From: Streptococcaceae bacterium ESL0729
Lineage (GTDB): Bacteria; Bacillota; Bacilli; Lactobacillales; Streptococcaceae
Direction of reading: 5' to 3'
DNA length: 64,000 bases
Assembly (NCBI GenBank): GCA_029391995.1
Contig: CP113924.1
Span: forward strand, 589,001 to 653,000
Positions 1 to 64,000 of this stretch are shown here, piece by piece; the first letter of the stretch is position 1; the number at the start of each line of letters is the position of its first letter. The notes under the pieces are model-generated. The model saw nothing but the letters and a program-made list of their open reading frames with translations. It was not told where the DNA came from and searched no databases. A program made the position numbers and the translations under genes.

Positions 1-8
1 TTAGCCAT
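1..8 (-). CDS. Start of the gene downstream of recU (partial, window edge)
   Basis: An ATG reading leftward at 8-6 follows the recU stop codon directly (TAA at 11-9), so a further gene seems to begin at the window edge. Only two codons and two bases are inside. The recU Shine-Dalgarno-like GGAGAA near its last codons is suitably placed for this start. In many Firmicutes recU is followed by the class A penicillin-binding protein gene ponA/pbp1A, so that is the likely identity, but this is context only. Confidence 0.4.
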
Positions 9-608
9 TTACTTTTCTCCTAAATAATACTTGTTTATAACTTCCAAGTAGGGAACTCTTGGGATGCCGCTCATTTCAATTTGATGCCCATGCCTTTTAA
101 TATATTTTATAGGTAGGGATTTATTAGTTCCATGTTCTTTATAATAGTCAATTAAAAATTTTGAATCAAGAAAATAGGTTTCGTAAAGAGCCGAAAAATG
201 CAGCAAAACAAAGGATATTCCCCCCTGCCTTAAGACCTGATCCATATGTTCAAGTTGGTGGTCATGAAAATTTTTCATGGGGAACATGGTTTTTTGTTTG
301 CTTTCCTTGGCCTCAAAGTCAAGATACTTGCCCTGATAAACACCTGAATAGTCGGTGGTAGAAGCTTGCCTGAAATAAGCTTCAGTTATCTTGGCCTTAC
401 TTCTTTTGGGGTAATCAACCTTGACAATCTGAATGGGGGTTGGCCTCTTGTGGACAACAGCAATCTTGCGGCTCAAGTAGTAGTCGTTACTTGCATTGAT
501 CTCAGTTTCAAAGTTCATTCCGCGGTTGGCAAAATTTACTTTTTTTTCTGCTGGTTTTTTATTTTCTAAAATTCTTTGCCTTCTAATTCCGTTTGGATAA
601 TTAATCAT
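9..608 (-). CDS. recU: Holliday junction resolvase RecU
   Basis: RecU cleaves Holliday junctions during recombination and chromosome segregation. The 199-residue product has the usual family length. Its nuclease core is visible: Asp in TTDYSG (about residue 86), then the D-x-E-x-K pattern in LDFEAK (about residues 97-101), which matches the metal-binding restriction-fold motif. A TTG six bases upstream (614-612) would also open the frame, but GAAGGA touches it directly and sits six bases before the ATG at 608, so the ATG is chosen. The gene points away from ypsA and is followed at once by another start codon, as in the usual recU-pbp1A pair. Confidence 0.93.
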
Positions 609-622
609 AGTCAATCCTTCAA

Positions 623-669
623 GTCAGATGATATTAAATTTGCTAAAAGACATCTGACGCAGTTATAAT
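623..669 (+). promoter_or_regulatory. Promoter of ypsA with an 8-bp inverted repeat
   Basis: A good sigma-A promoter reads rightward: -35 TTGCTA (640-645), 18-base spacer and -10 TATAAT (664-669). A perfect 8-bp inverted repeat, GTCAGATG (623-630) and CATCTGAC (651-658), straddles the -35 box in the recU-ypsA divergent region. It could be an operator for either gene or a transcript hairpin. No regulator can be named. Confidence 0.6.
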
Positions 670-709
670 ATTATATCATAAGTAGAAATAATTTGGGATG
701 ATAAAATAT

Positions 710-1243
710 ATGAAGAGTATACTAGTGTGTGGCTACAAGGATTTTGAGCTGGGAATTTTTAAGGATAATGACCAGAAAGTTTCTTTGATTAAGGCAGTTA
801 TTAGGAAAAAGTTATTAAATTTAATTGACCAGGGTGTTGAATGGTTTATTTTTGGTGGTAATAAGGGCTTTGAATTTTGGGTTTTAGAGATTGTAAATGA
901 GCTGAAGGAAGAATATGACCTAAAAACGGCCAGTATATTTGCCTTTGAGAATCACGGTGAATCATGGAATGAGGCAGCTAAGAGTAAACTTGCGTTGTTT
1001 AAGGGAGCTGACTATATTAGCTATGCCTATAATCACTATGAAAATCCTGGTCAATTCAAGGAGTATAATAAATTTCTTTTAAGTCATACGGATGGAATCT
1101 TTTGTTTTTATGATTCTGAAAATCCCAATAATTTAAAATATTTGTTTGCCTTGATTGAAGAAGCAGATGATTACTACCAATTGTCCTTAAGTTTTGATGA
1201 CCTTAATGAGGCCTATGACGAAATCTTAGGTAATGATTATTAA
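710..1243 (+). CDS. ypsA: YpsA family protein (DUF1273, SLOG fold)
   Basis: This is the small YpsA/DUF1273 protein found beside gpsB in many Firmicutes. In Bacillus and Staphylococcus it has been linked to cell division. The N-terminus (SILVCGYKDFELGIF) matches the family signature and is followed by the nucleotide-binding-like Rossmann core (FGGNKGFEFW). From the ATG at 710 the protein has 177 residues. An ATG at 698 would add MIKY, but homologues begin just before the first beta strand, so 710 is preferred. Neither start has a strong Shine-Dalgarno. The gene has its own promoter and lies 63 bases before gpsB, which is separately promoted. Confidence 0.85.
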   Translation: MKSILVCGYKDFELGIFKDNDQKVSLIKAVIRKKLLNLIDQGVEWFIFGGNKGFEFWVLEIVNELKEEYDLKTASIFAFENHGESWNEAAKSKLALFKGADYISYAYNHYENPGQFKEYNKFLLSHTDGIFCFYDSENPNNLKYLFALIEEADDYYQLSLSFDDLNEAYDEILGNDY

Positions 1244-1245
1244 GC

Positions 1246-1274
1246 TTGAAAGGACGTGTTCTTTTTGATAAAAT
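1246..1274 (+). promoter_or_regulatory. Promoter of gpsB
   Basis: The -35 box TTGAAA (1246-1251), a 17-base spacer and an extended -10 TGATAAAAT (1266-1274) lie directly behind the ypsA stop. They predict a start near 1281, giving a leader of about 25 bases before gpsB. Confidence 0.65.
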
Positions 1275-1306
1275 CAAGAACAGAGAAATGATAGAGGAGA
1301 GTTAGC

Positions 1307-1693
1307 ATGACCAAATATAAATTCACACCAAAAGATATTTTTGAGCAACATTTTGACCGTAAAATGAGGGGTTATGATCCAGATCAAGTTGATTTAATGC
1401 TTGATGATGTAATCCGCGATTACGAAAGCTTCCAGGATGAGATTTTAGCCCTTAGGGAAGAAAATGAATTCTTGCGTTCAAAACTTGCTAATGCCGAAAA
1501 GCAAGCAAGTCCTAACCCAGCTGATTTTGGGGATACAAAAAGGATTGAACCTGTCGAAGTTGTTAAAGCTACTCAAGAGGTCAAGGCTGCTCCTAAGGCT
1601 GAAAAATATCAAGAGGGTTCAAATTTTGATGTCTTAAAACGTTTGTCAAGGCTTGAACTTGCGGTCTTTGGACCTAAGACTGAGGAAAACTAA
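1307..1693 (+). CDS. gpsB: Cell division protein GpsB (DivIVA-like)
   Basis: GpsB is a membrane-associated adaptor that couples septal and peripheral peptidoglycan synthesis. The 128-residue product has the DivIVA-type N-terminal domain, including FTPKDIFEQHF and RGYDPDQVDLML (residues 6-33). A coiled coil (about 36-65) follows, then a polar linker and a short C-terminal helix (NFDVLKRLSRLE, about residues 106-118) that corresponds to the multimerisation segment. GAGGAG lies six bases before the ATG. It is placed between ypsA and rnpB, as in streptococci and lactococci. Confidence 0.96.
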   Translation: MTKYKFTPKDIFEQHFDRKMRGYDPDQVDLMLDDVIRDYESFQDEILALREENEFLRSKLANAEKQASPNPADFGDTKRIEPVEVVKATQEVKAAPKAEKYQEGSNFDVLKRLSRLELAVFGPKTEEN

Positions 1694-1717
1694 CTCTGAC
1701 AAGCACCAATAATTTAC

Positions 1718-1746
1718 TTGAAGTATGTTACCTAATTTGCTATAAT
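1718..1746 (+). promoter_or_regulatory. Promoter of rnpB
   Basis: -35 TTGAAG (1718-1723), a 17-base spacer and an extended -10 TGCTATAAT (1738-1746) place the start at about 1752, exactly where the RNase P RNA begins. Confidence 0.75.
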
Positions 1747-1750
1747 TAGG

Positions 1751-2115
1751 GGGCAATTTTCGGATAATCGCGCTGGTTTTAACCGGTGAGGAAAGTCCAT
1801 GCTCGCACGGGCTGAGATGCCCGTAGTGTTTGTGCCAGGTGAAACAATAAGCCTGGGGACGAAAGTTACGGCTGGGAAATTGGCTAAGTTTTGATATGCC
1901 AAGATTACCTATAAAAGTGCCAAAGAGACGAGTTTAGCTGGAAACGGCTAAAGTGGAACGTGGTAAACCCCTCAAGCGAGCAACCCAAACTTTGGTAGGG
2001 GCACTTGTCAAGCGGAATTGAACGTACGACGAGGTCATTATGACAGACAGATGATTATCGAAGGTGTAAGTACCTGCTTACACTGGAACAAAACATGGCT
2101 TATAGAAAATTGTCT
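1751..2115 (+). ncRNA. rnpB: RNase P RNA (class B)
   Basis: This is the catalytic RNA of RNase P, which trims tRNA 5' ends. The conserved core GAGGAAAGTCCATGCTCGCACGG is visible near 1788-1810 and the ACAGA motif near 2043. The closing P1 helix pairs the strand at 1752-1760 with 2106-2114. The whole has the Firmicutes class B layout and a promoter at the correct distance. Ends are estimated from the P1 helix and are good to a few bases. An intrinsic terminator follows at once. Confidence 0.95.
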
Positions 2116-2121
2116 TCAGGG

Positions 2122-2150
2122 GGTGGCTGGGTTTTACTCAGCCGCCTTTT
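2122..2150 (+). terminator. rnpB terminator
   Basis: GGTGGCTGGG (2122-2131) pairs with CTCAGCCGCC (2137-2146) over a five-base loop and is followed by TTTT. Confidence 0.8.
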
Positions 2151-2180
2151 AAAATTAGAAGAGAGATAGATAGAGATAAA

Positions 2181-3326
2181 ATGGAAAAATTTAATTTAGT
2201 GGCTACTTGTGCAGCTGGGATTGAGGCACTGGTATCAAGGGAGTTACGGGACCTTGGAATTGAAAATAAAATTGATGAAAATTCAAGGGTTTTATTTTCA
2301 GGGAGCAAGGAAACAATTGCCAAGGCCAACTTATGGCTTAGGACAGCTGATAGAGTAAAGATTATCGTTGGTGAATTTGAAGCTCATACCTTTGAAGAAC
2401 TCTTTCAAGGAGTTTTGGCCCTCGATTGGGGTGCTTACCTGCCCTTAGGCTACGCCTTTCCCATTACCAAGGCCAAGGCTGTAAAATCGACCCTCCACAA
2501 TGAGCCAAGTATTCAGGCCATTACTAAGAAGGCTGTTGTTAAGAAGTTACAGAAGATTTTTCACAGGCCTGATGGGGTTCCTTTGATTGAAAATGGACCA
2601 ACTGTTCCAATTGAAGTGAGCCTACATAAGAACAAGGCCACTATCTTGATTGATACGAGTGGTGAAAGTCTCTTCAAACGTGGTTACAGGGTTGATAAGG
2701 GGGGAGCTCCCATTAAGGAAAATATGGCAGCTTCAATCATCATGCTGACCAACTGGCGGGCTAATATGAAGCGTCCCTTCGTTGATCCAACTTGTGGTAG
2801 TGGAACCTTTCCAATTGAGGCAGCCATGATTGCAAGGAATATTGCACCAGGCCTTAAGAGATCATTTATTAGTGAAGAGTGGGCTTGGTTTGGCCAAGAT
2901 GTTTACAGTAAGGCTCGAATTGAAGCCCGTAAGGCAATCAATGATGAAATTGAACTTGATATTTCAGGCTTTGACATTGACTTTAGGATGGTTGAAATTG
3001 CTAAAGAAAATGCCAAGAAGGCAGGAGTTTATGCTGACATAAACTTTAAGCAGATGCGAGTCCAAGATTTCCGCACTGATAAGTTCGATGGGGTTATTGT
3101 TTCAAATCCACCATACGGAGAGCGTCTTTTAAAATTTGAAGATGTCAAGGTCTTATACAAGGAAATGGGAGAAGTTTTTAGACCCCTTGTTACCTGGAGT
3201 AAATACATCTTGACCAGTGATTTAATGTTTGAAGAAAAATACGGAGCAAAGGCAACTAAGAAGCGTAAACTTTACAATGGAACTTTGAGGGTTGACCTTT
3301 ATCAATACTTTGGTAAGAGGATATGA
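2181..3326 (+). CDS. THUMP-domain class I RNA methyltransferase (RlmL/YpsC type)
   Basis: This is the YpsC/RlmL-type enzyme predicted to form N2-methylguanosine in 23S rRNA. The 381-residue product has an N-terminal THUMP region (about 1-155). The Rossmann methyltransferase domain shows the SAM-binding motif DPTCGSGTFPIEAA (about residue 200) and the catalytic NPPYGER (about residue 310), typical of N-directed methylation of guanine. A purine-rich stretch precedes the ATG. The stop overlaps the mapZ start in ATGA, so the two are translationally coupled. The exact rRNA target is inferred from the family. Confidence 0.88.
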   Translation: MEKFNLVATCAAGIEALVSRELRDLGIENKIDENSRVLFSGSKETIAKANLWLRTADRVKIIVGEFEAHTFEELFQGVLALDWGAYLPLGYAFPITKAKAVKSTLHNEPSIQAITKKAVVKKLQKIFHRPDGVPLIENGPTVPIEVSLHKNKATILIDTSGESLFKRGYRVDKGGAPIKENMAASIIMLTNWRANMKRPFVDPTCGSGTFPIEAAMIARNIAPGLKRSFISEEWAWFGQDVYSKARIEARKAINDEIELDISGFDIDFRMVEIAKENAKKAGVYADINFKQMRVQDFRTDKFDGVIVSNPPYGERLLKFEDVKVLYKEMGEVFRPLVTWSKYILTSDLMFEEKYGAKATKKRKLYNGTLRVDLYQYFGKRI

Positions 3327-5050
3327 CGAAAAAGGATTTTAAGGAAGAAGAAGTTAAAAAAGCTGGATTTACTCCAGACCATGAAGCTCCACATGCTGAC
3401 CTTGCTAGTAAGAGCCAGGATGATTCTAAGGCTAAACTAGATAAGAAGAAGGTCGAGCAGGTTCTTGATTTTGGTGAAATTTCAGACATGACCATTGAAG
3501 AGATTCAAGATAAGGTTAGGGCTGGTGAAGAAGCTCAGGCTAGAAATGAATCCCTCCTTGATGCCTACATTAGGGAAAATCGTTTTGAGATTGAAAAAAA
3601 TAAAAAAATTCGCAAGGAAGAATTAATTCCCCAAGAACTTTTAAAGGCCCGTGAGGAACTTGTAGCAAAGGCAGTTCAATTGGCTGAAAATCTTGACCAA
3701 TTAGATGCCAAAATTGAAGCTGAAGAGATTGAGCTGGCTAAAAAGGAAGAAGAAGTTTTAGAAAAGTCAGAGACCTTATCTGATTCTACAGAATCCGCTG
3801 AATCTAGTGAAAATGAAGCAGGAATTATCTCAGAACAATCCCCAGCGGCTAGTAAGGAAGAAGCTAGACAAGAGAAAATTGTACAAGAGGAAGCTCAAGA
3901 AAAGATTCAGAGCGATGAGCAAGTAGAAGACTCATCTCAGGCACATAAGCAGGACCAACAGGATCAGAAAGATGACTTTGACCAAATTATCCTTGATGAT
4001 GGTGAAGCTACTTTAGCAGCTGATTCAAAGGCGGAAGTTGAACCTAATTTTACACCCAACAAGGAAACTCCTACCAAGTTAGCCCCCAAGCCATCAGCTA
4101 CAAAGTTGGTTTACTTAAGCCTTTTGGCTGTCCTTGTTTTAGGCGGAGCCTTCCTGGCTAAAAATCAGTATGACCACCATCAAAAGCTTGTCCTTGAACA
4201 AAAGGAGCAGGCTGCAAAAGATGAGGATCTCAAAAAACGGGAAGCGTCATTTGATACCCTATTTGCTAGTTTTTATACTGATAAGAACAAGGATGCCCTT
4301 AAAAATTCTAGCCTGTCAAATTATGATAATCTAGTTAAGGATCTTGATTCAGTCAAAGATAGTAGCAAGTATGCTAGCTATCAAACAGAAGTGTCTGATT
4401 TAAAGGCTCAAATTACTTCACTAGATGAGATTAATTCTAAGTTTCAAACAGATGTCATCAGTGATGGGAAGGTCAATCAAGATGCTAAGGTTAAGGATGG
4501 AGCTGACTTTAATATTAATAAGTCAAATCTAGCTAGCTTAAATCAGGCCATCGACAGTGCTATAGCCCTTGGTAAAAATCAACAGGCAGAAGCTGCTCAA
4601 AAGGCTGAGGAAGCCCGCAAGGCAGAAGAGGCAAAACAAGCTGAAGAAGCTCGTAAGGCAGAAGAAGCAAAACAAGCAGCGGCAGCTCAAGCGGCAGAAG
4701 CTAGTAAGGCCCAGGCGAATGCTGGTGCAAATTCAGGCTCGTCAGAAGCTGCAACAAGCCCTAAGGTTGATCAAGATTCCCTCTCTCGTGTTCCTATAAA
4801 CCAAGCAGCAATTGCTGATACAAGTAATCCTGCTTGGACTTGGAAGGCTGGTGTACTTGACAATGTTCTTAATATTTCAAGGCAAAGGGGATACTTTGAA
4901 GGTGATAACTACTACATCAAGCCAGTCAATATTATAAACGGTAATGGCTACTATAACCTGTACAAATCTGATGGAACCTACCTATTCTCGATTAACTGTA
5001 AAACTGGTTACTTCTTTGGTAATGCATCAGGTCATGCCCTTGACTATTAA
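3323..5050 (+). CDS. mapZ: Mid-cell-anchored protein MapZ (LocZ)
   Basis: MapZ marks the future division site in streptococci and lactococci and guides the FtsZ ring. The cytoplasmic N-terminal region includes ESLLDAYIRENRFEIE (about residues 78-93), similar to the conserved streptococcal MapZ segment. One transmembrane helix lies at about 262-280, followed by an extracellular part. A run of Glu/Ala/Lys repeats (about 423-465, units like ARKAEEAKQAEE) links two extracellular subdomains, and the C-terminal one contains several Trp/Tyr/Gly residues. At 575 residues it is longer than the pneumococcal protein; much of the excess is the acidic N-terminal part. It overlaps the methyltransferase gene by four bases and ends at a clear terminator. 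The position after the YpsC-type gene supports the call. Confidence 0.88.
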   Translation: MTKKDFKEEEVKKAGFTPDHEAPHADLASKSQDDSKAKLDKKKVEQVLDFGEISDMTIEEIQDKVRAGEEAQARNESLLDAYIRENRFEIEKNKKIRKEELIPQELLKAREELVAKAVQLAENLDQLDAKIEAEEIELAKKEEEVLEKSETLSDSTESAESSENEAGIISEQSPAASKEEARQEKIVQEEAQEKIQSDEQVEDSSQAHKQDQQDQKDDFDQIILDDGEATLAADSKAEVEPNFTPNKETPTKLAPKPSATKLVYLSLLAVLVLGGAFLAKNQYDHHQKLVLEQKEQAAKDEDLKKREASFDTLFASFYTDKNKDALKNSSLSNYDNLVKDLDSVKDSSKYASYQTEVSDLKAQITSLDEINSKFQTDVISDGKVNQDAKVKDGADFNINKSNLASLNQAIDSAIALGKNQQAEAAQKAEEARKAEEAKQAEEARKAEEAKQAAAAQAAEASKAQANAGANSGSSEAATSPKVDQDSLSRVPINQAAIADTSNPAWTWKAGVLDNVLNISRQRGYFEGDNYYIKPVNIINGNGYYNLYKSDGTYLFSINCKTGYFFGNASGHALDY

Positions 5051-5079
5051 ATCTTTATAATAAACATGTAAATTAAATA

Positions 5080-5092
5080 GATGTTCGTAAAC
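5080..5092 (-). promoter_or_regulatory. PurBox-like site upstream of purB
   Basis: Read on the minus strand the site is GTTTACGAACATC, which agrees with 10 of 13 positions of the lactococcal PurBox AWWWCCGAACWWT, including CGAAC. Its centre is about 77 bases before the predicted purB start, close to where lactococcal PurR boxes act. It overlaps the mapZ terminator. Binding is inferred. Confidence 0.4.
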
Positions 5093-5117
5093 TACCAATA
5101 TTCATTGGTAGTTTTTT
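5091..5117 (+). terminator. mapZ terminator
   Basis: ACTACCAATA pairs with TTGGTAGT around a short loop and is followed by six T bases. Confidence 0.85.
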
Positions 5118-5127
5118 GATTTACTCC

Positions 5128-5156
5128 TTGACTAACCAGGTCTTTTCCCTGATAAT
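5128..5156 (+). promoter_or_regulatory. Promoter of purB
   Basis: -35 TTGACT (5128-5133), a 17-base spacer and -10 GATAAT (5151-5156) predict a start near 5163, 24 bases before the purB ATG. Confidence 0.75.
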
Positions 5157-5186
5157 AGTAGTATCAAATTAATAGTAGGAGAAAAA

Positions 5187-6479
5187 ATGTTAGAACGTTA
5201 TACTCGCCCAGAGATGGGAGCAATTTGGACTGAGGAAAACAAGTACCGTGCGTGGCTTGAAGTTGAAATCTTAGCTGATGAAGCCTGGGCTGAACTTGGT
5301 GAAATTCCAGTGGAAGATGTGGTGAAAATTCGTGAAAATGCAGACTTTGATCTCAACCGAATCCTTGAAATTGAAAAAGAAACCCGCCATGACGTTGTAG
5401 CATTTACCCGTGCTGTTTCTGAAACCCTTGGTGAAGAAAGAAAGTGGGTTCACTATGGTTTAACTTCAACTGATGTAGTTGATACAGCCTATGGCTACCT
5501 TTATAAGCAAGCAAATGATATCATTAGACAAGACCTTGAAAACTTTCTGCAAATAATTGCAAACAAGGCTCGTGAGCACAAGCATACTGTCATGATGGGA
5601 CGGACCCACGGGGTTCATGCTGAACCAACAACCTTTGGTTTGAAACTTGCTACCTGGTACTCTGAGATGAAACGTAATATTGTTCGCTTTGAGACAGCTG
5701 CCCGTGGTGTTGAAGCTGGAAAAATTTCAGGAGCCGTTGGAACCTTTGCCAATATTCCGCCATTTGTTGAAGCTTATGTCTGTGACAAATTAGGAATCCG
5801 TGCCCAAGAGATTTCAACTCAAGTTTTACCGCGTGATTTACATGCTGAATACTTTTCAACCCTTGCTATTATTGCAACAAGTATTGAGAGGATGGCAACT
5901 GAAATTCGTGGACTGCAAAAATCAGAACAACGTGAGGTTGAGGAATTCTTTGCTAAAGGGCAAAAGGGATCATCAGCCATGCCTCATAAGCGTAACCCAA
6001 TCGGGTCTGAGAACATGACAGGTCTTGCCCGTGTCGTCCGTGGACATGCCGTGACTGCTTACGAGGATATTCCCCTTTGGCACGAACGTGACATCTCTCA
6101 CTCATCAGCTGAGCGTATTATTGCACCAGACACAACCATCCTTGTTGATTACATGCTGACCCGTTTTTCAAATATTGTTAAAAACCTAACAGTATTCCCA
6201 GAAAATATGCGTCGTAATATGGATGCAACCTTTGGTCTAATCTATAGCCAGCATGTGATGCTCACCTTAATTGAAAAAGGAATGACCCGTGAAGAGGCTT
6301 ATGACTTGGTTCAACCAATGACAGCAAGAAGTTGGGATGAGCAGATTATGTTTAGACCCCTTGTTGAAGGTAGCAAAAAGGTTCGTGAGTATCTGACTGA
6401 TGAGGATATTGACGCAGCCTTTGATTACAACTATCACCTCAAACGTGTTGATGAAATTTTTGAAAGAGTTGGACTTTAA
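5187..6479 (+). CDS. purB: Adenylosuccinate lyase
   Basis: PurB acts twice in purine synthesis, releasing fumarate from SAICAR and from adenylosuccinate. The 430-residue product has normal length. The fumarase/aspartase signature [11 protein letters not shown] (about residues 260-270), which carries the catalytic serine loop, is intact. The active-site segments TSTDVVDT (about 92-99) and [10 protein letters not shown] (about 136-145) are also visible. AGGAG precedes the ATG. The gene has its own promoter and terminator and stands apart from other pur genes; a PurBox-like site lies upstream. Confidence 0.97.
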
Positions 6480-6505
6480 AAAATGCTTTTAAGCATTTTT
6501 TATTT
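6480..6505 (+). terminator. purB terminator
   Basis: AAAATGCTT and AAGCATTTT form a hairpin with a two-base loop followed by a T-rich tail. The hom start lies only 20 bases on, so some read-through into hom is possible. Confidence 0.7.
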
Positions 6506-6525
6506 CTATAGAATTAGGAGAATGT

Positions 6526-7806
6526 ATGACATTAAAGATAGGATTATTAGGTTTTGGAACAGTGGCACAAGGCCTGCCCTACCTACTAGAAGAAAATAAG
6601 AGTAAGATCGAGCAAGCAATTGGTGACTCCCTTGAAATTAGTAAGATTTTTGTCAGAGAGGAGAAGAAAATTAGCCTGGAAAAAGACTTCCCCTTTAACT
6701 TTGTTACAGATATTGATCACATTATCCAAGATGATGACATTGATCTAGTAATTGAGCTTCTTGGCCGAATTGAGCCAGCTAAAACCTTTATCGAAAGGGC
6801 CCTTGAGGCTAAAAAGCATGTCGTTACAGCCAACAAGGATCTTTTGGCCCTCCATGGTCCAGAATTAACGGATTTAGCAGAGAAAAACGGTGTCTTCCTT
6901 TATTATGAGGCAGCTGTAGCAGGAGGAATTCCCATCCTAAGAAGCCTTGCTGATAGTTTTAATGGGGACAAGATTACAAGGCTTCATGGAATCATTAACG
7001 GAACCAGTAACTTTATGATGACCAAGATGGTTGATGAGGGATGGTCTTATGAGAAGGCTCTTGAAAGGGCTCAAGAACTTGGCTTTGCTGAAAGTGACCC
7101 AACAAATGATGTTGATGGAATTGATGCGGCCTATAAGCTTGTAATTTTAAGTCAATTTGCCTTTGGTATGACCATTGATATTAATCAGGTAAGTAAGGCT
7201 GGAATCAGAAATATCAGTCCTGATGATGTGGCAACTGCTAGCAAGCTTGGTTATGTGATTAAGCTTTTGGGTACCATTGAAGAGGTTGAAAGTGGTCTAT
7301 TTGCAGAAGTTAGTCCCGTCTTTCTGCCCAAGAATCATGCCCTAGCAAGTGTAAACAATGAAATGAATGCTGTCTTTGTGGAAAGCATTGGTATTGGACA
7401 AAGCATGTTTTACGGGCCTGGTGCAGGTCAAAAGCCAACTGCAACAAGCGTTATGTCAGATGTGATTAATATTGGTCAAAGGCTTAATCAAAAGGCTGAA
7501 ATCAGAGCCTTTAATAGCTTTAAACGCCAAACTGTTTTAGCCAATCAAGAGGATGTATCTGGTATGTACTATTTCGCCCTTGATGTGGCTGATAAAAAGG
7601 GACAAATGCTTAAGTTATCAGAGATTTTTAATGACCTTGACATCAGCTTTGACCAAGTTAGCCAGCAAAAATCTGATCACGACCGGGCACGAGTGGTAAT
7701 CATCACCCATGAAATGACCAGAAAGCAACTTTTTGCAGTCGTTGATGAATTAAAGTCTGTCAAGGATTTTGAGCTTTTAAATACCTTTAGGGTCTTAGGA
7801 GAGTAA
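6526..7806 (+). CDS. hom: Homoserine dehydrogenase
   Basis: The enzyme reduces aspartate semialdehyde to homoserine on the route to threonine and methionine. The 426-residue product has the N-terminal Rossmann motif GFGTVAQG (residues 9-16), the family signature around [13 protein letters not shown] (about 130-142) and [10 protein letters not shown]-terminal ACT-type regulatory domain starts at about residue 350. TTAGGAG precedes the ATG. thrB starts two bases after the stop, so hom-thrB form an operon. The other aspartate-pathway genes in the window, asd and dapA, lie 36 kb away. Confidence 0.96.
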
Positions 7807-7808
7807 GA

Positions 7809-8675
7809 ATGAAGATAATTGTACCAGCAAGTTCAGCAAATATTGGTCCAGGCTTTGACTCTGTCGGGCTGGCCCTTGATTTGTATCTGGAAATAGAAGT
7901 TTTAGAAAAAAGTGATCAATGGCTTGTCGAGCATGACTTGGGAGCTTTCATCCCCCAGGATGAAAACAACCTTCTTGTGGCATCAGCCCTTAAGGTCGCA
8001 GGTGATTTAAAGCCCCATCATCTTAGGATGACTAGTGCCATCCCTCTAGCCCGTGGACTTGGCTCAAGCTCTTCAGTTATTGTGGCAGGAATTGAGCTTG
8101 CTAATCAGCTGGCTAATTTAAGATTGAGCCCTGATGATAAGATAGATCTAGCCACAAAAATTGAAGGACATCCTGATAATGTGGCTCCAGCCATTTTAGG
8201 TAATTTGGTAGTGGCTTCGACTGTTGATAATAAAACAACTGTTGTAGCATCTGATTTCCCAGATGCAGCCTTTGTGGCCTTCATCCCAAATTATCAACTG
8301 CTAACAGCTGATAGCCGTGGTGTTCTACCTGAAGATTTATCTTATAAGGAGGCTGTAGCCGCAAGTTCGATTGCAAATGTTGCTATCGCAGCTCTTTTAA
8401 AGGGCGATTTGCTTAAGGCAGGAGCGATGATCGAGTCAGACCTTTTCCACGAAAAATACCGCAGACCCCTGGTCAAGGAATTTTCACAAATCAGGAAACT
8501 GGCCCACAAACATGAAGCCTATGCTAGCTACCTTAGCGGAGCAGGGCCAACAGTTATGGTTATTTGCCCGAGAGACAAGGAAGCTCTCCTGGTCGCAGAC
8601 CTTGAAAAACTCAACTTAGATGGTGAAATCTTATCCCTCAATGTTGATTCTAAAGGAGTTCGCTGTGTCCTCTAA
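7809..8675 (+). CDS. thrB: Homoserine kinase
   Basis: ThrB is a GHMP-family kinase that phosphorylates homoserine for threonine synthesis. The 288-residue product has the N-terminal [15 protein letters not shown] motif, the ATP-binding loop [11 protein letters not shown] (about residues 79-89) and the C-terminal GAGPTVM glycine motif (about 249-255). The start follows the hom stop by two bases and uses the GGAG that overlaps the hom end. Its last 11 bases overlap the next gene. Confidence 0.96.
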
Positions 8676-9606
8676 TAAAGAACTTCAAGAGAAAAATGTA
8701 AATAAGGAAAATTACAGCAAGAAGGATTTGGGTATTCTTCTTGCTGTAATTTGTCATGTGTCATGGGGTTTGTTATCTCTTTTTTGGAAACTTCTTGGCA
8801 ATATTAATTCCCTGGATGTTTTTAGTTACCGTATCATATCGACCCTGGTAAGCATGAGTCTTTATTTTTTTATAAGTGGTGGCCTTAAGCGGCTCAAGCA
8901 TGAGCTTTGGACCCTTTTTGCTAATAAAAAACAGCTTGTGATTATGTTTTGTGCCAGTATTTTTATCGCCATTAATTGGCTGATTTATATTTATGCCGTA
9001 GCAAGTAATCAGGCATCAGCCGCAAGCCTTGGATATTATATCAATCCGCTCATCTCAGTCCTTTTGGCCCTTATTTTCTTTAAGGAGTCCCTGAGTCGTT
9101 ATACCAAATTTTCAATCTTTCTAGCCCTAGGAGGAGTCTTACTTTTAACCATTCAAAATGGAAGCCTGCCCCTTATTTCAATTATTTTGCCCTTATCCTT
9201 TGCCTTTTATGGCCTTGCAAAAAAATTTACCAACCTTTCTAGTGATGTTTCCATGTTTGTTGAAAGTCTCTTCCTGTCACCTCTTGTAATTACCTACCTT
9301 TTATTTTTCAGTAAATCAAATCCCCTTAATTACACCAGCCTTGAAATTACCTGCCTGGCCTTATCTGGAGTGATAACAGCCATACCCCTTCTCCTATTTT
9401 CTCAGGCTGTAAAGCTTGCCCCCTTCAATATTATCGGATTTATCCAGTATTTAAGCCCGACCATCCAGCTTTTAATCGCCCTCTTTGTCTTCAAGGAGCC
9501 GCTTAAGCCTGGTGATTTACATGGATTCATTTTGATTTGGCTTTCGATTTTAATTTTTTCTTATGGTCAAGTTAGGGATATGAGGAAACTTAGGCTCAAG
9601 GATTAG
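8665..9606 (+). CDS. rarD: RarD/EamA family membrane transporter
   Basis: This is a drug/metabolite-transporter-superfamily permease of the RarD type, with about ten membrane helices and unknown substrate. The pattern [12 protein letters not shown] at the first helix and the FKESL and FKEPL ends of helices from the two repeats are typical of RarD. The most likely start is GTG at 8665, with AAAGGAG six bases upstream, giving 313 residues and an 11-base overlap with thrB. An ATG at 8620 is in frame but lies deep in thrB and has no ribosome binding site. Co-transcription with hom-thrB suggests a link to amino-acid export, but that is only context. Confidence 0.85.
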
Positions 9607-9637
9607 GGAGAGCTACAGCAAATTTCTTCCGTAAATT

Positions 9638-9669
9638 CTTTCTAAGGACCTGCTAGTCCTTTAGGAAAG
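9638..9669. other. Hairpin without a T tract before murB
   Basis: CTTTCTAAGGAC (9638-9649) pairs with GTCCTTTAGGAAAG (9656-9669), allowing a small bulge. No run of T follows on either strand, so it may be a weak terminator of the hom operon, a processing signal, or an operator next to the murB promoter. Confidence 0.45.
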
Positions 9670-9679
9670 ATGGGGTTTA

Positions 9680-9688
9680 TGTTAAAAT
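9680..9688 (+). promoter_or_regulatory. Extended -10 promoter of murB-pot
   Basis: TGTTAAAAT is an extended -10 element with no clear -35. It predicts a start near 9695 and a leader of about 44 bases to murB. Confidence 0.55.
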
Positions 9689-9738
9689 TAGTAGGATAGA
9701 GATATCTTTATTTATAATTTATAGAAGAGAGATGGATA

Positions 9739-10653
9739 ATGATTGAAAAGAGTAAGGTTGTTGAAAATCTAGCTGGAATAGACATAAGAATTGATGAAAA
9801 TTTAAGTAAGTATACCTTTACCAAGGTGGGCGGACCGGCAGACTTTCTTGTCTTCCCTAAAGATGAGGTTGAGCTTCAAAGAATCCTTGAATTTTCAGGA
9901 GAATATGAGCTTCCCTTCCTGGTTTTAGGTAATGCCAGTAATTTGATTGTCAGAGATGGCGGAATTAGAGGTTTTGTCATTCTACTCGAGAAGATGAATC
10001 AGGTTAAGATTGAAGGTTATGTCATTGAGGCTCAGGCTGGTGCCATTCTTACAGAAGTTACCAAGCTTGCCCTTGATCATTCCTTGACTGGTTTTGAGTT
10101 TGCCTGTGGTATTCCAGGAAGTATTGGCGGTGCGGTCTTTATGAATGCAGGTGCTTACGGGGGTGAGATTTCAAACATCCTAGCTTCATGTAAGGTCATG
10201 ACAAAAGATGGTCAAATTATAACCATTGCAGGGGAAGATATGAACTTTGCCTACCGTCATACTATCTTACAGGATAAGGATTACATCTGCCTGTCAGCCA
10301 AATTTAGCCTGACTGCTGGAGATCATGAGATTATTAGAGAAGAGATGCTTAGGTTGAATGGTTTACGTGAGGCCAAGCAGCCCCTTGAATATCCAAGTTG
10401 TGGCTCAGTCTTCAAGAGGCCACCTGGCTATTTTGCGGGTCAGCTGATTCAGGAAGCAGGGGTTCAGGGTCACAGGATTGGTGGCATTGAGGTTAGCCGT
10501 AAGCATGCAGGTTTTATGGTCAATGTGGCTTCAGGAACAGCACGTGACTATGAGGAACTCATTAAATATGTCCAAGAAAAGGTATATGAGACAAGTGGAG
10601 TAAGGCTTGAAACAGAAGTTCGAATCTTGGGCCAAAAAGAGATTGGCCAGTAA
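9739..10653 (+). CDS. murB: UDP-N-acetylenolpyruvoylglucosamine reductase
   Basis: MurB is the FAD enzyme that makes UDP-N-acetylmuramate for peptidoglycan. The 304-residue product is the shorter MurB type common in Firmicutes. FAD-binding features include [13 protein letters not shown] (about residues 56-68) and [20 protein letters not shown] (about 120-139). The catalytic serine segment is [11 protein letters not shown] (about 218-228). AGAGAGATGG lies before the ATG. murB heads the potABCD group with 23 bases between them, the common streptococcal and lactococcal arrangement. Confidence 0.96.
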
Positions 10654-10676
10654 AATTATAGATTAGGAAGAAAAAA

Positions 10677-11840
10677 TTGACTAAAAATATTATTGAATTT
10701 AAAAATGTAAGTAAGGTTTTTGAGGATACAGGAACAGTCGTCTTAAAGGATATAAATTTTGAGCTTGAGGAAGGTAAATTCTACACCCTTCTTGGAGCTT
10801 CTGGAAGTGGTAAAACGACCATCTTGAATCTGATTGCAGGTTTTTTAGAGGCGACTAGTGGAGATATTCTTCTTGACGGTAAGAGAATTAATGATATTCC
10901 AACCAACAAGCGTGATGTCCATACAGTCTTTCAATCTTACGCTCTTTTCCCGGATAAAAATGTTTTTGATAATGTGGCCTTTCCTTTAAAAATCAGAAAA
11001 GTTGCCAAGGATGAGATTGAGCAAAGGGTTACCGAGGCCTTAAAAATGATGCGTCTGACTGGCTATGAAAAAAGAAGTATCCACAAGCTTTCTGGAGGAC
11101 AAAAGCAGAGGGTAGCCATTGCCCGGGCCATTATTAATGAGCCGCGTGTTATCCTACTTGACGAGCCCCTATCTGCCCTTGACTTAAAACTTAGGACTGA
11201 GATGCAGTATGAGCTAAGAACCCTACAACAGCGTCTTGGTATCACCTTTATCTTTGTTACCCATGACCAGGAAGAGGCCCTTGCCATGAGTGATTGGATT
11301 TTCATCATGAATGAAGGGGAGATTGTCCAGTCAGGTAGTCCTGTTGATATTTATGATGAGCCCATCAACCACTTTGTTGCGGACTTTATTGGAGAAAGTA
11401 ATATTGTTGAGGGTCGCATGCTTGAAGACTACCTGGTTGAGTTTAATGGGAAAAAATTCGAGGCAGTCGATGGTGGAATGAGGAAAAATGAGCCAGTTGA
11501 GATTGTTATCAGACCAGAAGACCTTCAGTTTACCCTACCTGATGAAGGTAAATTCAATGTCCGAGTTACAACTCAGGTCTTTATGGGTGTTCACTATAAG
11601 ATTATTGCAGTTGATGATTTAGGCAATGAATGGATGATTCATTCGAGAAGGAAGGCTATTGTTGGAGAGATTATCGGACTTGACTTCGAGCCAGAAGACC
11701 TTCACATCATGAGATTTAATGAAAGTGAAGAAGAGTTTGACGCTCGGATTGAAGAGTATGTTGAGGAAGATGAGTTCGATGAGGGAATTGTTGTAGGCCT
11801 TGAGGAAGAAGAAGGAGGCGATGATGAAGAAAACGAATAG
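10677..11840 (+). CDS. potA: Spermidine/putrescine ABC transporter ATPase PotA
   Basis: PotA drives polyamine uptake. The 387-residue product has Walker [10 protein letters not shown] (about residues 40-48), the LSGGQKQR signature (about 138), Walker [13 protein letters not shown] (about 159) and switch His in FVTHDQEEA. The C-terminal half is the TOBE-type regulatory domain, and it ends in a strongly acidic tail rich in Glu and Asp. The start is TTG with TTAGGAAG upstream. The last 17 bases overlap potB. Confidence 0.95.
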
Positions 11841-12621
11841 ACTCTTTGCTATTCCTTATTTCATGTGGATTCTTCTCTTTGTAATAGCACCCTTAATTTT
11901 GCTAGTTTATCAATCATTTTTTGATATCTCAGGCAAGCTAAGTCTTGATAACTATCGGACTTACTTTACAAGTGCAACCTACTTGCAGATGACCCTAAAC
12001 TCCGTACTTTATGCAGGGATTATAACCCTTGTAACCCTTGTAATCAGCTATCCGACAGCCTATATCCTAACAAGGCTTAAACACAAGCAACTTTGGCTTA
12101 TGCTGATTATTTTACCCACCTGGATTAATCTCCTTTTGAAGGCTTATTCCTTCATTGGGATTTTTGGAAAATATGGCTCAGTAAACTCTTTTCTTGAGTT
12201 TATAGGCATTGGGTCTCAACAGATTCTATTTACTGACTTTAGCTTTATCTTTGTTGCAGCCTACATTGAAATACCTTTTATGATTCTTCCAATTTTCAAT
12301 TCCTTGGAAGAAATCGACCATAATCTAATTGATGCAGCCTATGACCTTGGAGCAACAAGGTTTCAAACCTTTAAAAACGTTATCCTCCCCCTATCTGTTC
12401 CTGGAATTAAGGCAGGTTTTCAGGCGGTCTTCATTCCAAGCTTGAGTCTCTTCATGCTAACTCGTTTAATCGGAGGAAATAGGGTAATCACTCTGGGTAC
12501 AGCCATTGAACAAAACTTCCTGGTTACGCAAAACTGGGGCATGGGGGCTACGATCGGAATGGTCTTGATTGTTGCCATGCTTGTTATTGTTTATCTAACA
12601 CGCGACAAGGAGGTGCACTAG
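11824..12621 (+). CDS. potB: Spermidine/putrescine ABC transporter permease PotB
   Basis: PotB is one of two inner-membrane permeases of the polyamine importer and has about six helices. The EAA loop for contact with PotA appears as [14 protein letters not shown]...[11 protein letters not shown]. The start is taken as the second of two adjacent ATGs (11824), since GGAGG ends five bases before it. The first ATG (11821) leaves too short a gap. The product has 265 residues. The gene overlaps the potA end and stops one base before potC. Confidence 0.93.
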
Positions 12622-12622
12622 G

Positions 12623-13393
12623 ATGAAGAAAATATCTAAGTTATATCTGGCCTTGGTCTATCTGATTCTCTACCTTCCAATCTTTTATTTGATTTTCTAT
12701 TCATTTAATGAGGCTGGAAATATGAATGCTTTCACAGGTTTTACCTGGGACTACTACCAGCAACTTTTTAGTGATACAAGGCTGTTACTAATTGTCCTTC
12801 AAACCTTCTTCCTGGCCTTCTTATCAGCCAGTCTGGCTACCTTTATTGGTCTCTTTGGAGCCCTTTATATCTACAATGTCAAGAAGAAAAGACAAAATTC
12901 CTTCCTGGGCTTAAATAATATCCTTTTGGTATCGCCAGATGTTATGATTGGAGCAAGCTTTTTAATCCTCTTTACCATGATTGGCTTTAAATTAGGTTTT
13001 ATTTCTGTCTTACTAAGTCATATCGCCTTCTCAATTCCGATTGTTGTTCTGATGATTTTACCAGGACTTAAGGATATGGATTATTCGACAGTTGATGCAG
13101 CTTTTGATCTGGGAGCAAGTCCGCTTCAGGCCTTGACTGAGGTAATTTTACCTTATTTGACGCCAAGTATTATTGCAGGCTTTTTCATGGCCTTTACCTA
13201 CTCGCTTGATGACTTTGCTGTTACCTTCTTCATTACAGGAAATGGCTTCTCGACCCTTTCTGTTGAAATCTATTCAAGAGCCCGTAGGGGTATAAGCCTT
13301 GAAATCAATGCTTTGAGTACCCTAGTTTTCCTATTTTCAGTTGTACTTGTTATAGGTTACTATTTCATCAGCAAGGAGAAGAAAGATGCGTGA
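12623..13393 (+). CDS. potC: Spermidine/putrescine ABC transporter permease PotC
   Basis: PotC pairs with PotB. The 256-residue product has about six helices and the permease EAA loop DAAFDLGASPLQAL...LPYLTPSIIAG. GGAGGTG lies before the ATG. In related genomes potD follows directly, but here the next gene, overlapping by eight bases, encodes a TPM-domain protein. Confidence 0.95.
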   Translation: MKKISKLYLALVYLILYLPIFYLIFYSFNEAGNMNAFTGFTWDYYQQLFSDTRLLLIVLQTFFLAFLSASLATFIGLFGALYIYNVKKKRQNSFLGLNNILLVSPDVMIGASFLILFTMIGFKLGFISVLLSHIAFSIPIVVLMILPGLKDMDYSTVDAAFDLGASPLQALTEVILPYLTPSIIAGFFMAFTYSLDDFAVTFFITGNGFSTLSVEIYSRARRGISLEINALSTLVFLFSVVLVIGYYFISKEKKDA

Positions 13394-14249
13394 TGTTACG
13401 CCCAGACGTTCATCCGCTTCAGGTAATAATCCCCATAAAAAAACTAGAACAATCCTTCTTTTGACCCTAGCCCTAATCGCTGTGACAGCTCTCTTTGGTT
13501 TATCTTACTTTAATTCCAAGGATTCTAGCAGTTCATCGATTGAAAAAATTGACTGGGTTGAAAATACCTATGTCTATGATCAGGCAGGTATATTTAAGGA
13601 ACAGACCAAAAGCCAGGTCAACCTCCAGCTGAAAAATCTGGAAGAGACAACTGGTGATCAAATTGATGTTGTAACAGTTGATAGTCTCAAGGGTTACTCA
13701 ATTGAGGACTATGCCAATGAGCTCTTCAATAAGTCAGGCTTTGGTCAAAAGGAAGATAGCAAGGCCCTTTTGCTTTTAATTGCAAAAGATGAAAATAGGG
13801 TTAGAATAGAAGTAGGTTACGGCCTAGAAGGTCAGATTAATGACGGAAAGGCCGGCCGCATTCTCGATCAATCCTTTGTCCCTTACAGGACTAAGGGAGA
13901 CTATGATGGTGCCTTGGAAAATACCGTTCTTGCCCTAATTTCGGCCCTCAAAGGCCAGGATGATTCAGCCAGTCAAGCTGGAAATTCCAGCCAAGCTTCA
14001 TCAACTGATGAAAGTGGGCCGAGTGGGAATAGGGGCTCTAATTTTTCAAGGGTATTTAAATTTTTATTCATAGTCCTGGTCATCATCTTGTTCCTTAAAT
14101 TTGGTGGTGGCTCAGGCGGTGGTTTCCTCTACATCCTACTTTCCCTTTTAGGTGGCGGTGGCGGTAGAGGATCTGGTTCAGGCGGTGGTGGTTTTACCGG
14201 CGGCGGATTTGGTGGTGGTAGTTCAGGTGGAGGCGGAGCCTCACGTTAG
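13386..14249 (+). CDS. TPM-domain membrane protein with glycine-rich tail
   Basis: The protein has one N-terminal membrane helix (about residues 22-42), an extracytoplasmic TPM domain (about 58-190, with the conserved stretches VEVGYGLEGQ-like RIEVGYGLEGQ and DGKAGRILD), a Ser-rich linker, a second hydrophobic stretch (about 220-258) and a C-terminal Gly/Ser-rich tail ending GGGGASR. TPM proteins of this layout (YgcG-like) often sit beside lemA, as here. Function is unknown; the domain has been tied to phosphatase activity in plants and to membrane or photosystem repair. It overlaps potC by eight bases and so is part of the pot operon. A paralogue lies at 28513-29754. Confidence 0.82.
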   Translation: MRDVTPRRSSASGNNPHKKTRTILLLTLALIAVTALFGLSYFNSKDSSSSSIEKIDWVENTYVYDQAGIFKEQTKSQVNLQLKNLEETTGDQIDVVTVDSLKGYSIEDYANELFNKSGFGQKEDSKALLLLIAKDENRVRIEVGYGLEGQINDGKAGRILDQSFVPYRTKGDYDGALENTVLALISALKGQDDSASQAGNSSQASSTDESGPSGNRGSNFSRVFKFLFIVLVIILFLKFGGGSGGGFLYILLSLLGGGGGRGSGSGGGGFTGGGFGGGSSGGGGASR

Positions 14250-14284
14250 GACTACCGAGTATTTAAAATAAAAAGGAGAATCTT

Positions 14285-14878
14285 ATGAAATTTAAAGGAC
14301 TTTTAGCTGGTCTTGGTGTTGTTTTACTTTTAGTTGTTGCCTTCTTTACCATGAGCAATTCAATGGTTCGTTCAGAAAATGAAGTTGAGGGTAAATACGC
14401 TGATATTGAAACCCAACTTCAAAGAAGGAATGATTTAATCCCTAACTTGGTTGAAGTGACAAAGGGTTATGCCAGCCATGAAGAAAAAATTTTTACAGAT
14501 ATTGCTAACGCTCGTTCAAAGATGATTCAAGCTGGAAATTCTGGTGATGTGAGCCAAATTTCAGATGCCAATGATCAACTTACAGGTGCCCTAAGTCGTC
14601 TTCTTGTCCTTCAAGAAAGTTACCCTGACCTAAAGGCCAGCCAACAATTTACCCAACTGGCAGATGAACTTGCTGGAACTGAAAATCGTATTGCTGTTGC
14701 CAGAAAGGACTATAATGACGCTGTTAAAAACTACAACAATGGGATTACAACCTTCCCACGAAGCATTGTAGCTAGCATGCGTGGTCTTCACAAGAAAGAA
14801 TACTTCAAGGCAAGTGAGTCAGCTAAAGAGGTTCCAAGTGTTAGCTTTGGAAGTACAGGAAGTAGCAGCTCAAACTAA
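14285..14878 (+). CDS. lemA: LemA family protein
   Basis: The 197-residue product has an N-terminal membrane anchor (about residues 5-22) followed by the LemA helical bundle. Conserved segments include QLQRRNDLIPNLVEV (about 45-59), KGYASHE and the C-terminal YNNGITTFP. AAAAGGAG precedes the ATG. LemA is commonly paired with TPM-domain proteins, and that pair is here embedded between potC and potD. Its biochemical role is not established. The C-terminus ends in a Ser-rich tail. Confidence 0.9.
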   Translation: MKFKGLLAGLGVVLLLVVAFFTMSNSMVRSENEVEGKYADIETQLQRRNDLIPNLVEVTKGYASHEEKIFTDIANARSKMIQAGNSGDVSQISDANDQLTGALSRLLVLQESYPDLKASQQFTQLADELAGTENRIAVARKDYNDAVKNYNNGITTFPRSIVASMRGLHKKEYFKASESAKEVPSVSFGSTGSSSSN

Positions 14879-14880
14879 AT

Positions 14881-15954
14881 ATGAAAAAATTACTATCGTT
14901 TTTTGGCGGAATATTAGCCATCATAATTATTTTAGCAGTGGTTTCAGCTGGGATTGAAAAAAAATCTGGTAAGGCCACAGCAGAAAATACCATGACCATT
15001 TACAACTGGGGGGATTACATTGACCCAGACCTTTTAAAGAAATTTGAAGAAGAGACTGGCTACAAGGTAAACTATGAAACCTTCGACAGTAATGAGGCCA
15101 TGTATACAAAGATTCAACAGGGGGGAACCTCTTATGATATCGCTATTCCCAGTGAATATATGATTGAAAAACTGATTGATGAAAGTCTGATTGAAAAACT
15201 TGATAAATCAAAGATCAAGGGACTGGCTAATATCGATCAAAAGTTTTTGAATCTACCATTTGATCCAGGAAATACCTACTCAATCCCCTACTTTTGGGGA
15301 ACTGTCGGTATCGTCTATAATGACGCCTTGGTTAAGGAAGCACCAAGCAGTTGGAATGACCTTTGGTCAAGTGATTACAAGGACAATCTCATGCTTGTTG
15401 ACGGGGCCCGTGAAATCATTGGAATGGCCTTAAATGCCCAAGGGGACAGCCTTAACTCGACAGACATGACCCAGATTGATCAAGCAACCAAGCACTTAGA
15501 AGAACTTACGCCAAACGTTAAGGCCATTGTTGCTGACGAGATTAAGCAATACATGATTGGCGAAGAAGCCATGGCTGCCGTGACCTTCAGTGGGGAAGCA
15601 GTCGAGATGATTGGTGAAAACGAAAACCTCCACTATGTGGTACCTCAGGAAGGAAGTAACCTGTGGTTTGACAACATGGTAATTCCTAAAACTTCGGCCA
15701 ATAAAAAAGCAGCTTATGACTTCTTAAACTTTATGTTGCGTCCTGAAAATGCAGCTCAAAATGCTGAATATGTAGGGTATGCCACTCCAAATAGTCCAGC
15801 CAAGGACTTACTACCAGATGAGATTAAAAATGACAAGCAATTTTACCTTGATGACCAAACAATGAGTCATCTGGAAGTCTATAAGGATCTGGGTAAAAAA
15901 TGGTTGGGAATTTATAATGATAAATTCCTCCAATTCAAGATGTATAGAAAGTAA
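14881..15954 (+). CDS. potD: Spermidine/putrescine-binding protein PotD
   Basis: PotD captures polyamines outside the cell for PotABC. The 357-residue product has an N-terminal hydrophobic anchor (residues 5-24) without a lipobox cysteine, as in other streptococcal PotD proteins. It contains the typical start of the mature domain, IYNWGDYIDPDLL, then SYDIAIPSEYMI and SIPYFWGTVGIVYN. The ATG comes two bases after the lemA stop and no clear Shine-Dalgarno is visible, so translation probably depends on coupling to lemA. A terminator ends the operon. Confidence 0.95.
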   Translation: MKKLLSFFGGILAIIIILAVVSAGIEKKSGKATAENTMTIYNWGDYIDPDLLKKFEEETGYKVNYETFDSNEAMYTKIQQGGTSYDIAIPSEYMIEKLIDESLIEKLDKSKIKGLANIDQKFLNLPFDPGNTYSIPYFWGTVGIVYNDALVKEAPSSWNDLWSSDYKDNLMLVDGAREIIGMALNAQGDSLNSTDMTQIDQATKHLEELTPNVKAIVADEIKQYMIGEEAMAAVTFSGEAVEMIGENENLHYVVPQEGSNLWFDNMVIPKTSANKKAAYDFLNFMLRPENAAQNAEYVGYATPNSPAKDLLPDEIKNDKQFYLDDQTMSHLEVYKDLGKKWLGIYNDKFLQFKMYRK

Positions 15955-15988
15955 GCCGTTAAAGCTTAAATCTAGCTTCTTCTTAAGA

Positions 15989-16019
15989 CTGGATTTCCCT
16001 AAGGGAGATTCAGTTTTTT
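15989..16019 (+). terminator. pot operon terminator
   Basis: CTGGATTTCCC and GGGAGATTCAG pair with G-U wobbles and are followed by six T bases. Confidence 0.85.
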
Positions 16020-16048
16020 AATATCCTAAGATTAGGCTGACTTTAATT

Positions 16049-16077
16049 TTGACACTAATCTGTAATTAGTTTATTCT
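16049..16077 (+). promoter_or_regulatory. Promoter of the DUF308 gene
   Basis: A perfect -35 TTGACA (16049-16054), a 17-base spacer and -10 TATTCT (16072-16077). The leader contains a CAGAT/ATCTG dyad (16086-16103), which overlaps a weak CodY-box-like stretch. Confidence 0.65.
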
Positions 16078-16127
16078 AAAGACATCAGATTGTTGAATAT
16101 CTGAAAAATTATTAAAGGAGTTGTGCT

Positions 16128-16652
16128 ATGTTTAAAAGTGAAAAAATTGGGCTTATCATTGCAGGTATTGTCTTTTTAATTTTAGGGTTCTTAACTCTTG
16201 GACATCCTGAGCATACATTTGTTGCAATTATTTTTCTAGTTGGTATCTTAAATGTTATCAATGCCTTGGTTTCAATTTATATCGCCTACAATACGGCCTC
16301 AAAAGAAGTGCGTGGCCGGGAAATCCTAAATGCCTTTTTAAGTGGTATTGTGGGGTTGATCTTCCTATTTTCTAAGGAAACAGGAGCTGATACCATTGCT
16401 ATCATGTTTGCCTTCTGGATTATCTTTATTTCAATTTCAAATATGACCTTGGCCTTTTCAGGACTTGGTATTGGCGGTTTCACCCGCATTCTTTATGTCC
16501 TAATCGGAATCTTTGGTCTTTATGCTGGTGTGGGTCTCTTACTTAACTGGGGTGTTTCAGCAGTATCATTCATCTGGTTTGTTGGTTTCTTCCTGATTGC
16601 TCAAGGAGTTGCCTCAGTTGTTAGTGCCTTTTTACTTCCAAGTGACAACTAA
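16128..16652 (+). CDS. DUF308 (HdeD-like) membrane protein
   Basis: The 174-residue protein consists almost wholly of six membrane helices in three helix pairs, the layout of the DUF308/HdeD family. In enterobacteria HdeD is linked to acid resistance; in Firmicutes the role is unknown. Repeated hydrophobic units such as [12 protein letters not shown] and [14 protein letters not shown] support the call. AAAGGAG precedes the ATG. It is a single-gene unit with its own promoter and terminator. Stress control is plausible but unproven. Confidence 0.75.
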
Positions 16653-16670
16653 TAGATTTTTAACTAAATC

Positions 16671-16702
16671 AAAGATATGTAGTCCTGCTACATGTCTTTT
16701 TT
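16671..16702 (+). terminator. Terminator of the DUF308 gene
   Basis: AAGATATGTAG pairs with CTACATGTCTT around TCCTG and is followed by T bases. Confidence 0.8.
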
Positions 16703-16761
16703 GTATGGAGGCTTTTTCAAGGGCCAGTGATGTGACTTTTAAAGAGATTCTTCCTTTTTTT

Positions 16762-16770
16762 TGCTATAAT
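16762..16770 (+). promoter_or_regulatory. Extended -10 promoter of truA (leaderless)
   Basis: TGCTATAAT ends six bases before the truA ATG, so transcription should begin at or within a base or two of the start codon. No good -35 and no Shine-Dalgarno are present. Confidence 0.65.
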
Positions 16771-16776
16771 AGAAAA

Positions 16777-17529
16777 ATGACTAGATATAAGACGATAATT
16801 TCCTACGATGGAACAAATTTTTCAGGTTTTCAACTTCAAAGCAAGCAAGAAGTCAGAAGCATTCAGGGGGAGCTTGAAAGGGTACTTAAGAAAATAAATT
16901 CAGGGCACACGGTTACGGTCTATGGTAGTGGTCGGACTGATGCTGGAGTTCATGCCCTAGCTCAGGTTATTCACTTTGACCTACCTGGCAGACGTGACCC
17001 TGAAAAAATTCGCTTTGCCCTTGATACCCAAGGCCCAGACGATATTTCGGTGCTTTCAGTTGAGGAGGTCGATGAAGACTTTCATGCCAGATACAACAAG
17101 CACGAAAAGACCTATGAATACCTGGTCGATACGGCAAAAGCGAGAAATCCCTTCAAAAGGGACTTCATGGCTCATTTTCGCTACCCACTCGACCTTGAAC
17201 GGATGGAGGAGGCTGCTTCTTACCTTGTGGGGGAACATGATTTTACAGGCTTTACGGCCAGTGGTAGCAGTGTGGAAGATAAGGTTAGGATTATTAGCCA
17301 GGCAGATGTTTCAAGGGTTGATTCGGAGACAATCAAGTTTACCTTTTCAGCCAATGGTTTTTTATACAAGCAAATAAGAAATATGGTCGGAACCTTACTT
17401 AAGATTGGTAATGGCCGCATGGATCCCTTGCAGGTTAAGAAAATTTTGCAGTCAAAGGATCGTAATCTGGCAGGACCTACAGCTGCTCCTGAAGGCTTAT
17501 ATTTAAAGGAAGTCAGGTACATTAAATAA
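16777..17529 (+). CDS. truA: tRNA pseudouridine synthase A
   Basis: TruA converts uridines 38-40 of the tRNA anticodon arm to pseudouridine. The 250-residue product has the usual length. The catalytic aspartate motif [11 protein letters not shown] (about residues 49-59) is intact, as is the C-terminal [14 protein letters not shown] segment. The reading frame is open 180 bases further upstream, but the conserved start [18 protein letters not shown] follows the ATG at 16777. That ATG has a -10 box only six bases before it, so the mRNA is probably leaderless. It heads truA - vitamin kinase - ECF S component - UPF0340. Confidence 0.95.
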
Positions 17530-17542
17530 AGAAGGAGGGTTT

Positions 17543-18316
17543 ATGGAAAGTAGGAAGGTTTTAACCATAGCAGGTAGTGATATCCTAAGTGGGGGAGGCG
17601 TGCAGGTTGATCTTGCGACAATGAAGGACCACAAGGTATTTTCTTTTATGGCTCTAACAAGCCTTGTCACGCTTAATGATGGTAGTTTACAGATAGGAAG
17701 TGTGGATAAAAATCTATTTGCTAGCCAGCTAGAAAGCCTAAGACATGTCCAGCTTGATGCAATAAAGACAGGTCTTCTGCCTAACAGGGAGCTTCTTGAT
17801 CTAACTGTTGACTTTTTGAACTTTAAGAGCCAAGAGGGGACTAAGATCGTTGTTGATCCAGTCCTAGTTTTTAAGGAAAATGATGACCAGGAGGTGGTTA
17901 CCTTGGCTGAACAGATGGCTAAAAGACTCCTTCCCCTGGCTGACATTATAAGTCCAAATCTTTTGGAGGCAGAACTTTTAGCCCAGATGGAGATTAAGAG
18001 TCCAGCTCATATGGTTGAAGCTGCTAAGCGGCTTCATGCTCTCGGTGCTAAAAATGTGGTCATCAAGGGTGGGACTAGGCTTTTTGATAGGAGGGCCTGC
18101 GACCTCTTTTATGATGGTCAAAATTTTTTCTTCCTCGAAAAAGATATGGTCGAAGCTAATAATACGGGTGCAGGTTGTGCTTTATCGTCAAGTATAGCTG
18201 CAAATCTAGCCCTTGGAAAAAATAATCTTCTTGCTGTAAAAGATGCCAAGGATTATGTTTACCAGGCAATAAAAAATTCAAATGAATACGGGGTAATTGG
18301 AAATCATGAACATTAA
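17543..18316 (+). CDS. PfkB/ThiD-family pyridoxine or hydroxymethylpyrimidine kinase
   Basis: The 257-residue product is a ribokinase-fold vitamin kinase. It has the N-terminal LTIAGSDILSGGGVQVDL motif, where the more usual ThiD sequence has SGGAGIQAD, and the C-terminal anion-hole motif NNTGAGCALSSSIAANLA (about residues 210-227). GAAGGAGG precedes the ATG. The neighbour overlapping its end is an ECF-type membrane component. In streptococci this pairing has been read as pyridoxine salvage (PdxK with PdxU), so pyridoxine, pyridoxal or hydroxymethylpyrimidine are the candidate substrates. Sequence alone does not separate them. Confidence 0.82.
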   Translation: MESRKVLTIAGSDILSGGGVQVDLATMKDHKVFSFMALTSLVTLNDGSLQIGSVDKNLFASQLESLRHVQLDAIKTGLLPNRELLDLTVDFLNFKSQEGTKIVVDPVLVFKENDDQEVVTLAEQMAKRLLPLADIISPNLLEAELLAQMEIKSPAHMVEAAKRLHALGAKNVVIKGGTRLFDRRACDLFYDGQNFFFLEKDMVEANNTGAGCALSSSIAANLALGKNNLLAVKDAKDYVYQAIKNSNEYGVIGNHEH

Positions 18317-18773
18317 AAAAATAACCTTTATGGCCATCTATATAGCCATACTAGTAGTAATATCACGCCTTTTACTAATTCCTTTACCAGCTTCAAGCGG
18401 TTTTATTACCCTCCTTGATGCAGGAATCTTCCTGGCAGCTCTAAGGATGTCCTCAAGGACTGATGTCTTTTTAATCGGAGGGCTTGCGGCCTTCTCCCTT
18501 GACCTTTTAGCGGGCTATCCCCAGTGGATGATTTTCTCCCTCTTAATTCACGGCTTTCAAGGGTTCATAGCCGCTTATAAACCCTACAAGATAAGCTTTG
18601 TTCTAGCGTCAGCCTTCATGGTTCTTGGCTACTTCTTGGCTACAACTTTTATTTATAATGTGCCTTCTGCCCTGGCTGGTATTCCAACTAATATCGTACA
18701 GAACCTAGCAGGAATTGTGGGGGCTCTTGCTCTAAATAAAGTAATCGACAAGGTAGGTATCAAATGGATTTAA
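18306..18773 (+). CDS. ECF transporter S component, probable vitamin B6 or thiamine precursor
   Basis: The product has about 155 residues with five to six membrane helices and the substrate-binding-subunit look of ECF transporters ([20 protein letters not shown] at the first helix). The ATG at 18306 gives an 11-base overlap with the kinase gene; a TTG at 18297 is an alternative start and neither has a strong ribosome binding site. No ECF ATPase or T component is nearby, so it probably uses the shared module encoded elsewhere. The substrate is inferred from the kinase neighbour. Confidence 0.78.
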
Positions 18774-19309
18774 ATAAACTTGCAGCTGAAACCAGGCTAA
18801 TAATTAAAGACGTAATTGAAAAATCGGCCATCAAGGAAGGACAACTGTTCATCCTTGGCCTTTCCTCAAGTGAGGTTAAGGGAGGCCAAATCGGCAAGGA
18901 CTCAAGCCAGGAAATCGGCCAGGTCATTGTCTCAGTAATCTATGAAGAACTAAGCTTACGGGGGATTTTCTTGGGTGTTCAGGCCTGTGAGCACTTAAAT
19001 AGGGCCATCCTCCTAGAGGAAGAAGTAGCCCTCAAAAATAATTTTGAAATTGTCTCAGTCCTTCCAAGTCTTCATGCAGGAGGTAGTGGTCAACTTGCGG
19101 CCTATGAGCTTTTTAGGCATCCTGTTGAAGTCGAGCACGTTCAGGCCTTTGCAGGCCTTGATATTGGTGATACAAGCATTGGCATGCACATAAGGCATGT
19201 GCAAATCCCCATCAGACCTCTTTTAAAGGAGCTTGGCTTTGCCCATGTTACAGCCCTTACCAGTAGACCTAAATTAATTGGTGGCCAAAGGGCCATTTAC
19301 CCCCTATAA
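18764..19309 (+). CDS. UPF0340 (TIGR01440) family protein
   Basis: The 181-residue protein belongs to the conserved UPF0340/YwlG family of unknown biochemical role. Recognisable parts are the N-terminal [22 protein letters not shown] (about residues 73-80), [12 protein letters not shown] and the C-terminal [14 protein letters not shown] with [12 protein letters not shown]. It overlaps the S component by ten bases and closes the operon. The conserved Cys-Glu-His suggests an enzymatic or metal site, but no reaction can be assigned. Confidence 0.85.
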
Positions 19310-19329
19310 AGGTAAATAAGCCTCTTTTT
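19290..19329 (+). terminator. Terminator overlapping the end of the UPF0340 gene
   Basis: ATTTACC (19295-19301) pairs with GGTAAAT (19311-19317), extended by GGC/GCC across a mismatch, and is followed by TCTTTTT. The stop codon lies in the loop. Confidence 0.7.
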
Positions 19330-19470
19330 CCTTGGACTAAGCTCATTTTTGTAATCGTTATCACAATTTGATAAACTTAAATCATTGATAGTTATTTATG
19401 AGGTTTTTTAAACAAATCGTAACTATAAAGATAAGCAGTAGGATAATGAGAAAGCTAGAGGAAGAAGAAA

Positions 19471-20184
19471 ATGAAGAATAAGTATAAGTTTTTAAGCCTA
19501 ACTTGTGTGGCAGCCTTACTTGTTGCAGGCCTTGCGGGATGTTCGAAAAAAGAGACCAGTAAGGGCGTGATTATTGAGGAAAGTACTGTATCTGCCTCAT
19601 CAACTGAAGTTTCTGGCCTGACCTCTCAGGGTGAGTCTCTTTCAGAAGAAGAGATAAATGAAATTGAAGACTTCCAAACGGTGGGAGAATTCAAGGATTC
19701 TCTGACTGATGGTCAAAATCCTAAAATAACACATAACTATACCTTTGATACCAACTACACAGATACCAGCTGGGATAAGATAAGCTTCACAATTGATCAG
19801 GCCAAGCTTGTTGAAACAGATAAATTCAAGGAAGCAGATGATGAGGACGAATACTCAGGTGCCTTGGCCCTCCGTTATAAGATTGAAAATACAGGGGATG
19901 AAGAAATTAGCCTTCATCCAGACGATGCAAGTATCATCTTGACTGATGGAACTGAGATTAAGGCCAAAAGTTTCTCAACAAGCCTGATTAGTAAGTTTAA
20001 AAAGGGAAGTAAGGAAGGAAATATTCGCTTCAAATTCAATAAACCCTTGACCAGTGACTTGGTTGATATTGCAAGTATTAAGGTAAGCTTCAAGGGGAAA
20101 GTAGGTGACAAGGAAGAAGTTGTCCACCAATATGATGTTAATCTAGCAGGTAATGCTTCAGAGCTTGTAGAAAAGTCAAATTAA
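19471..20184 (+). CDS. Secreted lipoprotein, DUF4352-like
   Basis: The 237-residue product has a lipoprotein signal peptide ending in the lipobox LAGC (Cys24). A Ser/Glu-rich linker follows, then an extracellular beta-sandwich-like domain (about 90-230) with segments such as ALRYKIENTGDEEISLHP, typical of DUF4352/Ig-like lipoproteins. GAGGAAG precedes the ATG. A possible promoter is TTGTAA, 17 bases, TGATAAACT upstream. It stands alone between two terminators. Function unknown; the domain family is a likeness rather than a firm assignment. Confidence 0.65.
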   Translation: MKNKYKFLSLTCVAALLVAGLAGCSKKETSKGVIIEESTVSASSTEVSGLTSQGESLSEEEINEIEDFQTVGEFKDSLTDGQNPKITHNYTFDTNYTDTSWDKISFTIDQAKLVETDKFKEADDEDEYSGALALRYKIENTGDEEISLHPDDASIILTDGTEIKAKSFSTSLISKFKKGSKEGNIRFKFNKPLTSDLVDIASIKVSFKGKVGDKEEVVHQYDVNLAGNASELVEKSN

Positions 20185-20205
20185 TCAGATGACCTTATTT
20201 AGGGC

Positions 20206-20241
20206 AAAAAAAAAAAGACCATCTCTAGGGATGGTCTTTTA
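20206..20241. terminator. Bidirectional terminator
   Basis: GACCATC and GATGGTC form a hairpin flanked by a run of A on the left and T on the right, so it serves both the lipoprotein gene and the converging GlsB-type gene. Confidence 0.85.
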
Positions 20242-20244
20242 CTG

Positions 20245-20484
20245 TTAATTTCTTCTGTCTGTAAAGTATGAGATGACAATTATTAGGATAACTGCCCCAA
20301 TAATTGATGGGATGACTGCCATGCCAGCAAGTTTGAAGCCACCATCTCCGAATAATCTTTGGCCAATAAAAGACCCTGCGAGACCTGCGAAAATTTTATA
20401 GATGACTCCCATATTATCAGATTGGTTGGTAATCTTTCCTGCGATGAGACCAATTAAGGCTCCAACTATTAGTGACCAAATCAT
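20245..20484 (-). CDS. GlsB/YeaQ/YmgE family small membrane protein
   Basis: The 79-residue protein has three hydrophobic helices with the glycine-rich pattern of this family (GALIGLIAGKIT near the start, FAGLAGSFIGQRLFG in the middle, IPSIIGAVILIIVI at the end). Family members are stress-associated; in enterococci GlsB is linked to general stress and membrane anchoring of Gls proteins. No gls24/Asp23 gene is in the window. CGGAGGAAAG precedes the ATG. It diverges from pyrG. Confidence 0.85.
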   Translation of the reverse strand: MIWSLIVGALIGLIAGKITNQSDNMGVIYKIFAGLAGSFIGQRLFGDGGFKLAGMAVIPSIIGAVILIIVISYFTDRRN

Positions 20485-20558
20485 ATATCTTTCCTCCGTT
20501 TTCTTTATTACATAATATTACAAATTCCGATAAATGACAAATTTTCAAGATTTATTTA

Positions 20559-20587
20559 TTGACCCCTTGTCAAATTTAGGGTAGTAT
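20559..20587 (+). promoter_or_regulatory. Promoter of pyrG
   Basis: -35 TTGACC (20559-20564), a 17-base spacer and -10 TAGTAT (20582-20587) place the start on GGGC at 20595, the start required for reiterative G addition. An overlapping TATAAT at 20587-20592 would shift the start a few bases and lacks a spaced -35. Confidence 0.65.
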
Positions 20588-20594
20588 ATAATTC

Positions 20595-22301
<1,707 letters not shown>

Positions 22302-22331
22302 AAAAATAAGGACCTAGGTCCTTATTTTTTT
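22302..22331. terminator. Bidirectional terminator between pyrG and yjzD-like gene
   Basis: ATAAGGACCTAGGTCCTTAT is a perfect palindrome, flanked by A-rich and T-rich runs. Confidence 0.85.
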
Positions 22332-22335
22332 GCAT

Positions 22336-22512
22336 TTAAGCCTTTTTCATGGGTTTAACTAAGCTTCCGATGATGTAGACTACAACAGCAAAAACTACTG
22401 AAACGATGGCTACAAGTTTAAAGTCATCTGGAGCTCCTTGAAGGGCACTTAAGATATAACCCATAACTTGGCCTAGGATTAAAGCCCAAAAAAGCACTGT
22501 AAAAAATTTCAT
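22336..22512 (-). CDS. DUF2929 (YjzD-like) small membrane protein
   Basis: A 58-residue protein with two membrane helices (KFFTVLFWALILGQVMGYI and LVAIVSVVFAVVVYIIGSL) and a basic C-terminus KPMKKA. It resembles the DUF2929/YjzD family, often found near dnaE in streptococci. The ATG at 22512 is chosen because AAGAGAA lies just upstream; an ATG 24 bases earlier would add a charged, non-conserved extension. Function unknown. It diverges from dnaE. Confidence 0.72.
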   Translation of the reverse strand: MKFFTVLFWALILGQVMGYILSALQGAPDDFKLVAIVSVVFAVVVYIIGSLVKPMKKA

Positions 22513-22641
22513 AATGTTCTCTTTTCTACAAATCATTTAAAAATACTGGAAAATACTTTCAGCATTTTCCCTTAAATTCCGCTATAATATTAACATAAAG
22601 ATTTGTTTTGAGCAAGTAAATCAGTAGTAGAAAGGAAGACT

Positions 22642-25600
22642 ATGTTTGCCCCCTTAAATGTTAAATCAGTCTATAGTTTCTTATCAAGTACGATTAATCC
22701 CAAGGCCTATATTGACCTAGCTTACGACATGAATTATGAGCATGTGGGGCTTATGGATCTTGGAAATCTCCACGGAGCATACTCTTTCATCAAGGAAGCC
22801 AAGAAAAAGGGCCTAAAGCCTGTGATTGGAATTGAGCTTGGTCTGCTAGTAGATGGCCTGCCCCTTGATATTTGCTTTATAGCAGAAAATACGACAGGCT
22901 ACAAGAACCTATTAAAAATTTCAACCAAATACAACTACAAGAGAAGGGAATTTTCAGACTTTAGCAATCTTCTTGAAGGAGTGGCCTTAGTCTTACCCCA
23001 GGGATTTGAAGTTATGGCCCCCAAGGTCTATACAAGAGTTGATTTCGACAGTCCCAAGGATCTGACCTCTCCCTATCCGCTTTTACCCTTGCCTGAGATT
23101 AGCTACCTTCACAGGAGTGAGATTGAAACGATAAACCTTCTTTCAGCCATTAAGGAAGGCCAGCAGGTTGATGAAAGCATTGTCTACGAAAATACAAAAT
23201 ATCTTAGGGAAAAAGGAGCTTATTTTTCATATTTTTCAAGTAAATTTCCTGAAAGTATTAAAAATCTCGACCTCTTCCTTGACACCATTAACTATGATTT
23301 AGAGTCCAATCTTCCCCTGCCAAATTTTAATCCCCAAAGAGAGGCTAGGCTTGAGCTCAAGGAAGATGCTTATTTGGGACTTGAAGAACAGCTTGGAACA
23401 ATCGGTCCAAGCTACAAGGAGCGGCTTGATTATGAACTATCTGTCATTCATAAGATGGGCTTTGATGATTATTTTTTGATTGTCGCAGACATTCTAAGCT
23501 ATGCCCGTAGTCAGTCAATCTACACGGGGATGGGACGGGGCTCTGCTGCGGGTTCTCTTGTGGCCTATGCCCTTCAGATTACCCATATTGATCCGGTCAA
23601 AAATAACCTTCTTTTCGAGCGGTTTTTGAATCCTGAACGAAATAGTATGCCAGATATTGACCTTGATATCCCGCAAGATAAGAGGGAGGAGCTTCTAACC
23701 TATGTTGATAAAAGATACGGTAGGGGACACACGGCTCAAATTGTTACCTATTCAACCTTTGGGGCCAAACAAAGCCTAAGGGATACGGCCAAGGCCTACG
23801 GTCTAGCAGACCATGAAGCCACAAGCCTTACCAAGCTAATCACAGGGCGGGCTAGCTTGCAGGAAGAATATGCCAAAAATAATCGCCTAAGAGATGAAAT
23901 CTTTAAAAATCCTAAGCTCAAAAGGGTTTATGATATGGCTCAAAAAATTGAGGGTTTTCCCAGGCAGACGTCCATTCATGCCTCAGGTGTTATTTTGTCT
24001 GAGAAAAATTTGACAGACTACATCCCCTTGGCTCCAGGTGATAACCTGGCTATCAGCCAGTATGATGCCCATGTAGTTGAAGAAATTGGCCTTTTGAAGA
24101 TTGACTTTTTGGGCCTGCGTAATCTATCCCTGATTGAAAAAATGCGGGATTTAGTTTTTGAAAATTATCAGGAAAAGATTGACTTTACAAGGATTGACCT
24201 TGAAGACCAGAAGGTCTTATCCCTTTTTAGGGAAGGAAATACCATGGGTATCTTCCAATTTGAAAATCCCCAAATGCTTAAGATGCTTAGGAAGCTTCAA
24301 CCAGATTCCTTTAGTGATATTGTAAGTGCAACTTCAATTTTTAGGCCCGGACCTTCACAAAATATTGACAGTTTTATCAGGAGAAAGCATGGTCTTGAAC
24401 ACATAAGCTATCCTGATCAGTCAATTGCTTCTATTCTTGAGCCAACCTACGGGATTATGATTTACCAGGAGCAAATTATTCAAATTGCAAATATCTATGC
24501 AGGCTTTTCTTTGGCCAAGGCTGATTTATTAAGACGTGCCATATCTAAGAAGAATCTAAGGGAGATTGAAGCCCTCAAGGAGGACTTTATCAGGGGGGCT
24601 GAAAGTCTTAATCATTCAAAAAATCAGGCCCTCTACATCTATGAGTTAATTGAAAAGTTTGCCAATTACGGTTTCAATAAATCCCATGCTTATGCCTATG
24701 CGGCCCTTGCAGTCCAACTGGCCTATTTTAAGACCTACTACAAGGATGTTTTTTACGAGGTCCTACTTGAGGATGGTAAAAGGGACTTGTACCTTAGAGA
24801 TGCTAGGAAAAATCATCTTGACTTTGCCAGGCTATCGATTAATACCATGCCTTATTATGACAAGGTTAAGGATGGAAAAATTTACCTGGGCCTTAAAAAT
24901 GTTAAGGGTCTCAGTCGGGACTTGGCCCTTTATATTATAAATAACAGACCCTACAAGGATTTTTATGATTTTGTCAAAAAACTCCCTGAAAATTTTCAGA
25001 AACCTGCCCAGCTAAATCCTCTCATTCAGATTGGAGCCTTTGATTTGTTTGATGAAAATAGGCAAAAACTTCTTGAAAATCTTCCTAGATTGATTGACTA
25101 CAGTCAGACCATTCAGCTTGATTTATTTGCGACAACTGCCCTTAGTTTTTCCTACACCGACTATGCTGACTACAGCCAGTTGGAGCGTTATAAGCTTGAA
25201 GGGGAGCTTTTAGGAACTGCCTTAACACCGCATCCCTTAGAGGACATTAGGGCCTCTTATCAGGGTCAGGTAATTGATTTGGATAGTCTTTCTGAAGGAC
25301 TTGAGGGCTCAATTTTGGTCCAGCTCTCAAGCCTTAGGGAGCATCAGACCAAGACGGGAGAGAAGATGGCCTTTTTAAAGGTCGAAGACCCAAGTGGTGA
25401 TTTGGATGTCACCCTTTTTCCTGAAAACTACCGCCTTTATAGAAAAGTCCTTGAAGAAGGGGGAGTTTATCTGATAAGTGGTCGGGTAAACAACCGCAAT
25501 GGCAACCTTCAGATGGTGGCTCAAAGGATAATCAAGGGCTTTAAGAGCGAAAAAACTTTATGGCTAAATGTTGAGGATGAAAGCCATAATAAGCAGCTGG

Positions 25601-25752
25601 CTAATATTTTAAGGGAATTTCCAGGCTTTGTACCAGTCATTATTCACTGGCAAAGCAGTGGGGTGACCAAAAAAATAGAAATCACTATAGAAGAAAACGC
25701 TTTACTTGATAAAAAACTTGCTCCTTATACCCTGAAAACGATTTACAAGTAA
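22642..25752 (+). CDS. dnaE: DNA polymerase III alpha subunit DnaE
   Basis: This is the short DnaE polymerase of Firmicutes, which extends primers on the lagging strand alongside PolC. The 1036-residue product has an N-terminal PHP domain (about 1-200). The C-family palm carries GMGRGSAAGSLVAYAL (about 293-308) and the catalytic PDIDLDIPQD (about 338-347). Helix-hairpin-helix motifs follow at about 720-830, with an OB-fold tail at about 890-960. AAAGGAAG precedes the ATG. A TATAAT at 22583-22588 is the probable -10. pfkA follows with its own promoter. Confidence 0.97.
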   Translation: MFAPLNVKSVYSFLSSTINPKAYIDLAYDMNYEHVGLMDLGNLHGAYSFIKEAKKKGLKPVIGIELGLLVDGLPLDICFIAENTTGYKNLLKISTKYNYKRREFSDFSNLLEGVALVLPQGFEVMAPKVYTRVDFDSPKDLTSPYPLLPLPEISYLHRSEIETINLLSAIKEGQQVDESIVYENTKYLREKGAYFSYFSSKFPESIKNLDLFLDTINYDLESNLPLPNFNPQREARLELKEDAYLGLEEQLGTIGPSYKERLDYELSVIHKMGFDDYFLIVADILSYARSQSIYTGMGRGSAAGSLVAYALQITHIDPVKNNLLFERFLNPERNSMPDIDLDIPQDKREELLTYVDKRYGRGHTAQIVTYSTFGAKQSLRDTAKAYGLADHEATSLTKLITGRASLQEEYAKNNRLRDEIFKNPKLKRVYDMAQKIEGFPRQTSIHASGVILSEKNLTDYIPLAPGDNLAISQYDAHVVEEIGLLKIDFLGLRNLSLIEKMRDLVFENYQEKIDFTRIDLEDQKVLSLFREGNTMGIFQFENPQMLKMLRKLQPDSFSDIVSATSIFRPGPSQNIDSFIRRKHGLEHISYPDQSIASILEPTYGIMIYQEQIIQIANIYAGFSLAKADLLRRAISKKNLREIEALKEDFIRGAESLNHSKNQALYIYELIEKFANYGFNKSHAYAYAALAVQLAYFKTYYKDVFYEVLLEDGKRDLYLRDARKNHLDFARLSINTMPYYDKVKDGKIYLGLKNVKGLSRDLALYIINNRPYKDFYDFVKKLPENFQKPAQLNPLIQIGAFDLFDENRQKLLENLPRLIDYSQTIQLDLFATTALSFSYTDYADYSQLERYKLEGELLGTALTPHPLEDIRASYQGQVIDLDSLSEGLEGSILVQLSSLREHQTKTGEKMAFLKVEDPSGDLDVTLFPENYRLYRKVLEEGGVYLISGRVNNRNGNLQMVAQRIIKGFKSEKTLWLNVEDESHNKQLANILREFPGFVPVIIHWQSSGVTKKIEITIEENALLDKKLAPYTLKTIYK

Positions 25753-25769
25753 TTTAATTAAGAAAAATT

Positions 25770-26797
<1,028 letters not shown>

Positions 26798-26863
26798 AAT
26801 TGCTATATAAATAATATTTATATATAAACTTTAACTTTACAAGAAAAAGGAGCATTCAAAAAC

Positions 26864-28366
26864 ATGAATAAACGTGTTAAAATCGTTGCAACACTTGGAC
26901 CAGCTGTTGAAATCCGTGGCGGAAAACGCTTTGGAGAAGATGGTTACTGGGGTGAATCACTAGACGTTGAAGCAAGTGCAAAAAACATTGCTAAACTAAT
27001 CGAAGAAGGTGCTAACGTATTCCGTTTCAACTTCTCACACGGTGACCACGCTGAACAAGGTGAACGTATGAAAACTGTACGTCTTGCAGAAGATATTGCA
27101 GGACAAAAAGTTGGGTTCCTTCTTGATACTAAAGGACCTGAAATCCGTACAGAATTATTTGAAGGCGACGCTAAAGAATATTCATATAAAACAGGTAACA
27201 AACTACGTGTAGCTACTGAGCAAGGAATCAAATCAACTGATAAAACTATCGCTCTTAACGTAGCTGGTGGAATTGACATCTTTGACTACGTTGAAGTTGG
27301 ACAAACTATCCTTGTTGACGATGGTAAACTAGGTCTTACTGTTGAAGCTAAAGACCCAGCAACTCGTGAATTTGACGTTCTTGTTCAAAACGACGGAATC
27401 ATTGCTAAACAAAAAGGTGTTAACATCCCTAACACTAAAATTCCTTTCCCAGCACTTGCTGAACGTGATAACGCTGATATCCGTTTCGGTCTTGAGCAAG
27501 GAATCAACTTCATCGCGATCTCATTTGTACGTTCTGCAAAAGACGTTAACGAAGTTCGTGCTATCCTTGAAGAAACTGGAAACACAAACGTTAAACTTAT
27601 TCCAAAAATCGAAAACCAACAAGGTATCGACAACCTAGACGAAATCCTTGAAGTTTCTGACGGTATCATGATCGCTCGTGGAGATATGGGTATCGAAGTA
27701 CCATTTGAAATGGTTCCAGTTTACCAAAAAGAAATCATTACTAAAGCTAACGCTGCTGGACGTTTCGTAATCACAGCAACTAACATGCTTGAAACAATGA
27801 CTGACAAACCACGTGCAACTCGTTCAGAAGTATCAGACGTATTCAACGCTGTTATTGACGGAACTGATGCTACAATGCTTTCAGGTGAGTCAGCTAACGG
27901 TAAATACCCAGTTGAGTCAGTTCGTGCTATGGCAACAATTGACAAAAATGCTCAAACTCTTCTTGGTCAATACGGACGTCTTAACCCTGAAGATTTCGAC
28001 CGTTCAACTGTAACTGAAGTTGTTGCTTCTGCAGTTAAAGATGCTACAGCTAACATGGACATTAAACTTGTAGTTGCTATTACAGAATCTGGTAACACAG
28101 CTCGTTTAATCTCTAAATACCGTCCTGATGCTGACATCCTTGCTGTTACATTTGACGAAGAAATCCAAAAATCTCTAATGGTTAACTGGGGAGTATTCCC
28201 AATCGTAACTGATCGTCCAGCTTCAACTGATGACATGTACGATGTTGCTGAAGAAGCAGCTCGCAAGTCAGGTATGGTTGAATCAGGTGATAACATCGTT
28301 ATCGTTGCAGGTGTTCCTGTGGGTGAAGGACGTACAAATACAATGCGTATCCGTACAGTTCGTTAA
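26864..28366 (+). CDS. pyk: Pyruvate kinase
   Basis: Pyk converts phosphoenolpyruvate and ADP to pyruvate and ATP. The 500-residue product matches the streptococcal and lactococcal length. Conserved parts are VATLGPA at the start, FRFNFSHG (about 52-59), DTKGPEIRTE and the active-site lysine segment IPKIENQQG (about 246-254). A strong AAAGGAG lies before the ATG, and the codon bias is the strongest in the window, consistent with abundant expression. In Lactococcus the pair is followed by ldh; here a terminator and a TPM-domain gene follow. Confidence 0.98.
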   Translation: MNKRVKIVATLGPAVEIRGGKRFGEDGYWGESLDVEASAKNIAKLIEEGANVFRFNFSHGDHAEQGERMKTVRLAEDIAGQKVGFLLDTKGPEIRTELFEGDAKEYSYKTGNKLRVATEQGIKSTDKTIALNVAGGIDIFDYVEVGQTILVDDGKLGLTVEAKDPATREFDVLVQNDGIIAKQKGVNIPNTKIPFPALAERDNADIRFGLEQGINFIAISFVRSAKDVNEVRAILEETGNTNVKLIPKIENQQGIDNLDEILEVSDGIMIARGDMGIEVPFEMVPVYQKEIITKANAAGRFVITATNMLETMTDKPRATRSEVSDVFNAVIDGTDATMLSGESANGKYPVESVRAMATIDKNAQTLLGQYGRLNPEDFDRSTVTEVVASAVKDATANMDIKLVVAITESGNTARLISKYRPDADILAVTFDEEIQKSLMVNWGVFPIVTDRPASTDDMYDVAEEAARKSGMVESGDNIVIVAGVPVGEGRTNTMRIRTVR

Positions 28367-28382
28367 TCATCAAAGATAAAAA

Positions 28383-28411
28383 AAGCATGACTTTCGGGTC
28401 ATGTTTTTTTG
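28383..28411 (+). terminator. pyk terminator
   Basis: AGCATGAC and GTCATGTT pair around a short TTTCGG loop, followed by seven T bases. Confidence 0.85.
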
Positions 28412-28512
28412 TTTGAAAAATCAGGTAGTCTTTTTAATTTGTTTCCTAATATGATAAAATTGACCCAAGCTGACGCTAGGCTTTTTTATGAAGAAGTAAT
28501 AAGGAGATTAAT

Positions 28513-29754
28513 TTGAAAGATTTAAGTAAAAAACAAAAGAAAAAATTGGAACGGGCTCTTGATATCAATTATGCTAAGGATAGATATGACTATTATCTGG
28601 GTAAAATTAAGGGAATTAAGAAGGCTAGTCTTGTAGGGATGAGTATCCTCTTTATCATCTCTCTAATTTCCCTCATCTATCTAGTAATCACCCTCCCCCC
28701 ACAGGCAAATAAAATAAATGACTCCATCAAGGTTCTTGAACAAGAGAAAAAGGCCCTGGTAGATAATCCACCCTATGAAAGCCAGGCAGCAAGCATGGGG
28801 GATTACACCCTTTCGGCCAAGGATGAGCATACCCTTGACATTGACAAGGGGGAGTCAATCAAGATTGATGCAAATAATATTTTTGTGTCAGACAATGCCT
28901 CAATAATTGATCAGCCAACCAGAGAGGAAATTTATAACCTAAATAAGGATTTAGCCAAATTTACAGATGGGGCCCAATTTATGGTTGTAACCATTGCAAG
29001 TCTTCCTAAAAATGAAAGCATTGAATCTTATGCCACTAAGATTTTCAGGAAGGTTGGAATTGGCAATAAAAATCTAAATAACGGGGTTCTTTATCTTATT
29101 AGCCTTAAGGACCGTAAATTTCGCCTGGAGGTCGGCTATGGTATGGAGGGTGTTTTAAATGATGCCAAGGCCGGCCGCATCATAAATGATGACTCGGTGG
29201 TTGATGATTTTAAGGATGAAAAATATAGTAGGGCCATTAAAAAGGTCTCTGAGCAGGTTGTAGCCATTATGAATATTAAGGTTAATGACTACAATGAAAA
29301 AATAGATAAGTTGAAGAAGGAGCTACTTGTTAAAAGAATTATTCCGTCAGTCTCGCTATTTTTAAGTCTTAGCCTCTTGCTTGCTATATTCTGTTATCTC
29401 AACTACTTGAAAAAGGTAAATGGGGAATTATCTAGCCTTTATGAGGACTATAGGGCGACTGATAACCCTGGAAAATCAGATTTCTACTATCTGCTTGTCG
29501 CAGGTCCTCTGGTTCTTTTAACCCTGAATGAGATTTATAAGAATATCAATTTTGGGAAATTTAAGGAGAAAAATCCTAATGCTTCCCTTGTTGCCAGCGG
29601 GATTCTAGTAGGGGATAAACTATATGATCCTAGTGGGATAATTCTTAGCAATAGCTACTCTAAGTCATCCTATAATCCAAGTAATCACTCATCAGGTGGT
29701 GATAGCTTTGGTGGTGGCTCATCAGGCGGAGGCGGAGCCTCTGGTGGCTGGTAA
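28513..29754 (+). CDS. TPM-domain membrane protein with glycine-rich tail (second copy)
   Basis: The 413-residue product has a cytoplasmic basic N-terminus, a membrane helix (about 40-60), a TPM domain (about 118-260, with RLEVGYGMEGVLNDAKAGRII) and two further hydrophobic segments (about 275-295 and 325-340). Its Gly/Ser-rich end contains GDSFGGGSSGGGGASGGW. It shares the TPM core and tail style of the protein at 13386-14249 but is longer and has an extra C-terminal insert. The start is TTG with AAGGAG six bases upstream. An extended -10 TGATAAAAT near 28452-28460 probably drives it alone. Function unknown. Confidence 0.78.
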   Translation: MKDLSKKQKKKLERALDINYAKDRYDYYLGKIKGIKKASLVGMSILFIISLISLIYLVITLPPQANKINDSIKVLEQEKKALVDNPPYESQAASMGDYTLSAKDEHTLDIDKGESIKIDANNIFVSDNASIIDQPTREEIYNLNKDLAKFTDGAQFMVVTIASLPKNESIESYATKIFRKVGIGNKNLNNGVLYLISLKDRKFRLEVGYGMEGVLNDAKAGRIINDDSVVDDFKDEKYSRAIKKVSEQVVAIMNIKVNDYNEKIDKLKKELLVKRIIPSVSLFLSLSLLLAIFCYLNYLKKVNGELSSLYEDYRATDNPGKSDFYYLLVAGPLVLLTLNEIYKNINFGKFKEKNPNASLVASGILVGDKLYDPSGIILSNSYSKSSYNPSNHSSGGDSFGGGSSGGGGASGGW

Positions 29755-29769
29755 AAAATAATAAAGAAA

Positions 29770-29801
29770 AAAGGTTGAGTTTTTACTCAGCCTTTCTTTT
29801 T
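29770..29801. terminator. Terminator overlapping the end of gatD
   Basis: AAGGTTGAGT and ACTCAGCCTT form a hairpin with an A-rich left flank and a TTTCTTTTT right flank. It ends the TPM gene; the right arm includes the last gatD codons. Confidence 0.75.
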
Positions 29802-30559
29802 ACATCTTTAACGGTTTGTCCGCCTGTTTCGTGTCCTAGGACTTCTGAAAATTCGGGTAAGGTAATGTCTTCCCCGTATTTTTTAATGAGGGCCGTTTTT
29901 ATCAGACGGTAAGCCAAGTTGGCATTCCTTGAAAGAAGGGGACCGTGGAAGTAGCTACCAAAGACATTCTTATAGTTAAGCCCTTCAGTCAGGTCTTCCC
30001 CGTTATTTCCTTGCCCAAAAACAACCCTTCCAAGGGGTTTTTCATCCTCTGAAAGGAAGGTTCTTCCCTGGTGGTTTTCAAAGCCATAGTAGGTTTCACC
30101 AAATTCTTCATTGTAGATTTCGATATCTCCAATAAAGCGATTGTTTTTCTGGCTTAGGGTATGGTGCCCTAGGACACCTAGTCCCTTAATCTTTTGCCCC
30201 TGGGCATTTTCATAGTACTTTCCTAAAAATTGAAAGCCACCGCAAATGGCAAGCATGACACCATCATCTTCAATGTAGGCTTTAATTTCCTTACTTTGCC
30301 TTGAAAGATCATGGCTGATGATTTCTTGCTCATAGTCTTGCCCCCCGCCAAAAAAGGCTAAGTCAAAGTCTGAAGCCTTGAATTCATCACCTAAACTTAC
30401 AATGTTAAAGGTCATGTGGGCTCCAAGTTTTTCACCTACATATTTAAGCATGAGGATATTTCCGTTATCCCCGTAGGTATTCATCAAATCCCCATAAAGG
30501 TGGGCACCGTTGAGGGAATATGTATAGTTGCCACCCTTTGATTCAATAGATTTGTACAT
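29783..30559 (-). CDS. gatD: Lipid II isoglutaminyl synthase, glutaminase subunit GatD
   Basis: GatD supplies ammonia to MurT for amidation of the D-glutamate in lipid II, a modification needed for cross-linking in many Gram-positives. The 258-residue product is a class I glutamine amidotransferase-like protein with the nucleophile in [11 protein letters not shown] (Cys106) and the histidine segment [11 protein letters not shown] (about 159-169). It lies nine bases after murT in the same operon. GGAGG is present before the ATG. No other role is likely given the pairing. Confidence 0.93.
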
Positions 30560-30567
30560 AATTCCTC

Positions 30568-31920
30568 CTATTTCATCTCGCCTGAGATTACATTTTTGTT
30601 TCTTAAAAGTTCACGCATCTCAAGCATGGCAGTATAGGTCGCAAGGATGTAGACATGTTTTTGGTCCTGCCTTAAGATTTCCTCAAGAACATCATTGAGG
30701 TTTTCTTCCTCCTTAAGTTTATATTGGTCAAAACCAGCCACTCGAAGCCTTCTAGCCATCTCAGCATGTCTAACTCCACCAGTTATGGCGTCAGTCACAT
30801 CCATGTCCATGATTTCCTCAAAATTAGCATCCCAAATCCAGCTGGTATCAATTCCATCAGCGTAGTTGGCATTAAGAAGGACAGCTAGGGCAAAAGGATA
30901 TGGGGCCATCTTAATCATATCAAGCACCTGATTGGCTCCAACGGGATTTTTAATAAGCACCAGGGTACAGTTCTTATCCCCAAGTTTGAAGGTTTCTTGG
31001 CGGCCAAAGACAGCATGACTATTTTCAAAGCCTTTTTTAATAACTTTTTTATCTAGTCCCAGATACTCAGCTACAGCCACAGCAGCAAGGGCATTATAGA
31101 TATTATACAGGCCTCCAACATTAATCTTATAGTCCTGCCCATCGATGATGAATTCGCTTGAAATGTTTTTAATATCAACCAGCTGACTTAGCTTATAGTC
31201 AAGTGGGGGACGTTTGAAGCCACACTTAGGACAGATATAATCGCCAAGATTGGCATAGGTGTTTAGCCTGTAATCAAGGATTGAATAACACTTAGGACAG
31301 AGGACACCTTCCGTATTGTAGTGGGCCCTTTTAGGCTCATGTTTTTCAGTATCAAAGCCATAGTAAAGAACCTTATTTTTGATGGCCTTTGAATTAAAGA
31401 GTGGACTGTCCCCGTTCATTAAAACAGTAGCCTCAGGGGCATTGGCTGCACCCTTTAGGATGAAGTCATAGGTTGTATAAATCTCTCCGTACCTATCCAT
31501 TTGGTCCCTGAAAATATTTGTAAAAACAAAGAGGGTTGGTTTGATGTATTCAGTAATTTTTGGCAGGCTAGCCTCATCAATCTCAAGAACCGCAACCTTC
31601 TTGCCATTTTTTGACCCCTTAGGGGCTGTTAAAAAGGTTGAGACAATTCCAGTAATCATATTTGCCCCGCTTGTATTGGTCGTTACAAGCTCATAGGCTT
31701 CTTCTAAAATACCCACAGTTAAGGCAGTGGTCAGTGTTTTACCATTAGTTCCAGTGACAACAATAATTTCATCATAACCTGTCGCAAGTGAATCAAGAAT
31801 ATTTGGATCAAGTTTAAGGGCTAGTGAACCTGGGTAGGTAGACCCCCTTTTGAAGAAATTTTTTAAGATGAAATGGGCCGATTTACCCATTGAAGTCGCA
31901 AAAATTGATTGTATTTTCAT
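30568..31920 (-). CDS. murT: Lipid II isoglutaminyl synthase, ligase subunit MurT
   Basis: MurT is a Mur-ligase-like ATPase that amidates lipid II together with GatD. The 450-residue product has the P-loop [11 protein letters not shown] (about residues 55-65), a four-cysteine zinc ribbon (CPKC and CPKC, about residues 203-229) that is diagnostic for MurT, and the C-terminal DUF1727 part. The ATG at 31920 has no Shine-Dalgarno. An extended -10 TGCTAGAAT ends six bases before it, so the operon mRNA is probably leaderless. Confidence 0.94.
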
Positions 31921-31926
31921 ACTGAT

Positions 31927-31935
31927 ATTCTAGCA
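31927..31935 (-). promoter_or_regulatory. Extended -10 promoter of murT-gatD (leaderless)
   Basis: On the minus strand TGCTAGAAT ends six bases before the murT ATG, the same geometry as truA and birA. No Shine-Dalgarno lies between. Confidence 0.6.
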
Positions 31936-32028
31936 TAAATTTGCCCGTTAAAAAAGAAATGAATTTTCATTTGAAGCCGTAAGCCACAGGGCTTGCCCTG
32001 AAAATATGATAAGCCTCATTTTTACCAA

Positions 32029-32487
32029 TCAAGGCCTTTGATAGGCTTCAAAGGTAATCTCATTTGTCTTAAGGGTATATTTATCTGTTAAAATCCACTC
32101 ACCTGAGTTTGGCTCAACTTGGAAAACCAGGATAACGCTGTAGCCTGGTTCATTTGCTATCCAGCTAGCTTCAAGTGTCGTATCACCATCTTTTGCCCCA
32201 GTGGCATTAGTTGGTAGACCATAGTTTAAAATTATTTCCTTAAGGCTTGTTTGGCCGATTTTTAAGTCATTATACTTGTCTGAGTCAAAGATATCACTTC
32301 CAATTTTAGTATTTTCAGCTATTTTGTTAATAGTATAGAAGTCTTTTTCACTGTCAATATCTTTATTTACTGATGAAGAAATTGAGCTTGAAGATTCAGA
32401 AGTATCTTTTGAGGAGCAGGCAGACAGATTTCCCGCCATTAAAAATGTGCTGGTAAGTAGCAGTCCCTTGGTAATTAATTTATTCAT
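32029..32487 (-). CDS. Small lipoprotein, DUF3862/SmpA-like
   Basis: The 152-residue product has a lipoprotein signal peptide with lipobox LSAC (Cys24), a Ser-rich linker and a C-terminal domain (about 65-150). That domain has the LKIGQTSLKEIILNYGLPTN pattern of the BLIP/SmpA fold, seen in the DUF3862 lipoproteins of streptococci and lactococci. AAAGGATG precedes the ATG. A TATAAT on the minus strand near 32536 is the likely -10. Function unknown. Confidence 0.7.
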   Translation of the reverse strand: MNKLITKGLLLTSTFLMAGNLSACSSKDTSESSSSISSSVNKDIDSEKDFYTINKIAENTKIGSDIFDSDKYNDLKIGQTSLKEIILNYGLPTNATGAKDGDTTLEASWIANEPGYSVILVFQVEPNSGEWILTDKYTLKTNEITFEAYQRP

Positions 32488-32641
32488 GTTTCATCCTTTG
32501 TTTTGATAATAGATATATAATCACTGACCATTATATCATGGAATTTAAGTAAGTTATCCGACTAGGAAGCTAGTTCTTTTTTTATATAAAAAGGACTGGA
32601 GTCAAGTAAATTTTTTGCCCCTAGAAGAGCCGATACTTTTG

Positions 32642-32650
32642 TGTTATAAT
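32642..32650 (+). promoter_or_regulatory. Extended -10 promoter of metK
   Basis: TGTTATAAT predicts a start near 32657, which leaves room for the complete SAM-III riboswitch in the leader. The -35 is weak. Confidence 0.6.
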
Positions 32651-32689
32651 CGAGAGGTTAATGATTTGATAAAATATTAACTATTTAAT

Positions 32690-32768
32690 AAGCAGGCTAC
32701 AGTCCCGATGGTTGGATAATTGTGTCCACTACCTGTAACCGAAATACGAAAGTAGGGGGAATATAATG
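32690..32768 (+). promoter_or_regulatory. SAM-III (SMK box) riboswitch of metK
   Basis: The leader has the conserved SMK blocks in order: GGCTACAGT, then GTGTCCACTACCTGTAACCG (32722-32741) and GAAAGTAGGGGGAATATA before the ATG. In the SAM-bound state the GGGG Shine-Dalgarno (about 32756-32759) pairs with the upstream ACTACC-type strand and translation stops. This class is specific to metK of Lactobacillales, and the position, sequence and target gene all agree. Confidence 0.93.
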
Positions 32769-33959
32769 ACCGAGAAGATTTTATTTACAAGTGAGAGTGT
32801 CTCAGAAGGGCACCCAGACAAGATTGCAGACCAGATTTCTGATGCCATCTTAGACGCAATTCTAGCCCAAGACCCATATGCACGAGTGGCGGCAGAAACT
32901 GCTGTTTATACAGGAAGCGTCCATGTCTTTGGTGAGGTAACAACCAATGCCTATGTTGATATCAACAGCGTGGTGCGAAATACCATCAAGGAAATCGGCT
33001 ACACTGATGCAAACTTTGGCTTTGACTACAAGACTGTGGGGGTTCATCCAAGTCTAGTTGAGCAGTCGCCAGACATTGCCCAAGGGGTAAATGAAGCAAT
33101 TGAAGTGCGTGGGGATCAGACAATCGATGAGCTCGATTTGACTGGTGCAGGAGACCAGGGTATCATGTTTGGCTATGCAAGCCGTGAAACAGAGGAATTT
33201 ATGCCTCTTGCCATCTCACTTAGTCACAAGCTAGTCAAACGCCTGGCTGACCTTAGAAAAGAGGGCATTCTTGATTACCTAAGACCTGATGCCAAAAGTC
33301 AGGTAACTGTTGAATATAATGAGGACGGATCTGCTAAAAGGATTGATACTGTTGTTATTTCAACCCAGCATGCTCCCGAGGTTGACCTTGAGACCATCAA
33401 AAGTGATGTGATTGAGCAGGTGATTAAGCCAGTCATTCCAGCAGGGCTTCTGGATTCAGAAACCAAGTACTTCATTAATCCAACTGGCCGTTTTGTAGTT
33501 GGAGGTCCCCAAGGGGATTCAGGACTTACAGGGCGTAAGATTATTGTTGATACTTACGGAGGCTATGCCCACCACGGTGGAGGAGCCTTTTCTGGAAAGG
33601 ATGCAACAAAGGTTGACCGCTCAGCCTCATACGCTGCCCGCTATATTGCTAAAAACCTTGTAGCAGCAGGACTTGCTGATACAGCTGAGATCCAGTTATC
33701 TTATGCCATTGGAGTGGCCCAACCAATCAGCATTCACATCGATACCTTTGGAACAGGAAAGGTTTCTGATGACAAATTGATTGAAGCCATCAGGGAAAAC
33801 TTTGACCTAAGACCTGCAGGAATCATTCAAATGCTTGACTTACGTCGTCCGATTTACCGTCAAACAGCAGCCTATGGCCACTTTGGTCGGACTGACATTG
33901 ACCTTCCTTGGGAACGTCTTGACAAAGTTGAAAATCTTAAAAAACTGCTTGATAAATAG
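32766..33959 (+). CDS. metK: S-adenosylmethionine synthetase
   Basis: MetK makes SAM from methionine and ATP. The 397-residue product has normal length, with the start [11 protein letters not shown], the signature [12 protein letters not shown] (about residues 121-132) and the P-loop-like [16 protein letters not shown] (about 267-282). Translation is controlled by the SMK box that covers its Shine-Dalgarno, so SAM represses its own synthesis. Confidence 0.98.
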
Positions 33960-33972
33960 TGGATTAGATAAA

Positions 33973-33998
33973 CAAAAAAACGACCAGCTGGTCGTTTT
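33973..33998. terminator. Bidirectional terminator between metK and the FemAB gene
   Basis: ACGACCAGCTGGTCGT is a perfect palindrome with A run on the left and T run on the right. Confidence 0.85.
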
Positions 33999-34006
33999 CC
34001 TTTGCC

Positions 34007-35230
34007 TTATTTATGGCGGTTGCGTAATTTTTTACGGGCCTTGTAGGCCGCCTCACTTAAAGAGAAGAGGAATTTATTGACTGGAATGTCAAATTCGCCA
34101 ATGTATTCTTCAATGATTGGATTGAAATTTTTCTTGAAATTCAAAAGTCCATCAGACTCTGATAGAGAATTTTCAAGCCCTCCCATATTTAGGCTAGAAG
34201 CCCCATTACTAAAGGCATTTTCAATGGACTGATACCAAGCCAAATACGATGGATAGTATTTTTGGAAGCTGGTATCCATGCCAGCATAGAGGTGTTCAGT
34301 ATGACCACAAAAGTCAATGGTTAGACCACCTGCCACTGGCACCAACTCACCATTTTCCTTAATGATTGCCTTGATTCCTTCAATATCCTTAATAGCTTGA
34401 CTTACGTCCTTTTCATATTGGGCGATTTTCTTACCATTAGTAACGCTACCAGAATCAAGCAGCTCTTGAGCCTTATCTTGACGTTTTTTAGCATCATCTA
34501 AAAGCTTTGAAAAATCATAGTAAAGCATGGTTATCCGAGCCCCTTCAGGGTAGGTGGCAAGTAGCTTGGTGTAGTAGTCGCTGCCACGCAGGCTAACTCC
34601 CTTTCTGTCCTCGGTCTTTTTCATTAAGATGGAGAAATCATCGACAAGCTCAGTCCCACCATACTTGATGATAGGGTAGCTGTTGCGAGCCTTCCTTAAA
34701 AATTGTTTGGTTTTTTTAGAAAAATCTTCTTCCTTGAAGTCTTCCTTGTAGATGAGGGCATTGTATCTTGGCTGAATGGTCGCTGCCATATCGGTCGTAA
34801 GGCCGCTCCAGCGAATCCCTGTTGCCCTTAAATTATCAAGAACAAGCCTTGCCCGTTTATTTTTGACCATCTCTTGCCCAAGGATACCGGATTGGTAAAT
34901 AATCGGTGGGTCAATTTTGATGAAGAGAGCCCTCCTTTTTTTACCATATTTCTTAAGGGTTTTGATAACAAAGGCCACAAGATTTGTATTTTCATAGTCC
35001 ATGATCGGCCCTCTAGGCACATAAATCATGGTCAGTCCAAGAGGTAGCTTTTTAATTAACAGGCTTGCACTGGCAACCATTTGACCATTATTATAAAAAC
35101 CAATAAATTCGCTGTCCCAATTATCTTTGATTTTTGCCCAAGAACTTGATTGTAACAAGCTTACAAGGTTTGAACTTTTAATAAAGTCATCATGATCTTG
35201 CTTATTGATTCCAACTTTGTAGGTGTACAT
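34007..35230 (-). CDS. FemAB-family peptidoglycan bridge aminoacyltransferase
   Basis: The 407-residue product resembles FemX/MurM/MurN enzymes that add amino acids from aminoacyl-tRNA to the lysine of lipid II. Evidence includes the paired GNAT-like domains, the conserved YVPRGPIMDY (about 70-79), a helical-arm coiled coil (about 235-285, rich in Lys/Glu/Asp) and the C-terminal NMGGLENSLSESDGLLNFKKNF block typical of the family. GGAG precedes the ATG. Which residue is added cannot be told from sequence. No tRNA or partner fem gene is adjacent. Confidence 0.85.
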   Translation of the reverse strand: MYTYKVGINKQDHDDFIKSSNLVSLLQSSSWAKIKDNWDSEFIGFYNNGQMVASASLLIKKLPLGLTMIYVPRGPIMDYENTNLVAFVIKTLKKYGKKRRALFIKIDPPIIYQSGILGQEMVKNKRARLVLDNLRATGIRWSGLTTDMAATIQPRYNALIYKEDFKEEDFSKKTKQFLRKARNSYPIIKYGGTELVDDFSILMKKTEDRKGVSLRGSDYYTKLLATYPEGARITMLYYDFSKLLDDAKKRQDKAQELLDSGSVTNGKKIAQYEKDVSQAIKDIEGIKAIIKENGELVPVAGGLTIDFCGHTEHLYAGMDTSFQKYYPSYLAWYQSIENAFSNGASSLNMGGLENSLSESDGLLNFKKNFNPIIEEYIGEFDIPVNKFLFSLSEAAYKARKKLRNRHK

Positions 35231-35318
35231 TTTTTCTCCAAATATTAATCTTTTTCTATTATTTTGACTAGCTTTGACCAGGAATGAATTTCATTTAACT
35301 TCCTAGGTCCTAAGACAT

Positions 35319-35351
35319 GTAGAAGACCATCTTCAAAAGATGATCTTCTAC
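35319..35351. other. Long stem-loop between the FemAB and Cof genes
   Basis: A 15-bp stem (35319-35333 against 35337-35351) has one mismatch that becomes a G-U pair on one strand, and a very short AAA-type loop. No T run follows on the minus strand, where both flanking genes lie, so it is not a standard terminator. It may end or stabilise the Cof-HD transcript. Confidence 0.5.
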
Positions 35352-35389
35352 TATTTTATAATAAATTCAGTGATTATCAAGGTAAAGGG

Positions 35390-36205
35390 TTAAACTTCCT
35401 TGTTTAGGACTAGTTTATTGATGGCATGAGCCACCCCATTTTCATTATTTGTTTTGGTAATGTACGATGCTAATTTTTTAATGTCAGGATTTCCGTTGCC
35501 CATAACGACTGGTAGGCCAACGAGTTCAAGCATTGAGCGGTCATTTTCCTCATCCCCAATAGCCATGGTCTCCTCAACCTTAATCCCAAGCTTTTCAGCC
35601 AGATGAAGGACGGCTTGTCCCTTACTTGCTTGCTTGTTTAGAAGCTCAAGGTAGACTGGGAAGCTTTTAACGATGTTGAATCTTTCATAAAATTCATTTG
35701 GTAGGGTCTCAATAGTCTGGTCAATAATCTCAGGCTCATCAACATACATAACTTTTACGATGTCAAGGTCACAAATCTCATCAGTTGTGCGGTAGTAAAG
35801 GGGCATGTTTACTAGCCAAGCCTCTCTGACAGTGTATCTACCGATATCACGGTTGGGTGTGTAGACCCCGTCAGATGTGATGGCGTGAAGGTGGATGCCC
35901 CTTTTTCTTCCTTCAAGTTCAATATCAAGGAAATCTTGGGCACTCATGGTTTCACGGACCAATTCTTCACCTGTATCTGTTGCTTGAACAAGGGCTCCGT
36001 TGTAGGTTATAGCATAATCACCAGCTTCTGTAAGGCCAAGCTCCTTTAAAATAGGCTCAACACCTGGTAGGGGACGACCTGAGGTGATTACAATCTTAAC
36101 CCCTGCCTCCTTGGCTTCCTTGACTGCTTTTTTTATTTCATCTGAGATTTCATGGCGGTCATTTAAAAGGGTACCGTCCAGGTCAATTGCTACTAATTTT
36201 ATCAT
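35390..36205 (-). CDS. Cof-type HAD-IIB sugar phosphatase
   Basis: The 271-residue protein has all four HAD motifs: VAIDLDGTLLN (residues 5-15), ITSGRPL (about 40-46), the lysine in LNKQASKGQAV (about 200) and the acidic loop AIGDEENDRSML (about 222-233). The cap is of the C2B type, as in YidA. Such enzymes hydrolyse sugar phosphates or FMN-like substrates, and the substrate here is not predictable. The start overlaps the HD gene by four bases, so they are co-expressed. Confidence 0.88.
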   Translation of the reverse strand: MIKLVAIDLDGTLLNDRHEISDEIKKAVKEAKEAGVKIVITSGRPLPGVEPILKELGLTEAGDYAITYNGALVQATDTGEELVRETMSAQDFLDIELEGRKRGIHLHAITSDGVYTPNRDIGRYTVREAWLVNMPLYYRTTDEICDLDIVKVMYVDEPEIIDQTIETLPNEFYERFNIVKSFPVYLELLNKQASKGQAVLHLAEKLGIKVEETMAIGDEENDRSMLELVGLPVVMGNGNPDIKKLASYITKTNNENGVAHAINKLVLNKEV

Positions 36206-37506
36206 GGTATAAAGGTCTCATTTCTAATATATTTTTCAAAAACATGCTTCTCCTGGGAGAAGAGGTGGTTATCGGCCGTAAGCTCCCTTGGGTAAAAGAA
36301 ACGATTATCGCCGTGGACTGTTCCTGCAATGGATGCCACAATGGGAGATAGTTTTGATAACTCGACTAAACTTCCATCTTTTTGAATCATTTCTATTTGG
36401 GTTCTTGTTTTTTTAAGATTAGGCCTGTAAAAGTCATAGGGGAGGTCAAAGTTTGAATCAACTCCAGTATAATAGTTGGGATTAAAACCACAATCACCTA
36501 CAAGCTTCCTTAAAATATCAAGCTTATCTCGGTCTTCTTCTTCAAACTTAATTGATTTTAAAACCTTACGATTGATAAAAGATTGGGCCAGATTAGCTAG
36601 AATGCTGTCGTCATAGTCCATCCAGTCTTGAAAGTAGGTATTCATGACACCATCATCAAGGGCTAGGTAATCTTTTAAATCATACTTACCTGTAAAGAAG
36701 GGGATGAGCTTTTTAGATGTTGCCTCAAAGTAGGCTGGATTCTCTAGGTAAAGCTCCTTGGCCCTTTTTAGCAGATTCTTTAAGAGAACCTCCATGGCTC
36801 TACTGGCTGGATGAAAGTAAACCTGCATGTACATTTGATAGCGGCTGACGATATAGTCTTCGACAGCATGCATCCCCTGGATTTTAAAGGCAATCCCATT
36901 TTCAATGGGCTCAATCACCCTTAGAATTCTCCTTAGGTCAAATTGACCATAGAGGGCTCCCGTGTAGTAGGCATCCCGCAAGAGGTAATCCATTCTATCA
37001 GCATCAATCTGGCTGGAAATAAGTTGGACAACCTGTTGGTTGGGATAAGTATGAGTTATGACACTTGCCACCTGGTCAGGAAAGTCTGGGGCCACCCGCC
37101 TAAGAATCTGATTGATTTCAGTTAGGGGATTTGTAATAATCTCAACTGTAATTAGCTCATGATCGGTATCAAAAAGATTTTCAAAGGTGTGTGAATAAGC
37201 TCCGTGCCCCAAATCATGAAGCAGGGCTGCACACCAGGTAACTAGATTCTCCCCTTGATCCCAAACATCTGGATACTTGTCAGTGAAAATTTCAGTAATT
37301 TCCTTGGCAATGTGATAGACACCCAAGCAGTGAGAAAAACGGCTGTGTTCAGCCCCGTGGAAGGTAAAACTATTGGTCCCAAGTTGCTTTATCCGCCTTA
37401 ATCTCTGAAATTCAGAAGTATTTATGAGGTCATAAATGATTTGACTGTCGACATGGATATAGTTGTGAACTGGATCCCGGAATACTTTTTCGATTTTACT
37501 GGTCAT
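36202..37506 (-). CDS. HD-domain phosphohydrolase (YwfO type)
   Basis: The 434-residue protein has the HD metal-binding set: RFSHCLGVYHIA (His about 59), LLHDLGHGAYSHTFE (His-Asp about 104-105) and a later Asp in DADRMDYLLRD (about 180-190). It matches the YwfO/SAMHD1-like family, for which dNTP or nucleotide triphosphohydrolase activity has been reported in relatives. AAAGGAGG lies before the ATG. A TATAAT close upstream on the minus strand gives a short leader. It is the first gene of a pair with the Cof phosphatase. Confidence 0.86.
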   Translation of the reverse strand: MTSKIEKVFRDPVHNYIHVDSQIIYDLINTSEFQRLRRIKQLGTNSFTFHGAEHSRFSHCLGVYHIAKEITEIFTDKYPDVWDQGENLVTWCAALLHDLGHGAYSHTFENLFDTDHELITVEIITNPLTEINQILRRVAPDFPDQVASVITHTYPNQQVVQLISSQIDADRMDYLLRDAYYTGALYGQFDLRRILRVIEPIENGIAFKIQGMHAVEDYIVSRYQMYMQVYFHPASRAMEVLLKNLLKRAKELYLENPAYFEATSKKLIPFFTGKYDLKDYLALDDGVMNTYFQDWMDYDDSILANLAQSFINRKVLKSIKFEEEDRDKLDILRKLVGDCGFNPNYYTGVDSNFDLPYDFYRPNLKKTRTQIEMIQKDGSLVELSKLSPIVASIAGTVHGDNRFFYPRELTADNHLFSQEKHVFEKYIRNETFIP

Positions 37507-37662
37507 AGAAACCTCCTTTCCCTATTATACGAAAAAAGTCCTTAAATTACATGAATCAACTATGAAATGAAAGGTAAATTAGTGATTGCTTGGAAAAATA
37601 AAAAAACCAAAGTAGTCCAAAGTAAAAAAGCGGAAAAGATTTTCTTAAGGGCTTATGCTTTG

Positions 37663-37671
37663 TGGTATAAT
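37663..37671 (+). promoter_or_regulatory. Extended -10 promoter of the E1 genes
   Basis: TGGTATAAT lies 36 bases before the E1 alpha ATG. The -35 region (TCTTAA, 37643-37648) is weak. Confidence 0.6.
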
Positions 37672-37707
37672 TGACCCACACGCTTAAATTTAGTAGAAGG
37701 GAAAGTA

Positions 37708-38667
37708 ATGAATAATAAATATGAAGTCAACCAGCTCCTTGCCTGGTATTCAACCATGCTTGAGATTAGACACTTTGAAAATATTTTAGATGATTATAAT
37801 CGAGATGGAAAACTTTATGGGACGACCCACCTCTATAATGGTCAAGAAGCTGTAGCCACAGGAATTTGCCAGCAACTTGACAACAACGATTTGATACTTT
37901 CCACCCATAGAAATCACGGGCATGCCCTAGCCAAGGGAACTGATGGTTATCAGATGTATGCCGAAATTTTTGGAAAAAAAACTGGAACCAATGGTGGTAA
38001 GGTCGGCAGCATGCACATCAGCGACCCCAAGGTTGGAAATATGGGAGGAAATGGAATTGTTGGGGGAAACTTCCCGGTAGCTCTAGGCCTTGCGACTGCC
38101 CTTAAAATGGACAAAAAAGACGAAATTGTTGTCTGTTTTTCAGGTGATGGAGCCACCAATGAAGGAACCTTCCACGAATCCTTAAATCTTGCAAGTATTT
38201 GGAAGCTGCCCATTATCTTTGTAATTGAAAACAATCAATACGCCATGTCAAGTGATGCCAGCAAGATGATTGCAGGAAGTATAGCTGAGCGTGCTCATGC
38301 CTATAAGATGAAAAGTTTTAAGGTTGATGGCCAAGATATCTTTGAGGTAGCAACTACCTTTGAAGAGGCAAGAAGGGAGCTTAAAAATGGCCCTGTCCTC
38401 CTTGAGGCCATGACCTATCGTTTTCGTGGACATTCAAGAAGTGATGCTGAAAAATACCGCAGTAAGGATGAGTTTTTGAAGTATGAAGATCCAATCTTGA
38501 AGCTTAGAAATACCCTAATGAATGACTATCACTTGTCAGCAGATCAATTGGCCCTCCTTGACGAGAAGGCCTACAAAAAAATGGAAGCTGCTGCAGATAA
38601 GGCCTGGACAGATGAAGATGTGGAATTTGACTTTAACAAGCTAGAAGGAGAGGTCTATGCCGACTAG
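37708..38667 (+). CDS. Thiamine-diphosphate 2-oxoacid/acetoin dehydrogenase E1 alpha
   Basis: The 319-residue protein is the alpha chain of an E1 component (PdhA/AcoA type). It has the THLYNGQEAVATGI and STHRNHGHALAKG blocks and the ThDP-binding motif GDGATNEGTFHESLNLA (about residues 147-163) ending in NNQYAMS (about 175-181). GAAGGGAA precedes the ATG. It overlaps the beta-chain gene by 11 bases. The likeness to acetoin dehydrogenase E1 is strong, but streptococcal pyruvate dehydrogenases look alike, so the substrate remains open. Confidence 0.9.
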   Translation: MNNKYEVNQLLAWYSTMLEIRHFENILDDYNRDGKLYGTTHLYNGQEAVATGICQQLDNNDLILSTHRNHGHALAKGTDGYQMYAEIFGKKTGTNGGKVGSMHISDPKVGNMGGNGIVGGNFPVALGLATALKMDKKDEIVVCFSGDGATNEGTFHESLNLASIWKLPIIFVIENNQYAMSSDASKMIAGSIAERAHAYKMKSFKVDGQDIFEVATTFEEARRELKNGPVLLEAMTYRFRGHSRSDAEKYRSKDEFLKYEDPILKLRNTLMNDYHLSADQLALLDEKAYKKMEAAADKAWTDEDVEFDFNKLEGEVYAD

Positions 38668-39622
38668 AAGACTAACTTACCTACAGGCGGTCAATGAAGG
38701 CCTCCATCAAATCCTTGACCTATTACCAGAAGCCTACCTTCTAGGGGAAGATGTGGGAGCTTACGGGGGAGGTTTTGGAGCTACCGCAGGCTTGATTGAA
38801 AAATATCCCGAGCGAGTACTTGAAACTCCCATCAGTGAAGCTGCCATTACAGGTATTGCTACAGGTTCAGCCATTATGGGTAAAAGGCCTATCCTTGAAA
38901 TCCAGTTTTCGGACTTTTTGACCGTAGCCATCGATCAGCTGGTCAATGAAGCCGCAAAGATTCACTACCTAAGTAATGGCCAGGAAAAGGTTCCCATGGT
39001 TATCCGAACGGCTTCAGGCAGTGGTACAGGAGCAGGTCCCCAGCATTCCCAGTCCTTAGAAAATTGGCTGGCTCATATTCCAGGCCTAATCGTTGCCATG
39101 CCAAGTAATCCCTATGATGCCAAGGGAATCCTCCTTGCAGCCGTCAAAAATAATAACCCAGTCATTATCTTTGAACCCAAGTCCCTCTATAAAAAGCCTT
39201 CAGACATCGATGTCCCAGAAGAAGCTTATGAGGTCAAGCTAGGGCGTTCCAAACTTGTCAAAGAGGGCAGTGACCTGACAGTCATTGCCCTAGGTCGGAT
39301 GGTTGATATTATTAAAAATATGGATCTAAATCCTAGCTTAAATATCGTTGATCCAGTCACCATAAGCCCTTTAGATATTTCAGGTCTTTTAAAAGAAGCC
39401 AATAAAACAGGCAAGGTTTTAATCCTTACAGAAAGCATTGCAAGGTCTGGAATTTCAGCTGAGATTTTTGCATCCCTCTGTGAAGCTGGCTTTAAGGGAG
39501 ATATAAAGCGTCTTGGTGGGAAATTCTCACCCGTGTCAGCAGCTAAAACAATTGAGGAAAATTTTATCCCGACAGAAAAGGAAATTAGAGAAGCCATTGA
39601 GGAATTAATGCATGAAGATTAA
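38657..39622 (+). CDS. Thiamine-diphosphate 2-oxoacid/acetoin dehydrogenase E1 beta
   Basis: The 321-residue beta chain has LLGEDVGAYGGGFGAT (about 24-39), ETPISEAAITGIATG (about 56-70) with the conserved glutamate, and SGSGTGAGPQHSQSLE (about 120-135). The AGAAGGAGAGG just before the ATG lies inside the alpha gene. No E2 acyltransferase or E3 dihydrolipoamide dehydrogenase gene follows; a DUF1934 gene overlaps its end by 11 bases. The complex would have to borrow E2/E3 from elsewhere in the genome. Confidence 0.9.
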   Translation: MPTRRLTYLQAVNEGLHQILDLLPEAYLLGEDVGAYGGGFGATAGLIEKYPERVLETPISEAAITGIATGSAIMGKRPILEIQFSDFLTVAIDQLVNEAAKIHYLSNGQEKVPMVIRTASGSGTGAGPQHSQSLENWLAHIPGLIVAMPSNPYDAKGILLAAVKNNNPVIIFEPKSLYKKPSDIDVPEEAYEVKLGRSKLVKEGSDLTVIALGRMVDIIKNMDLNPSLNIVDPVTISPLDISGLLKEANKTGKVLILTESIARSGISAEIFASLCEAGFKGDIKRLGGKFSPVSAAKTIEENFIPTEKEIREAIEELMHED

Positions 39623-39980
39623 GATTAAAAATGTTATTTTTATGGAAGGTCAAGAGGAGGTCATTGAGCAGCTTTATGAGGGTGAGCAGGTAGTCAAAAA
39701 TGAGGCTACTTATCTAAGCTACAAGGACGAAGAAGGGATTAAGAATGTTATCAAGCTTACTCCTAAAGCTCTTGTATTGACCCGTTTTGGCCAGCAAAAT
39801 ACCCGCATGGAATTTAGATTAGGCCAAGCAAATGCTGCGATTATGACCCCAGCTGGCCTACAAAATCTGACAACTGAAAGCACATATTTTGAGCATACAC
39901 AAGGGTCTGTAAAAATTGATTATATTTTGAGCCAACATAATTTAAAATTTGCTGAATATAAGCTTGAAATTAGGTACTAA
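39612..39980 (+). CDS. DUF1934 (YwiB-like) protein, C-terminus remodelled by an insertion
   Basis: The 122-residue beta-barrel-like protein resembles the DUF1934/YwiB family, with no known reaction. It overlaps E1 beta by 11 bases. After LKFAEYKLEI the present frame ends RY-stop. The same 35 bases occur again at 40678-40712, where the frame continues EYDL-stop (TGA at 40725-40727), which is probably the ancestral end. The gene therefore survived an insertion with only its last few residues changed. Confidence 0.78.
   Translation: MKIKIKNVIFMEGQEEVIEQLYEGEQVVKNEATYLSYKDEEGIKNVIKLTPKALVLTRFGQQNTRMEFRLGQANAAIMTPAGLQNLTTESTYFEHTQGSVKIDYILSQHNLKFAEYKLEIRY
39937..39971 (+). repeat. 35-bp direct repeat, left copy
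   Basis: Identical base for base to 40678-40712. It encodes the last residues of the DUF1934 protein and contains TTGAAA (39964-39969). With TATCAT at 39987-39992, 17 bases further on, this TTGAAA makes a new promoter reading into the inserted gene. Confidence 0.93.
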
Positions 39981-39992
39981 ATAGATTATCAT
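39964..39992 (+). promoter_or_regulatory. Hybrid promoter of the inserted gene
   Basis: -35 TTGAAA (39964-39969) lies in the repeat and -10 TATCAT (39987-39992) in the inserted DNA, with a 17-base spacer. The predicted start near 39999 gives a 36-base leader. Confidence 0.55.
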
Positions 39993-40034
39993 CATACTAG
40001 CAAAATAAAATATAACTACTGGGAGATGAAGTAT

Positions 40035-40670
40035 ATGAAAATATGGACTATTCAAAAAAGAAAAGTGCTAAATGAAATATTAAAATATGGTAATTATGAA
40101 GCAAATTTCGAGGAAAGTTTAAAACTTGAACACAATAAATCCCAATTGCCATTGTATAATTTATTGCTTGATAGTTACAATAAAATAAATCAGAAACAAA
40201 GTAAGGGGCTCATTTTTGGTTTAGGCCTCTCAGATAATATGTCATTGAAAAATATTGATAATTTCAAAGAATTCAAGGAGGCCATGCTTGTTTTGGGAGA
40301 TGCTATATTTTCATTATGGCAAAGATTTTTAAAAGAAGATTGTTTGATTTTGGAGTTGGATCTCGATGTACCTTCACCTCGCGAACCAGGAAATAATCTT
40401 ATTCCTATAGATATAAATGATTATCAATATATTATGCCTCCATTTTGGCAAGTACCTCCTTATACTGAAGAAGATTTAGAGAGAATTATAAATAATATTA
40501 TGGATGGTAGGATTGCAGCTTCTCCATTTCCGAGTTATATTATACAGTATCATTTTCCAAAAATTAGTAAAGAATCTTTATGTGGAGTATACGAGATGTT
40601 TGAGATAGATGGGACGCAAAGCGTTGAAAAGTATCAAAATAAAGTAGATTTTATTAATAGATTAAAATAA
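40035..40670 (+). CDS. Unknown cargo protein, DUF3841-like N-terminus
   Basis: The 211-residue protein starts MKIWTIQ, which recalls DUF3841 proteins, and contains ILELDLDVPSPRE (about 110-122) and a Pro/Trp-rich middle (MPPFWQVPPY, about 135-144). I cannot assign a function. The ATG at 40035 is preferred because GGGAG ends nine bases before it; the in-frame ATG at 40026 touches that GGGAG. There is no signal peptide or membrane helix. The gene is very AT-rich and is the sole cargo of the 741-bp insertion. Confidence 0.7.
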   Translation: MKIWTIQKRKVLNEILKYGNYEANFEESLKLEHNKSQLPLYNLLLDSYNKINQKQSKGLIFGLGLSDNMSLKNIDNFKEFKEAMLVLGDAIFSLWQRFLKEDCLILELDLDVPSPREPGNNLIPIDINDYQYIMPPFWQVPPYTEEDLERIINNIMDGRIAASPFPSYIIQYHFPKISKESLCGVYEMFEIDGTQSVEKYQNKVDFINRLK

Positions 40671-40677
40671 TTAATAT

Positions 40678-40712
40678 ATAATTTAAAATTTGCTGAATAT
40701 AAGCTTGAAATT
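40678..40712 (+). repeat. 35-bp direct repeat, right copy
   Basis: Perfect copy of 39937-39971. It supplies the -35 box (TTGAAA, 40705-40710) of the rplU promoter and continues in the probable original DUF1934 reading frame to TGA at 40725-40727. Confidence 0.93.
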
Positions 40713-40733
40713 GAATATGACCTGTGATATAAT
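40705..40733 (+). promoter_or_regulatory. Promoter of rplU-prp-rpmA
   Basis: -35 TTGAAA (40705-40710), 17 bases, and extended -10 TGATATAAT (40725-40733). The -35 is inside the direct repeat and the TG overlaps the old DUF1934 stop codon. Confidence 0.8.
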
Positions 40734-40739
40734 ATAAAC

Positions 40740-40855
40740 GTTGACTTTGTGAAACCTTCATGAAGTGCAACCGCTCGAAGAGATGTCAAAGTGGCCTAGG
40801 CCCACATCCTGAGGCGAGTCTGACTAAAGGTCTAAGGACCTAATAAAAATCTAAT
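40740..40855 (+). ncRNA. Ribosomal protein L21 operon leader (candidate)
   Basis: The 130-base leader between the rplU promoter and rplU is rich in pairing: TTGAC (40741-40745) with GTCAA (about 40785-40789), a GTGG..CCCAC palindrome near 40791-40805, and AGGTC/GACCT near 40829-40842. Its position and length fit the L21 leader of Firmicutes, thought to sense L21. I judge it by context and folding, not by alignment. Confidence 0.65.
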
Positions 40856-40869
40856 AAGGAGGAATCACA

Positions 40870-41181
40870 ATGACTTATGCAATCGTAAAAACTGGTGGTA
40901 AGCAAGTAAAAGTAGAAGTTGGTCAAACTATCTACGTTGAAAAACTTGACGTTGAAGCTGGGAGCGAAGTAACTTTCACTGAAGTTGTTCTTGTTGGTGG
41001 TGAAAACACTACTGTTGGAACTCCATTTGTTTCAGGAGCTACTGTAGTTGGTGAAGTTGAAAAACATGGTAAACAAAAGAAAGTTGTAACTTTCAAATAC
41101 AAACCTAAAAAACACTCTCACCGTAAACAAGGACACCGTCAACCTTACACTAAAGTTGTAATCAAAGCTATCAACGCTTAA
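40870..41181 (+). CDS. rplU: 50S ribosomal protein L21
   Basis: The 103-residue large-subunit protein begins [18 protein letters not shown] and ends with [19 protein letters not shown], both hallmarks of L21. AAGGAGG lies before the ATG. Codon use is of the highly expressed type. It heads the rplU-prp-rpmA operon, with prp starting one base after its stop. Confidence 0.98.
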
Positions 41182-41182
41182 G

Positions 41183-41509
41183 ATGATTAAGGCTTTCATT
41201 AAGGAAAAAAACGGTAAGTTTGTTTCTTATGAGCTATCTGGCCATGCCCAAAGTGGTGAATTTGGCCATGATATCGTATGTTCTGCCGTATCAGTAATGG
41301 CAATCACAACTGCAAATAATATCGAACGCATGACAGGTGTTAAGTCACTGGTTGATGCGGGAGATGGTTATCTGTACTTTGAAATCGCCTCTGATATGAC
41401 CCCAGAACAAAATCAAATCGCTCAGATTCTTCTTGAGAACTTTAAGCTCTCAATGGAAGATATTCAGTCTGAGTATGGTGACTTCCTTGAATTCACCCAT
41501 AAAAACTAA
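41183..41509 (+). CDS. prp: Ribosomal-processing cysteine protease Prp
   Basis: Prp removes the N-terminal extension of L27 in Firmicutes. The 108-residue product has the catalytic His in LSGHAQSGEFGHDIVC (about residues 19-34), with the nucleophile Cys at the end of that segment, then SAVSVMA. Its place between rplU and rpmA is the standard one. The start follows the rplU stop by one base and no strong ribosome binding site is visible, so coupling is likely. Confidence 0.95.
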   Translation: MIKAFIKEKNGKFVSYELSGHAQSGEFGHDIVCSAVSVMAITTANNIERMTGVKSLVDAGDGYLYFEIASDMTPEQNQIAQILLENFKLSMEDIQSEYGDFLEFTHKN

Positions 41510-41524
41510 TAGGAGGAAATAAGA

Positions 41525-41815
41525 ATGTTGAAATTAAATCTTCAATTATTTGCCCACAAAAAAGGTGGAGGTTCTACATCAAATGGACGTGATTCTCAAT
41601 CAAAACGTCTTGGTGCTAAAGCCGCTGATGGACAAACTGTAACTGGTGGATCTATCCTTTACCGTCAACGTGGAACTCATATTCACCCAGGAGCTAACGT
41701 TGGTCGTGGTGGAGATGATACTTTATTCGCTAAAATCGAAGGTGTTGTTCGTTTCGAACGTAAAGGCCGCGATAAAAAACAAGTTTCTGTTTACCCAGTA
41801 GCTAAAAAAGCGTAA
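41525..41815 (+). CDS. rpmA: 50S ribosomal protein L27 (precursor)
   Basis: The 96-residue protein starts with the Firmicutes extension LKLNLQLF, cleaved by Prp after Phe9, leaving [15 protein letters not shown] as the mature N-terminus that reaches the peptidyl-transferase centre. The remaining sequence ([16 protein letters not shown]) is standard. AGGAGG precedes the ATG. Presence of prp next door and of the cleavage site are consistent. Confidence 0.98.
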
Positions 41816-41821
41816 TAAATG

Positions 41822-41852
41822 AAAGATACTGACTTCGGTCAGTGTCTTTTTA
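41822..41852 (+). terminator. rpmA terminator
   Basis: AAAGATACTGAC pairs with GTCAGTGTCTTT around a TTCG tetraloop, followed by T bases. Confidence 0.9.
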
Positions 41853-41861
41853 TTTTACCTC

Positions 41862-41890
41862 TTGTAAATGTGTGTCAAATGGGATATAAT
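41862..41890 (+). promoter_or_regulatory. Promoter of an unassigned RNA gene
   Basis: -35 TTGTAA (41862-41867), 17 bases, and -10 TATAAT (41885-41890). No protein gene starts before the terminator 170 bases on. Confidence 0.7.
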
Positions 41891-41894
41891 TAAG

Positions 41895-42060
41895 CCATGC
41901 GATGAGTCGAGTCTTGGTACTTCGGTACCAGTTTCGAGCATGGATATCTGGGGCTTAGCCCGTCAAGGATTGATGAGATATTGACCAGCTTGTGTGAACC
42001 TTGTTGGACACAGGTTTTAATGCCTGCCATACCAAAAGACCTAGAAATAGGTCTTTTTTT
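41895..42060 (+). ncRNA. Structured non-coding RNA of unknown class
   Basis: About 165 bases with their own promoter and terminator and no open frame. A first hairpin closes with CCATGC (41895-41900) against GCATGG and contains a TTGGTAC-TTCG-GTACCA tip. A second domain is closed by ATATCT/AGATAT (or alternatively CTGG/CCAG with TCAA/TTGA) and holds a GGGC-TTA-GCCC hairpin. A third hairpin pairs AACCTTGT with ACACAGGTT. The end is AAAGACCTA/TAGGTCTTT followed by T bases (42035-42060). Candidates are 6S-like or a trans-acting small RNA; no known riboswitch core was recognised. Confidence 0.65.
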
Positions 42061-42122
42061 GTAGCTATTTTCATTAAAATTTTGTAACTTTTTTGTAAGT
42101 TTATGAAAATATCATCTGATTG

Positions 42123-42151
42123 TTGAATGTGAAAAAATTTAATAGTATAAT
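42123..42151 (+). promoter_or_regulatory. Promoter of asd-dapA
   Basis: -35 TTGAAT (42123-42128), 17 bases, -10 TATAAT (42146-42151). Just downstream AATTTTCAAAAAGGA (42167-42181) differs from the CodY box AATTTTCWGAAAATT at three positions, though its end is the Shine-Dalgarno. Confidence 0.7.
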
Positions 42152-42187
42152 TAGAAAAAATTTAGAATTTTCAAAAAGGAGCTTAAT

Positions 42188-43270
42188 ATGTCAAAATCGT
42201 ACACAGTAGCTGTTGTAGGTGCTACAGGAGCAGTAGGAACTCAGATGATTCGAATGCTTGAAGAGTCAACTCTCCCCATCAAAAAAATTAAATTGTTAGC
42301 CACAATCAATTCAGCTGGTAAGGTTTTGAAATATAAGGGTCAAGATATTGTTGTAGAAGAGACCATGGAAGATTCCTTTGAAGGGGTGGATATTGCCCTC
42401 TTTTCTGCAGGGGGTAGTGTTTCAGCTAAGTTTGCTCCTTATGCGGTTAAGGCAGGGGCTGTTGTGGTTGATAACACCAGCCACTTTAGAATGAACAAGG
42501 ACACACCTCTTGTTGTACCCGAGGTTAACCCCCAAGCTCTTGATGACCACAAGGGAATTATTGCCTGTCCTAACTGTTCAACCATCCAAATGATGGTAGC
42601 TCTTGAGCCAGTCCGTCGTAATTTTGGCCTTAAAAGAATCATTGTTTCAACCTACCAGGCAGTATCAGGGGCAGGAGCTAAGGCCATTGAAGAGACCATC
42701 AATGAATTAAAAGATGTCGTTAATGACGGAGTTGATCCAAAGGACTTGAAGGCTCAAATCCTTCCATCGGCAGGGGATAAAAAACACTATCCAATTGCCT
42801 TCAATGCCCTACCACAAATTGATGTCTTCACAGATAATGACTACACCTATGAAGAGATGAAAATGACCAATGAGACCAAGAAAATCATGGAAGATGATAG
42901 CATCCAGGTTTCAGCTACCTGCGTTCGGATTCCAGTAATAACAGGTCATTCTGAGTCTATCTACATCGAGACCGAAAAGGCTGTAGATATTGCTCAAATT
43001 AAGGAAGTTATTGCCAACTTCCCTGGAGCTGTCCTTGAAGATGATGTTAAAAATCAAGTTTATCCACAAGCTATTACAGCTAGTGGTCAAAAGGAAACCT
43101 TTGTTGGACGTTTGAGAAAGGACTTAGACGTTGAAAATGGGGTTCACATGTGGGTGGTTTCAGATAACCTCCTTAAGGGGGCTGCCTGGAACTCAGTTCA
43201 GATTGCTGAAACCCTTCATGAAAGAGACCTTGTAAGACCAACTGAAGAAGTAGTTTTTGACCTATATTAA
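42188..43270 (+). CDS. asd: Aspartate-semialdehyde dehydrogenase
   Basis: Asd makes aspartate semialdehyde, the branch point to lysine/peptidoglycan and to threonine. The 360-residue product has the Rossmann start [11 protein letters not shown] (residues 7-17), the active-site cysteine in [10 protein letters not shown] (about 126-135) and GHSESIYIE with the catalytic histidine (about 255). AAAAGGAG lies before the ATG. dapA follows 11 bases later; together they feed lysine and peptidoglycan synthesis. Confidence 0.97.
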
Positions 43271-43281
43271 GGAGATAAATG

Positions 43282-44163
43282 ATGGCTAACCCTTTGAAAG
43301 ATTCACACATAATTACAGCACTTGTAACCCCCTTTACAGAAAACGGTGATATTAACTTTGAAGCTCTGCCAAAATTAATTGAACACCTTCTTGCCCACCA
43401 CACTGATGGCCTAATCCTTGCAGGTACAACAGGGGAAAGTCCGACTCTGACCCACGATGAAGAACTTGAGCTCTTTGAGGCCGTCCAAAAGATTGTTGCA
43501 GGTCGTGTTCCCCTTATTGCAGGTGTTGGTACCAATGATACCAGGGACTCGGTCGACTTTGTTAAAGAAGTTGATACCTTTGGTGGCTTTGCTGCGGGTC
43601 TTGCAGTCGTGCCCTACTACAACAAGCCTAGTCAAGAAGGACTTTTCAGGCACTTTACAGCCATAGCTGACGCCAGTGACCTACCAATTATTCTTTATAA
43701 TGTACCAGGACGTACTGTAGCAAGCCTTGAGGTAGCGACAACTCTAAAGCTGGCTGAGCATCCTAATATTATTGGGGTCAAGGAATGTACGGGTGTTGAT
43801 AGCCTAAGTGAGCTGATTGAAGGAGCACCAGAAGATTTCTTGGTCTATACTGGGGAAGATGATTTGGCCTTTCATGCTAAGGCCTTAGGGGCTCAAGGGG
43901 TAATAAGCGTTAGCTCCCATGTTCTAGGTGATGACTTCCACCAGATTTTTGAAAATCTTGATCAAGGTCATGTCCGAGAAGCAGCTAAAATCCAAAGGAA
44001 GTTACTTCCCAAGGTCAAGGCCATCTTTTCTCTACCAAGTCCAGCTCCAATTAAGGCTGTCTTAAATAGTCAAGGCTTTGAGGTTGGACCCTTGCGTCTT
44101 CCTCTTGTTGCAGCCAGTAAAGATGAGGCAGCCCAGATTGTGGCCCTTGTTAGCGGCAAGTAA
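43282..44163 (+). CDS. dapA: 4-hydroxy-tetrahydrodipicolinate synthase
   Basis: DapA condenses aspartate semialdehyde with pyruvate. The 293-residue TIM barrel shows the signature GTTGESPTL (about residues 46-54), the catalytic Tyr in YYNKPSQEG (about 112-120), YNVPGRT, and the Schiff-base lysine in GVKECTG (about 164-170). The second of two adjacent ATGs (43282) is chosen, with AAGGAG seven bases before it. It is co-transcribed with asd and ends at a terminator. Confidence 0.97.
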
Positions 44164-44175
44164 AAAACGAACATT
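44163..44175 (+). promoter_or_regulatory. PurBox-like site upstream of guaC
   Basis: AAAAACGAACATT matches 12 of 13 positions of AWWWCCGAACWWT. Its centre is about 56 bases before the predicted guaC start, nearer than the usual lactococcal spacing, and it lies before the dapA terminator. Confidence 0.4.
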
Positions 44176-44182
44176 TAACCGC

Positions 44183-44209
44183 AAACTCACTCTTTTGAGT
44201 GAGTTTTTC
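44183..44209 (+). terminator. dapA terminator
   Basis: AAACTCACTC pairs with GAGTGAGTTT over a TTTT loop, followed by T bases. Confidence 0.85.
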
Positions 44210-44212
44210 TTG

Positions 44213-44349
44213 TATAATTGCCCCTTATCTTATACAATATACAAGGAAGCTCTACTAAAACAGGGATTTTACATGGTGGAGTAGCGAAACCATTTTTTAC
44301 CCAAAATGGTCGGGTCGGTCCCCTGAAACTAAGATTATCAGGAGATAAA
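44213..44349 (+). promoter_or_regulatory. Promoter and structured leader of guaC
   Basis: TATAAT (44213-44218) predicts a start near 44225 and an untranslated leader of about 125 bases, long for a single metabolic gene. It holds a perfect 8-bp hairpin, ACCATTTT (44289-44296) with AAAATGGT (44303-44310), followed by a GGG/CCC hairpin, and preceded by CTACT/AGTAG pairing (44252-44256 with 44280-44284). There is no terminator T run, so control would act on translation or stability. Confidence 0.5.
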
Positions 44350-45336
44350 ATGAATAATTTACCAGTTTTTGATTATGAAGACATCCAGTTGATACCTAAC
44401 AAATGTATCATCAAGAGCCGTTCTGAGGCTGATACAAGTGTGGTTTTAGGTAAGCATACCTTCAAGCTACCTGTTGTCCCTGCTAACATGCAGACAATCA
44501 TTGACGAGCAAATTGCCGAAAAACTTGCCACAGATGGTTACTTCTATGTAATGCACCGTTTTGACGAGGCAGGTCGTAAACCTTTTGTTAAAAAAATGGC
44601 AGAAAAAAACCTTATCAGCTCAATTTCAGTGGGTGTTAAGGACTATGAATATGACTTTATTAATGAATTAGCTGAAGAAGGAGTAGTACCAGACTATATC
44701 ACCATTGATATTGCCCATGGTCACTCTGATTCAGTAATCAATATGATTAAACACATCAAGGAAAAACTTCCTGAAACTTTTGTAATTGCAGGTAATGTGG
44801 GAACTCCTGAAGCTGTGCGTGAGCTTGAGAATGCTGGAGCTGACGCAACTAAGGTTGGGATTGGCCCTGGTAAGGTATGTATTACCAAGGTTAAGACTGG
44901 TTTTGGTACAGGTGGATGGCAGCTTGCTGCCCTTCGCTGGTGTGCTAAGGCTGCAAGTAAGCCAATCATTGCCGACGGTGGAATCCGTACTAATGGAGAC
45001 ATAGCAAAATCAATCCGCTTTGGTGCAACCATGGTCATGATTGGTTCCCTCTTTGCGGCTCACGAAGAATCACCAGGTGAAACTGTTGAAATCGATGGTA
45101 AACTTTACAAGGAATACTTCGGATCAGCAAGTGAATACCAAAAGGGTGAGCATAAAAATGTCGAAGGTAAGAAGATTATCATGGCTCACAAGGGTCATCT
45201 AAAAGATACCCTAACTGAGATGGAGCAAGACCTTCAGTCATCAATCTCATATGCAGGTGGGCGTGACCTTAAATCTCTTACTAAGGTAGATTATGTCATC
45301 GTTAAAAATTCCATCTGGAATGGGGATTCTATCTAA
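44350..45336 (+). CDS. guaC: GMP reductase
   Basis: GuaC reduces GMP to IMP in purine salvage. The 328-residue product is of the GuaC2 type. It has [13 protein letters not shown] near the start, the IMP-dehydrogenase-family loop [17 protein letters not shown] with its catalytic cysteine (about 175-191) and [19 protein letters not shown] (about 211-229). The frame stays open for 132 bases upstream, but the conserved N-terminus and TCAGGAG fix the start at 44350. It stands alone. Confidence 0.95.
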
Positions 45337-45365
45337 ATCTTTAAAGATTTACTAAAATGAACAGG

Positions 45366-45408
45366 AAAAAAGGAGTAGCCCATATAGATAAGGGCTGCTC
45401 CTTTTTTA
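45366..45408. terminator. Terminator between guaC and the small charged-protein gene
   Basis: AGGAGTAGCCC pairs with GGGCTGCTCCT, flanked by A and T runs; usable from both sides. Confidence 0.85.
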
Positions 45409-45410
45409 TC

Positions 45411-45557
45411 TTATTTACGGTCACCTTGAGCTTTGTGCTCACGTTCTTCCTTAGAATCTAAATCAAATTTTGATTGTTTTTCTAGGCGTTCTTCCTTGCG
45501 TTTTGCTGTCTCAACTTCGCGTGCATCTGGTGCTTCAAATTCATGTTTCTTTTCCAT
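45411..45557 (-). CDS. 48-residue highly charged protein
   Basis: A short frame on the minus strand encodes a 48-residue protein composed mainly of Lys, Arg and Glu (segments such as ETAKRKEERLEKQ and DLDSKEEREHKAQ). It has no hydrophobic stretch and would be helical or disordered. GAGGTAA lies nine bases before the ATG and a terminator sits three bases past the stop, which supports a real gene. I do not recognise a named family. Confidence 0.65.
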   Translation of the reverse strand: MEKKHEFEAPDAREVETAKRKEERLEKQSKFDLDSKEEREHKAQGDRK

Positions 45558-45718
45558 GTTATCTTACCTCATTAATATTAATATAAAAACTTTATAGGGA
45601 AATTATAAGATTATATGACCCAATAGTCAAAGATAAAGTATAAAAATCTTTACCCTTGTCATTCCTGCTATCAGCGTCTATAATGGATAGGATGATTAAC
45701 AATCAGTGAGGAGAGACT

Positions 45719-46339
45719 ATGTTTACTAAAGATTCATTTAAAGTTTTCGCACCCCTTGATCTGGACGAGCGGATGGCAGAGATTAGGAGGGTTATCCAGC
45801 CAACCTTCCAGGAGATTTTAGAGGGTCTCGCACCACTTGTAAGCGACAAGGTGCGTGACACCACCCACATCCACATTGCCCAACATAGGAGGCGGACCAA
45901 AAACGCTCCAGATAGCACCTGGTCGGCTATTTCGACCAACAAGCGTGGCTACAAGTCAGAGCCCCACCTCCAGCTTGGTATCTGGAAAAATTATATCTTT
46001 ATGTACTTGTCAATGATTGATAACCCCAAGGGTGAGAGGTCTATGGCCAACTTGCTTTTAGACAAGGTAGAAGCTCTTAACTCTTTGCCGGATGACTTTG
46101 TCTACTCAAAAGACCACACCAAAGATGACTACTATCCTATGAGCGAGGGTCTTGAAAAAGCCCTCATCCGTTTTAGGGATGTTAAGAAAGGCGAGTTTGA
46201 ATTTGGCAGAATCGTTGATATCAACTCAGACCTGTGGGATAACCCCGCAGCCCTTGAAAGCTATATCAAAGAAACCTACAGCCACCTGCTTGACTTCTAC
46301 AAGGATTTACTAGCTGTAAACAAAGCCCAAGACGCCTAG
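45719..46339 (+). CDS. DUF1054 (YktB-like) protein
   Basis: The 206-residue cytosolic protein is similar to the YktB/DUF1054 family of Firmicutes, of unknown activity. Recognised features are FKVFAPLDLDERMAEIRR at the start, HIHIAQHRRRTKNAPDSTW (about 51-69) and LQLGIWKNYIFMYLS. GAGGAG precedes the ATG. The next gene, an HsdS subunit, starts 12 bases later, an unusual neighbour. Confidence 0.82.
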   Translation: MFTKDSFKVFAPLDLDERMAEIRRVIQPTFQEILEGLAPLVSDKVRDTTHIHIAQHRRRTKNAPDSTWSAISTNKRGYKSEPHLQLGIWKNYIFMYLSMIDNPKGERSMANLLLDKVEALNSLPDDFVYSKDHTKDDYYPMSEGLEKALIRFRDVKKGEFEFGRIVDINSDLWDNPAALESYIKETYSHLLDFYKDLLAVNKAQDA

Positions 46340-46351
46340 AAGGATAGAAGT

Positions 46352-47527
46352 ATGGACGACAAAAAACAAGCACCAGGACTTAGATTTAGGGGATTTGAAG
46401 GGGAGTGGGAGGAGAAGAAGTTAGGGGATATTGTAAAACGTATAAGTACTGGAAGAAGTTCTTTCAGGAATGGAATTGAAAAATCAGAGGAAAATAGATA
46501 TCCTGTTTTAGGTTCTACGTCAATTATTTCGTATGATAGAAATTATGATTATTCTGGAAAATTTATACTTATTGCTCGTGTAGGAGCAAATACAGGTTCA
46601 TTGTACCGATACAGTGGTAATGTTAAAATAAGTGATAATACAATTTATATGGAATCGGATAACTTGGATTTTAGATACTATGGTCTTCAAAAATCTAAGT
46701 TGAAACAAAAATCTTTCGGGAGTGGTCAACCTCTAATAAAGGCTAGTGAATTAAAAAGTTTAAATATTTCAAATCCATCAAACTTTGAACAAGAAAAAAT
46801 CGGTGCCTTCTTTGCTCAGCTTGATAAATTAATTGCCTTGCACGTTAAGAAGTTGGCTAACCTTAAAGAAATGAAAAAAGGCTACCTCCAACAAATGTTC
46901 CCAGCTCCAGGACAAAAAATCCCACAACTCAGGTTCCAAGGATTTGAAGGAGAGTGGGAGGAGAAGAGGTTGGGTGATTTAGTCTGTTTTTCAAAGGGCA
47001 AAGGTTATACCAAGAAGGATTTAAAAATTTCTGGAACTCCTATTATTTTGTATGGTAGATTATATACAGACTATACAACTACCATATTTTCTAACAAGCT
47101 TGAGACATATGTTGAGTTGAAGAAAGGTTCAATAATAAGTGAAGGTAGAGAGGTTGTTATACCATCATCAGGAGAAAGCTCTGAGGATATTGCTCGTGCA
47201 TCTGAAGTTAGAGATAAAGGAATTATTTTAGGTGGTGATTTAAATATTTTGAAACCAAATAATTTATTGGATTCAACCTTTCTCGCCCTTAATCTTTCGA
47301 ATGGTTCATCTCAAAAAGAACTTACTAAAAAGGCACAAGGTAAAACCGTTGTCCATTTACATAATTCTGATTTAAGTACATTAAATATTAGCTTTCCAAG
47401 TTATATTGAACAAGAAAAAATCGGAACTTTCTTTGCAGATTTTGATAAAAATATCAATCTAACAGAGAAAAAACTTGAACAGCTCAAAACCCTTAAAAAG
47501 GGATTTTTACAGCAGATGTTTATCTAA
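46352..47527 (+). CDS. hsdS: Type I restriction-modification specificity subunit HsdS (orphan)
   Basis: HsdS sets the DNA target of a type I methylase/restriction enzyme. The 391-residue product has two target-recognition domains (about 25-150 and 210-345), each followed by a conserved helix: EQEKIGAFFAQLDKLI (about 148-163) and EQEKIGTFFADFDKNI (about 352-367). The two halves begin with near-identical RFRGFEGEWEEKKLGD and RFQGFEGEWEEKRLGD. AAGGATAG precedes the ATG. No hsdM or hsdR is in the window, so it must act with subunits encoded elsewhere. The recognition domains are more AT-rich than the flanks, which points to acquisition. Confidence 0.93.
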   Translation: MDDKKQAPGLRFRGFEGEWEEKKLGDIVKRISTGRSSFRNGIEKSEENRYPVLGSTSIISYDRNYDYSGKFILIARVGANTGSLYRYSGNVKISDNTIYMESDNLDFRYYGLQKSKLKQKSFGSGQPLIKASELKSLNISNPSNFEQEKIGAFFAQLDKLIALHVKKLANLKEMKKGYLQQMFPAPGQKIPQLRFQGFEGEWEEKRLGDLVCFSKGKGYTKKDLKISGTPIILYGRLYTDYTTTIFSNKLETYVELKKGSIISEGREVVIPSSGESSEDIARASEVRDKGIILGGDLNILKPNNLLDSTFLALNLSNGSSQKELTKKAQGKTVVHLHNSDLSTLNISFPSYIEQEKIGTFFADFDKNINLTEKKLEQLKTLKKGFLQQMFI

Positions 47528-47529
47528 TG

Positions 47530-47556
47530 AAAAAAGGACTTAAAGTCCTTTTTTGC
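47530..47556. terminator. Bidirectional terminator between hsdS and a small membrane-protein gene
   Basis: AAAAGGACTT and AAGTCCTTTT with A and T flanks; the right arm covers the last codons of the minus-strand gene. Confidence 0.8.
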
Positions 47557-47779
47557 TTGTGTCCCTAATAAAAATCGCAAGTCCTGCTAAGACTAAAATG
47601 TAGAAGGGCAGATTTAAGGCACTAAAATCAAGTGGTAGCCTTAAACTAAGGGCTAAGATAGGGATAAGCAAACTAAGGGCAAGTCCCCTGTATTTTAGGT
47701 ATTTGGCTGGGATTTTTGGGATAAGATATTGCCTTAAAACTTGACTTAAAAACAGCATGCTTATTATAAAAATTATCAT
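47540..47779 (-). CDS. Small membrane protein, unknown
   Basis: A 79-residue protein with three predicted helices (IIFIISMLFLSQVL, GLALSLLIPILALSL and LPFYILVLAGLAIFI) and a basic tail. GAGGAG lies five bases before the ATG. It converges on hsdS. No family was recognised. Confidence 0.65.
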   Translation of the reverse strand: MIIFIISMLFLSQVLRQYLIPKIPAKYLKYRGLALSLLIPILALSLRLPLDFSALNLPFYILVLAGLAIFIRDTSKKGL

Positions 47780-47941
47780 AAAAACTCCTCAACTTTCCTT
47801 GTTTGGTCTCATTATAAACTTAGATATTTAAAAGTCAATTCTTAACATCAAATAATCAAAGTAGATCTAAGCCAAAGTTCTTACTTTATGCTAAAATTAG
47901 TTAATTTATTAAAATTTATATAGTTTACTAATGGAGGATAT

Positions 47942-48916
47942 ATGTGTACAGGGATTGGGATTAAATCAGTGGAGGGGCAAGTCTTCTTTGGGCGAACCAT
48001 GGACCTTAGCCTAGATATCTTTGAAGCTAGTCCTCAAAATCCCATTCCCTCTGGCATTATAAAGCTTCCAAGGGGAACAAGGATTAAAAGTCAGCTCAAG
48101 GACTGGACGGCCAAATACAGCATCATGGGGCTTGGAGCTCTTGACTCCTTTGACCTTTATGACGGTGTAAATGAATGCGGACTTGCTGGTAACAATCAAA
48201 TCTTTGACGACGCCCTAAGAGGAGAGCGTGAAAGTATTGAAAACCAGGGGCTTACTCCCTTTATTGGTGAAGAATTTGTCACCTATATCCTTAGTAAATT
48301 CTCATCGGTAAAAGAAATCAGGCAAGTTTATCAAAATTATGCCCTCGTTAATATGCCCTTTGAACTTTGTGGTCAAAAGGTTATGTATCCCCTTCATTAT
48401 AGCTTTATTGACCCAAGTGGTGACATGATTGTTCTTGAGCCGACAAAAGAGGGCAGGCTTAAGCTCTTTACAGGGCTTGGCGTTGTGACCAACAGTCCCA
48501 GCTATGATAAGCATGCCAGGCTGATTAAGCTTGTTAAGAAGGACGGGAAATTTAGCCATGATCGGCTTCTTCTTAAGACTGAGACTAGGAAAAAGGATAT
48601 TTGTAGCTGTGAGGAGACCACATCTGTCGGGCGTTTTAAAAGGGCCTATGGGTTAGTGGCAGGCCTAGATGATTTTGAGGCCAAAGATGGGATTAGAAAG
48701 CTTAGTCGGCTCCTTCAATTCTTGCGGCTTCCGCTAAATCCTGACAAGGAGGAGGGGGTCTTTAAGGAGGCTAATACTGTCTACTGGGTGGCTTATGATT
48801 TGGCCAAGCGTACCCTCTATCTTAAGACCAATAAAAATTCGACCCTTAAAAAAAGGCAGCTTGATATTCATCAAAAGGAAATTTCCTATGAAAGTTGCTT
48901 GGAGGAAGAGAGTTAA
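47942..48916 (+). CDS. Choloylglycine hydrolase family (bile salt hydrolase / penicillin V acylase)
   Basis: The 324-residue enzyme is an Ntn hydrolase that becomes active when Met1 is removed to expose Cys2. Family active-site residues are in place: Cys2, Arg18 and Asp21 (FGRTMD), an Asn in GVVTNSPSYD (about 183) and Arg in VGRFKRAYG (about 229). It cleaves amide bonds of conjugated bile salts, penicillin V or acyl-homoserine lactones; sequence does not decide which. GGAGG precedes the ATG and an extended -10 TGCTAAAAT lies at 47889-47897. A terminator follows. Confidence 0.9.
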   Translation: MCTGIGIKSVEGQVFFGRTMDLSLDIFEASPQNPIPSGIIKLPRGTRIKSQLKDWTAKYSIMGLGALDSFDLYDGVNECGLAGNNQIFDDALRGERESIENQGLTPFIGEEFVTYILSKFSSVKEIRQVYQNYALVNMPFELCGQKVMYPLHYSFIDPSGDMIVLEPTKEGRLKLFTGLGVVTNSPSYDKHARLIKLVKKDGKFSHDRLLLKTETRKKDICSCEETTSVGRFKRAYGLVAGLDDFEAKDGIRKLSRLLQFLRLPLNPDKEEGVFKEANTVYWVAYDLAKRTLYLKTNKNSTLKKRQLDIHQKEISYESCLEEES

Positions 48917-48938
48917 GGAAGAAGACTAATGACAGGCA

Positions 48939-48969
48939 AAGAAGGTTCAAGCTCAACTTGAATCTTTTT
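48939..48969 (+). terminator. Terminator of the choloylglycine hydrolase gene
   Basis: AAGGTTCAAG pairs with CTTGAATCTT and is followed by TTTTTG. Confidence 0.75.
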
Positions 48970-49051
48970 GTTTGAGCAGATAAATGCTTGCAAGTTTTTT
49001 GGATTACTAGTATCCTGGATGAAAGTATTTACAAGATTAGGGGGATGGAAG

Positions 49052-50020
49052 ATGAAATATGCAGTTGTTGGGGCTGGAGCCATGGGCTTACGTTACGGGC
49101 TTTTACTACAAGATGTAGGACTTGAAGTGGATTTTGTGGAGCCAACCAAGGAGTCGCTTGAGAGAATAAAAAAGCAGGGTAGTAAGGTCTATAGGTCTAT
49201 TGACCATGAGGATAGAAGGCTTATTCCAGTTAATATCTACTCACCAGAGGATTATGAGGGAAATCCTGATATTTGGATTTTTTTCATGAAGCAGATGCAG
49301 CTTGAAGATACCCTAAAACGCCTGGCCCCAAAATTTAAGGAGAGTCAGACAGCTCTTGGTGCCATGAACGGTATGGGACATTTGGAGAAGCTTCAAAAGT
49401 ATTTTTCAGATGATCGTATCATTGGAGGGACGGCCATGATTGCGACCATCCTGAATGATTTTGGTGATGTTGACTTTATCGGCTCTTGTGCCTCAGTCTA
49501 TGCCAACCTTTGCGAGGAGCCAACAGCTACCTTGGATCAAGTCTTAAGGGACTTTAAAAAAGCTGGTTTAGAGCCCCAGTATTCTGATAATCTTATGGGG
49601 ACTGTCTTGACCAAGCTTACCTTTAATTCAGTTGAAAATTCAATTGCGACCATGTTTCAGGCAAGGCTTGGCCAGCTGATTCAGTATGATGATTTTTTGG
49701 AAGATATTGCAAGGCCCTTGGTTGAGGAAGCTTATGCGGCAGCTCATGCAGCAGGAATTGAGCTCATTGAATCCCCTGCTCGGATGATTAAATCAATGGA
49801 TTTAGTCTCAAGAGTAAAATCACCTGACCATTTTCCTTCCATGTACCAAGATTTTGTCAAAGGTCGGCCAACAGAAGTTGATTATATCAATGGCTACCTG
49901 GTCGATTTGGCCGAAAGTCACGGCCTAACGGCTCCCACCCATAAATTTGTTACCCACCTGGTTCATCTGTCAGAAAAACTTAGGGACTTTAACCCACCTG
50001 TAAATAAACTTGCTAGATAG
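49052..50020 (+). CDS. 2-dehydropantoate 2-reductase family (PanE/ApbA)
   Basis: The 322-residue enzyme has the NADP-binding start YAVVGAGAMGLRYGLLL, the catalytic lysine region TVLTKLTFNSVENSIATMF (about 190-208) and the C-terminal LVDLAESHGLTAPTHKFV block. GGGGGATGG precedes the ATG; the frame is open for 84 further bases but the conserved GAGAMG sits correctly only from 49052. Relatives in lactococci reduce branched 2-oxoacids as well as ketopantoate, so the physiological substrate is not certain. A possible promoter is TTGCAA (48988-48993), 17 bases, TATCCT (49011-49016). Confidence 0.88.
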   Translation: MKYAVVGAGAMGLRYGLLLQDVGLEVDFVEPTKESLERIKKQGSKVYRSIDHEDRRLIPVNIYSPEDYEGNPDIWIFFMKQMQLEDTLKRLAPKFKESQTALGAMNGMGHLEKLQKYFSDDRIIGGTAMIATILNDFGDVDFIGSCASVYANLCEEPTATLDQVLRDFKKAGLEPQYSDNLMGTVLTKLTFNSVENSIATMFQARLGQLIQYDDFLEDIARPLVEEAYAAAHAAGIELIESPARMIKSMDLVSRVKSPDHFPSMYQDFVKGRPTEVDYINGYLVDLAESHGLTAPTHKFVTHLVHLSEKLRDFNPPVNKLAR

Positions 50021-50028
50021 GTAGCTAA

Positions 50029-50060
50029 AAAGGCTAGAAGGAAAATCCTTCTAGCCTTTT
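50029..50060. terminator. Bidirectional terminator between panE-like and SemiSWEET genes
   Basis: AAAGGCTAGAAGGA and TCCTTCTAGCCTTT form a 14-bp stem. Confidence 0.85.
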
Positions 50061-50071
50061 ATTAATCATGC

Positions 50072-50338
50072 TTATAGGGCAGTAAAGAATGTCAGGAAAC
50101 CAAAGATGATTCCAGGGGCATTAGCCACAAAGATTGGCCAGTCTTTCTTTTCACCAGATAGGGCATAGATTGACCAAAGTGTGCAGTTTAGTGCAGCAAC
50201 AAATGGTTGAAGGGGGGCACCCTTGTGACCTGAAAGGTTCATCTGGATTTGTGGGATGTATGACACGTACATACCAACAGCAATGATTGATGCTACAATA
50301 CCTAAATATTTAATAAATTTTTCTCTCTTCTGAGTCAT
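50072..50338 (-). CDS. SemiSWEET sugar transporter
   Basis: The 88-residue protein has three helices and the PQ-loop signature SYIPQIQMNL (about 26-35). A conserved Asn-containing third helix (VAALNCTLWSIYAL) and FVANAPGIIFGFLTFF complete it, as in bacterial SemiSWEETs, which work as dimers to move sugars. AAGGAG lies before the ATG. The promoter (TTGATT, 17 bases, TATACT on the minus strand) overlaps a TGAAAGCG half of a catabolite-response element, consistent with sugar control. Confidence 0.88.
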   Translation of the reverse strand: MTQKREKFIKYLGIVASIIAVGMYVSYIPQIQMNLSGHKGAPLQPFVAALNCTLWSIYALSGEKKDWPIFVANAPGIIFGFLTFFTAL

Positions 50339-50373
50339 TCTTACTTCTATCTCCTTGATAAGTTATAGACATT

Positions 50374-50411
50374 AGTATACGTTAAATTTGTTGGAAAATC
50401 AATCGCTTTCA
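50374..50411 (-). promoter_or_regulatory. SemiSWEET promoter with cre-like half site
   Basis: On the minus strand: -35 TTGATT (50402-50397), 17 bases, -10 TATACT (50379-50374). TGAAAGCG (50411-50404), the strong half of a CcpA cre site, adjoins the -35. A second TGAAAGCG lies at 50453-50446, exactly 42 bases upstream. Confidence 0.55.
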
Positions 50412-50732
50412 AAATGAATATTTCGTTTTCATTTATTTTCTTATCCGCTTTCATAAATCTGATATTTTCCTGTAATATTAGAGTAAAATCCTTGTAATTT
50501 AAAGTATATAGGCACTTTAGGGAATTTGTAAAAAGATAATTTTTGTTTGTTTTTAAGGAAAGCTTCCACAAAGAAGGTCAGTAAATAATCTTCGGCTTTC
50601 ACAATCTTTGATAAATTGGTATACCTGTTTTTCACATGTTTTACTTGTTTTGCATAAATGATGGAATTTTTACAGGCTAGGGTGAATCTTTAATGGAAGA
50701 CTTGGAATAAGCTTATTAATCCGCAAATAAAA

Positions 50733-50741
50733 TGGTATAAT
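50733..50741 (+). promoter_or_regulatory. Extended -10 promoter of lspA (near-leaderless)
   Basis: TGGTATAAT ends seven bases before the lspA ATG, so the transcript would start within a base or so of the start codon. ACGGGGT between them would not be transcribed as a usable Shine-Dalgarno. Confidence 0.6.
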
Positions 50742-50748
50742 ACGGGGT

Positions 50749-51219
50749 ATGAAAAAAATATTAATCCCACTAATGATAGTAGGGGGAGTTGTTGCTGATC
50801 AGCTTGTTAAGCTTGAGACGGTAAAAAATATCCCTCTCGGAGAAAGTAAGTCTGTAATTAAGGGTGTTTTTAGTCTGACCCACCTGCAAAATACTGGTGC
50901 AGCCTGGTCACTGATGGAAGGTAAGCAGTGGTTTTTTACCCTCATAACCATCCTGGCCCTTACGGTTGGAAGTTATTTTTTATTAAAAAATATAAATAAA
51001 AGGAATGGAATTAGCTATACGGTGGCCTTGATTCTTACGGGGGCTTTGGGTAATTTCATTGACCGCATCCGCCTGGGTTATGTTGTTGATATGTTCCAAG
51101 TTGATTTTATTAATTTTCCGATTTTTAATCTGGCAGATATTTTCCTATGTATTGGTGTAGTATTACTTTATATAGCCATCTATTATGATGATAAGAAGAA
51201 GGAGAGTCAAAAGAATTGA
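50749..51219 (+). CDS. lspA: Lipoprotein signal peptidase
   Basis: LspA removes signal peptides from prolipoproteins in the membrane. The 156-residue product has four helices and the two catalytic aspartates in GNFIDRIRLGYVVDMFQV (about 103-120) and FNLADIFLCIG (about 126-136). HLQNTGAAWSL (about 44-54) is the conserved Asn-Thr-Gly motif. Its substrates in this window include the three lipoproteins. It overlaps the next gene by four bases and is predicted to be leaderless. Confidence 0.96.
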   Translation: MKKILIPLMIVGGVVADQLVKLETVKNIPLGESKSVIKGVFSLTHLQNTGAAWSLMEGKQWFFTLITILALTVGSYFLLKNINKRNGISYTVALILTGALGNFIDRIRLGYVVDMFQVDFINFPIFNLADIFLCIGVVLLYIAIYYDDKKKESQKN

Positions 51220-52118
51220 AAATATTAGTAGAAACTGCGGGAGCTCGTTTAGACAAGGCCCTAGCCGATTTAACAGAGTTCTCAAGAACGGTCACAAATG
51301 ATCTTGTCAAGGCGGGACTTGTAACTGTTAATGGGCAGGTAGCTAAGGCCAAATACAAGGTTCAAGCAGGGGATGTAATCGAGTTTGAGCCGCCTGTCGA
51401 GGAAGTTTTAGAATATCTGCCTGAAGATTTGAATCTTGATATTGTCTATGAAGATGATGATCTGGCAGTAGTCAACAAGCCCCAAGGAATGGTCGTTCAC
51501 CCGTCAGCAGGACATTCATCAGGAACCATGGTCAATGGACTCATGCATCAGATTAAGAACCTGTCTTCAATCAATGGAGTCATCCGTCCAGGGATTGTCC
51601 ACAGGATTGACAAGGACACATCTGGTCTTCTCATGGTCGCAAAAAATGATGCAGCCCATGAAAAGCTTGCGGCCCAGCTTAAGGACAAGTCAAGTAAGCG
51701 TCGCTATTTAGCTTTGGTTCACGGGGTTTTACCGCGTGACCGAGGCATGATTGAAGCTCCTATTGGTCGTAGTCCTAAAGACCGTAAGAAGCAGGCTGTT
51801 GTAGCTGGTGGAAAGGATGCCGTAACTCGCTTTGAAGTCCTTGAACGTTTTGATGACTACAGCTTGATTTCACTGGAGCTTGAAACTGGAAGGACCCATC
51901 AAATCAGGGTTCACATGGCCTATATTGGTCACCCTGTAGCAGGAGACCCTTTATATGGGCCTAAGAAGACCCTAACACCAAATGAAGGTCAATTCCTTCA
52001 TGCCCAAGTGCTTGGTTTTGAACATCCAACAAGTGGCGAATGGCTTGAATTTGAAGCCCCACTACCTGAAGTTTTTGAAAAAGCCGTGGCAAAACTTAAA
52101 GCAAACCAAGACAAGTAA
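51216..52118 (+). CDS. RluD-type ribosomal pseudouridine synthase
   Basis: The 300-residue enzyme has an N-terminal S4 RNA-binding domain (about 1-75), then the RluA/RluD catalytic domain with HRIDKDTSGLLMVAK containing the catalytic Asp (about residues 129-143), ETGRTHQIRVHMA and GHPVAGDPLYG. It forms pseudouridines in 23S rRNA. The start is TTG overlapping the lspA stop, with GGAG upstream. In streptococci and lactococci this pair usually leads on to pyrR; here the next DNA is an accessory island whose repeat contains the last codons of this gene. Confidence 0.94.
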   Translation: MKILVETAGARLDKALADLTEFSRTVTNDLVKAGLVTVNGQVAKAKYKVQAGDVIEFEPPVEEVLEYLPEDLNLDIVYEDDDLAVVNKPQGMVVHPSAGHSSGTMVNGLMHQIKNLSSINGVIRPGIVHRIDKDTSGLLMVAKNDAAHEKLAAQLKDKSSKRRYLALVHGVLPRDRGMIEAPIGRSPKDRKKQAVVAGGKDAVTRFEVLERFDDYSLISLELETGRTHQIRVHMAYIGHPVAGDPLYGPKKTLTPNEGQFLHAQVLGFEHPTSGEWLEFEAPLPEVFEKAVAKLKANQDK

Positions 52119-52141
52119 AAAACCAGCCTAGGCTGGTTTTT
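52109..52141 (+). repeat. 33-bp direct repeat with terminator, left copy
   Basis: Perfect copy of 55576-55608. It comprises the last residues (D-K-stop) of the RluD-like gene and its terminator AAAAACCAGCC/GGCTGGTTTTT. The flanks differ at once on both sides. Confidence 0.93.
52120..52141 (+). terminator. Terminator of lspA-rluD, inside the direct repeat
   Basis: AAACCAGCCTAGGCTGGTTT is a perfect palindrome followed by T bases. Confidence 0.9.
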
Positions 52142-52187
52142 GTTTAAAATATTTGTTAATAACAAAAAATAAAAATATAACGAATCA

Positions 52188-52217
52188 TTGATTTTTATAG
52201 AACTTTTTTGATAAAAT
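52188..52217 (+). promoter_or_regulatory. Promoter of the accessory island genes
   Basis: -35 TTGATT (52188-52193), 18 bases, extended -10 TGATAAAAT (52209-52217); predicted start about 52224. Confidence 0.6.
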
Positions 52218-52257
52218 TACCGATAGTAATTAAAATATTAATTTTAGGAGAATATAA

Positions 52258-53322
52258 TTGAAATATGATGATGAACAAATTGCTCAATTGATTTTATCCC
52301 TTCAACTTTTAAAAGGTGTTGGGAATAAAACAATAGTTAAAATGCTTAAGGAAAAAAAACAAGAAATACTAGCTACCAAAAATTTTGATCAAAATTTTTT
52401 AGATTCATTAAAAATTAGGGCTATTACCTCAGGTTTGGAAAAAACGTTGAGATCATGGAGTAATCTAAAACTAGAGGCCGCTAATATCATTGAACTAGCA
52501 TTTAAGGAAGGTATAGCAATCTTACATCCGTTTATGGCTGATTATCCACAGAGGTTGCTAACTAATGATAATTTTCCTCCAGTGTTATTTTGTAAAGGCG
52601 ATGTCTCATTACTAAACTCCCAAAAGATGGTCGCGATTATTGGAACTCGTAAACCAACTGAATTAGGTGAAAAATTAGGATTTAGACTTTCAACTATCTT
52701 ATCACAGGATGGTTATACAATAGTTAGTGGATTGGCTGTTGGATGTGATACCCTCGGTCATGAAGGGGCAGTTGTAAATAATGGAAAAACAATAGCTGTT
52801 CTTCCAACTCCTATTGATGCTCCCGTTTATCCCAAAGATAATCAAAAATTAGCAAATGAAATTCTTGATAAAGGTGGCCTACTTCTTTCAGAATATCCTC
52901 CTGGAAAAAAATTACAAGGAAGAGAACTAATATCTAATTTAGTTGCTAGAGATGAGTGGCAAGCTGGCTTAAGTGATGGAGTCATAGCTATAGAAACTAG
53001 TGTTAGTGGGGGAACGAATCATGCGATTAAGCATGCTATTTCTACAAAAACGCCATTAGCCGTATTTGATTATTCTCCAAAATTAAATCAGGAATTTTTT
53101 ACTAATCCTCGATTTGGAGGAAATTTAAAGTATTTAACAGAAGGAACTGCCCAAGGAATCTTTTTCCCAGAATCAATTGAAGAATTTAAGGAATCAATGA
53201 ATGAATATAACAAGTATGTTAATTTAAAAGGTAATGACTTTATCCATTTAAAAAAAGAAGAAAGTTTGCCCCCTAAAAATATTGAGTTCGATGTAACACA
53301 AATTGATTTATTTGATTGCTAG
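52258..53322 (+). CDS. DprA/SMF-like protein (SLOG-superfamily variant)
   Basis: The 354-residue protein has an N-terminal helix-hairpin-helix-like segment (LKGVGNKTIVKML, about 18-30). The SMF Rossmann domain follows: VAIIGTRKPTELG (about 124-136), IVSGLAVGCDTLGHEGAV (about 156-173), IAVLPTPIDAPVYP and LVARDEWQAGLSDGVIAIETSVSGGTNHAIKHA (about 222-254). Housekeeping DprA has R-NRIIAGLS in that last segment; the change to RDEWQAGLS with GGTNHAI marks a divergent paralogue. The C-terminus is unlike the DprA winged helix. The start is TTG with GGAG seven bases before it. It is transcribed with the phosphoribosyltransferase gene 15 bases on. A role in nucleic-acid or nucleotide sensing, for example defence, is inferred. 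Confidence 0.85.
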   Translation: MKYDDEQIAQLILSLQLLKGVGNKTIVKMLKEKKQEILATKNFDQNFLDSLKIRAITSGLEKTLRSWSNLKLEAANIIELAFKEGIAILHPFMADYPQRLLTNDNFPPVLFCKGDVSLLNSQKMVAIIGTRKPTELGEKLGFRLSTILSQDGYTIVSGLAVGCDTLGHEGAVVNNGKTIAVLPTPIDAPVYPKDNQKLANEILDKGGLLLSEYPPGKKLQGRELISNLVARDEWQAGLSDGVIAIETSVSGGTNHAIKHAISTKTPLAVFDYSPKLNQEFFTNPRFGGNLKYLTEGTAQGIFFPESIEEFKESMNEYNKYVNLKGNDFIHLKKEESLPPKNIEFDVTQIDLFDC

Positions 53323-53337
53323 AAAATAGGAAAATAT

Positions 53338-55062
<1,725 letters not shown>

Positions 55063-55208
55063 TTTTTGATTTTGATATTGACTATGATTTAGATGATGAT
55101 GAAGTAGAATGGTTGCAATATTGTTATGACAATTGTTCTGATTGTTATGAATATCCTTGCGATGAGAGATTGGTCTGTAGGTATTATTTCAGTAAAGGAG
55201 TATTATAA
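55063..55208 (+). pseudogene. Frameshifted end of the fusion-protein tail
   Basis: After the TAA at 55060-55062 the Asp-rich coding pattern continues in a different frame (codons from 55065): F-D-F-D-I-D-Y-D-L-D-D-D, then EVEWLQYCYDNCSDC and a five-cysteine end closing at TAA 55206-55208. That frame has a TGA at 55056-55058, so the shift lies within a few bases of the annotated stop, in the TTAATTTTTG stretch. This looks like a small indel in an older, longer gene, or a sequencing error in low-complexity DNA. Confidence 0.55.
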
Positions 55209-55557
55209 GGAAGTACACGTACAGTACATAGAATGTTGGTCAGATTTTTATGTTATTAATCCTAAAGCTAGAACTTTGACCCGAGAAGCAGCTGAGCTAA
55301 AATTTATAGAAGTATTAAAAAATCATGAATTTAAAAGTTGGTATAATAGTTCGGTCATACCAATCTTTGAATCAATTGGTAGTTTTTCTTGGTCTGAGGG
55401 ATGGAAGACTCTAGATGAGCTTAGTAGGCGATACAATAAACCAATAGTTTTCAATAAGGATAACCTACCTGTGTCAAAAGAATTAGCGAAATTGTATAAA
55501 GAGGTTGTATATACTTGGGGTGAATTAGGCTGGCCTGGAATTTCTAAGAATACTTAA
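55126..55557 (+). CDS. Small unknown protein of the accessory island
   Basis: The frame encodes up to 143 residues. The first dozen (hydrophobic, 55126-55161) coincide with the frameshifted tail of the previous gene, so a start at the ATG at 55162 (131 residues) is as likely. No ribosome binding site is clear for either. The body has several aromatic residues (IECWSDFYVINP, SFSWSEGWKTLDE, YTWGELGWPG) and no membrane helix. I recognise no family. It ends 18 bases before the right repeat. Confidence 0.5.
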   Translation: MTIVLIVMNILAMRDWSVGIISVKEYYKEVHVQYIECWSDFYVINPKARTLTREAAELKFIEVLKNHEFKSWYNSSVIPIFESIGSFSWSEGWKTLDELSRRYNKPIVFNKDNLPVSKELAKLYKEVVYTWGELGWPGISKNT

Positions 55558-55575
55558 GTATTATGAAGTGAAAAT

Positions 55576-55608
55576 AGACAAGTAAAAAACCAGCCTAGGC
55601 TGGTTTTT
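55576..55608 (+). repeat. 33-bp direct repeat with terminator, right copy
   Basis: Perfect copy of 52109-52141, ending the island. Its palindrome also terminates transcription from birA on the other strand, whose last codons begin eight bases further on. Confidence 0.93.
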
Positions 55609-55615
55609 TTATCAT

Positions 55616-56542
55616 TTACCATTTACTGAGGGAGATTTCCCCACTTGAAATGGTTTTAAGGCCGTCTTTGGTGTCAACGATTAATTCGCCGCGACTGTTA
55701 ATATCGACAGCTCGTCCTGCGTATTCAATCTTACCCTGCTGGTAGGATACATCGCGTCCTAGGACAAGGGAGTGTTCCTTGTAGATGGCCAGATAGTCCT
55801 TGTCAAGGAGCTCAAAAAATTGATTCCAAATCTCTATAATTAGCTGATTTCTTGTGATAGGAGCGTCAGTCTTAAAGAGGCTTGTAACCTTGTCTTTGAT
55901 TTCATCTGGAAAGTCCTGGATGGAGAAGTTAAGGCCAATTCCAATGATTAAATCAGTAACGGTTTTTGATTCAACGTCCGTCTGGGCTTCAGTCAAAATT
56001 CCTGCAAGTTTTTTGCCATTTAGGTAGATGTCATTGACCCACTTGATTTCAGTTTCAAGGCCTGTTAGTTTTTTGATGGCACAAACCACGGCCGCAGCTG
56101 TAAGGACTGTATATTGGGGCATGTCATCAAAGAGAAGCTGAGGCTTTATAACCAGGCTCATATAAATACCGCGTCCCTTTTCTGAATAAAAGGCCCGACC
56201 AAATCGCCCCCTGGCGTGCCCTTGCTCATTGGCCAGATAGAGGGTCAACTCTTCGAGATCTGTCTTGGCATCAGTCTGAGTGGACTGGCTGGACTTAATA
56301 ATTTCAACGTTTTTTAGTTGAGGGCTTCCTGCAAGGATTTTTTTAGCGTCAAGAAGGTCACCTGCAATCAGGCGGTAACCCCTATTTTTGACAGAATCAA
56401 TCAGGACACCGTCCTTTTCAAGGGCCTTGACCGCCTTCCAGACACTTGTTCTGCTGATGTCTAAATTAAGGGCAATCTCCTCACCATTAACATAGTCGCA
56501 AGCATCGAATAAAATTTTAAATACTTTTTCTTTAGTCGTCAT
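55616..56542 (-). CDS. birA: Biotin protein ligase / biotin repressor BirA
   Basis: BirA attaches biotin to acetyl-CoA carboxylase. The 308-residue product includes an N-terminal winged helix-turn-helix (about 1-62, LDISRTSVWKAVKAL), so it may also repress biotin genes. The catalytic domain has the biotinyl-AMP loop GHARGRFGRAFYS (about 111-123) and KWVNDIYLNGKKLAGIL (about 167-183). The ATG at 56542 has no Shine-Dalgarno. TGATATAAT ends six bases before it, so the mRNA is probably leaderless. Confidence 0.94.
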   Translation of the reverse strand: MTTKEKVFKILFDACDYVNGEEIALNLDISRTSVWKAVKALEKDGVLIDSVKNRGYRLIAGDLLDAKKILAGSPQLKNVEIIKSSQSTQTDAKTDLEELTLYLANEQGHARGRFGRAFYSEKGRGIYMSLVIKPQLLFDDMPQYTVLTAAAVVCAIKKLTGLETEIKWVNDIYLNGKKLAGILTEAQTDVESKTVTDLIIGIGLNFSIQDFPDEIKDKVTSLFKTDAPITRNQLIIEIWNQFFELLDKDYLAIYKEHSLVLGRDVSYQQGKIEYAGRAVDINSRGELIVDTKDGLKTISSGEISLSKW

Positions 56543-56548
56543 GGCTTG

Positions 56549-56557
56549 ATTATATCA
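56549..56557 (-). promoter_or_regulatory. Extended -10 promoter of birA (leaderless)
   Basis: On the minus strand TGATATAAT, then CAAGCC, then the birA ATG. The geometry matches truA and murT. Confidence 0.6.
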
Positions 56558-56694
56558 TTTTTATTTGATTTGATAAAAAGTTATCTGCTTAAGGGATTTC
56601 TTGAGCTTGAAGCTGGCCTAGGGTTAATGACTTTTGCCCAAAAAAATGGTAGAATTAAAGGAATTATCAAATTAACATGATGAGGGAAAAATAA

Positions 56695-58527
56695 ATGTCA
56701 AATATAAATATGAATGAATTAAAGGAACGTCAGAAGAAGATTAGGAATTTCTCAATCATTGCCCACATTGACCACGGGAAATCGACTCTGGCTGACCGAA
56801 TTCTTGAGCAGACGCAGACGGTTTCTAAGCGTGAGATGCAAGACCAGCTCCTTGACTCAATGGACCTTGAGCGTGAGCGTGGGATTACCATCAAGCTTAA
56901 TGCTATTGAGCTTAATTATGTGGCCAAAGACGGGGAAACTTACATCTTCCATCTGATCGACACACCAGGGCACGTCGACTTTACCTATGAGGTATCAAGA
57001 AGTCTTGCGGCCTGTGAGGGTGCAATCCTTGTCGTTGACGCGGCCCAAGGGATTGAAGCCCAAACCATGGCCAATGTCTATCTAGCCCTTGATAATGACC
57101 TTGAGATTATTCCAGTTATCAACAAGATTGACCTACCAGCAGCTGATCCTGAGCGTGTTCGGACTGAGATTGAAGATGTTATCGGTCTTGATGCTAGTGA
57201 TGCAGTCCTTGCTAGTGCTAAGGCTGGTATTGGGATTGAGGATATTCTTGAGCAGGTTGTTGAAAAGGTTCCAGCTCCAGCTGGTGATGTTGATGCCCCC
57301 CTTAAGGCCTTAGTTTTTGACTCAGTCTATGACGCCTACCGCGGGGTTATCCTAAACATCCGTGTGGTTGACGGGGTGGTCAAACCTGGTGACAAGATTC
57401 AGATGATGAGTAATGGTAAGACCTTTGATGTGACAGAGGTTGGAATCTTTACCCCTAAGGCTGTAGGGCGTGACTACCTGATGGCGGGTGATGTAGGTTA
57501 CATCGCAGCAAGCATTAAGACTGTTGCTGACACCCGTGTTGGTGACACAGTAACCCTTGCAGAAAATCCAGCCAGCGAAGCTCTAGCAGGCTACAAGGAA
57601 CTTAATCCTATGGTTTTCTGTGGTCTTTATCCTATTGACTCAAACAGATATAATGACCTGCGTGAAGCTCTTGAAAAACTGCAATTGAATGATGCCAGCC
57701 TTCGTTTTGAACCTGAAACATCTCAAGCCCTTGGTTTTGGTTTCCGCTGTGGCTTTTTGGGACTGCTTCATATGGATGTTATCCAGGAGCGTCTGGAGCG
57801 TGAGTTTAATCTTGATTTAATCATGACTGCACCAAGTGTTATCTACCAGGTAAATACAACATCTGGTGAGTCAATTACTGTCTCAAACCCAAGTGAATTC
57901 CCTGACCCAACCATGATTGAAAACATTGAAGAGCCTTTTGTTAAAGCTCAAATTATGGTTCCAAGTGAGTTTGTAGGGGCTGTGATGGATCTGGCCCAAA
58001 GGAAACGTGGTGAGTTTGTGACCATGGACTATATTGATGATAATAGGGTCAACATCATCTACCAAATTCCGCTGTCTGAAATTGTCTACGACTTCTTTGA
58101 CAAGCTCAAGTCAAGCACCAAGGGTTATGCAAGCTTTGACTATGAAATCAGCGAATACCGCCCAGGTAACCTGGTTAAGATGGATATCCTCCTTAACGGC
58201 GAAAAGGTCGATGCCCTGTCATTTATCGTCCACAAGGACTTTGCCTATGAGCGTGGGAAACTTATTGTTGAAAAACTTAAGAAAATCATCCCTCGCCAGC
58301 AGTTTGAGGTGCCAATTCAGGCAGCCATCGGTCACAAGATTGTGGCTAGATCTGACATCAAGGCCCTTCGTAAAAACGTCCTTGCCAAGTGTTATGGTGG
58401 TGACGTATCCCGTAAGCGTAAGCTTCTTGAAAAACAAAAAGCCGGTAAAAAACGGATGAAATCAATCGGTTCAGTTGAGGTACCACAGGAAGCCTTCCTA
58501 AGTGTCCTTAGCATGGATGAAGAATAG
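56695..58527 (+). CDS. lepA: Elongation factor 4 (LepA)
   Basis: LepA is a ribosome-associated GTPase that back-translocates or aids ribosome assembly. The 610-residue product has the G-domain motifs AHIDHGKST (about 23-31), DTPGHVDF (about 90-97) and [10 protein letters not shown] (about 142-151), plus the LepA-specific C-terminal domain ending near [21 protein letters not shown]-type sequence. GAGGGAAAA precedes the ATG and an extended -10 TGGTAGAAT lies at 56647-56655. A terminator follows. Confidence 0.98.
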
Positions 58528-58530
58528 AAG

Positions 58531-58562
58531 TAAAAAACCACCTTGTGAAGGGTGGTTTTTAT
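58531..58562 (+). terminator. lepA terminator
   Basis: AAAAACCACC pairs with GGTGGTTTTT around TTGTGAAG. Confidence 0.85.
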
Positions 58563-58591
58563 TTTTACTTTTCCAAACTTCTGCTGTGTGC

Positions 58592-58597
58592 TATACT
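58592..58597 (+). promoter_or_regulatory. Promoter of the racemase-like gene
   Basis: TATACT preceded by TGC (58589-58591) forms an extended -10 about 31 bases before the start codon. Confidence 0.55.
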
Positions 58598-58628
58598 AGA
58601 GGGAATTTTAAGACTTAAGGAGACTAGT

Positions 58629-59291
58629 ATGAAAAAAGTGCTTGTAATTGCTGGAACACCCGTTGATACCAAGGCTGGAGCGGAGCTTGTGACCAAGTCC
58701 AAGCTTTCTAATGAAATTCAGGTGCTTGAAAAATATATATCTGAGACCCCTAATGAGCAGACCTACTTTCAGACCATGGAGCAGGAGGAGAGGATGTTTA
58801 AGATGGAGGAGCTCTTTGAAAGCTACCTGGCCCAAGGAGTTGACATCTTCTTTGTCTACTGCAATTCCCTTTCGGCCTCTGTCGACTTTGACCTCTTAGC
58901 CAGCATGTATCAAAAAACAATCATAACCCCCTTCACCATTTATAAGGAGCTGGCTCAAAATCGCAACAAACTGGGCCTTCTAGCAGCCAATGCCCAAGGG
59001 GCTGCGGGAGTGGAGCGACTTATGACCCAGATTAATCCTCAAATCAGGATTTCTGCCATCTCAAATCTGGCCTGGGTCTATGCAGTCGAGGAGGAGGTGC
59101 CAGCAGCTCAACTTGTAAATGCCTATGGCCTTCCTGCCAGTATTGAGTTTTTCAAGGAAAATGCTGTGGAAGAGGTAATTTTTGCCTGTACCCATTTCCC
59201 TTATTTCTTTGAAGACTACCAGAAAAAGACCGATTTAAAATGTCTTAATGTGGGCACCCTCATGCTTGAAAAACTTGAACAAGAACTATAA
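58629..59291 (+). CDS. Aspartate/glutamate racemase superfamily protein
   Basis: The 220-residue protein has the two-cysteine architecture of Asp/Glu/hydantoin racemases: FFVYCNSLSASVDF (about 76-89) and VIFACTHFPYFFEDY (about 187-201). GLLAANAQGAAG (about 116-127) lies between. The usual motif near the first cysteine is ACNT, here YCNS, so it may be a different member such as a decarboxylase or isomerase. TTAAGGAG precedes the ATG at 58629; the upstream in-frame ATG at 58545 lies in the lepA terminator. It is a single-gene unit. Confidence 0.75.
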   Translation: MKKVLVIAGTPVDTKAGAELVTKSKLSNEIQVLEKYISETPNEQTYFQTMEQEERMFKMEELFESYLAQGVDIFFVYCNSLSASVDFDLLASMYQKTIITPFTIYKELAQNRNKLGLLAANAQGAAGVERLMTQINPQIRISAISNLAWVYAVEEEVPAAQLVNAYGLPASIEFFKENAVEEVIFACTHFPYFFEDYQKKTDLKCLNVGTLMLEKLEQEL

Positions 59292-59320
59292 AAAGAGAGC
59301 TAGTATTTAGCTCTTTTTTT
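59292..59320 (+). terminator. Terminator of the racemase-like gene
   Basis: AAGAGAGCTA and TAGCTCTTTT pair around GTATT, followed by T bases. Confidence 0.85.
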
Positions 59321-59343
59321 ATACCCTTAAAAAGTAAAATATA

Positions 59344-59385
59344 TTTTACATTATTCTTGTAAAAAGTATTTGACAATGATATACT
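59344..59385 (+). promoter_or_regulatory. Promoter and operator of the siderophore importer operon
   Basis: -35 TTGTAA (59357-59362), 17 bases, extended -10 TGATATACT (to 59385). A perfect inverted repeat, TTTTACA (59344-59350) and TGTAAAA (59358-59364), covers the -35. A second dyad, TTTCAC and GTGAAA, lies in the leader near 59412-59438. Iron-dependent control is expected, but neither repeat is a good Fur box, so the regulator is open. Confidence 0.6.
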
Positions 59386-59502
59386 AGATAGGTCTTTGTT
59401 ATATTATTTTTTTCACAAAAAATATGTTCGTGAAATTATAGGATATGTGAATAATTAAACAATGATATTTGGAAAGACAAATAAGATTTTAGGGGAGTTG
59501 GG

Positions 59503-60453
59503 GTGAAAAAGTATATACCTTTAGGGCTATTGATAATTTTTGGACTCTTATCGCTTTTTGTTGGGGTTCATAGTATCAACATGGAAGGGGTATTGTCTGG
59601 TGACAAAAATCAATTAATGGTTTTTTCTAAGGTTCGGGTACCACGAACCATTAGTTTAATCTTGGCTGGGGGGATGATTAGTCTTTCGGGGAAAATAATG
59701 CAGCATATGATGCAAAATAAGTTTGTATCAGCTGGAACCATTGGCATGATGGATAGTGCCCGTTTGGGTATTTTAATTGCCATGCTTATTTTTCCAAGCA
59801 GCACCATCCTTTTAAAGTCAAGTTTTGCCTTTGTTTTTGCCTTTCTTGGCTCCCTGGTCTTTCTGGCTCTAAGTCGGATGCTGCCCAAGGGAGATGAGAT
59901 GATTCTTCCTCTGGCAGGTATTATGTTTGGTAATATCATTGGATCTGTTGCAACTTTTTTTGCCTATCAGTTTCAGATTGTCCAGAACCTATCGTCTTGG
60001 CTTCAGGGAAATTTTTCGGTCGTAATGAAGGGCCAGTATGAGTTAATCTACGTGACTGTGCCAGTCTTTATTGCCATCTATATCCTGGCCTATCAAATTA
60101 CTGTTTTGGGCCTTGGTGAGGACATGGCAGGAAGTCTTGGGATTAATCACAAGCTTTTAACTCCCTTGGTTTTAGTCCTTGTCTCTCTTGGATCAACATC
60201 AGTTTTAATCATGGTTGGAAGCATTCCCTTTTTGGGCATTATCATCCCAAATTTGGTCTCCCTCATGTATGGTGACCACCTGAAAAACACCCTCAGTCAA
60301 ACTTGGATGGCAGGAAGTATCTTCCTGCTTGTCTGTGACATCTTATCAAGGACAGTTATTGCACCTTATGAGATTCCAGTAAGTGTGATTGTTGGAAGTT
60401 TGGGTGGTGGGATCTTTTTATTCTTTTTATACAGGAGGATTAGGCATGCTTAG
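59503..60453 (+). CDS. Iron-siderophore ABC permease (YclN type)
   Basis: The 316-residue FecCD-family permease has about nine to ten helices, with VRVPRTISLILAGGMISLSG (about 45-64) and SIPFLGIIIPNLVSLMYG (about 242-259) as family blocks. The start is GTG with AGGGGAG five bases upstream. It opens the four-gene order permease-permease-ATPase-binding protein seen in the petrobactin importer YclNOPQ of Bacillus. The ligand here is inferred from that order. Confidence 0.88.
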   Translation: MKKYIPLGLLIIFGLLSLFVGVHSINMEGVLSGDKNQLMVFSKVRVPRTISLILAGGMISLSGKIMQHMMQNKFVSAGTIGMMDSARLGILIAMLIFPSSTILLKSSFAFVFAFLGSLVFLALSRMLPKGDEMILPLAGIMFGNIIGSVATFFAYQFQIVQNLSSWLQGNFSVVMKGQYELIYVTVPVFIAIYILAYQITVLGLGEDMAGSLGINHKLLTPLVLVLVSLGSTSVLIMVGSIPFLGIIIPNLVSLMYGDHLKNTLSQTWMAGSIFLLVCDILSRTVIAPYEIPVSVIVGSLGGGIFLFFLYRRIRHA

Positions 60454-61408
60454 GGAAAAAAATTACTGGCTAAAGATTAGCTTTACAGCCATTCTAGCAG
60501 GAGGGCTAATCTTCCTTTATCTGACCTATAATACTTATGGGAATTGGGAGTTTGCTCTGGCCCTTAGAGGTAAGCGGTTAATAGCCTTTATTTTGGTAGC
60601 TCTTGCAAGCTCGGTTTCAACGGTAAGCTTTCAAACCCTTACAACCAATCGACTTTTGAGCCCTGGAATTTTAGGCCTTGATAACCTTTATGTCCTCATT
60701 CAGACCTTCCTCTTCTTTATTTTTGGAGGGGTCACCATGCTCTCTCAGGAGTCAACAGCCTTATTTCTAGGAACCATCTTCTTGATGACCCTTGTAAGTA
60801 CACTGGCTATTGTTATTTTTACTAAAAAAGAGGCTGGTAACCTGTTTGAGGTGCTCATGATTGGGATTATCTCAGGTACCTTCTTCTCAAGTATCAGTAG
60901 CTTCCTCCAGGTTGTTATGAATCCCAATGAGTATGACATGCTTCAGGGCAAGCTCTTTGCCTCCTTTAGCAATGTCAATACCTACCACATGCTTTTAGCT
61001 AGCCTTTTAATTGCTCTAGGAGTTATTTATTTTTTTGCGATTGCAGGCAAGCTTGATGTCATGCAGCTGGGGCGGGATACTAGTATCAATCTGGGTCTTG
61101 ATGTTTCAAGGATTCAAATGATTAGTCTGATTCTAATCTCAGTCCTTACAGCAACCTCAACGGCCCTGGTTGGACCGACTGTTTTTCTTGGCTTTATTTT
61201 ATCAACAATAAGTCGGGCCATCTTTAAGAGTTTTGACCACCGCTATATCTTTCTAGCTTCTAGCCTGATTGGGATAGTAATGCTTGTTGGAGGGCAGTTT
61301 CTTGTCGAGCAGGTCTTTGGTTTTACAACGACCATAAGTGTCATCATCCAGTTCCTTGGTGGTCTTATCTTTATCGGAAAAATTATAGGAGAAAGAAAGT
61401 ATGATTGA
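60446..61408 (+). CDS. Iron-siderophore ABC permease (YclO type)
   Basis: The 320-residue second FecCD permease has RGKRLIAFILVALASSVSTVSFQ near the start and GPTVFLGFILSTISR (about 243-257) before the coupling helix. The ATG at 60446 with AGGAGG seven bases upstream is preferred over an in-frame ATG further up. It overlaps the first permease by eight bases. Confidence 0.88.
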   Translation: MLREKNYWLKISFTAILAGGLIFLYLTYNTYGNWEFALALRGKRLIAFILVALASSVSTVSFQTLTTNRLLSPGILGLDNLYVLIQTFLFFIFGGVTMLSQESTALFLGTIFLMTLVSTLAIVIFTKKEAGNLFEVLMIGIISGTFFSSISSFLQVVMNPNEYDMLQGKLFASFSNVNTYHMLLASLLIALGVIYFFAIAGKLDVMQLGRDTSINLGLDVSRIQMISLILISVLTATSTALVGPTVFLGFILSTISRAIFKSFDHRYIFLASSLIGIVMLVGGQFLVEQVFGFTTTISVIIQFLGGLIFIGKIIGERKYD

Positions 61409-62159
61409 GCTTTGTGCGGTTGAAAAAAAGATTGGATCAAGGGATATTTTAAAGGACCTTAATCTTCAAATTCCTAAGGGTAAGCTTGTTGCCTTTATTG
61501 GACCAAATGGAGCTGGTAAGTCGACCATGCTGTCTTTGATTAGTCGCCTGCAAAATATAAGCCAGGGGAAAATTTACATTGATGACAAGGAGATTAAAAG
61601 CTGGTCATCAAGGGATTTATCAAGGAGGCTGGCCATTTTGAAGCAATCAAACAGCTATAATTTAAAAATAACTGTTAGGGACCTTGTATCCTTTGGTCGC
61701 TACCCCCATAGCAAGGGGAGATTGACTACAGAAGATAAAGAAGTTATTGATCAGGTTTTAAGGAAGATGAACCTTTGGGATTTGGCCCAAGATAAGATTG
61801 ATCAGCTATCTGGGGGGCAGTTGCAGCGAGTTTATATCGCTATGATTTTGGCCCAAGATAGTGACTACATGCTCTTTGATGAACCCCTCAACAATCTGGA
61901 CATGAATCACGCCCAGCAAATAATGAAGGAACTTAGGGGATTAGTCCAAAATGACGATAAGACAGTCTTTATTGTCCTTCACGACATAAATTTTGCGGCC
62001 TCATATGCTGATCATATTATCGCCATGAAGGGTGGGCAAATTTTCAAGGAAGGAAAAACTCCCGATATTATCAGGGAAGATATTTTAAGCGACCTCTATG
62101 ATATGGACATTCAAGTCCATCAAATAATGGGCAAACCATTTTGCCTCTACTTTAATTAA
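61401..62159 (+). CDS. Iron-siderophore ABC transporter ATPase (YclP type)
   Basis: The 252-residue ATPase has Walker A GPNGAGKST (about 34-42), Q-loop region, signature LSGGQLQR (about 136-143), Walker B MLFDEPLNNLD (about 156-166) and the switch His in VLHDINFAA. It overlaps the second permease by eight bases and matches the FepC/YclP class. Confidence 0.93.
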   Translation: MIELCAVEKKIGSRDILKDLNLQIPKGKLVAFIGPNGAGKSTMLSLISRLQNISQGKIYIDDKEIKSWSSRDLSRRLAILKQSNSYNLKITVRDLVSFGRYPHSKGRLTTEDKEVIDQVLRKMNLWDLAQDKIDQLSGGQLQRVYIAMILAQDSDYMLFDEPLNNLDMNHAQQIMKELRGLVQNDDKTVFIVLHDINFAASYADHIIAMKGGQIFKEGKTPDIIREDILSDLYDMDIQVHQIMGKPFCLYFN

Positions 62160-62182
62160 TAAATTTACGGAGAATAATAATT

Positions 62183-63142
62183 ATGAAAAAAATGCTGTCA
62201 GCACTTGTTGTCCTAGTAGCTCTTACAGGACTTGTAGCTTGTGGAAGTAAGGATACAAGTAAGTCATCAGAAGCAAGCTCAAGTGCTCAATCAGAGGCAA
62301 GTAGCCAAAAAACCATCAAGATTAAAGATTCTAATGGCGAAAAAGAAGTTCCTTATAACCCTCAAAAAGTTGTTGTCTTTGATTTCAGCTCCCTTGATAC
62401 CATGGACTCACTTGGCCTTAAGGACCGTGTAACAGGACTTCCAACAAGCTCTCTACCAAGCTATCTTGACCAGTACAAGGATATTACATCAGTTGGTGGG
62501 GTAAAAGAACCTGATTTAGAGAAGGTTAACCAGCTTAAACCTGATTTAATTATTATTGCAGGTCGTCAAAAGGACTATGAAGAGCAATTATCTAAAATTG
62601 CCCCAACTGTCTTCTTCGCACCAGACAGCAAAACTCCTTGGGAATCAACCCAAGAAAGCATCAAGGAGCTTGCTAAAATCTTTGGTAAGGAAAAAGAAGC
62701 TGACGAAAAGATTGCTAAAATCCAAAAATCAATGGACAGCATGAAGGCAGCCAATGAAAAATCAGATAAGAAAGCTATGATTATCATGGCAAGTGAAGGA
62801 AGTCTTTCAACCTACGGTAAGGGTTCACGTTTTGGAATCGTCTATGACTCATACGGCTTTAAACCAGCTGATGAAGATGTTAAGGCAAGCACCCACGGAC
62901 AAAATGTCTCATATGAGTACATTGCTGAGAAAAATCCAGATATCATCTTTGTAATTGACCGTACCAAGGCTATTGGTGGTGATGATTCAAAAAATGATCT
63001 AGCTGCAAATGACCTAGTTAAGGAAACTAAGGCTGGTAAAAACAATCAAGTAATAAGCCTTGATCCACAAGTTTGGTATTTGGCAGGTTCAGGTCTTGAA
63101 TCTCTTGATGTGATGACAAGTGACTTGCAAAAGGCAGAATAA
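62183..63142 (+). CDS. Iron-siderophore-binding lipoprotein (YclQ/FatB type)
   Basis: The 319-residue binding protein has a lipoprotein signal with lipobox LVAC (Cys20), a Ser-rich linker and a periplasmic-binding-protein class III domain (about 47-319). Useful segments are KVVVFDFSSLDTMDSLGL, LKPDLIIIAGRQ and NVSYEYIAEKNPDIIFVIDR. ACGGAG lies before the ATG. It is the last gene of the importer and fixes ligand choice; petrobactin or catecholates are inferred from the YclQ likeness. Confidence 0.92.
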   Translation: MKKMLSALVVLVALTGLVACGSKDTSKSSEASSSAQSEASSQKTIKIKDSNGEKEVPYNPQKVVVFDFSSLDTMDSLGLKDRVTGLPTSSLPSYLDQYKDITSVGGVKEPDLEKVNQLKPDLIIIAGRQKDYEEQLSKIAPTVFFAPDSKTPWESTQESIKELAKIFGKEKEADEKIAKIQKSMDSMKAANEKSDKKAMIIMASEGSLSTYGKGSRFGIVYDSYGFKPADEDVKASTHGQNVSYEYIAEKNPDIIFVIDRTKAIGGDDSKNDLAANDLVKETKAGKNNQVISLDPQVWYLAGSGLESLDVMTSDLQKAE

Positions 63143-63156
63143 ATCCTATAAAAAAT

Positions 63157-63186
63157 AAAAAATCTCCAATCATGGAGATTTTTTAT
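63157..63186. terminator. Bidirectional terminator
   Basis: AAAAATCTCC and GGAGATTTTT with A and T flanks separate the importer operon from the converging carboxypeptidase gene. Confidence 0.85.
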
Positions 63187-63189
63187 TTT

Positions 63190-64000
63190 TTATAATTTGA
63201 ATAGAAGGCAGGCCAGTAAGATTAAAAGGAGGCTAATTGCTAAAAGGCCAGCCAGTAAGTAAAGACTAAGGTTTGAAGTCTTGGCTACAGGCTCCTTTGC
63301 CGCCTGGTATGATTTTTTAGTCAAATTTGACTTGGGCTTAGAATAAGTGGTGGCGATGGGCGAAAAATTCTTACCAACAAGTGGTAAAGCATTACTTAGA
63401 ATAAGTTGATTATTTTCTGTCTTAAAGCTTGGCTTAGCTTCCTTCTTGGTAACGGCTCTTAACTCCTGGTTAACTGTAATTTTTTGGTCGTTGATGATAC
63501 TTTCCCCAGGGCTTAAAAGTGGGGTCATGGCATAATCGGCATAGATTTTATCAAGGAGGGCGTTACCAAAGAGGTGTCTGATGAACTCACTGGGCTCATC
63601 ATCCCAATCTCCAACCCCCATGATGATTTCAATAACTCGCATGCCATCCTTATTACAGGTGGCAGTATAGTTGTAGGCTCCTTCAGGACTTGAGCCTGTC
63701 TTTAAGCCATCAACACCCACGTAACCATAGGCAGCACCAGTCTTGGTACCAGGAAGGGAGTAGTTGTAATTTTCAAAGCTATCCTCATAGGGGGTTCCCT
63801 TCATGGTTGTGGCTAGGGCCTGGCTTGTAAAGTCAAGAACCTGCGGGTATTCCTTTAAGATGTGGTAGGCTAGGATGGCAAAATCTCTGGCTGTGGTCGC
63901 ATTTCCCTTGTAGGGGTCGTAGCCCTCTGGATTATAAAGGCCACTAAAGGCTATGGCCTCAGCTCCACCTGCATTATTGAAGTGGGTATTTGCCATTCCT
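63190..64000 (-). CDS. D-alanyl-D-alanine carboxypeptidase (DacA/PBP5 family), partial
   Basis: The visible 268 or more residues are the C-terminal part of a low-molecular-mass penicillin-binding protein. The KTG active-site motif is in GLKTGSSPEG (about residues 116-125 counted from the first visible Met). Upstream ANTHFNNAGG corresponds to the NTHF-N-GL segment. A C-terminal PBP5-type domain and a membrane helix ending LLACLLFKL follow. The S-x-x-K and S-x-N motifs lie past the window edge. It trims peptidoglycan stem peptides. Confidence 0.88.
   Translation of the reverse strand, partial: GMANTHFNNAGGAEAIAFSGLYNPEGYDPYKGNATTARDFAILAYHILKEYPQVLDFTSQALATTMKGTPYEDSFENYNYSLPGTKTGAAYGYVGVDGLKTGSSPEGAYNYTATCNKDGMRVIEIIMGVGDWDDEPSEFIRHLFGNALLDKIYADYAMTPLLSPGESIINDQKITVNQELRAVTKKEAKPSFKTENNQLILSNALPLVGKNFSPIATTYSKPKSNLTKKSYQAAKEPVAKTSNLSLYLLAGLLAISLLLILLACLLFKL

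Follow-up and report, generated by a model that had tools for sequence, protein, structure and literature searches.

The stretch of DNA analyzed here (64,000 nucleotides, referred to below as the window) was assigned to Floricoccus, the closest named relative by its Asd protein being F. tropicus (85%; Streptococcaceae, Lactobacillales). Between rpmA and asd, we recognized a predicted separate transcription unit for a small RNA (sRNA), flanked as follows:

41525-41815: rpmA, with its own terminator at 41821-41850
41862-41890, + strand: sRNA promoter TTGTAA-17-TATAAT, sigma-70-type, 10 of 12 matches
41897-42060, + strand: asd/MarS-type sRNA gene, about 164 nt, recognized by its RF01732 match and by tail-less model retrieval
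42034-42060, + strand: intrinsic terminator of the sRNA, AAAAGACCTA-GAAA-TAGGTCTTTT followed by a T-run, seen in the fold
42123-42151, + strand: separate asd promoter TTGAAT-17-TATAAT
42188-43270: asd

The predicted +1 of the sRNA is the A at 41897, 6 nt 3' of the -10 box. For most homologues, a -10-like box is visible 5-7 nt ahead of the conserved 5' end and, in relatives, we observed a hairpin with a T-run comparable to the sRNA terminator. A simple terminator scan left the terminator at 42034-42060 unlisted, though it is visible in the fold. An earlier sequence-only reading of this locus had proposed an independent structured RNA between rpmA and asd, with about 165 transcribed bases and no reading frame. 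Both proposals hold: the promoter, the terminator and covariation in relatives support the first and, regarding the second, the ORF list of the window contains no ORF of at least 80 aa overlapping the sRNA, while a 14-codon ATG ORF within it (41940-41984) is interrupted by a stop in F. tropicus. Elsewhere in the window, a 574-aa ORF at 53338-55062 (+ strand) carries a very long Asp/Tyr run as its C-terminal part.

Secondary structure and exposed sites

Taken alone, the folding energy is suggestive of structure, with a z-score of -2.9 against dinucleotide shuffles for 41862-42060 (0 of 200 equally low) and of -2.4 for the transcript alone (2 of 200). Covariation among relatives is strong evidence for the fold, and the comparative folding that had been proposed as a check came out in favor of a structured RNA. 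In a set of ten Floricoccus and Lactococcus RNAs, 87.7% of cells are paired in the proposed structure versus 34-44% with the partners slid, a comparison that favors the proposed fold since it was drawn from the window RNA; the independent part lies in the double changes, with 45 double-change cells observed versus 17 expected. Both sides have changed in 18 of 33 pairs, most strongly in P2 and P3 and most weakly in P0. The elements of the fold are the following:

41897-41910, + strand: 5' tail AUGCGAUGAGUCGA, conserved and single-stranded, starting at the predicted +1; common to Streptococcaceae, RF02840-type and RF03066-type RNAs
41915-41930, + strand: hairpin P1, UGGUAC-UUCG-GUACCA; 70% of cells paired, 3 pairs with double changes
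41940-42030, + strand: closing stem P0 (41940-41943 with 42027-42030), enclosing P2, P3 and P4; 63% of cells paired, 2 double-change pairs
41944-41981, + strand: stem P2 (41944-41949 with 41976-41981); 100% of cells paired, 5 of 6 pairs double-changed
41951-41961 and 41962-41974, + strand: hairpins P2a and P2b, inside P2
41966-41970, + strand: P2b loop AGGAU with a conserved GGA, invariant in alignment A3; a GGA-type loop is also present in other Lactobacillales families
41985-42007, + strand: hairpin P3 (41985-41989 with 42003-42007); 94% of cells paired, 5 of 5 pairs double-changed
41992-42001, + strand: P3 loop GUGUGAACCU, proposed mRNA-pairing site; UGUGAAC invariant in alignments A1 and A3
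42011-42026, + strand: hairpin P4; 94% of cells paired

In the transcript, P1 would thus be followed by a multi-branch domain closed by P0 (P2 with P2a and P2b, P3 and P4) and by the terminator, and three conserved sites would be left exposed, one being the 5' tail and the others the loops of P2b (GGA) and P3 (UGUGAAC(CU)). The P0-closed topology recurs in the single folds of loci L003, L149 and L154. Instead of the three well-paired domains announced by the sequence-only reading, the RNA is better described by five hairpins (P1, P2a with P2b inside P2, P3, P4) plus the terminator. The UUCG-capped hairpin that it described is present in the window RNA as P1, but the cap is not conserved and is replaced by UUAG, UUAU or GCAA in relatives. 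A hammerhead-like reading of GAUGAG...CGAA was ruled out, this motif being unconserved in Streptococcus. A kissing contact of the AGG in the P2b loop with the CCU in the P3 loop is possible in Streptococcaceae, and impossible where the loop is UGUGGAA.

Membership of the asd/MarS family

At gathering thresholds, the Rfam scan of the window reported an RNase P class B RNA at 1756-2107 (+ strand, 317 bits) and an L21 ribosomal protein leader (RF00559) at 40759-40831 (+ strand), upstream of rplU, and nothing else. The sequence-only reading had taken the RNA for a class that it did not know and had itself named a clear Rfam match as the counter-evidence; an E-value-threshold search returned such a match, RF01732 (asd RNA, MarS sRNA) at 41897-42061, covering model positions 1-146 of 146 with 64.8 bits and an E-value of 5.2e-12. 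The default scan misses the window RNA because these 64.8 bits fall below the RF01732 gathering score of 84, which is an annotation cut-off and not a biological feature; membership is argued here from homology. The orthologous locus of F. tropicus reaches 87.8 bits, above the cut-off, and 280 of 295 Streptococcaceae genomes contain an RF01732 match, one in each (244 exceed the cut-off). In addition, we used a covariance model (R1) of 10 Floricoccus and Lactococcus RNAs from which the 5' tail had been removed, so that the tail could not carry the match. It retrieved 14 Streptococcus asd RNAs with E-values of 1e-8 to 3e-4; outside Streptococcaceae, R1 was weak, with one match in register (E 0.12). 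The sRNA region had no match to a known cis-regulatory family, riboswitches and T-boxes included, at either Rfam threshold, as expected from the earlier statement that it shows no familiar riboswitch core.

The window RNA is an already known kind of small RNA and not an unknown class, and it is almost certainly the divergent Floricoccus ortholog of the asd/MarS sRNA (SR914400 in GAS, Srn046 in GBS, srf-17 in pneumococcus). With this family it shares the full-length match, an identical 5' end, the covarying P2 and P3 stems, the UGUGUGAACCU loop, its own terminator and the location upstream of asd in Streptococcaceae. It differs by an extra P2a hairpin GGGCUUAGCCC, by AAGGAUUG where asd/MarS has CGCAGGAGCG, by the lack of AAGGAGG, by its rpmA neighbor, which among the 56 named Streptococcaceae loci precedes the sRNA only in Floricoccus, and by an mga pairing that is not supported (see below). 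By itself, the window RNA adds an overlooked copy to a known sRNA family, and it shows that the RF01732 cut-off is too strict outside Streptococcus. Another cut-off that looks too strict is that of RF02635 (Enterococcus sRNA EF0820_EF0821), for which we observed strong sub-threshold matches at L146 1492-1829 and L142 5395-5736 (E 1e-25 and 3e-13, respectively).

Related RNAs across Lactobacillales

We searched 118 Lactobacillales genomes with three Rfam models and obtained matches to RF02840 (Ref68/Lacto-3) in 54, to RF01732 in 24 and to RF03066 (COG3610-DE) in 10, together 77 genomes. The RF01732 and RF02840 matches coincide in 9 of the 9 genomes matched by both, and those of RF03066 and RF02840 in genomes G037 and G353. 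RNAs of all three kinds have a common 5' end, NUGCGAYGAGNYGA, directly after a -10-like box, and share two hairpin loops, one of the GGA type and one with UGUGR. UGUGRA is present downstream in 35 of 38 non-Streptococcaceae RNAs, which are not independent in descent, versus 4.4 expected from shuffles. Of 25 RNAs sampled outside Streptococcaceae, in most cases a single one from each genus, 14 carry a UGUGR hairpin loop 14-50 nt downstream of a GGA hairpin loop, versus 0.11 expected. A second tail-less model (R2), made from nine non-Streptococcaceae RNAs in which covariation is present, recovered further families in register. Run over 122 kb of Streptococcaceae loci, it gave six weak matches (E 0.08-7), of which five fell exactly on the asd RNA. 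A weak R2 match with a GCUGUGAACAUU hairpin at L055 549-678 (+ strand, E 0.5) is probably due to chance; the asd RNA of this locus lies elsewhere. When all subfamilies are aligned jointly with MAFFT, the GGA loop is misplaced, and therefore no single order-wide model was made. Beyond Lactobacillales, a pattern of tail plus UGUGRA was found in one genome (G510) of the class sample, a chance-like result; most members from outside Streptococcaceae escape this very strict pattern, too.

Compared to the window RNA, Ref68/Lacto-3 RNAs are alike in their first 14 nt, apart from a few variants, and in their GGA-type hairpin loop, and many members carry a UGUGR hairpin past the end of the model. In contrast, the window RNA obtains only 23.2 bits with RF02840, below the cut-off of 44, the P1 shape differs in some families, several have a UGUGGAA loop, and the gene neighbors are others. 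COG3610-DE resembles the window RNA by a 5' end with one change (NUGCGACGAG), a GGGAA hairpin loop and a UGUGAAAC loop; however, it occupies another genomic place, and RF03066 has no match in the window genome.

Common descent of RF02840 and RF01732 is supported by the shared positions, the R2 matches and the shared architecture and, judged from their sequences, the three models appear to describe a single family of Lactobacillales. In Rfam, RF01732, RF02840 and RF03066 are listed without a clan, and we found no report linking them in a partial coverage of the literature; this link between three separately catalogued RNA families is what is new here. We consider it rather likely that asd/MarS, Ref68/Lacto-3 and COG3610-DE are the same single-copy sRNA, already present in the ancestor of much of Lactobacillales, in which the fixed 5' end and the two fixed loops would serve a common function, the regulation of mga in S. 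pyogenes being a late, lineage-specific use. Should the three be a single RNA, enterococci and other lactic acid bacteria would possess relatives of an S. pyogenes sRNA linked to virulence, and its ancestral role would be open to study in harmless laboratory species.

Mode of action and relation to asd

As a whole, the explanation that we favor, with good though not full confidence, is a divergent asd/MarS ortholog forming its own transcription unit and most likely acting in trans as an antisense RNA through its P3 loop. Transcription of the sRNA would start at its own promoter and stop at its own terminator, and the P3 loop would pair with AGG-containing mRNA leaders through its C-rich end, ACCU. 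The model for such pairing is MarS, which binds the 5' UTR of mga mRNA in S. pyogenes, a change of 88-CC-89 abolishing this binding in gel shift (PMC5613026). By alignment, the CC of the P3 loop falls on RF01732 model positions 88-89 and appears to correspond to MarS 88-CC-89. For the window RNA, we infer expression in Floricoccus, base-pairing action and targets alike, and we regard a base-pairing mechanism, taken as a separate claim, as evenly balanced between true and false.

A Mga-domain gene is present in the Floricoccus genome. By a crude duplex energy, pairing of the P3 loop with the 5' region of this Mga-like gene ranked 37 of 39 background genes, worse than nearly all, and mga is not supported as a target in Floricoccus. 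Sites of the genome itself that are complementary to the 5' tail or to the P3 loop with at most two mismatches numbered 16 versus 16 and 23 versus 25 in reversed controls, respectively. Among duplex energies computed against 39 window genes, the best matches lie inside coding sequence (a pseudouridine-synthase-like gene at 51216 and the end of asd). The duplex at the end of asd was rejected as a target and attributed to chance; it lies in a conserved GVHMWVV stretch (GIHMWVV in F. tropicus). In the other families, the P3-type loop is UGUGGAA or UGUGAAA, without CC, and therefore ACC pairing is not a family-wide function.

The main rival to base pairing is a protein-binding RNA of the sequestering or scaffold type, 6S RNA-like, whose invariant 5' tail and GGA and UGUGR loops would contact a protein or the ribosome, mRNA pairing in GAS being a later addition. 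This role would agree with the three separated motifs kept across Lactobacillales families on covarying stems, with the antisense sites for the tail and the P3 loop being in no excess, and with an RNA that is very stable in GAS (PMC2765633) and declines in late stationary phase in GBS (PMC4448216). However, no binding partner is known, and the GAS RNA no longer binds mga in vitro once two bases of the predicted pairing site are changed (PMC5613026); we hold protein binding to be unlikely, while deserving consideration.

Very improbable is a translated small mRNA or dual-function RNA, read either from AUG-CGA-UGA, a two-codon frame at its 5' end, or as a peptide like pneumococcal rio56. A Ribo-RET signal (rio56) lies within srf-17 (PMC9426450), and the RNA begins with A, G or U in every sequence inspected, as a start codon would; yet the Floricoccus RNA has neither the UUG start of rio56 nor its AAGGAGG, the 14-codon ORF is broken in F. 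tropicus as described above and only 5 of 10 tagged sORFs gave bands, rio56 not being named among these in the text consulted. The two-codon leaderless ORF was rejected since it is broken by AUGCGACGAG variants.

Regarding asd, all 56 named Streptococcaceae loci that contain the motif have the sRNA upstream of this gene, the distance from the sRNA end to asd being 63-1883 nt (RNA length counted as 165 nt). A 212-codon gene lies between the two in F. tropicus and two genes separate them in an S. parasanguinis-like strain; for homologues in other families, none of the six neighboring genes tested was present. According to published work, the homologues of GAS, GBS and pneumococcus are transcripts of their own. 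In S. pyogenes, MarS is transcribed separately and is stable (PMC5613026; PMC2765633, there SR914400). Srn046 is visible by northern blot in GBS and also declines at pH 5.2 (PMC4448216), and the pneumococcal homologue is srf-17 (PMC6212727), for which, as srf-17/F38, the transposon data tabulated in PMC9426450 give a nasopharynx fitness of 0. The sRNA gene is independent of asd, and the sRNA is not an asd leader because genes sometimes intervene and the distance ranges as above. A cis-acting asd leader, the original prediction for the asd motif, is thus scarcely tenable: it would account for the constant location upstream of asd in Streptococcaceae, but not for the sRNA terminator and the separate asd promoter (the latter rightly pointed out by the sequence-only reading, which had denied a simple leader), the intervening genes, the homologues devoid of these neighbors or the independent transcript in GAS. 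No lysine riboswitch was detected in the window at Rfam gathering thresholds; one lies downstream of asd in Lactococcus insecticola (L056 3595-3790, + strand, also L005 2867-3062).
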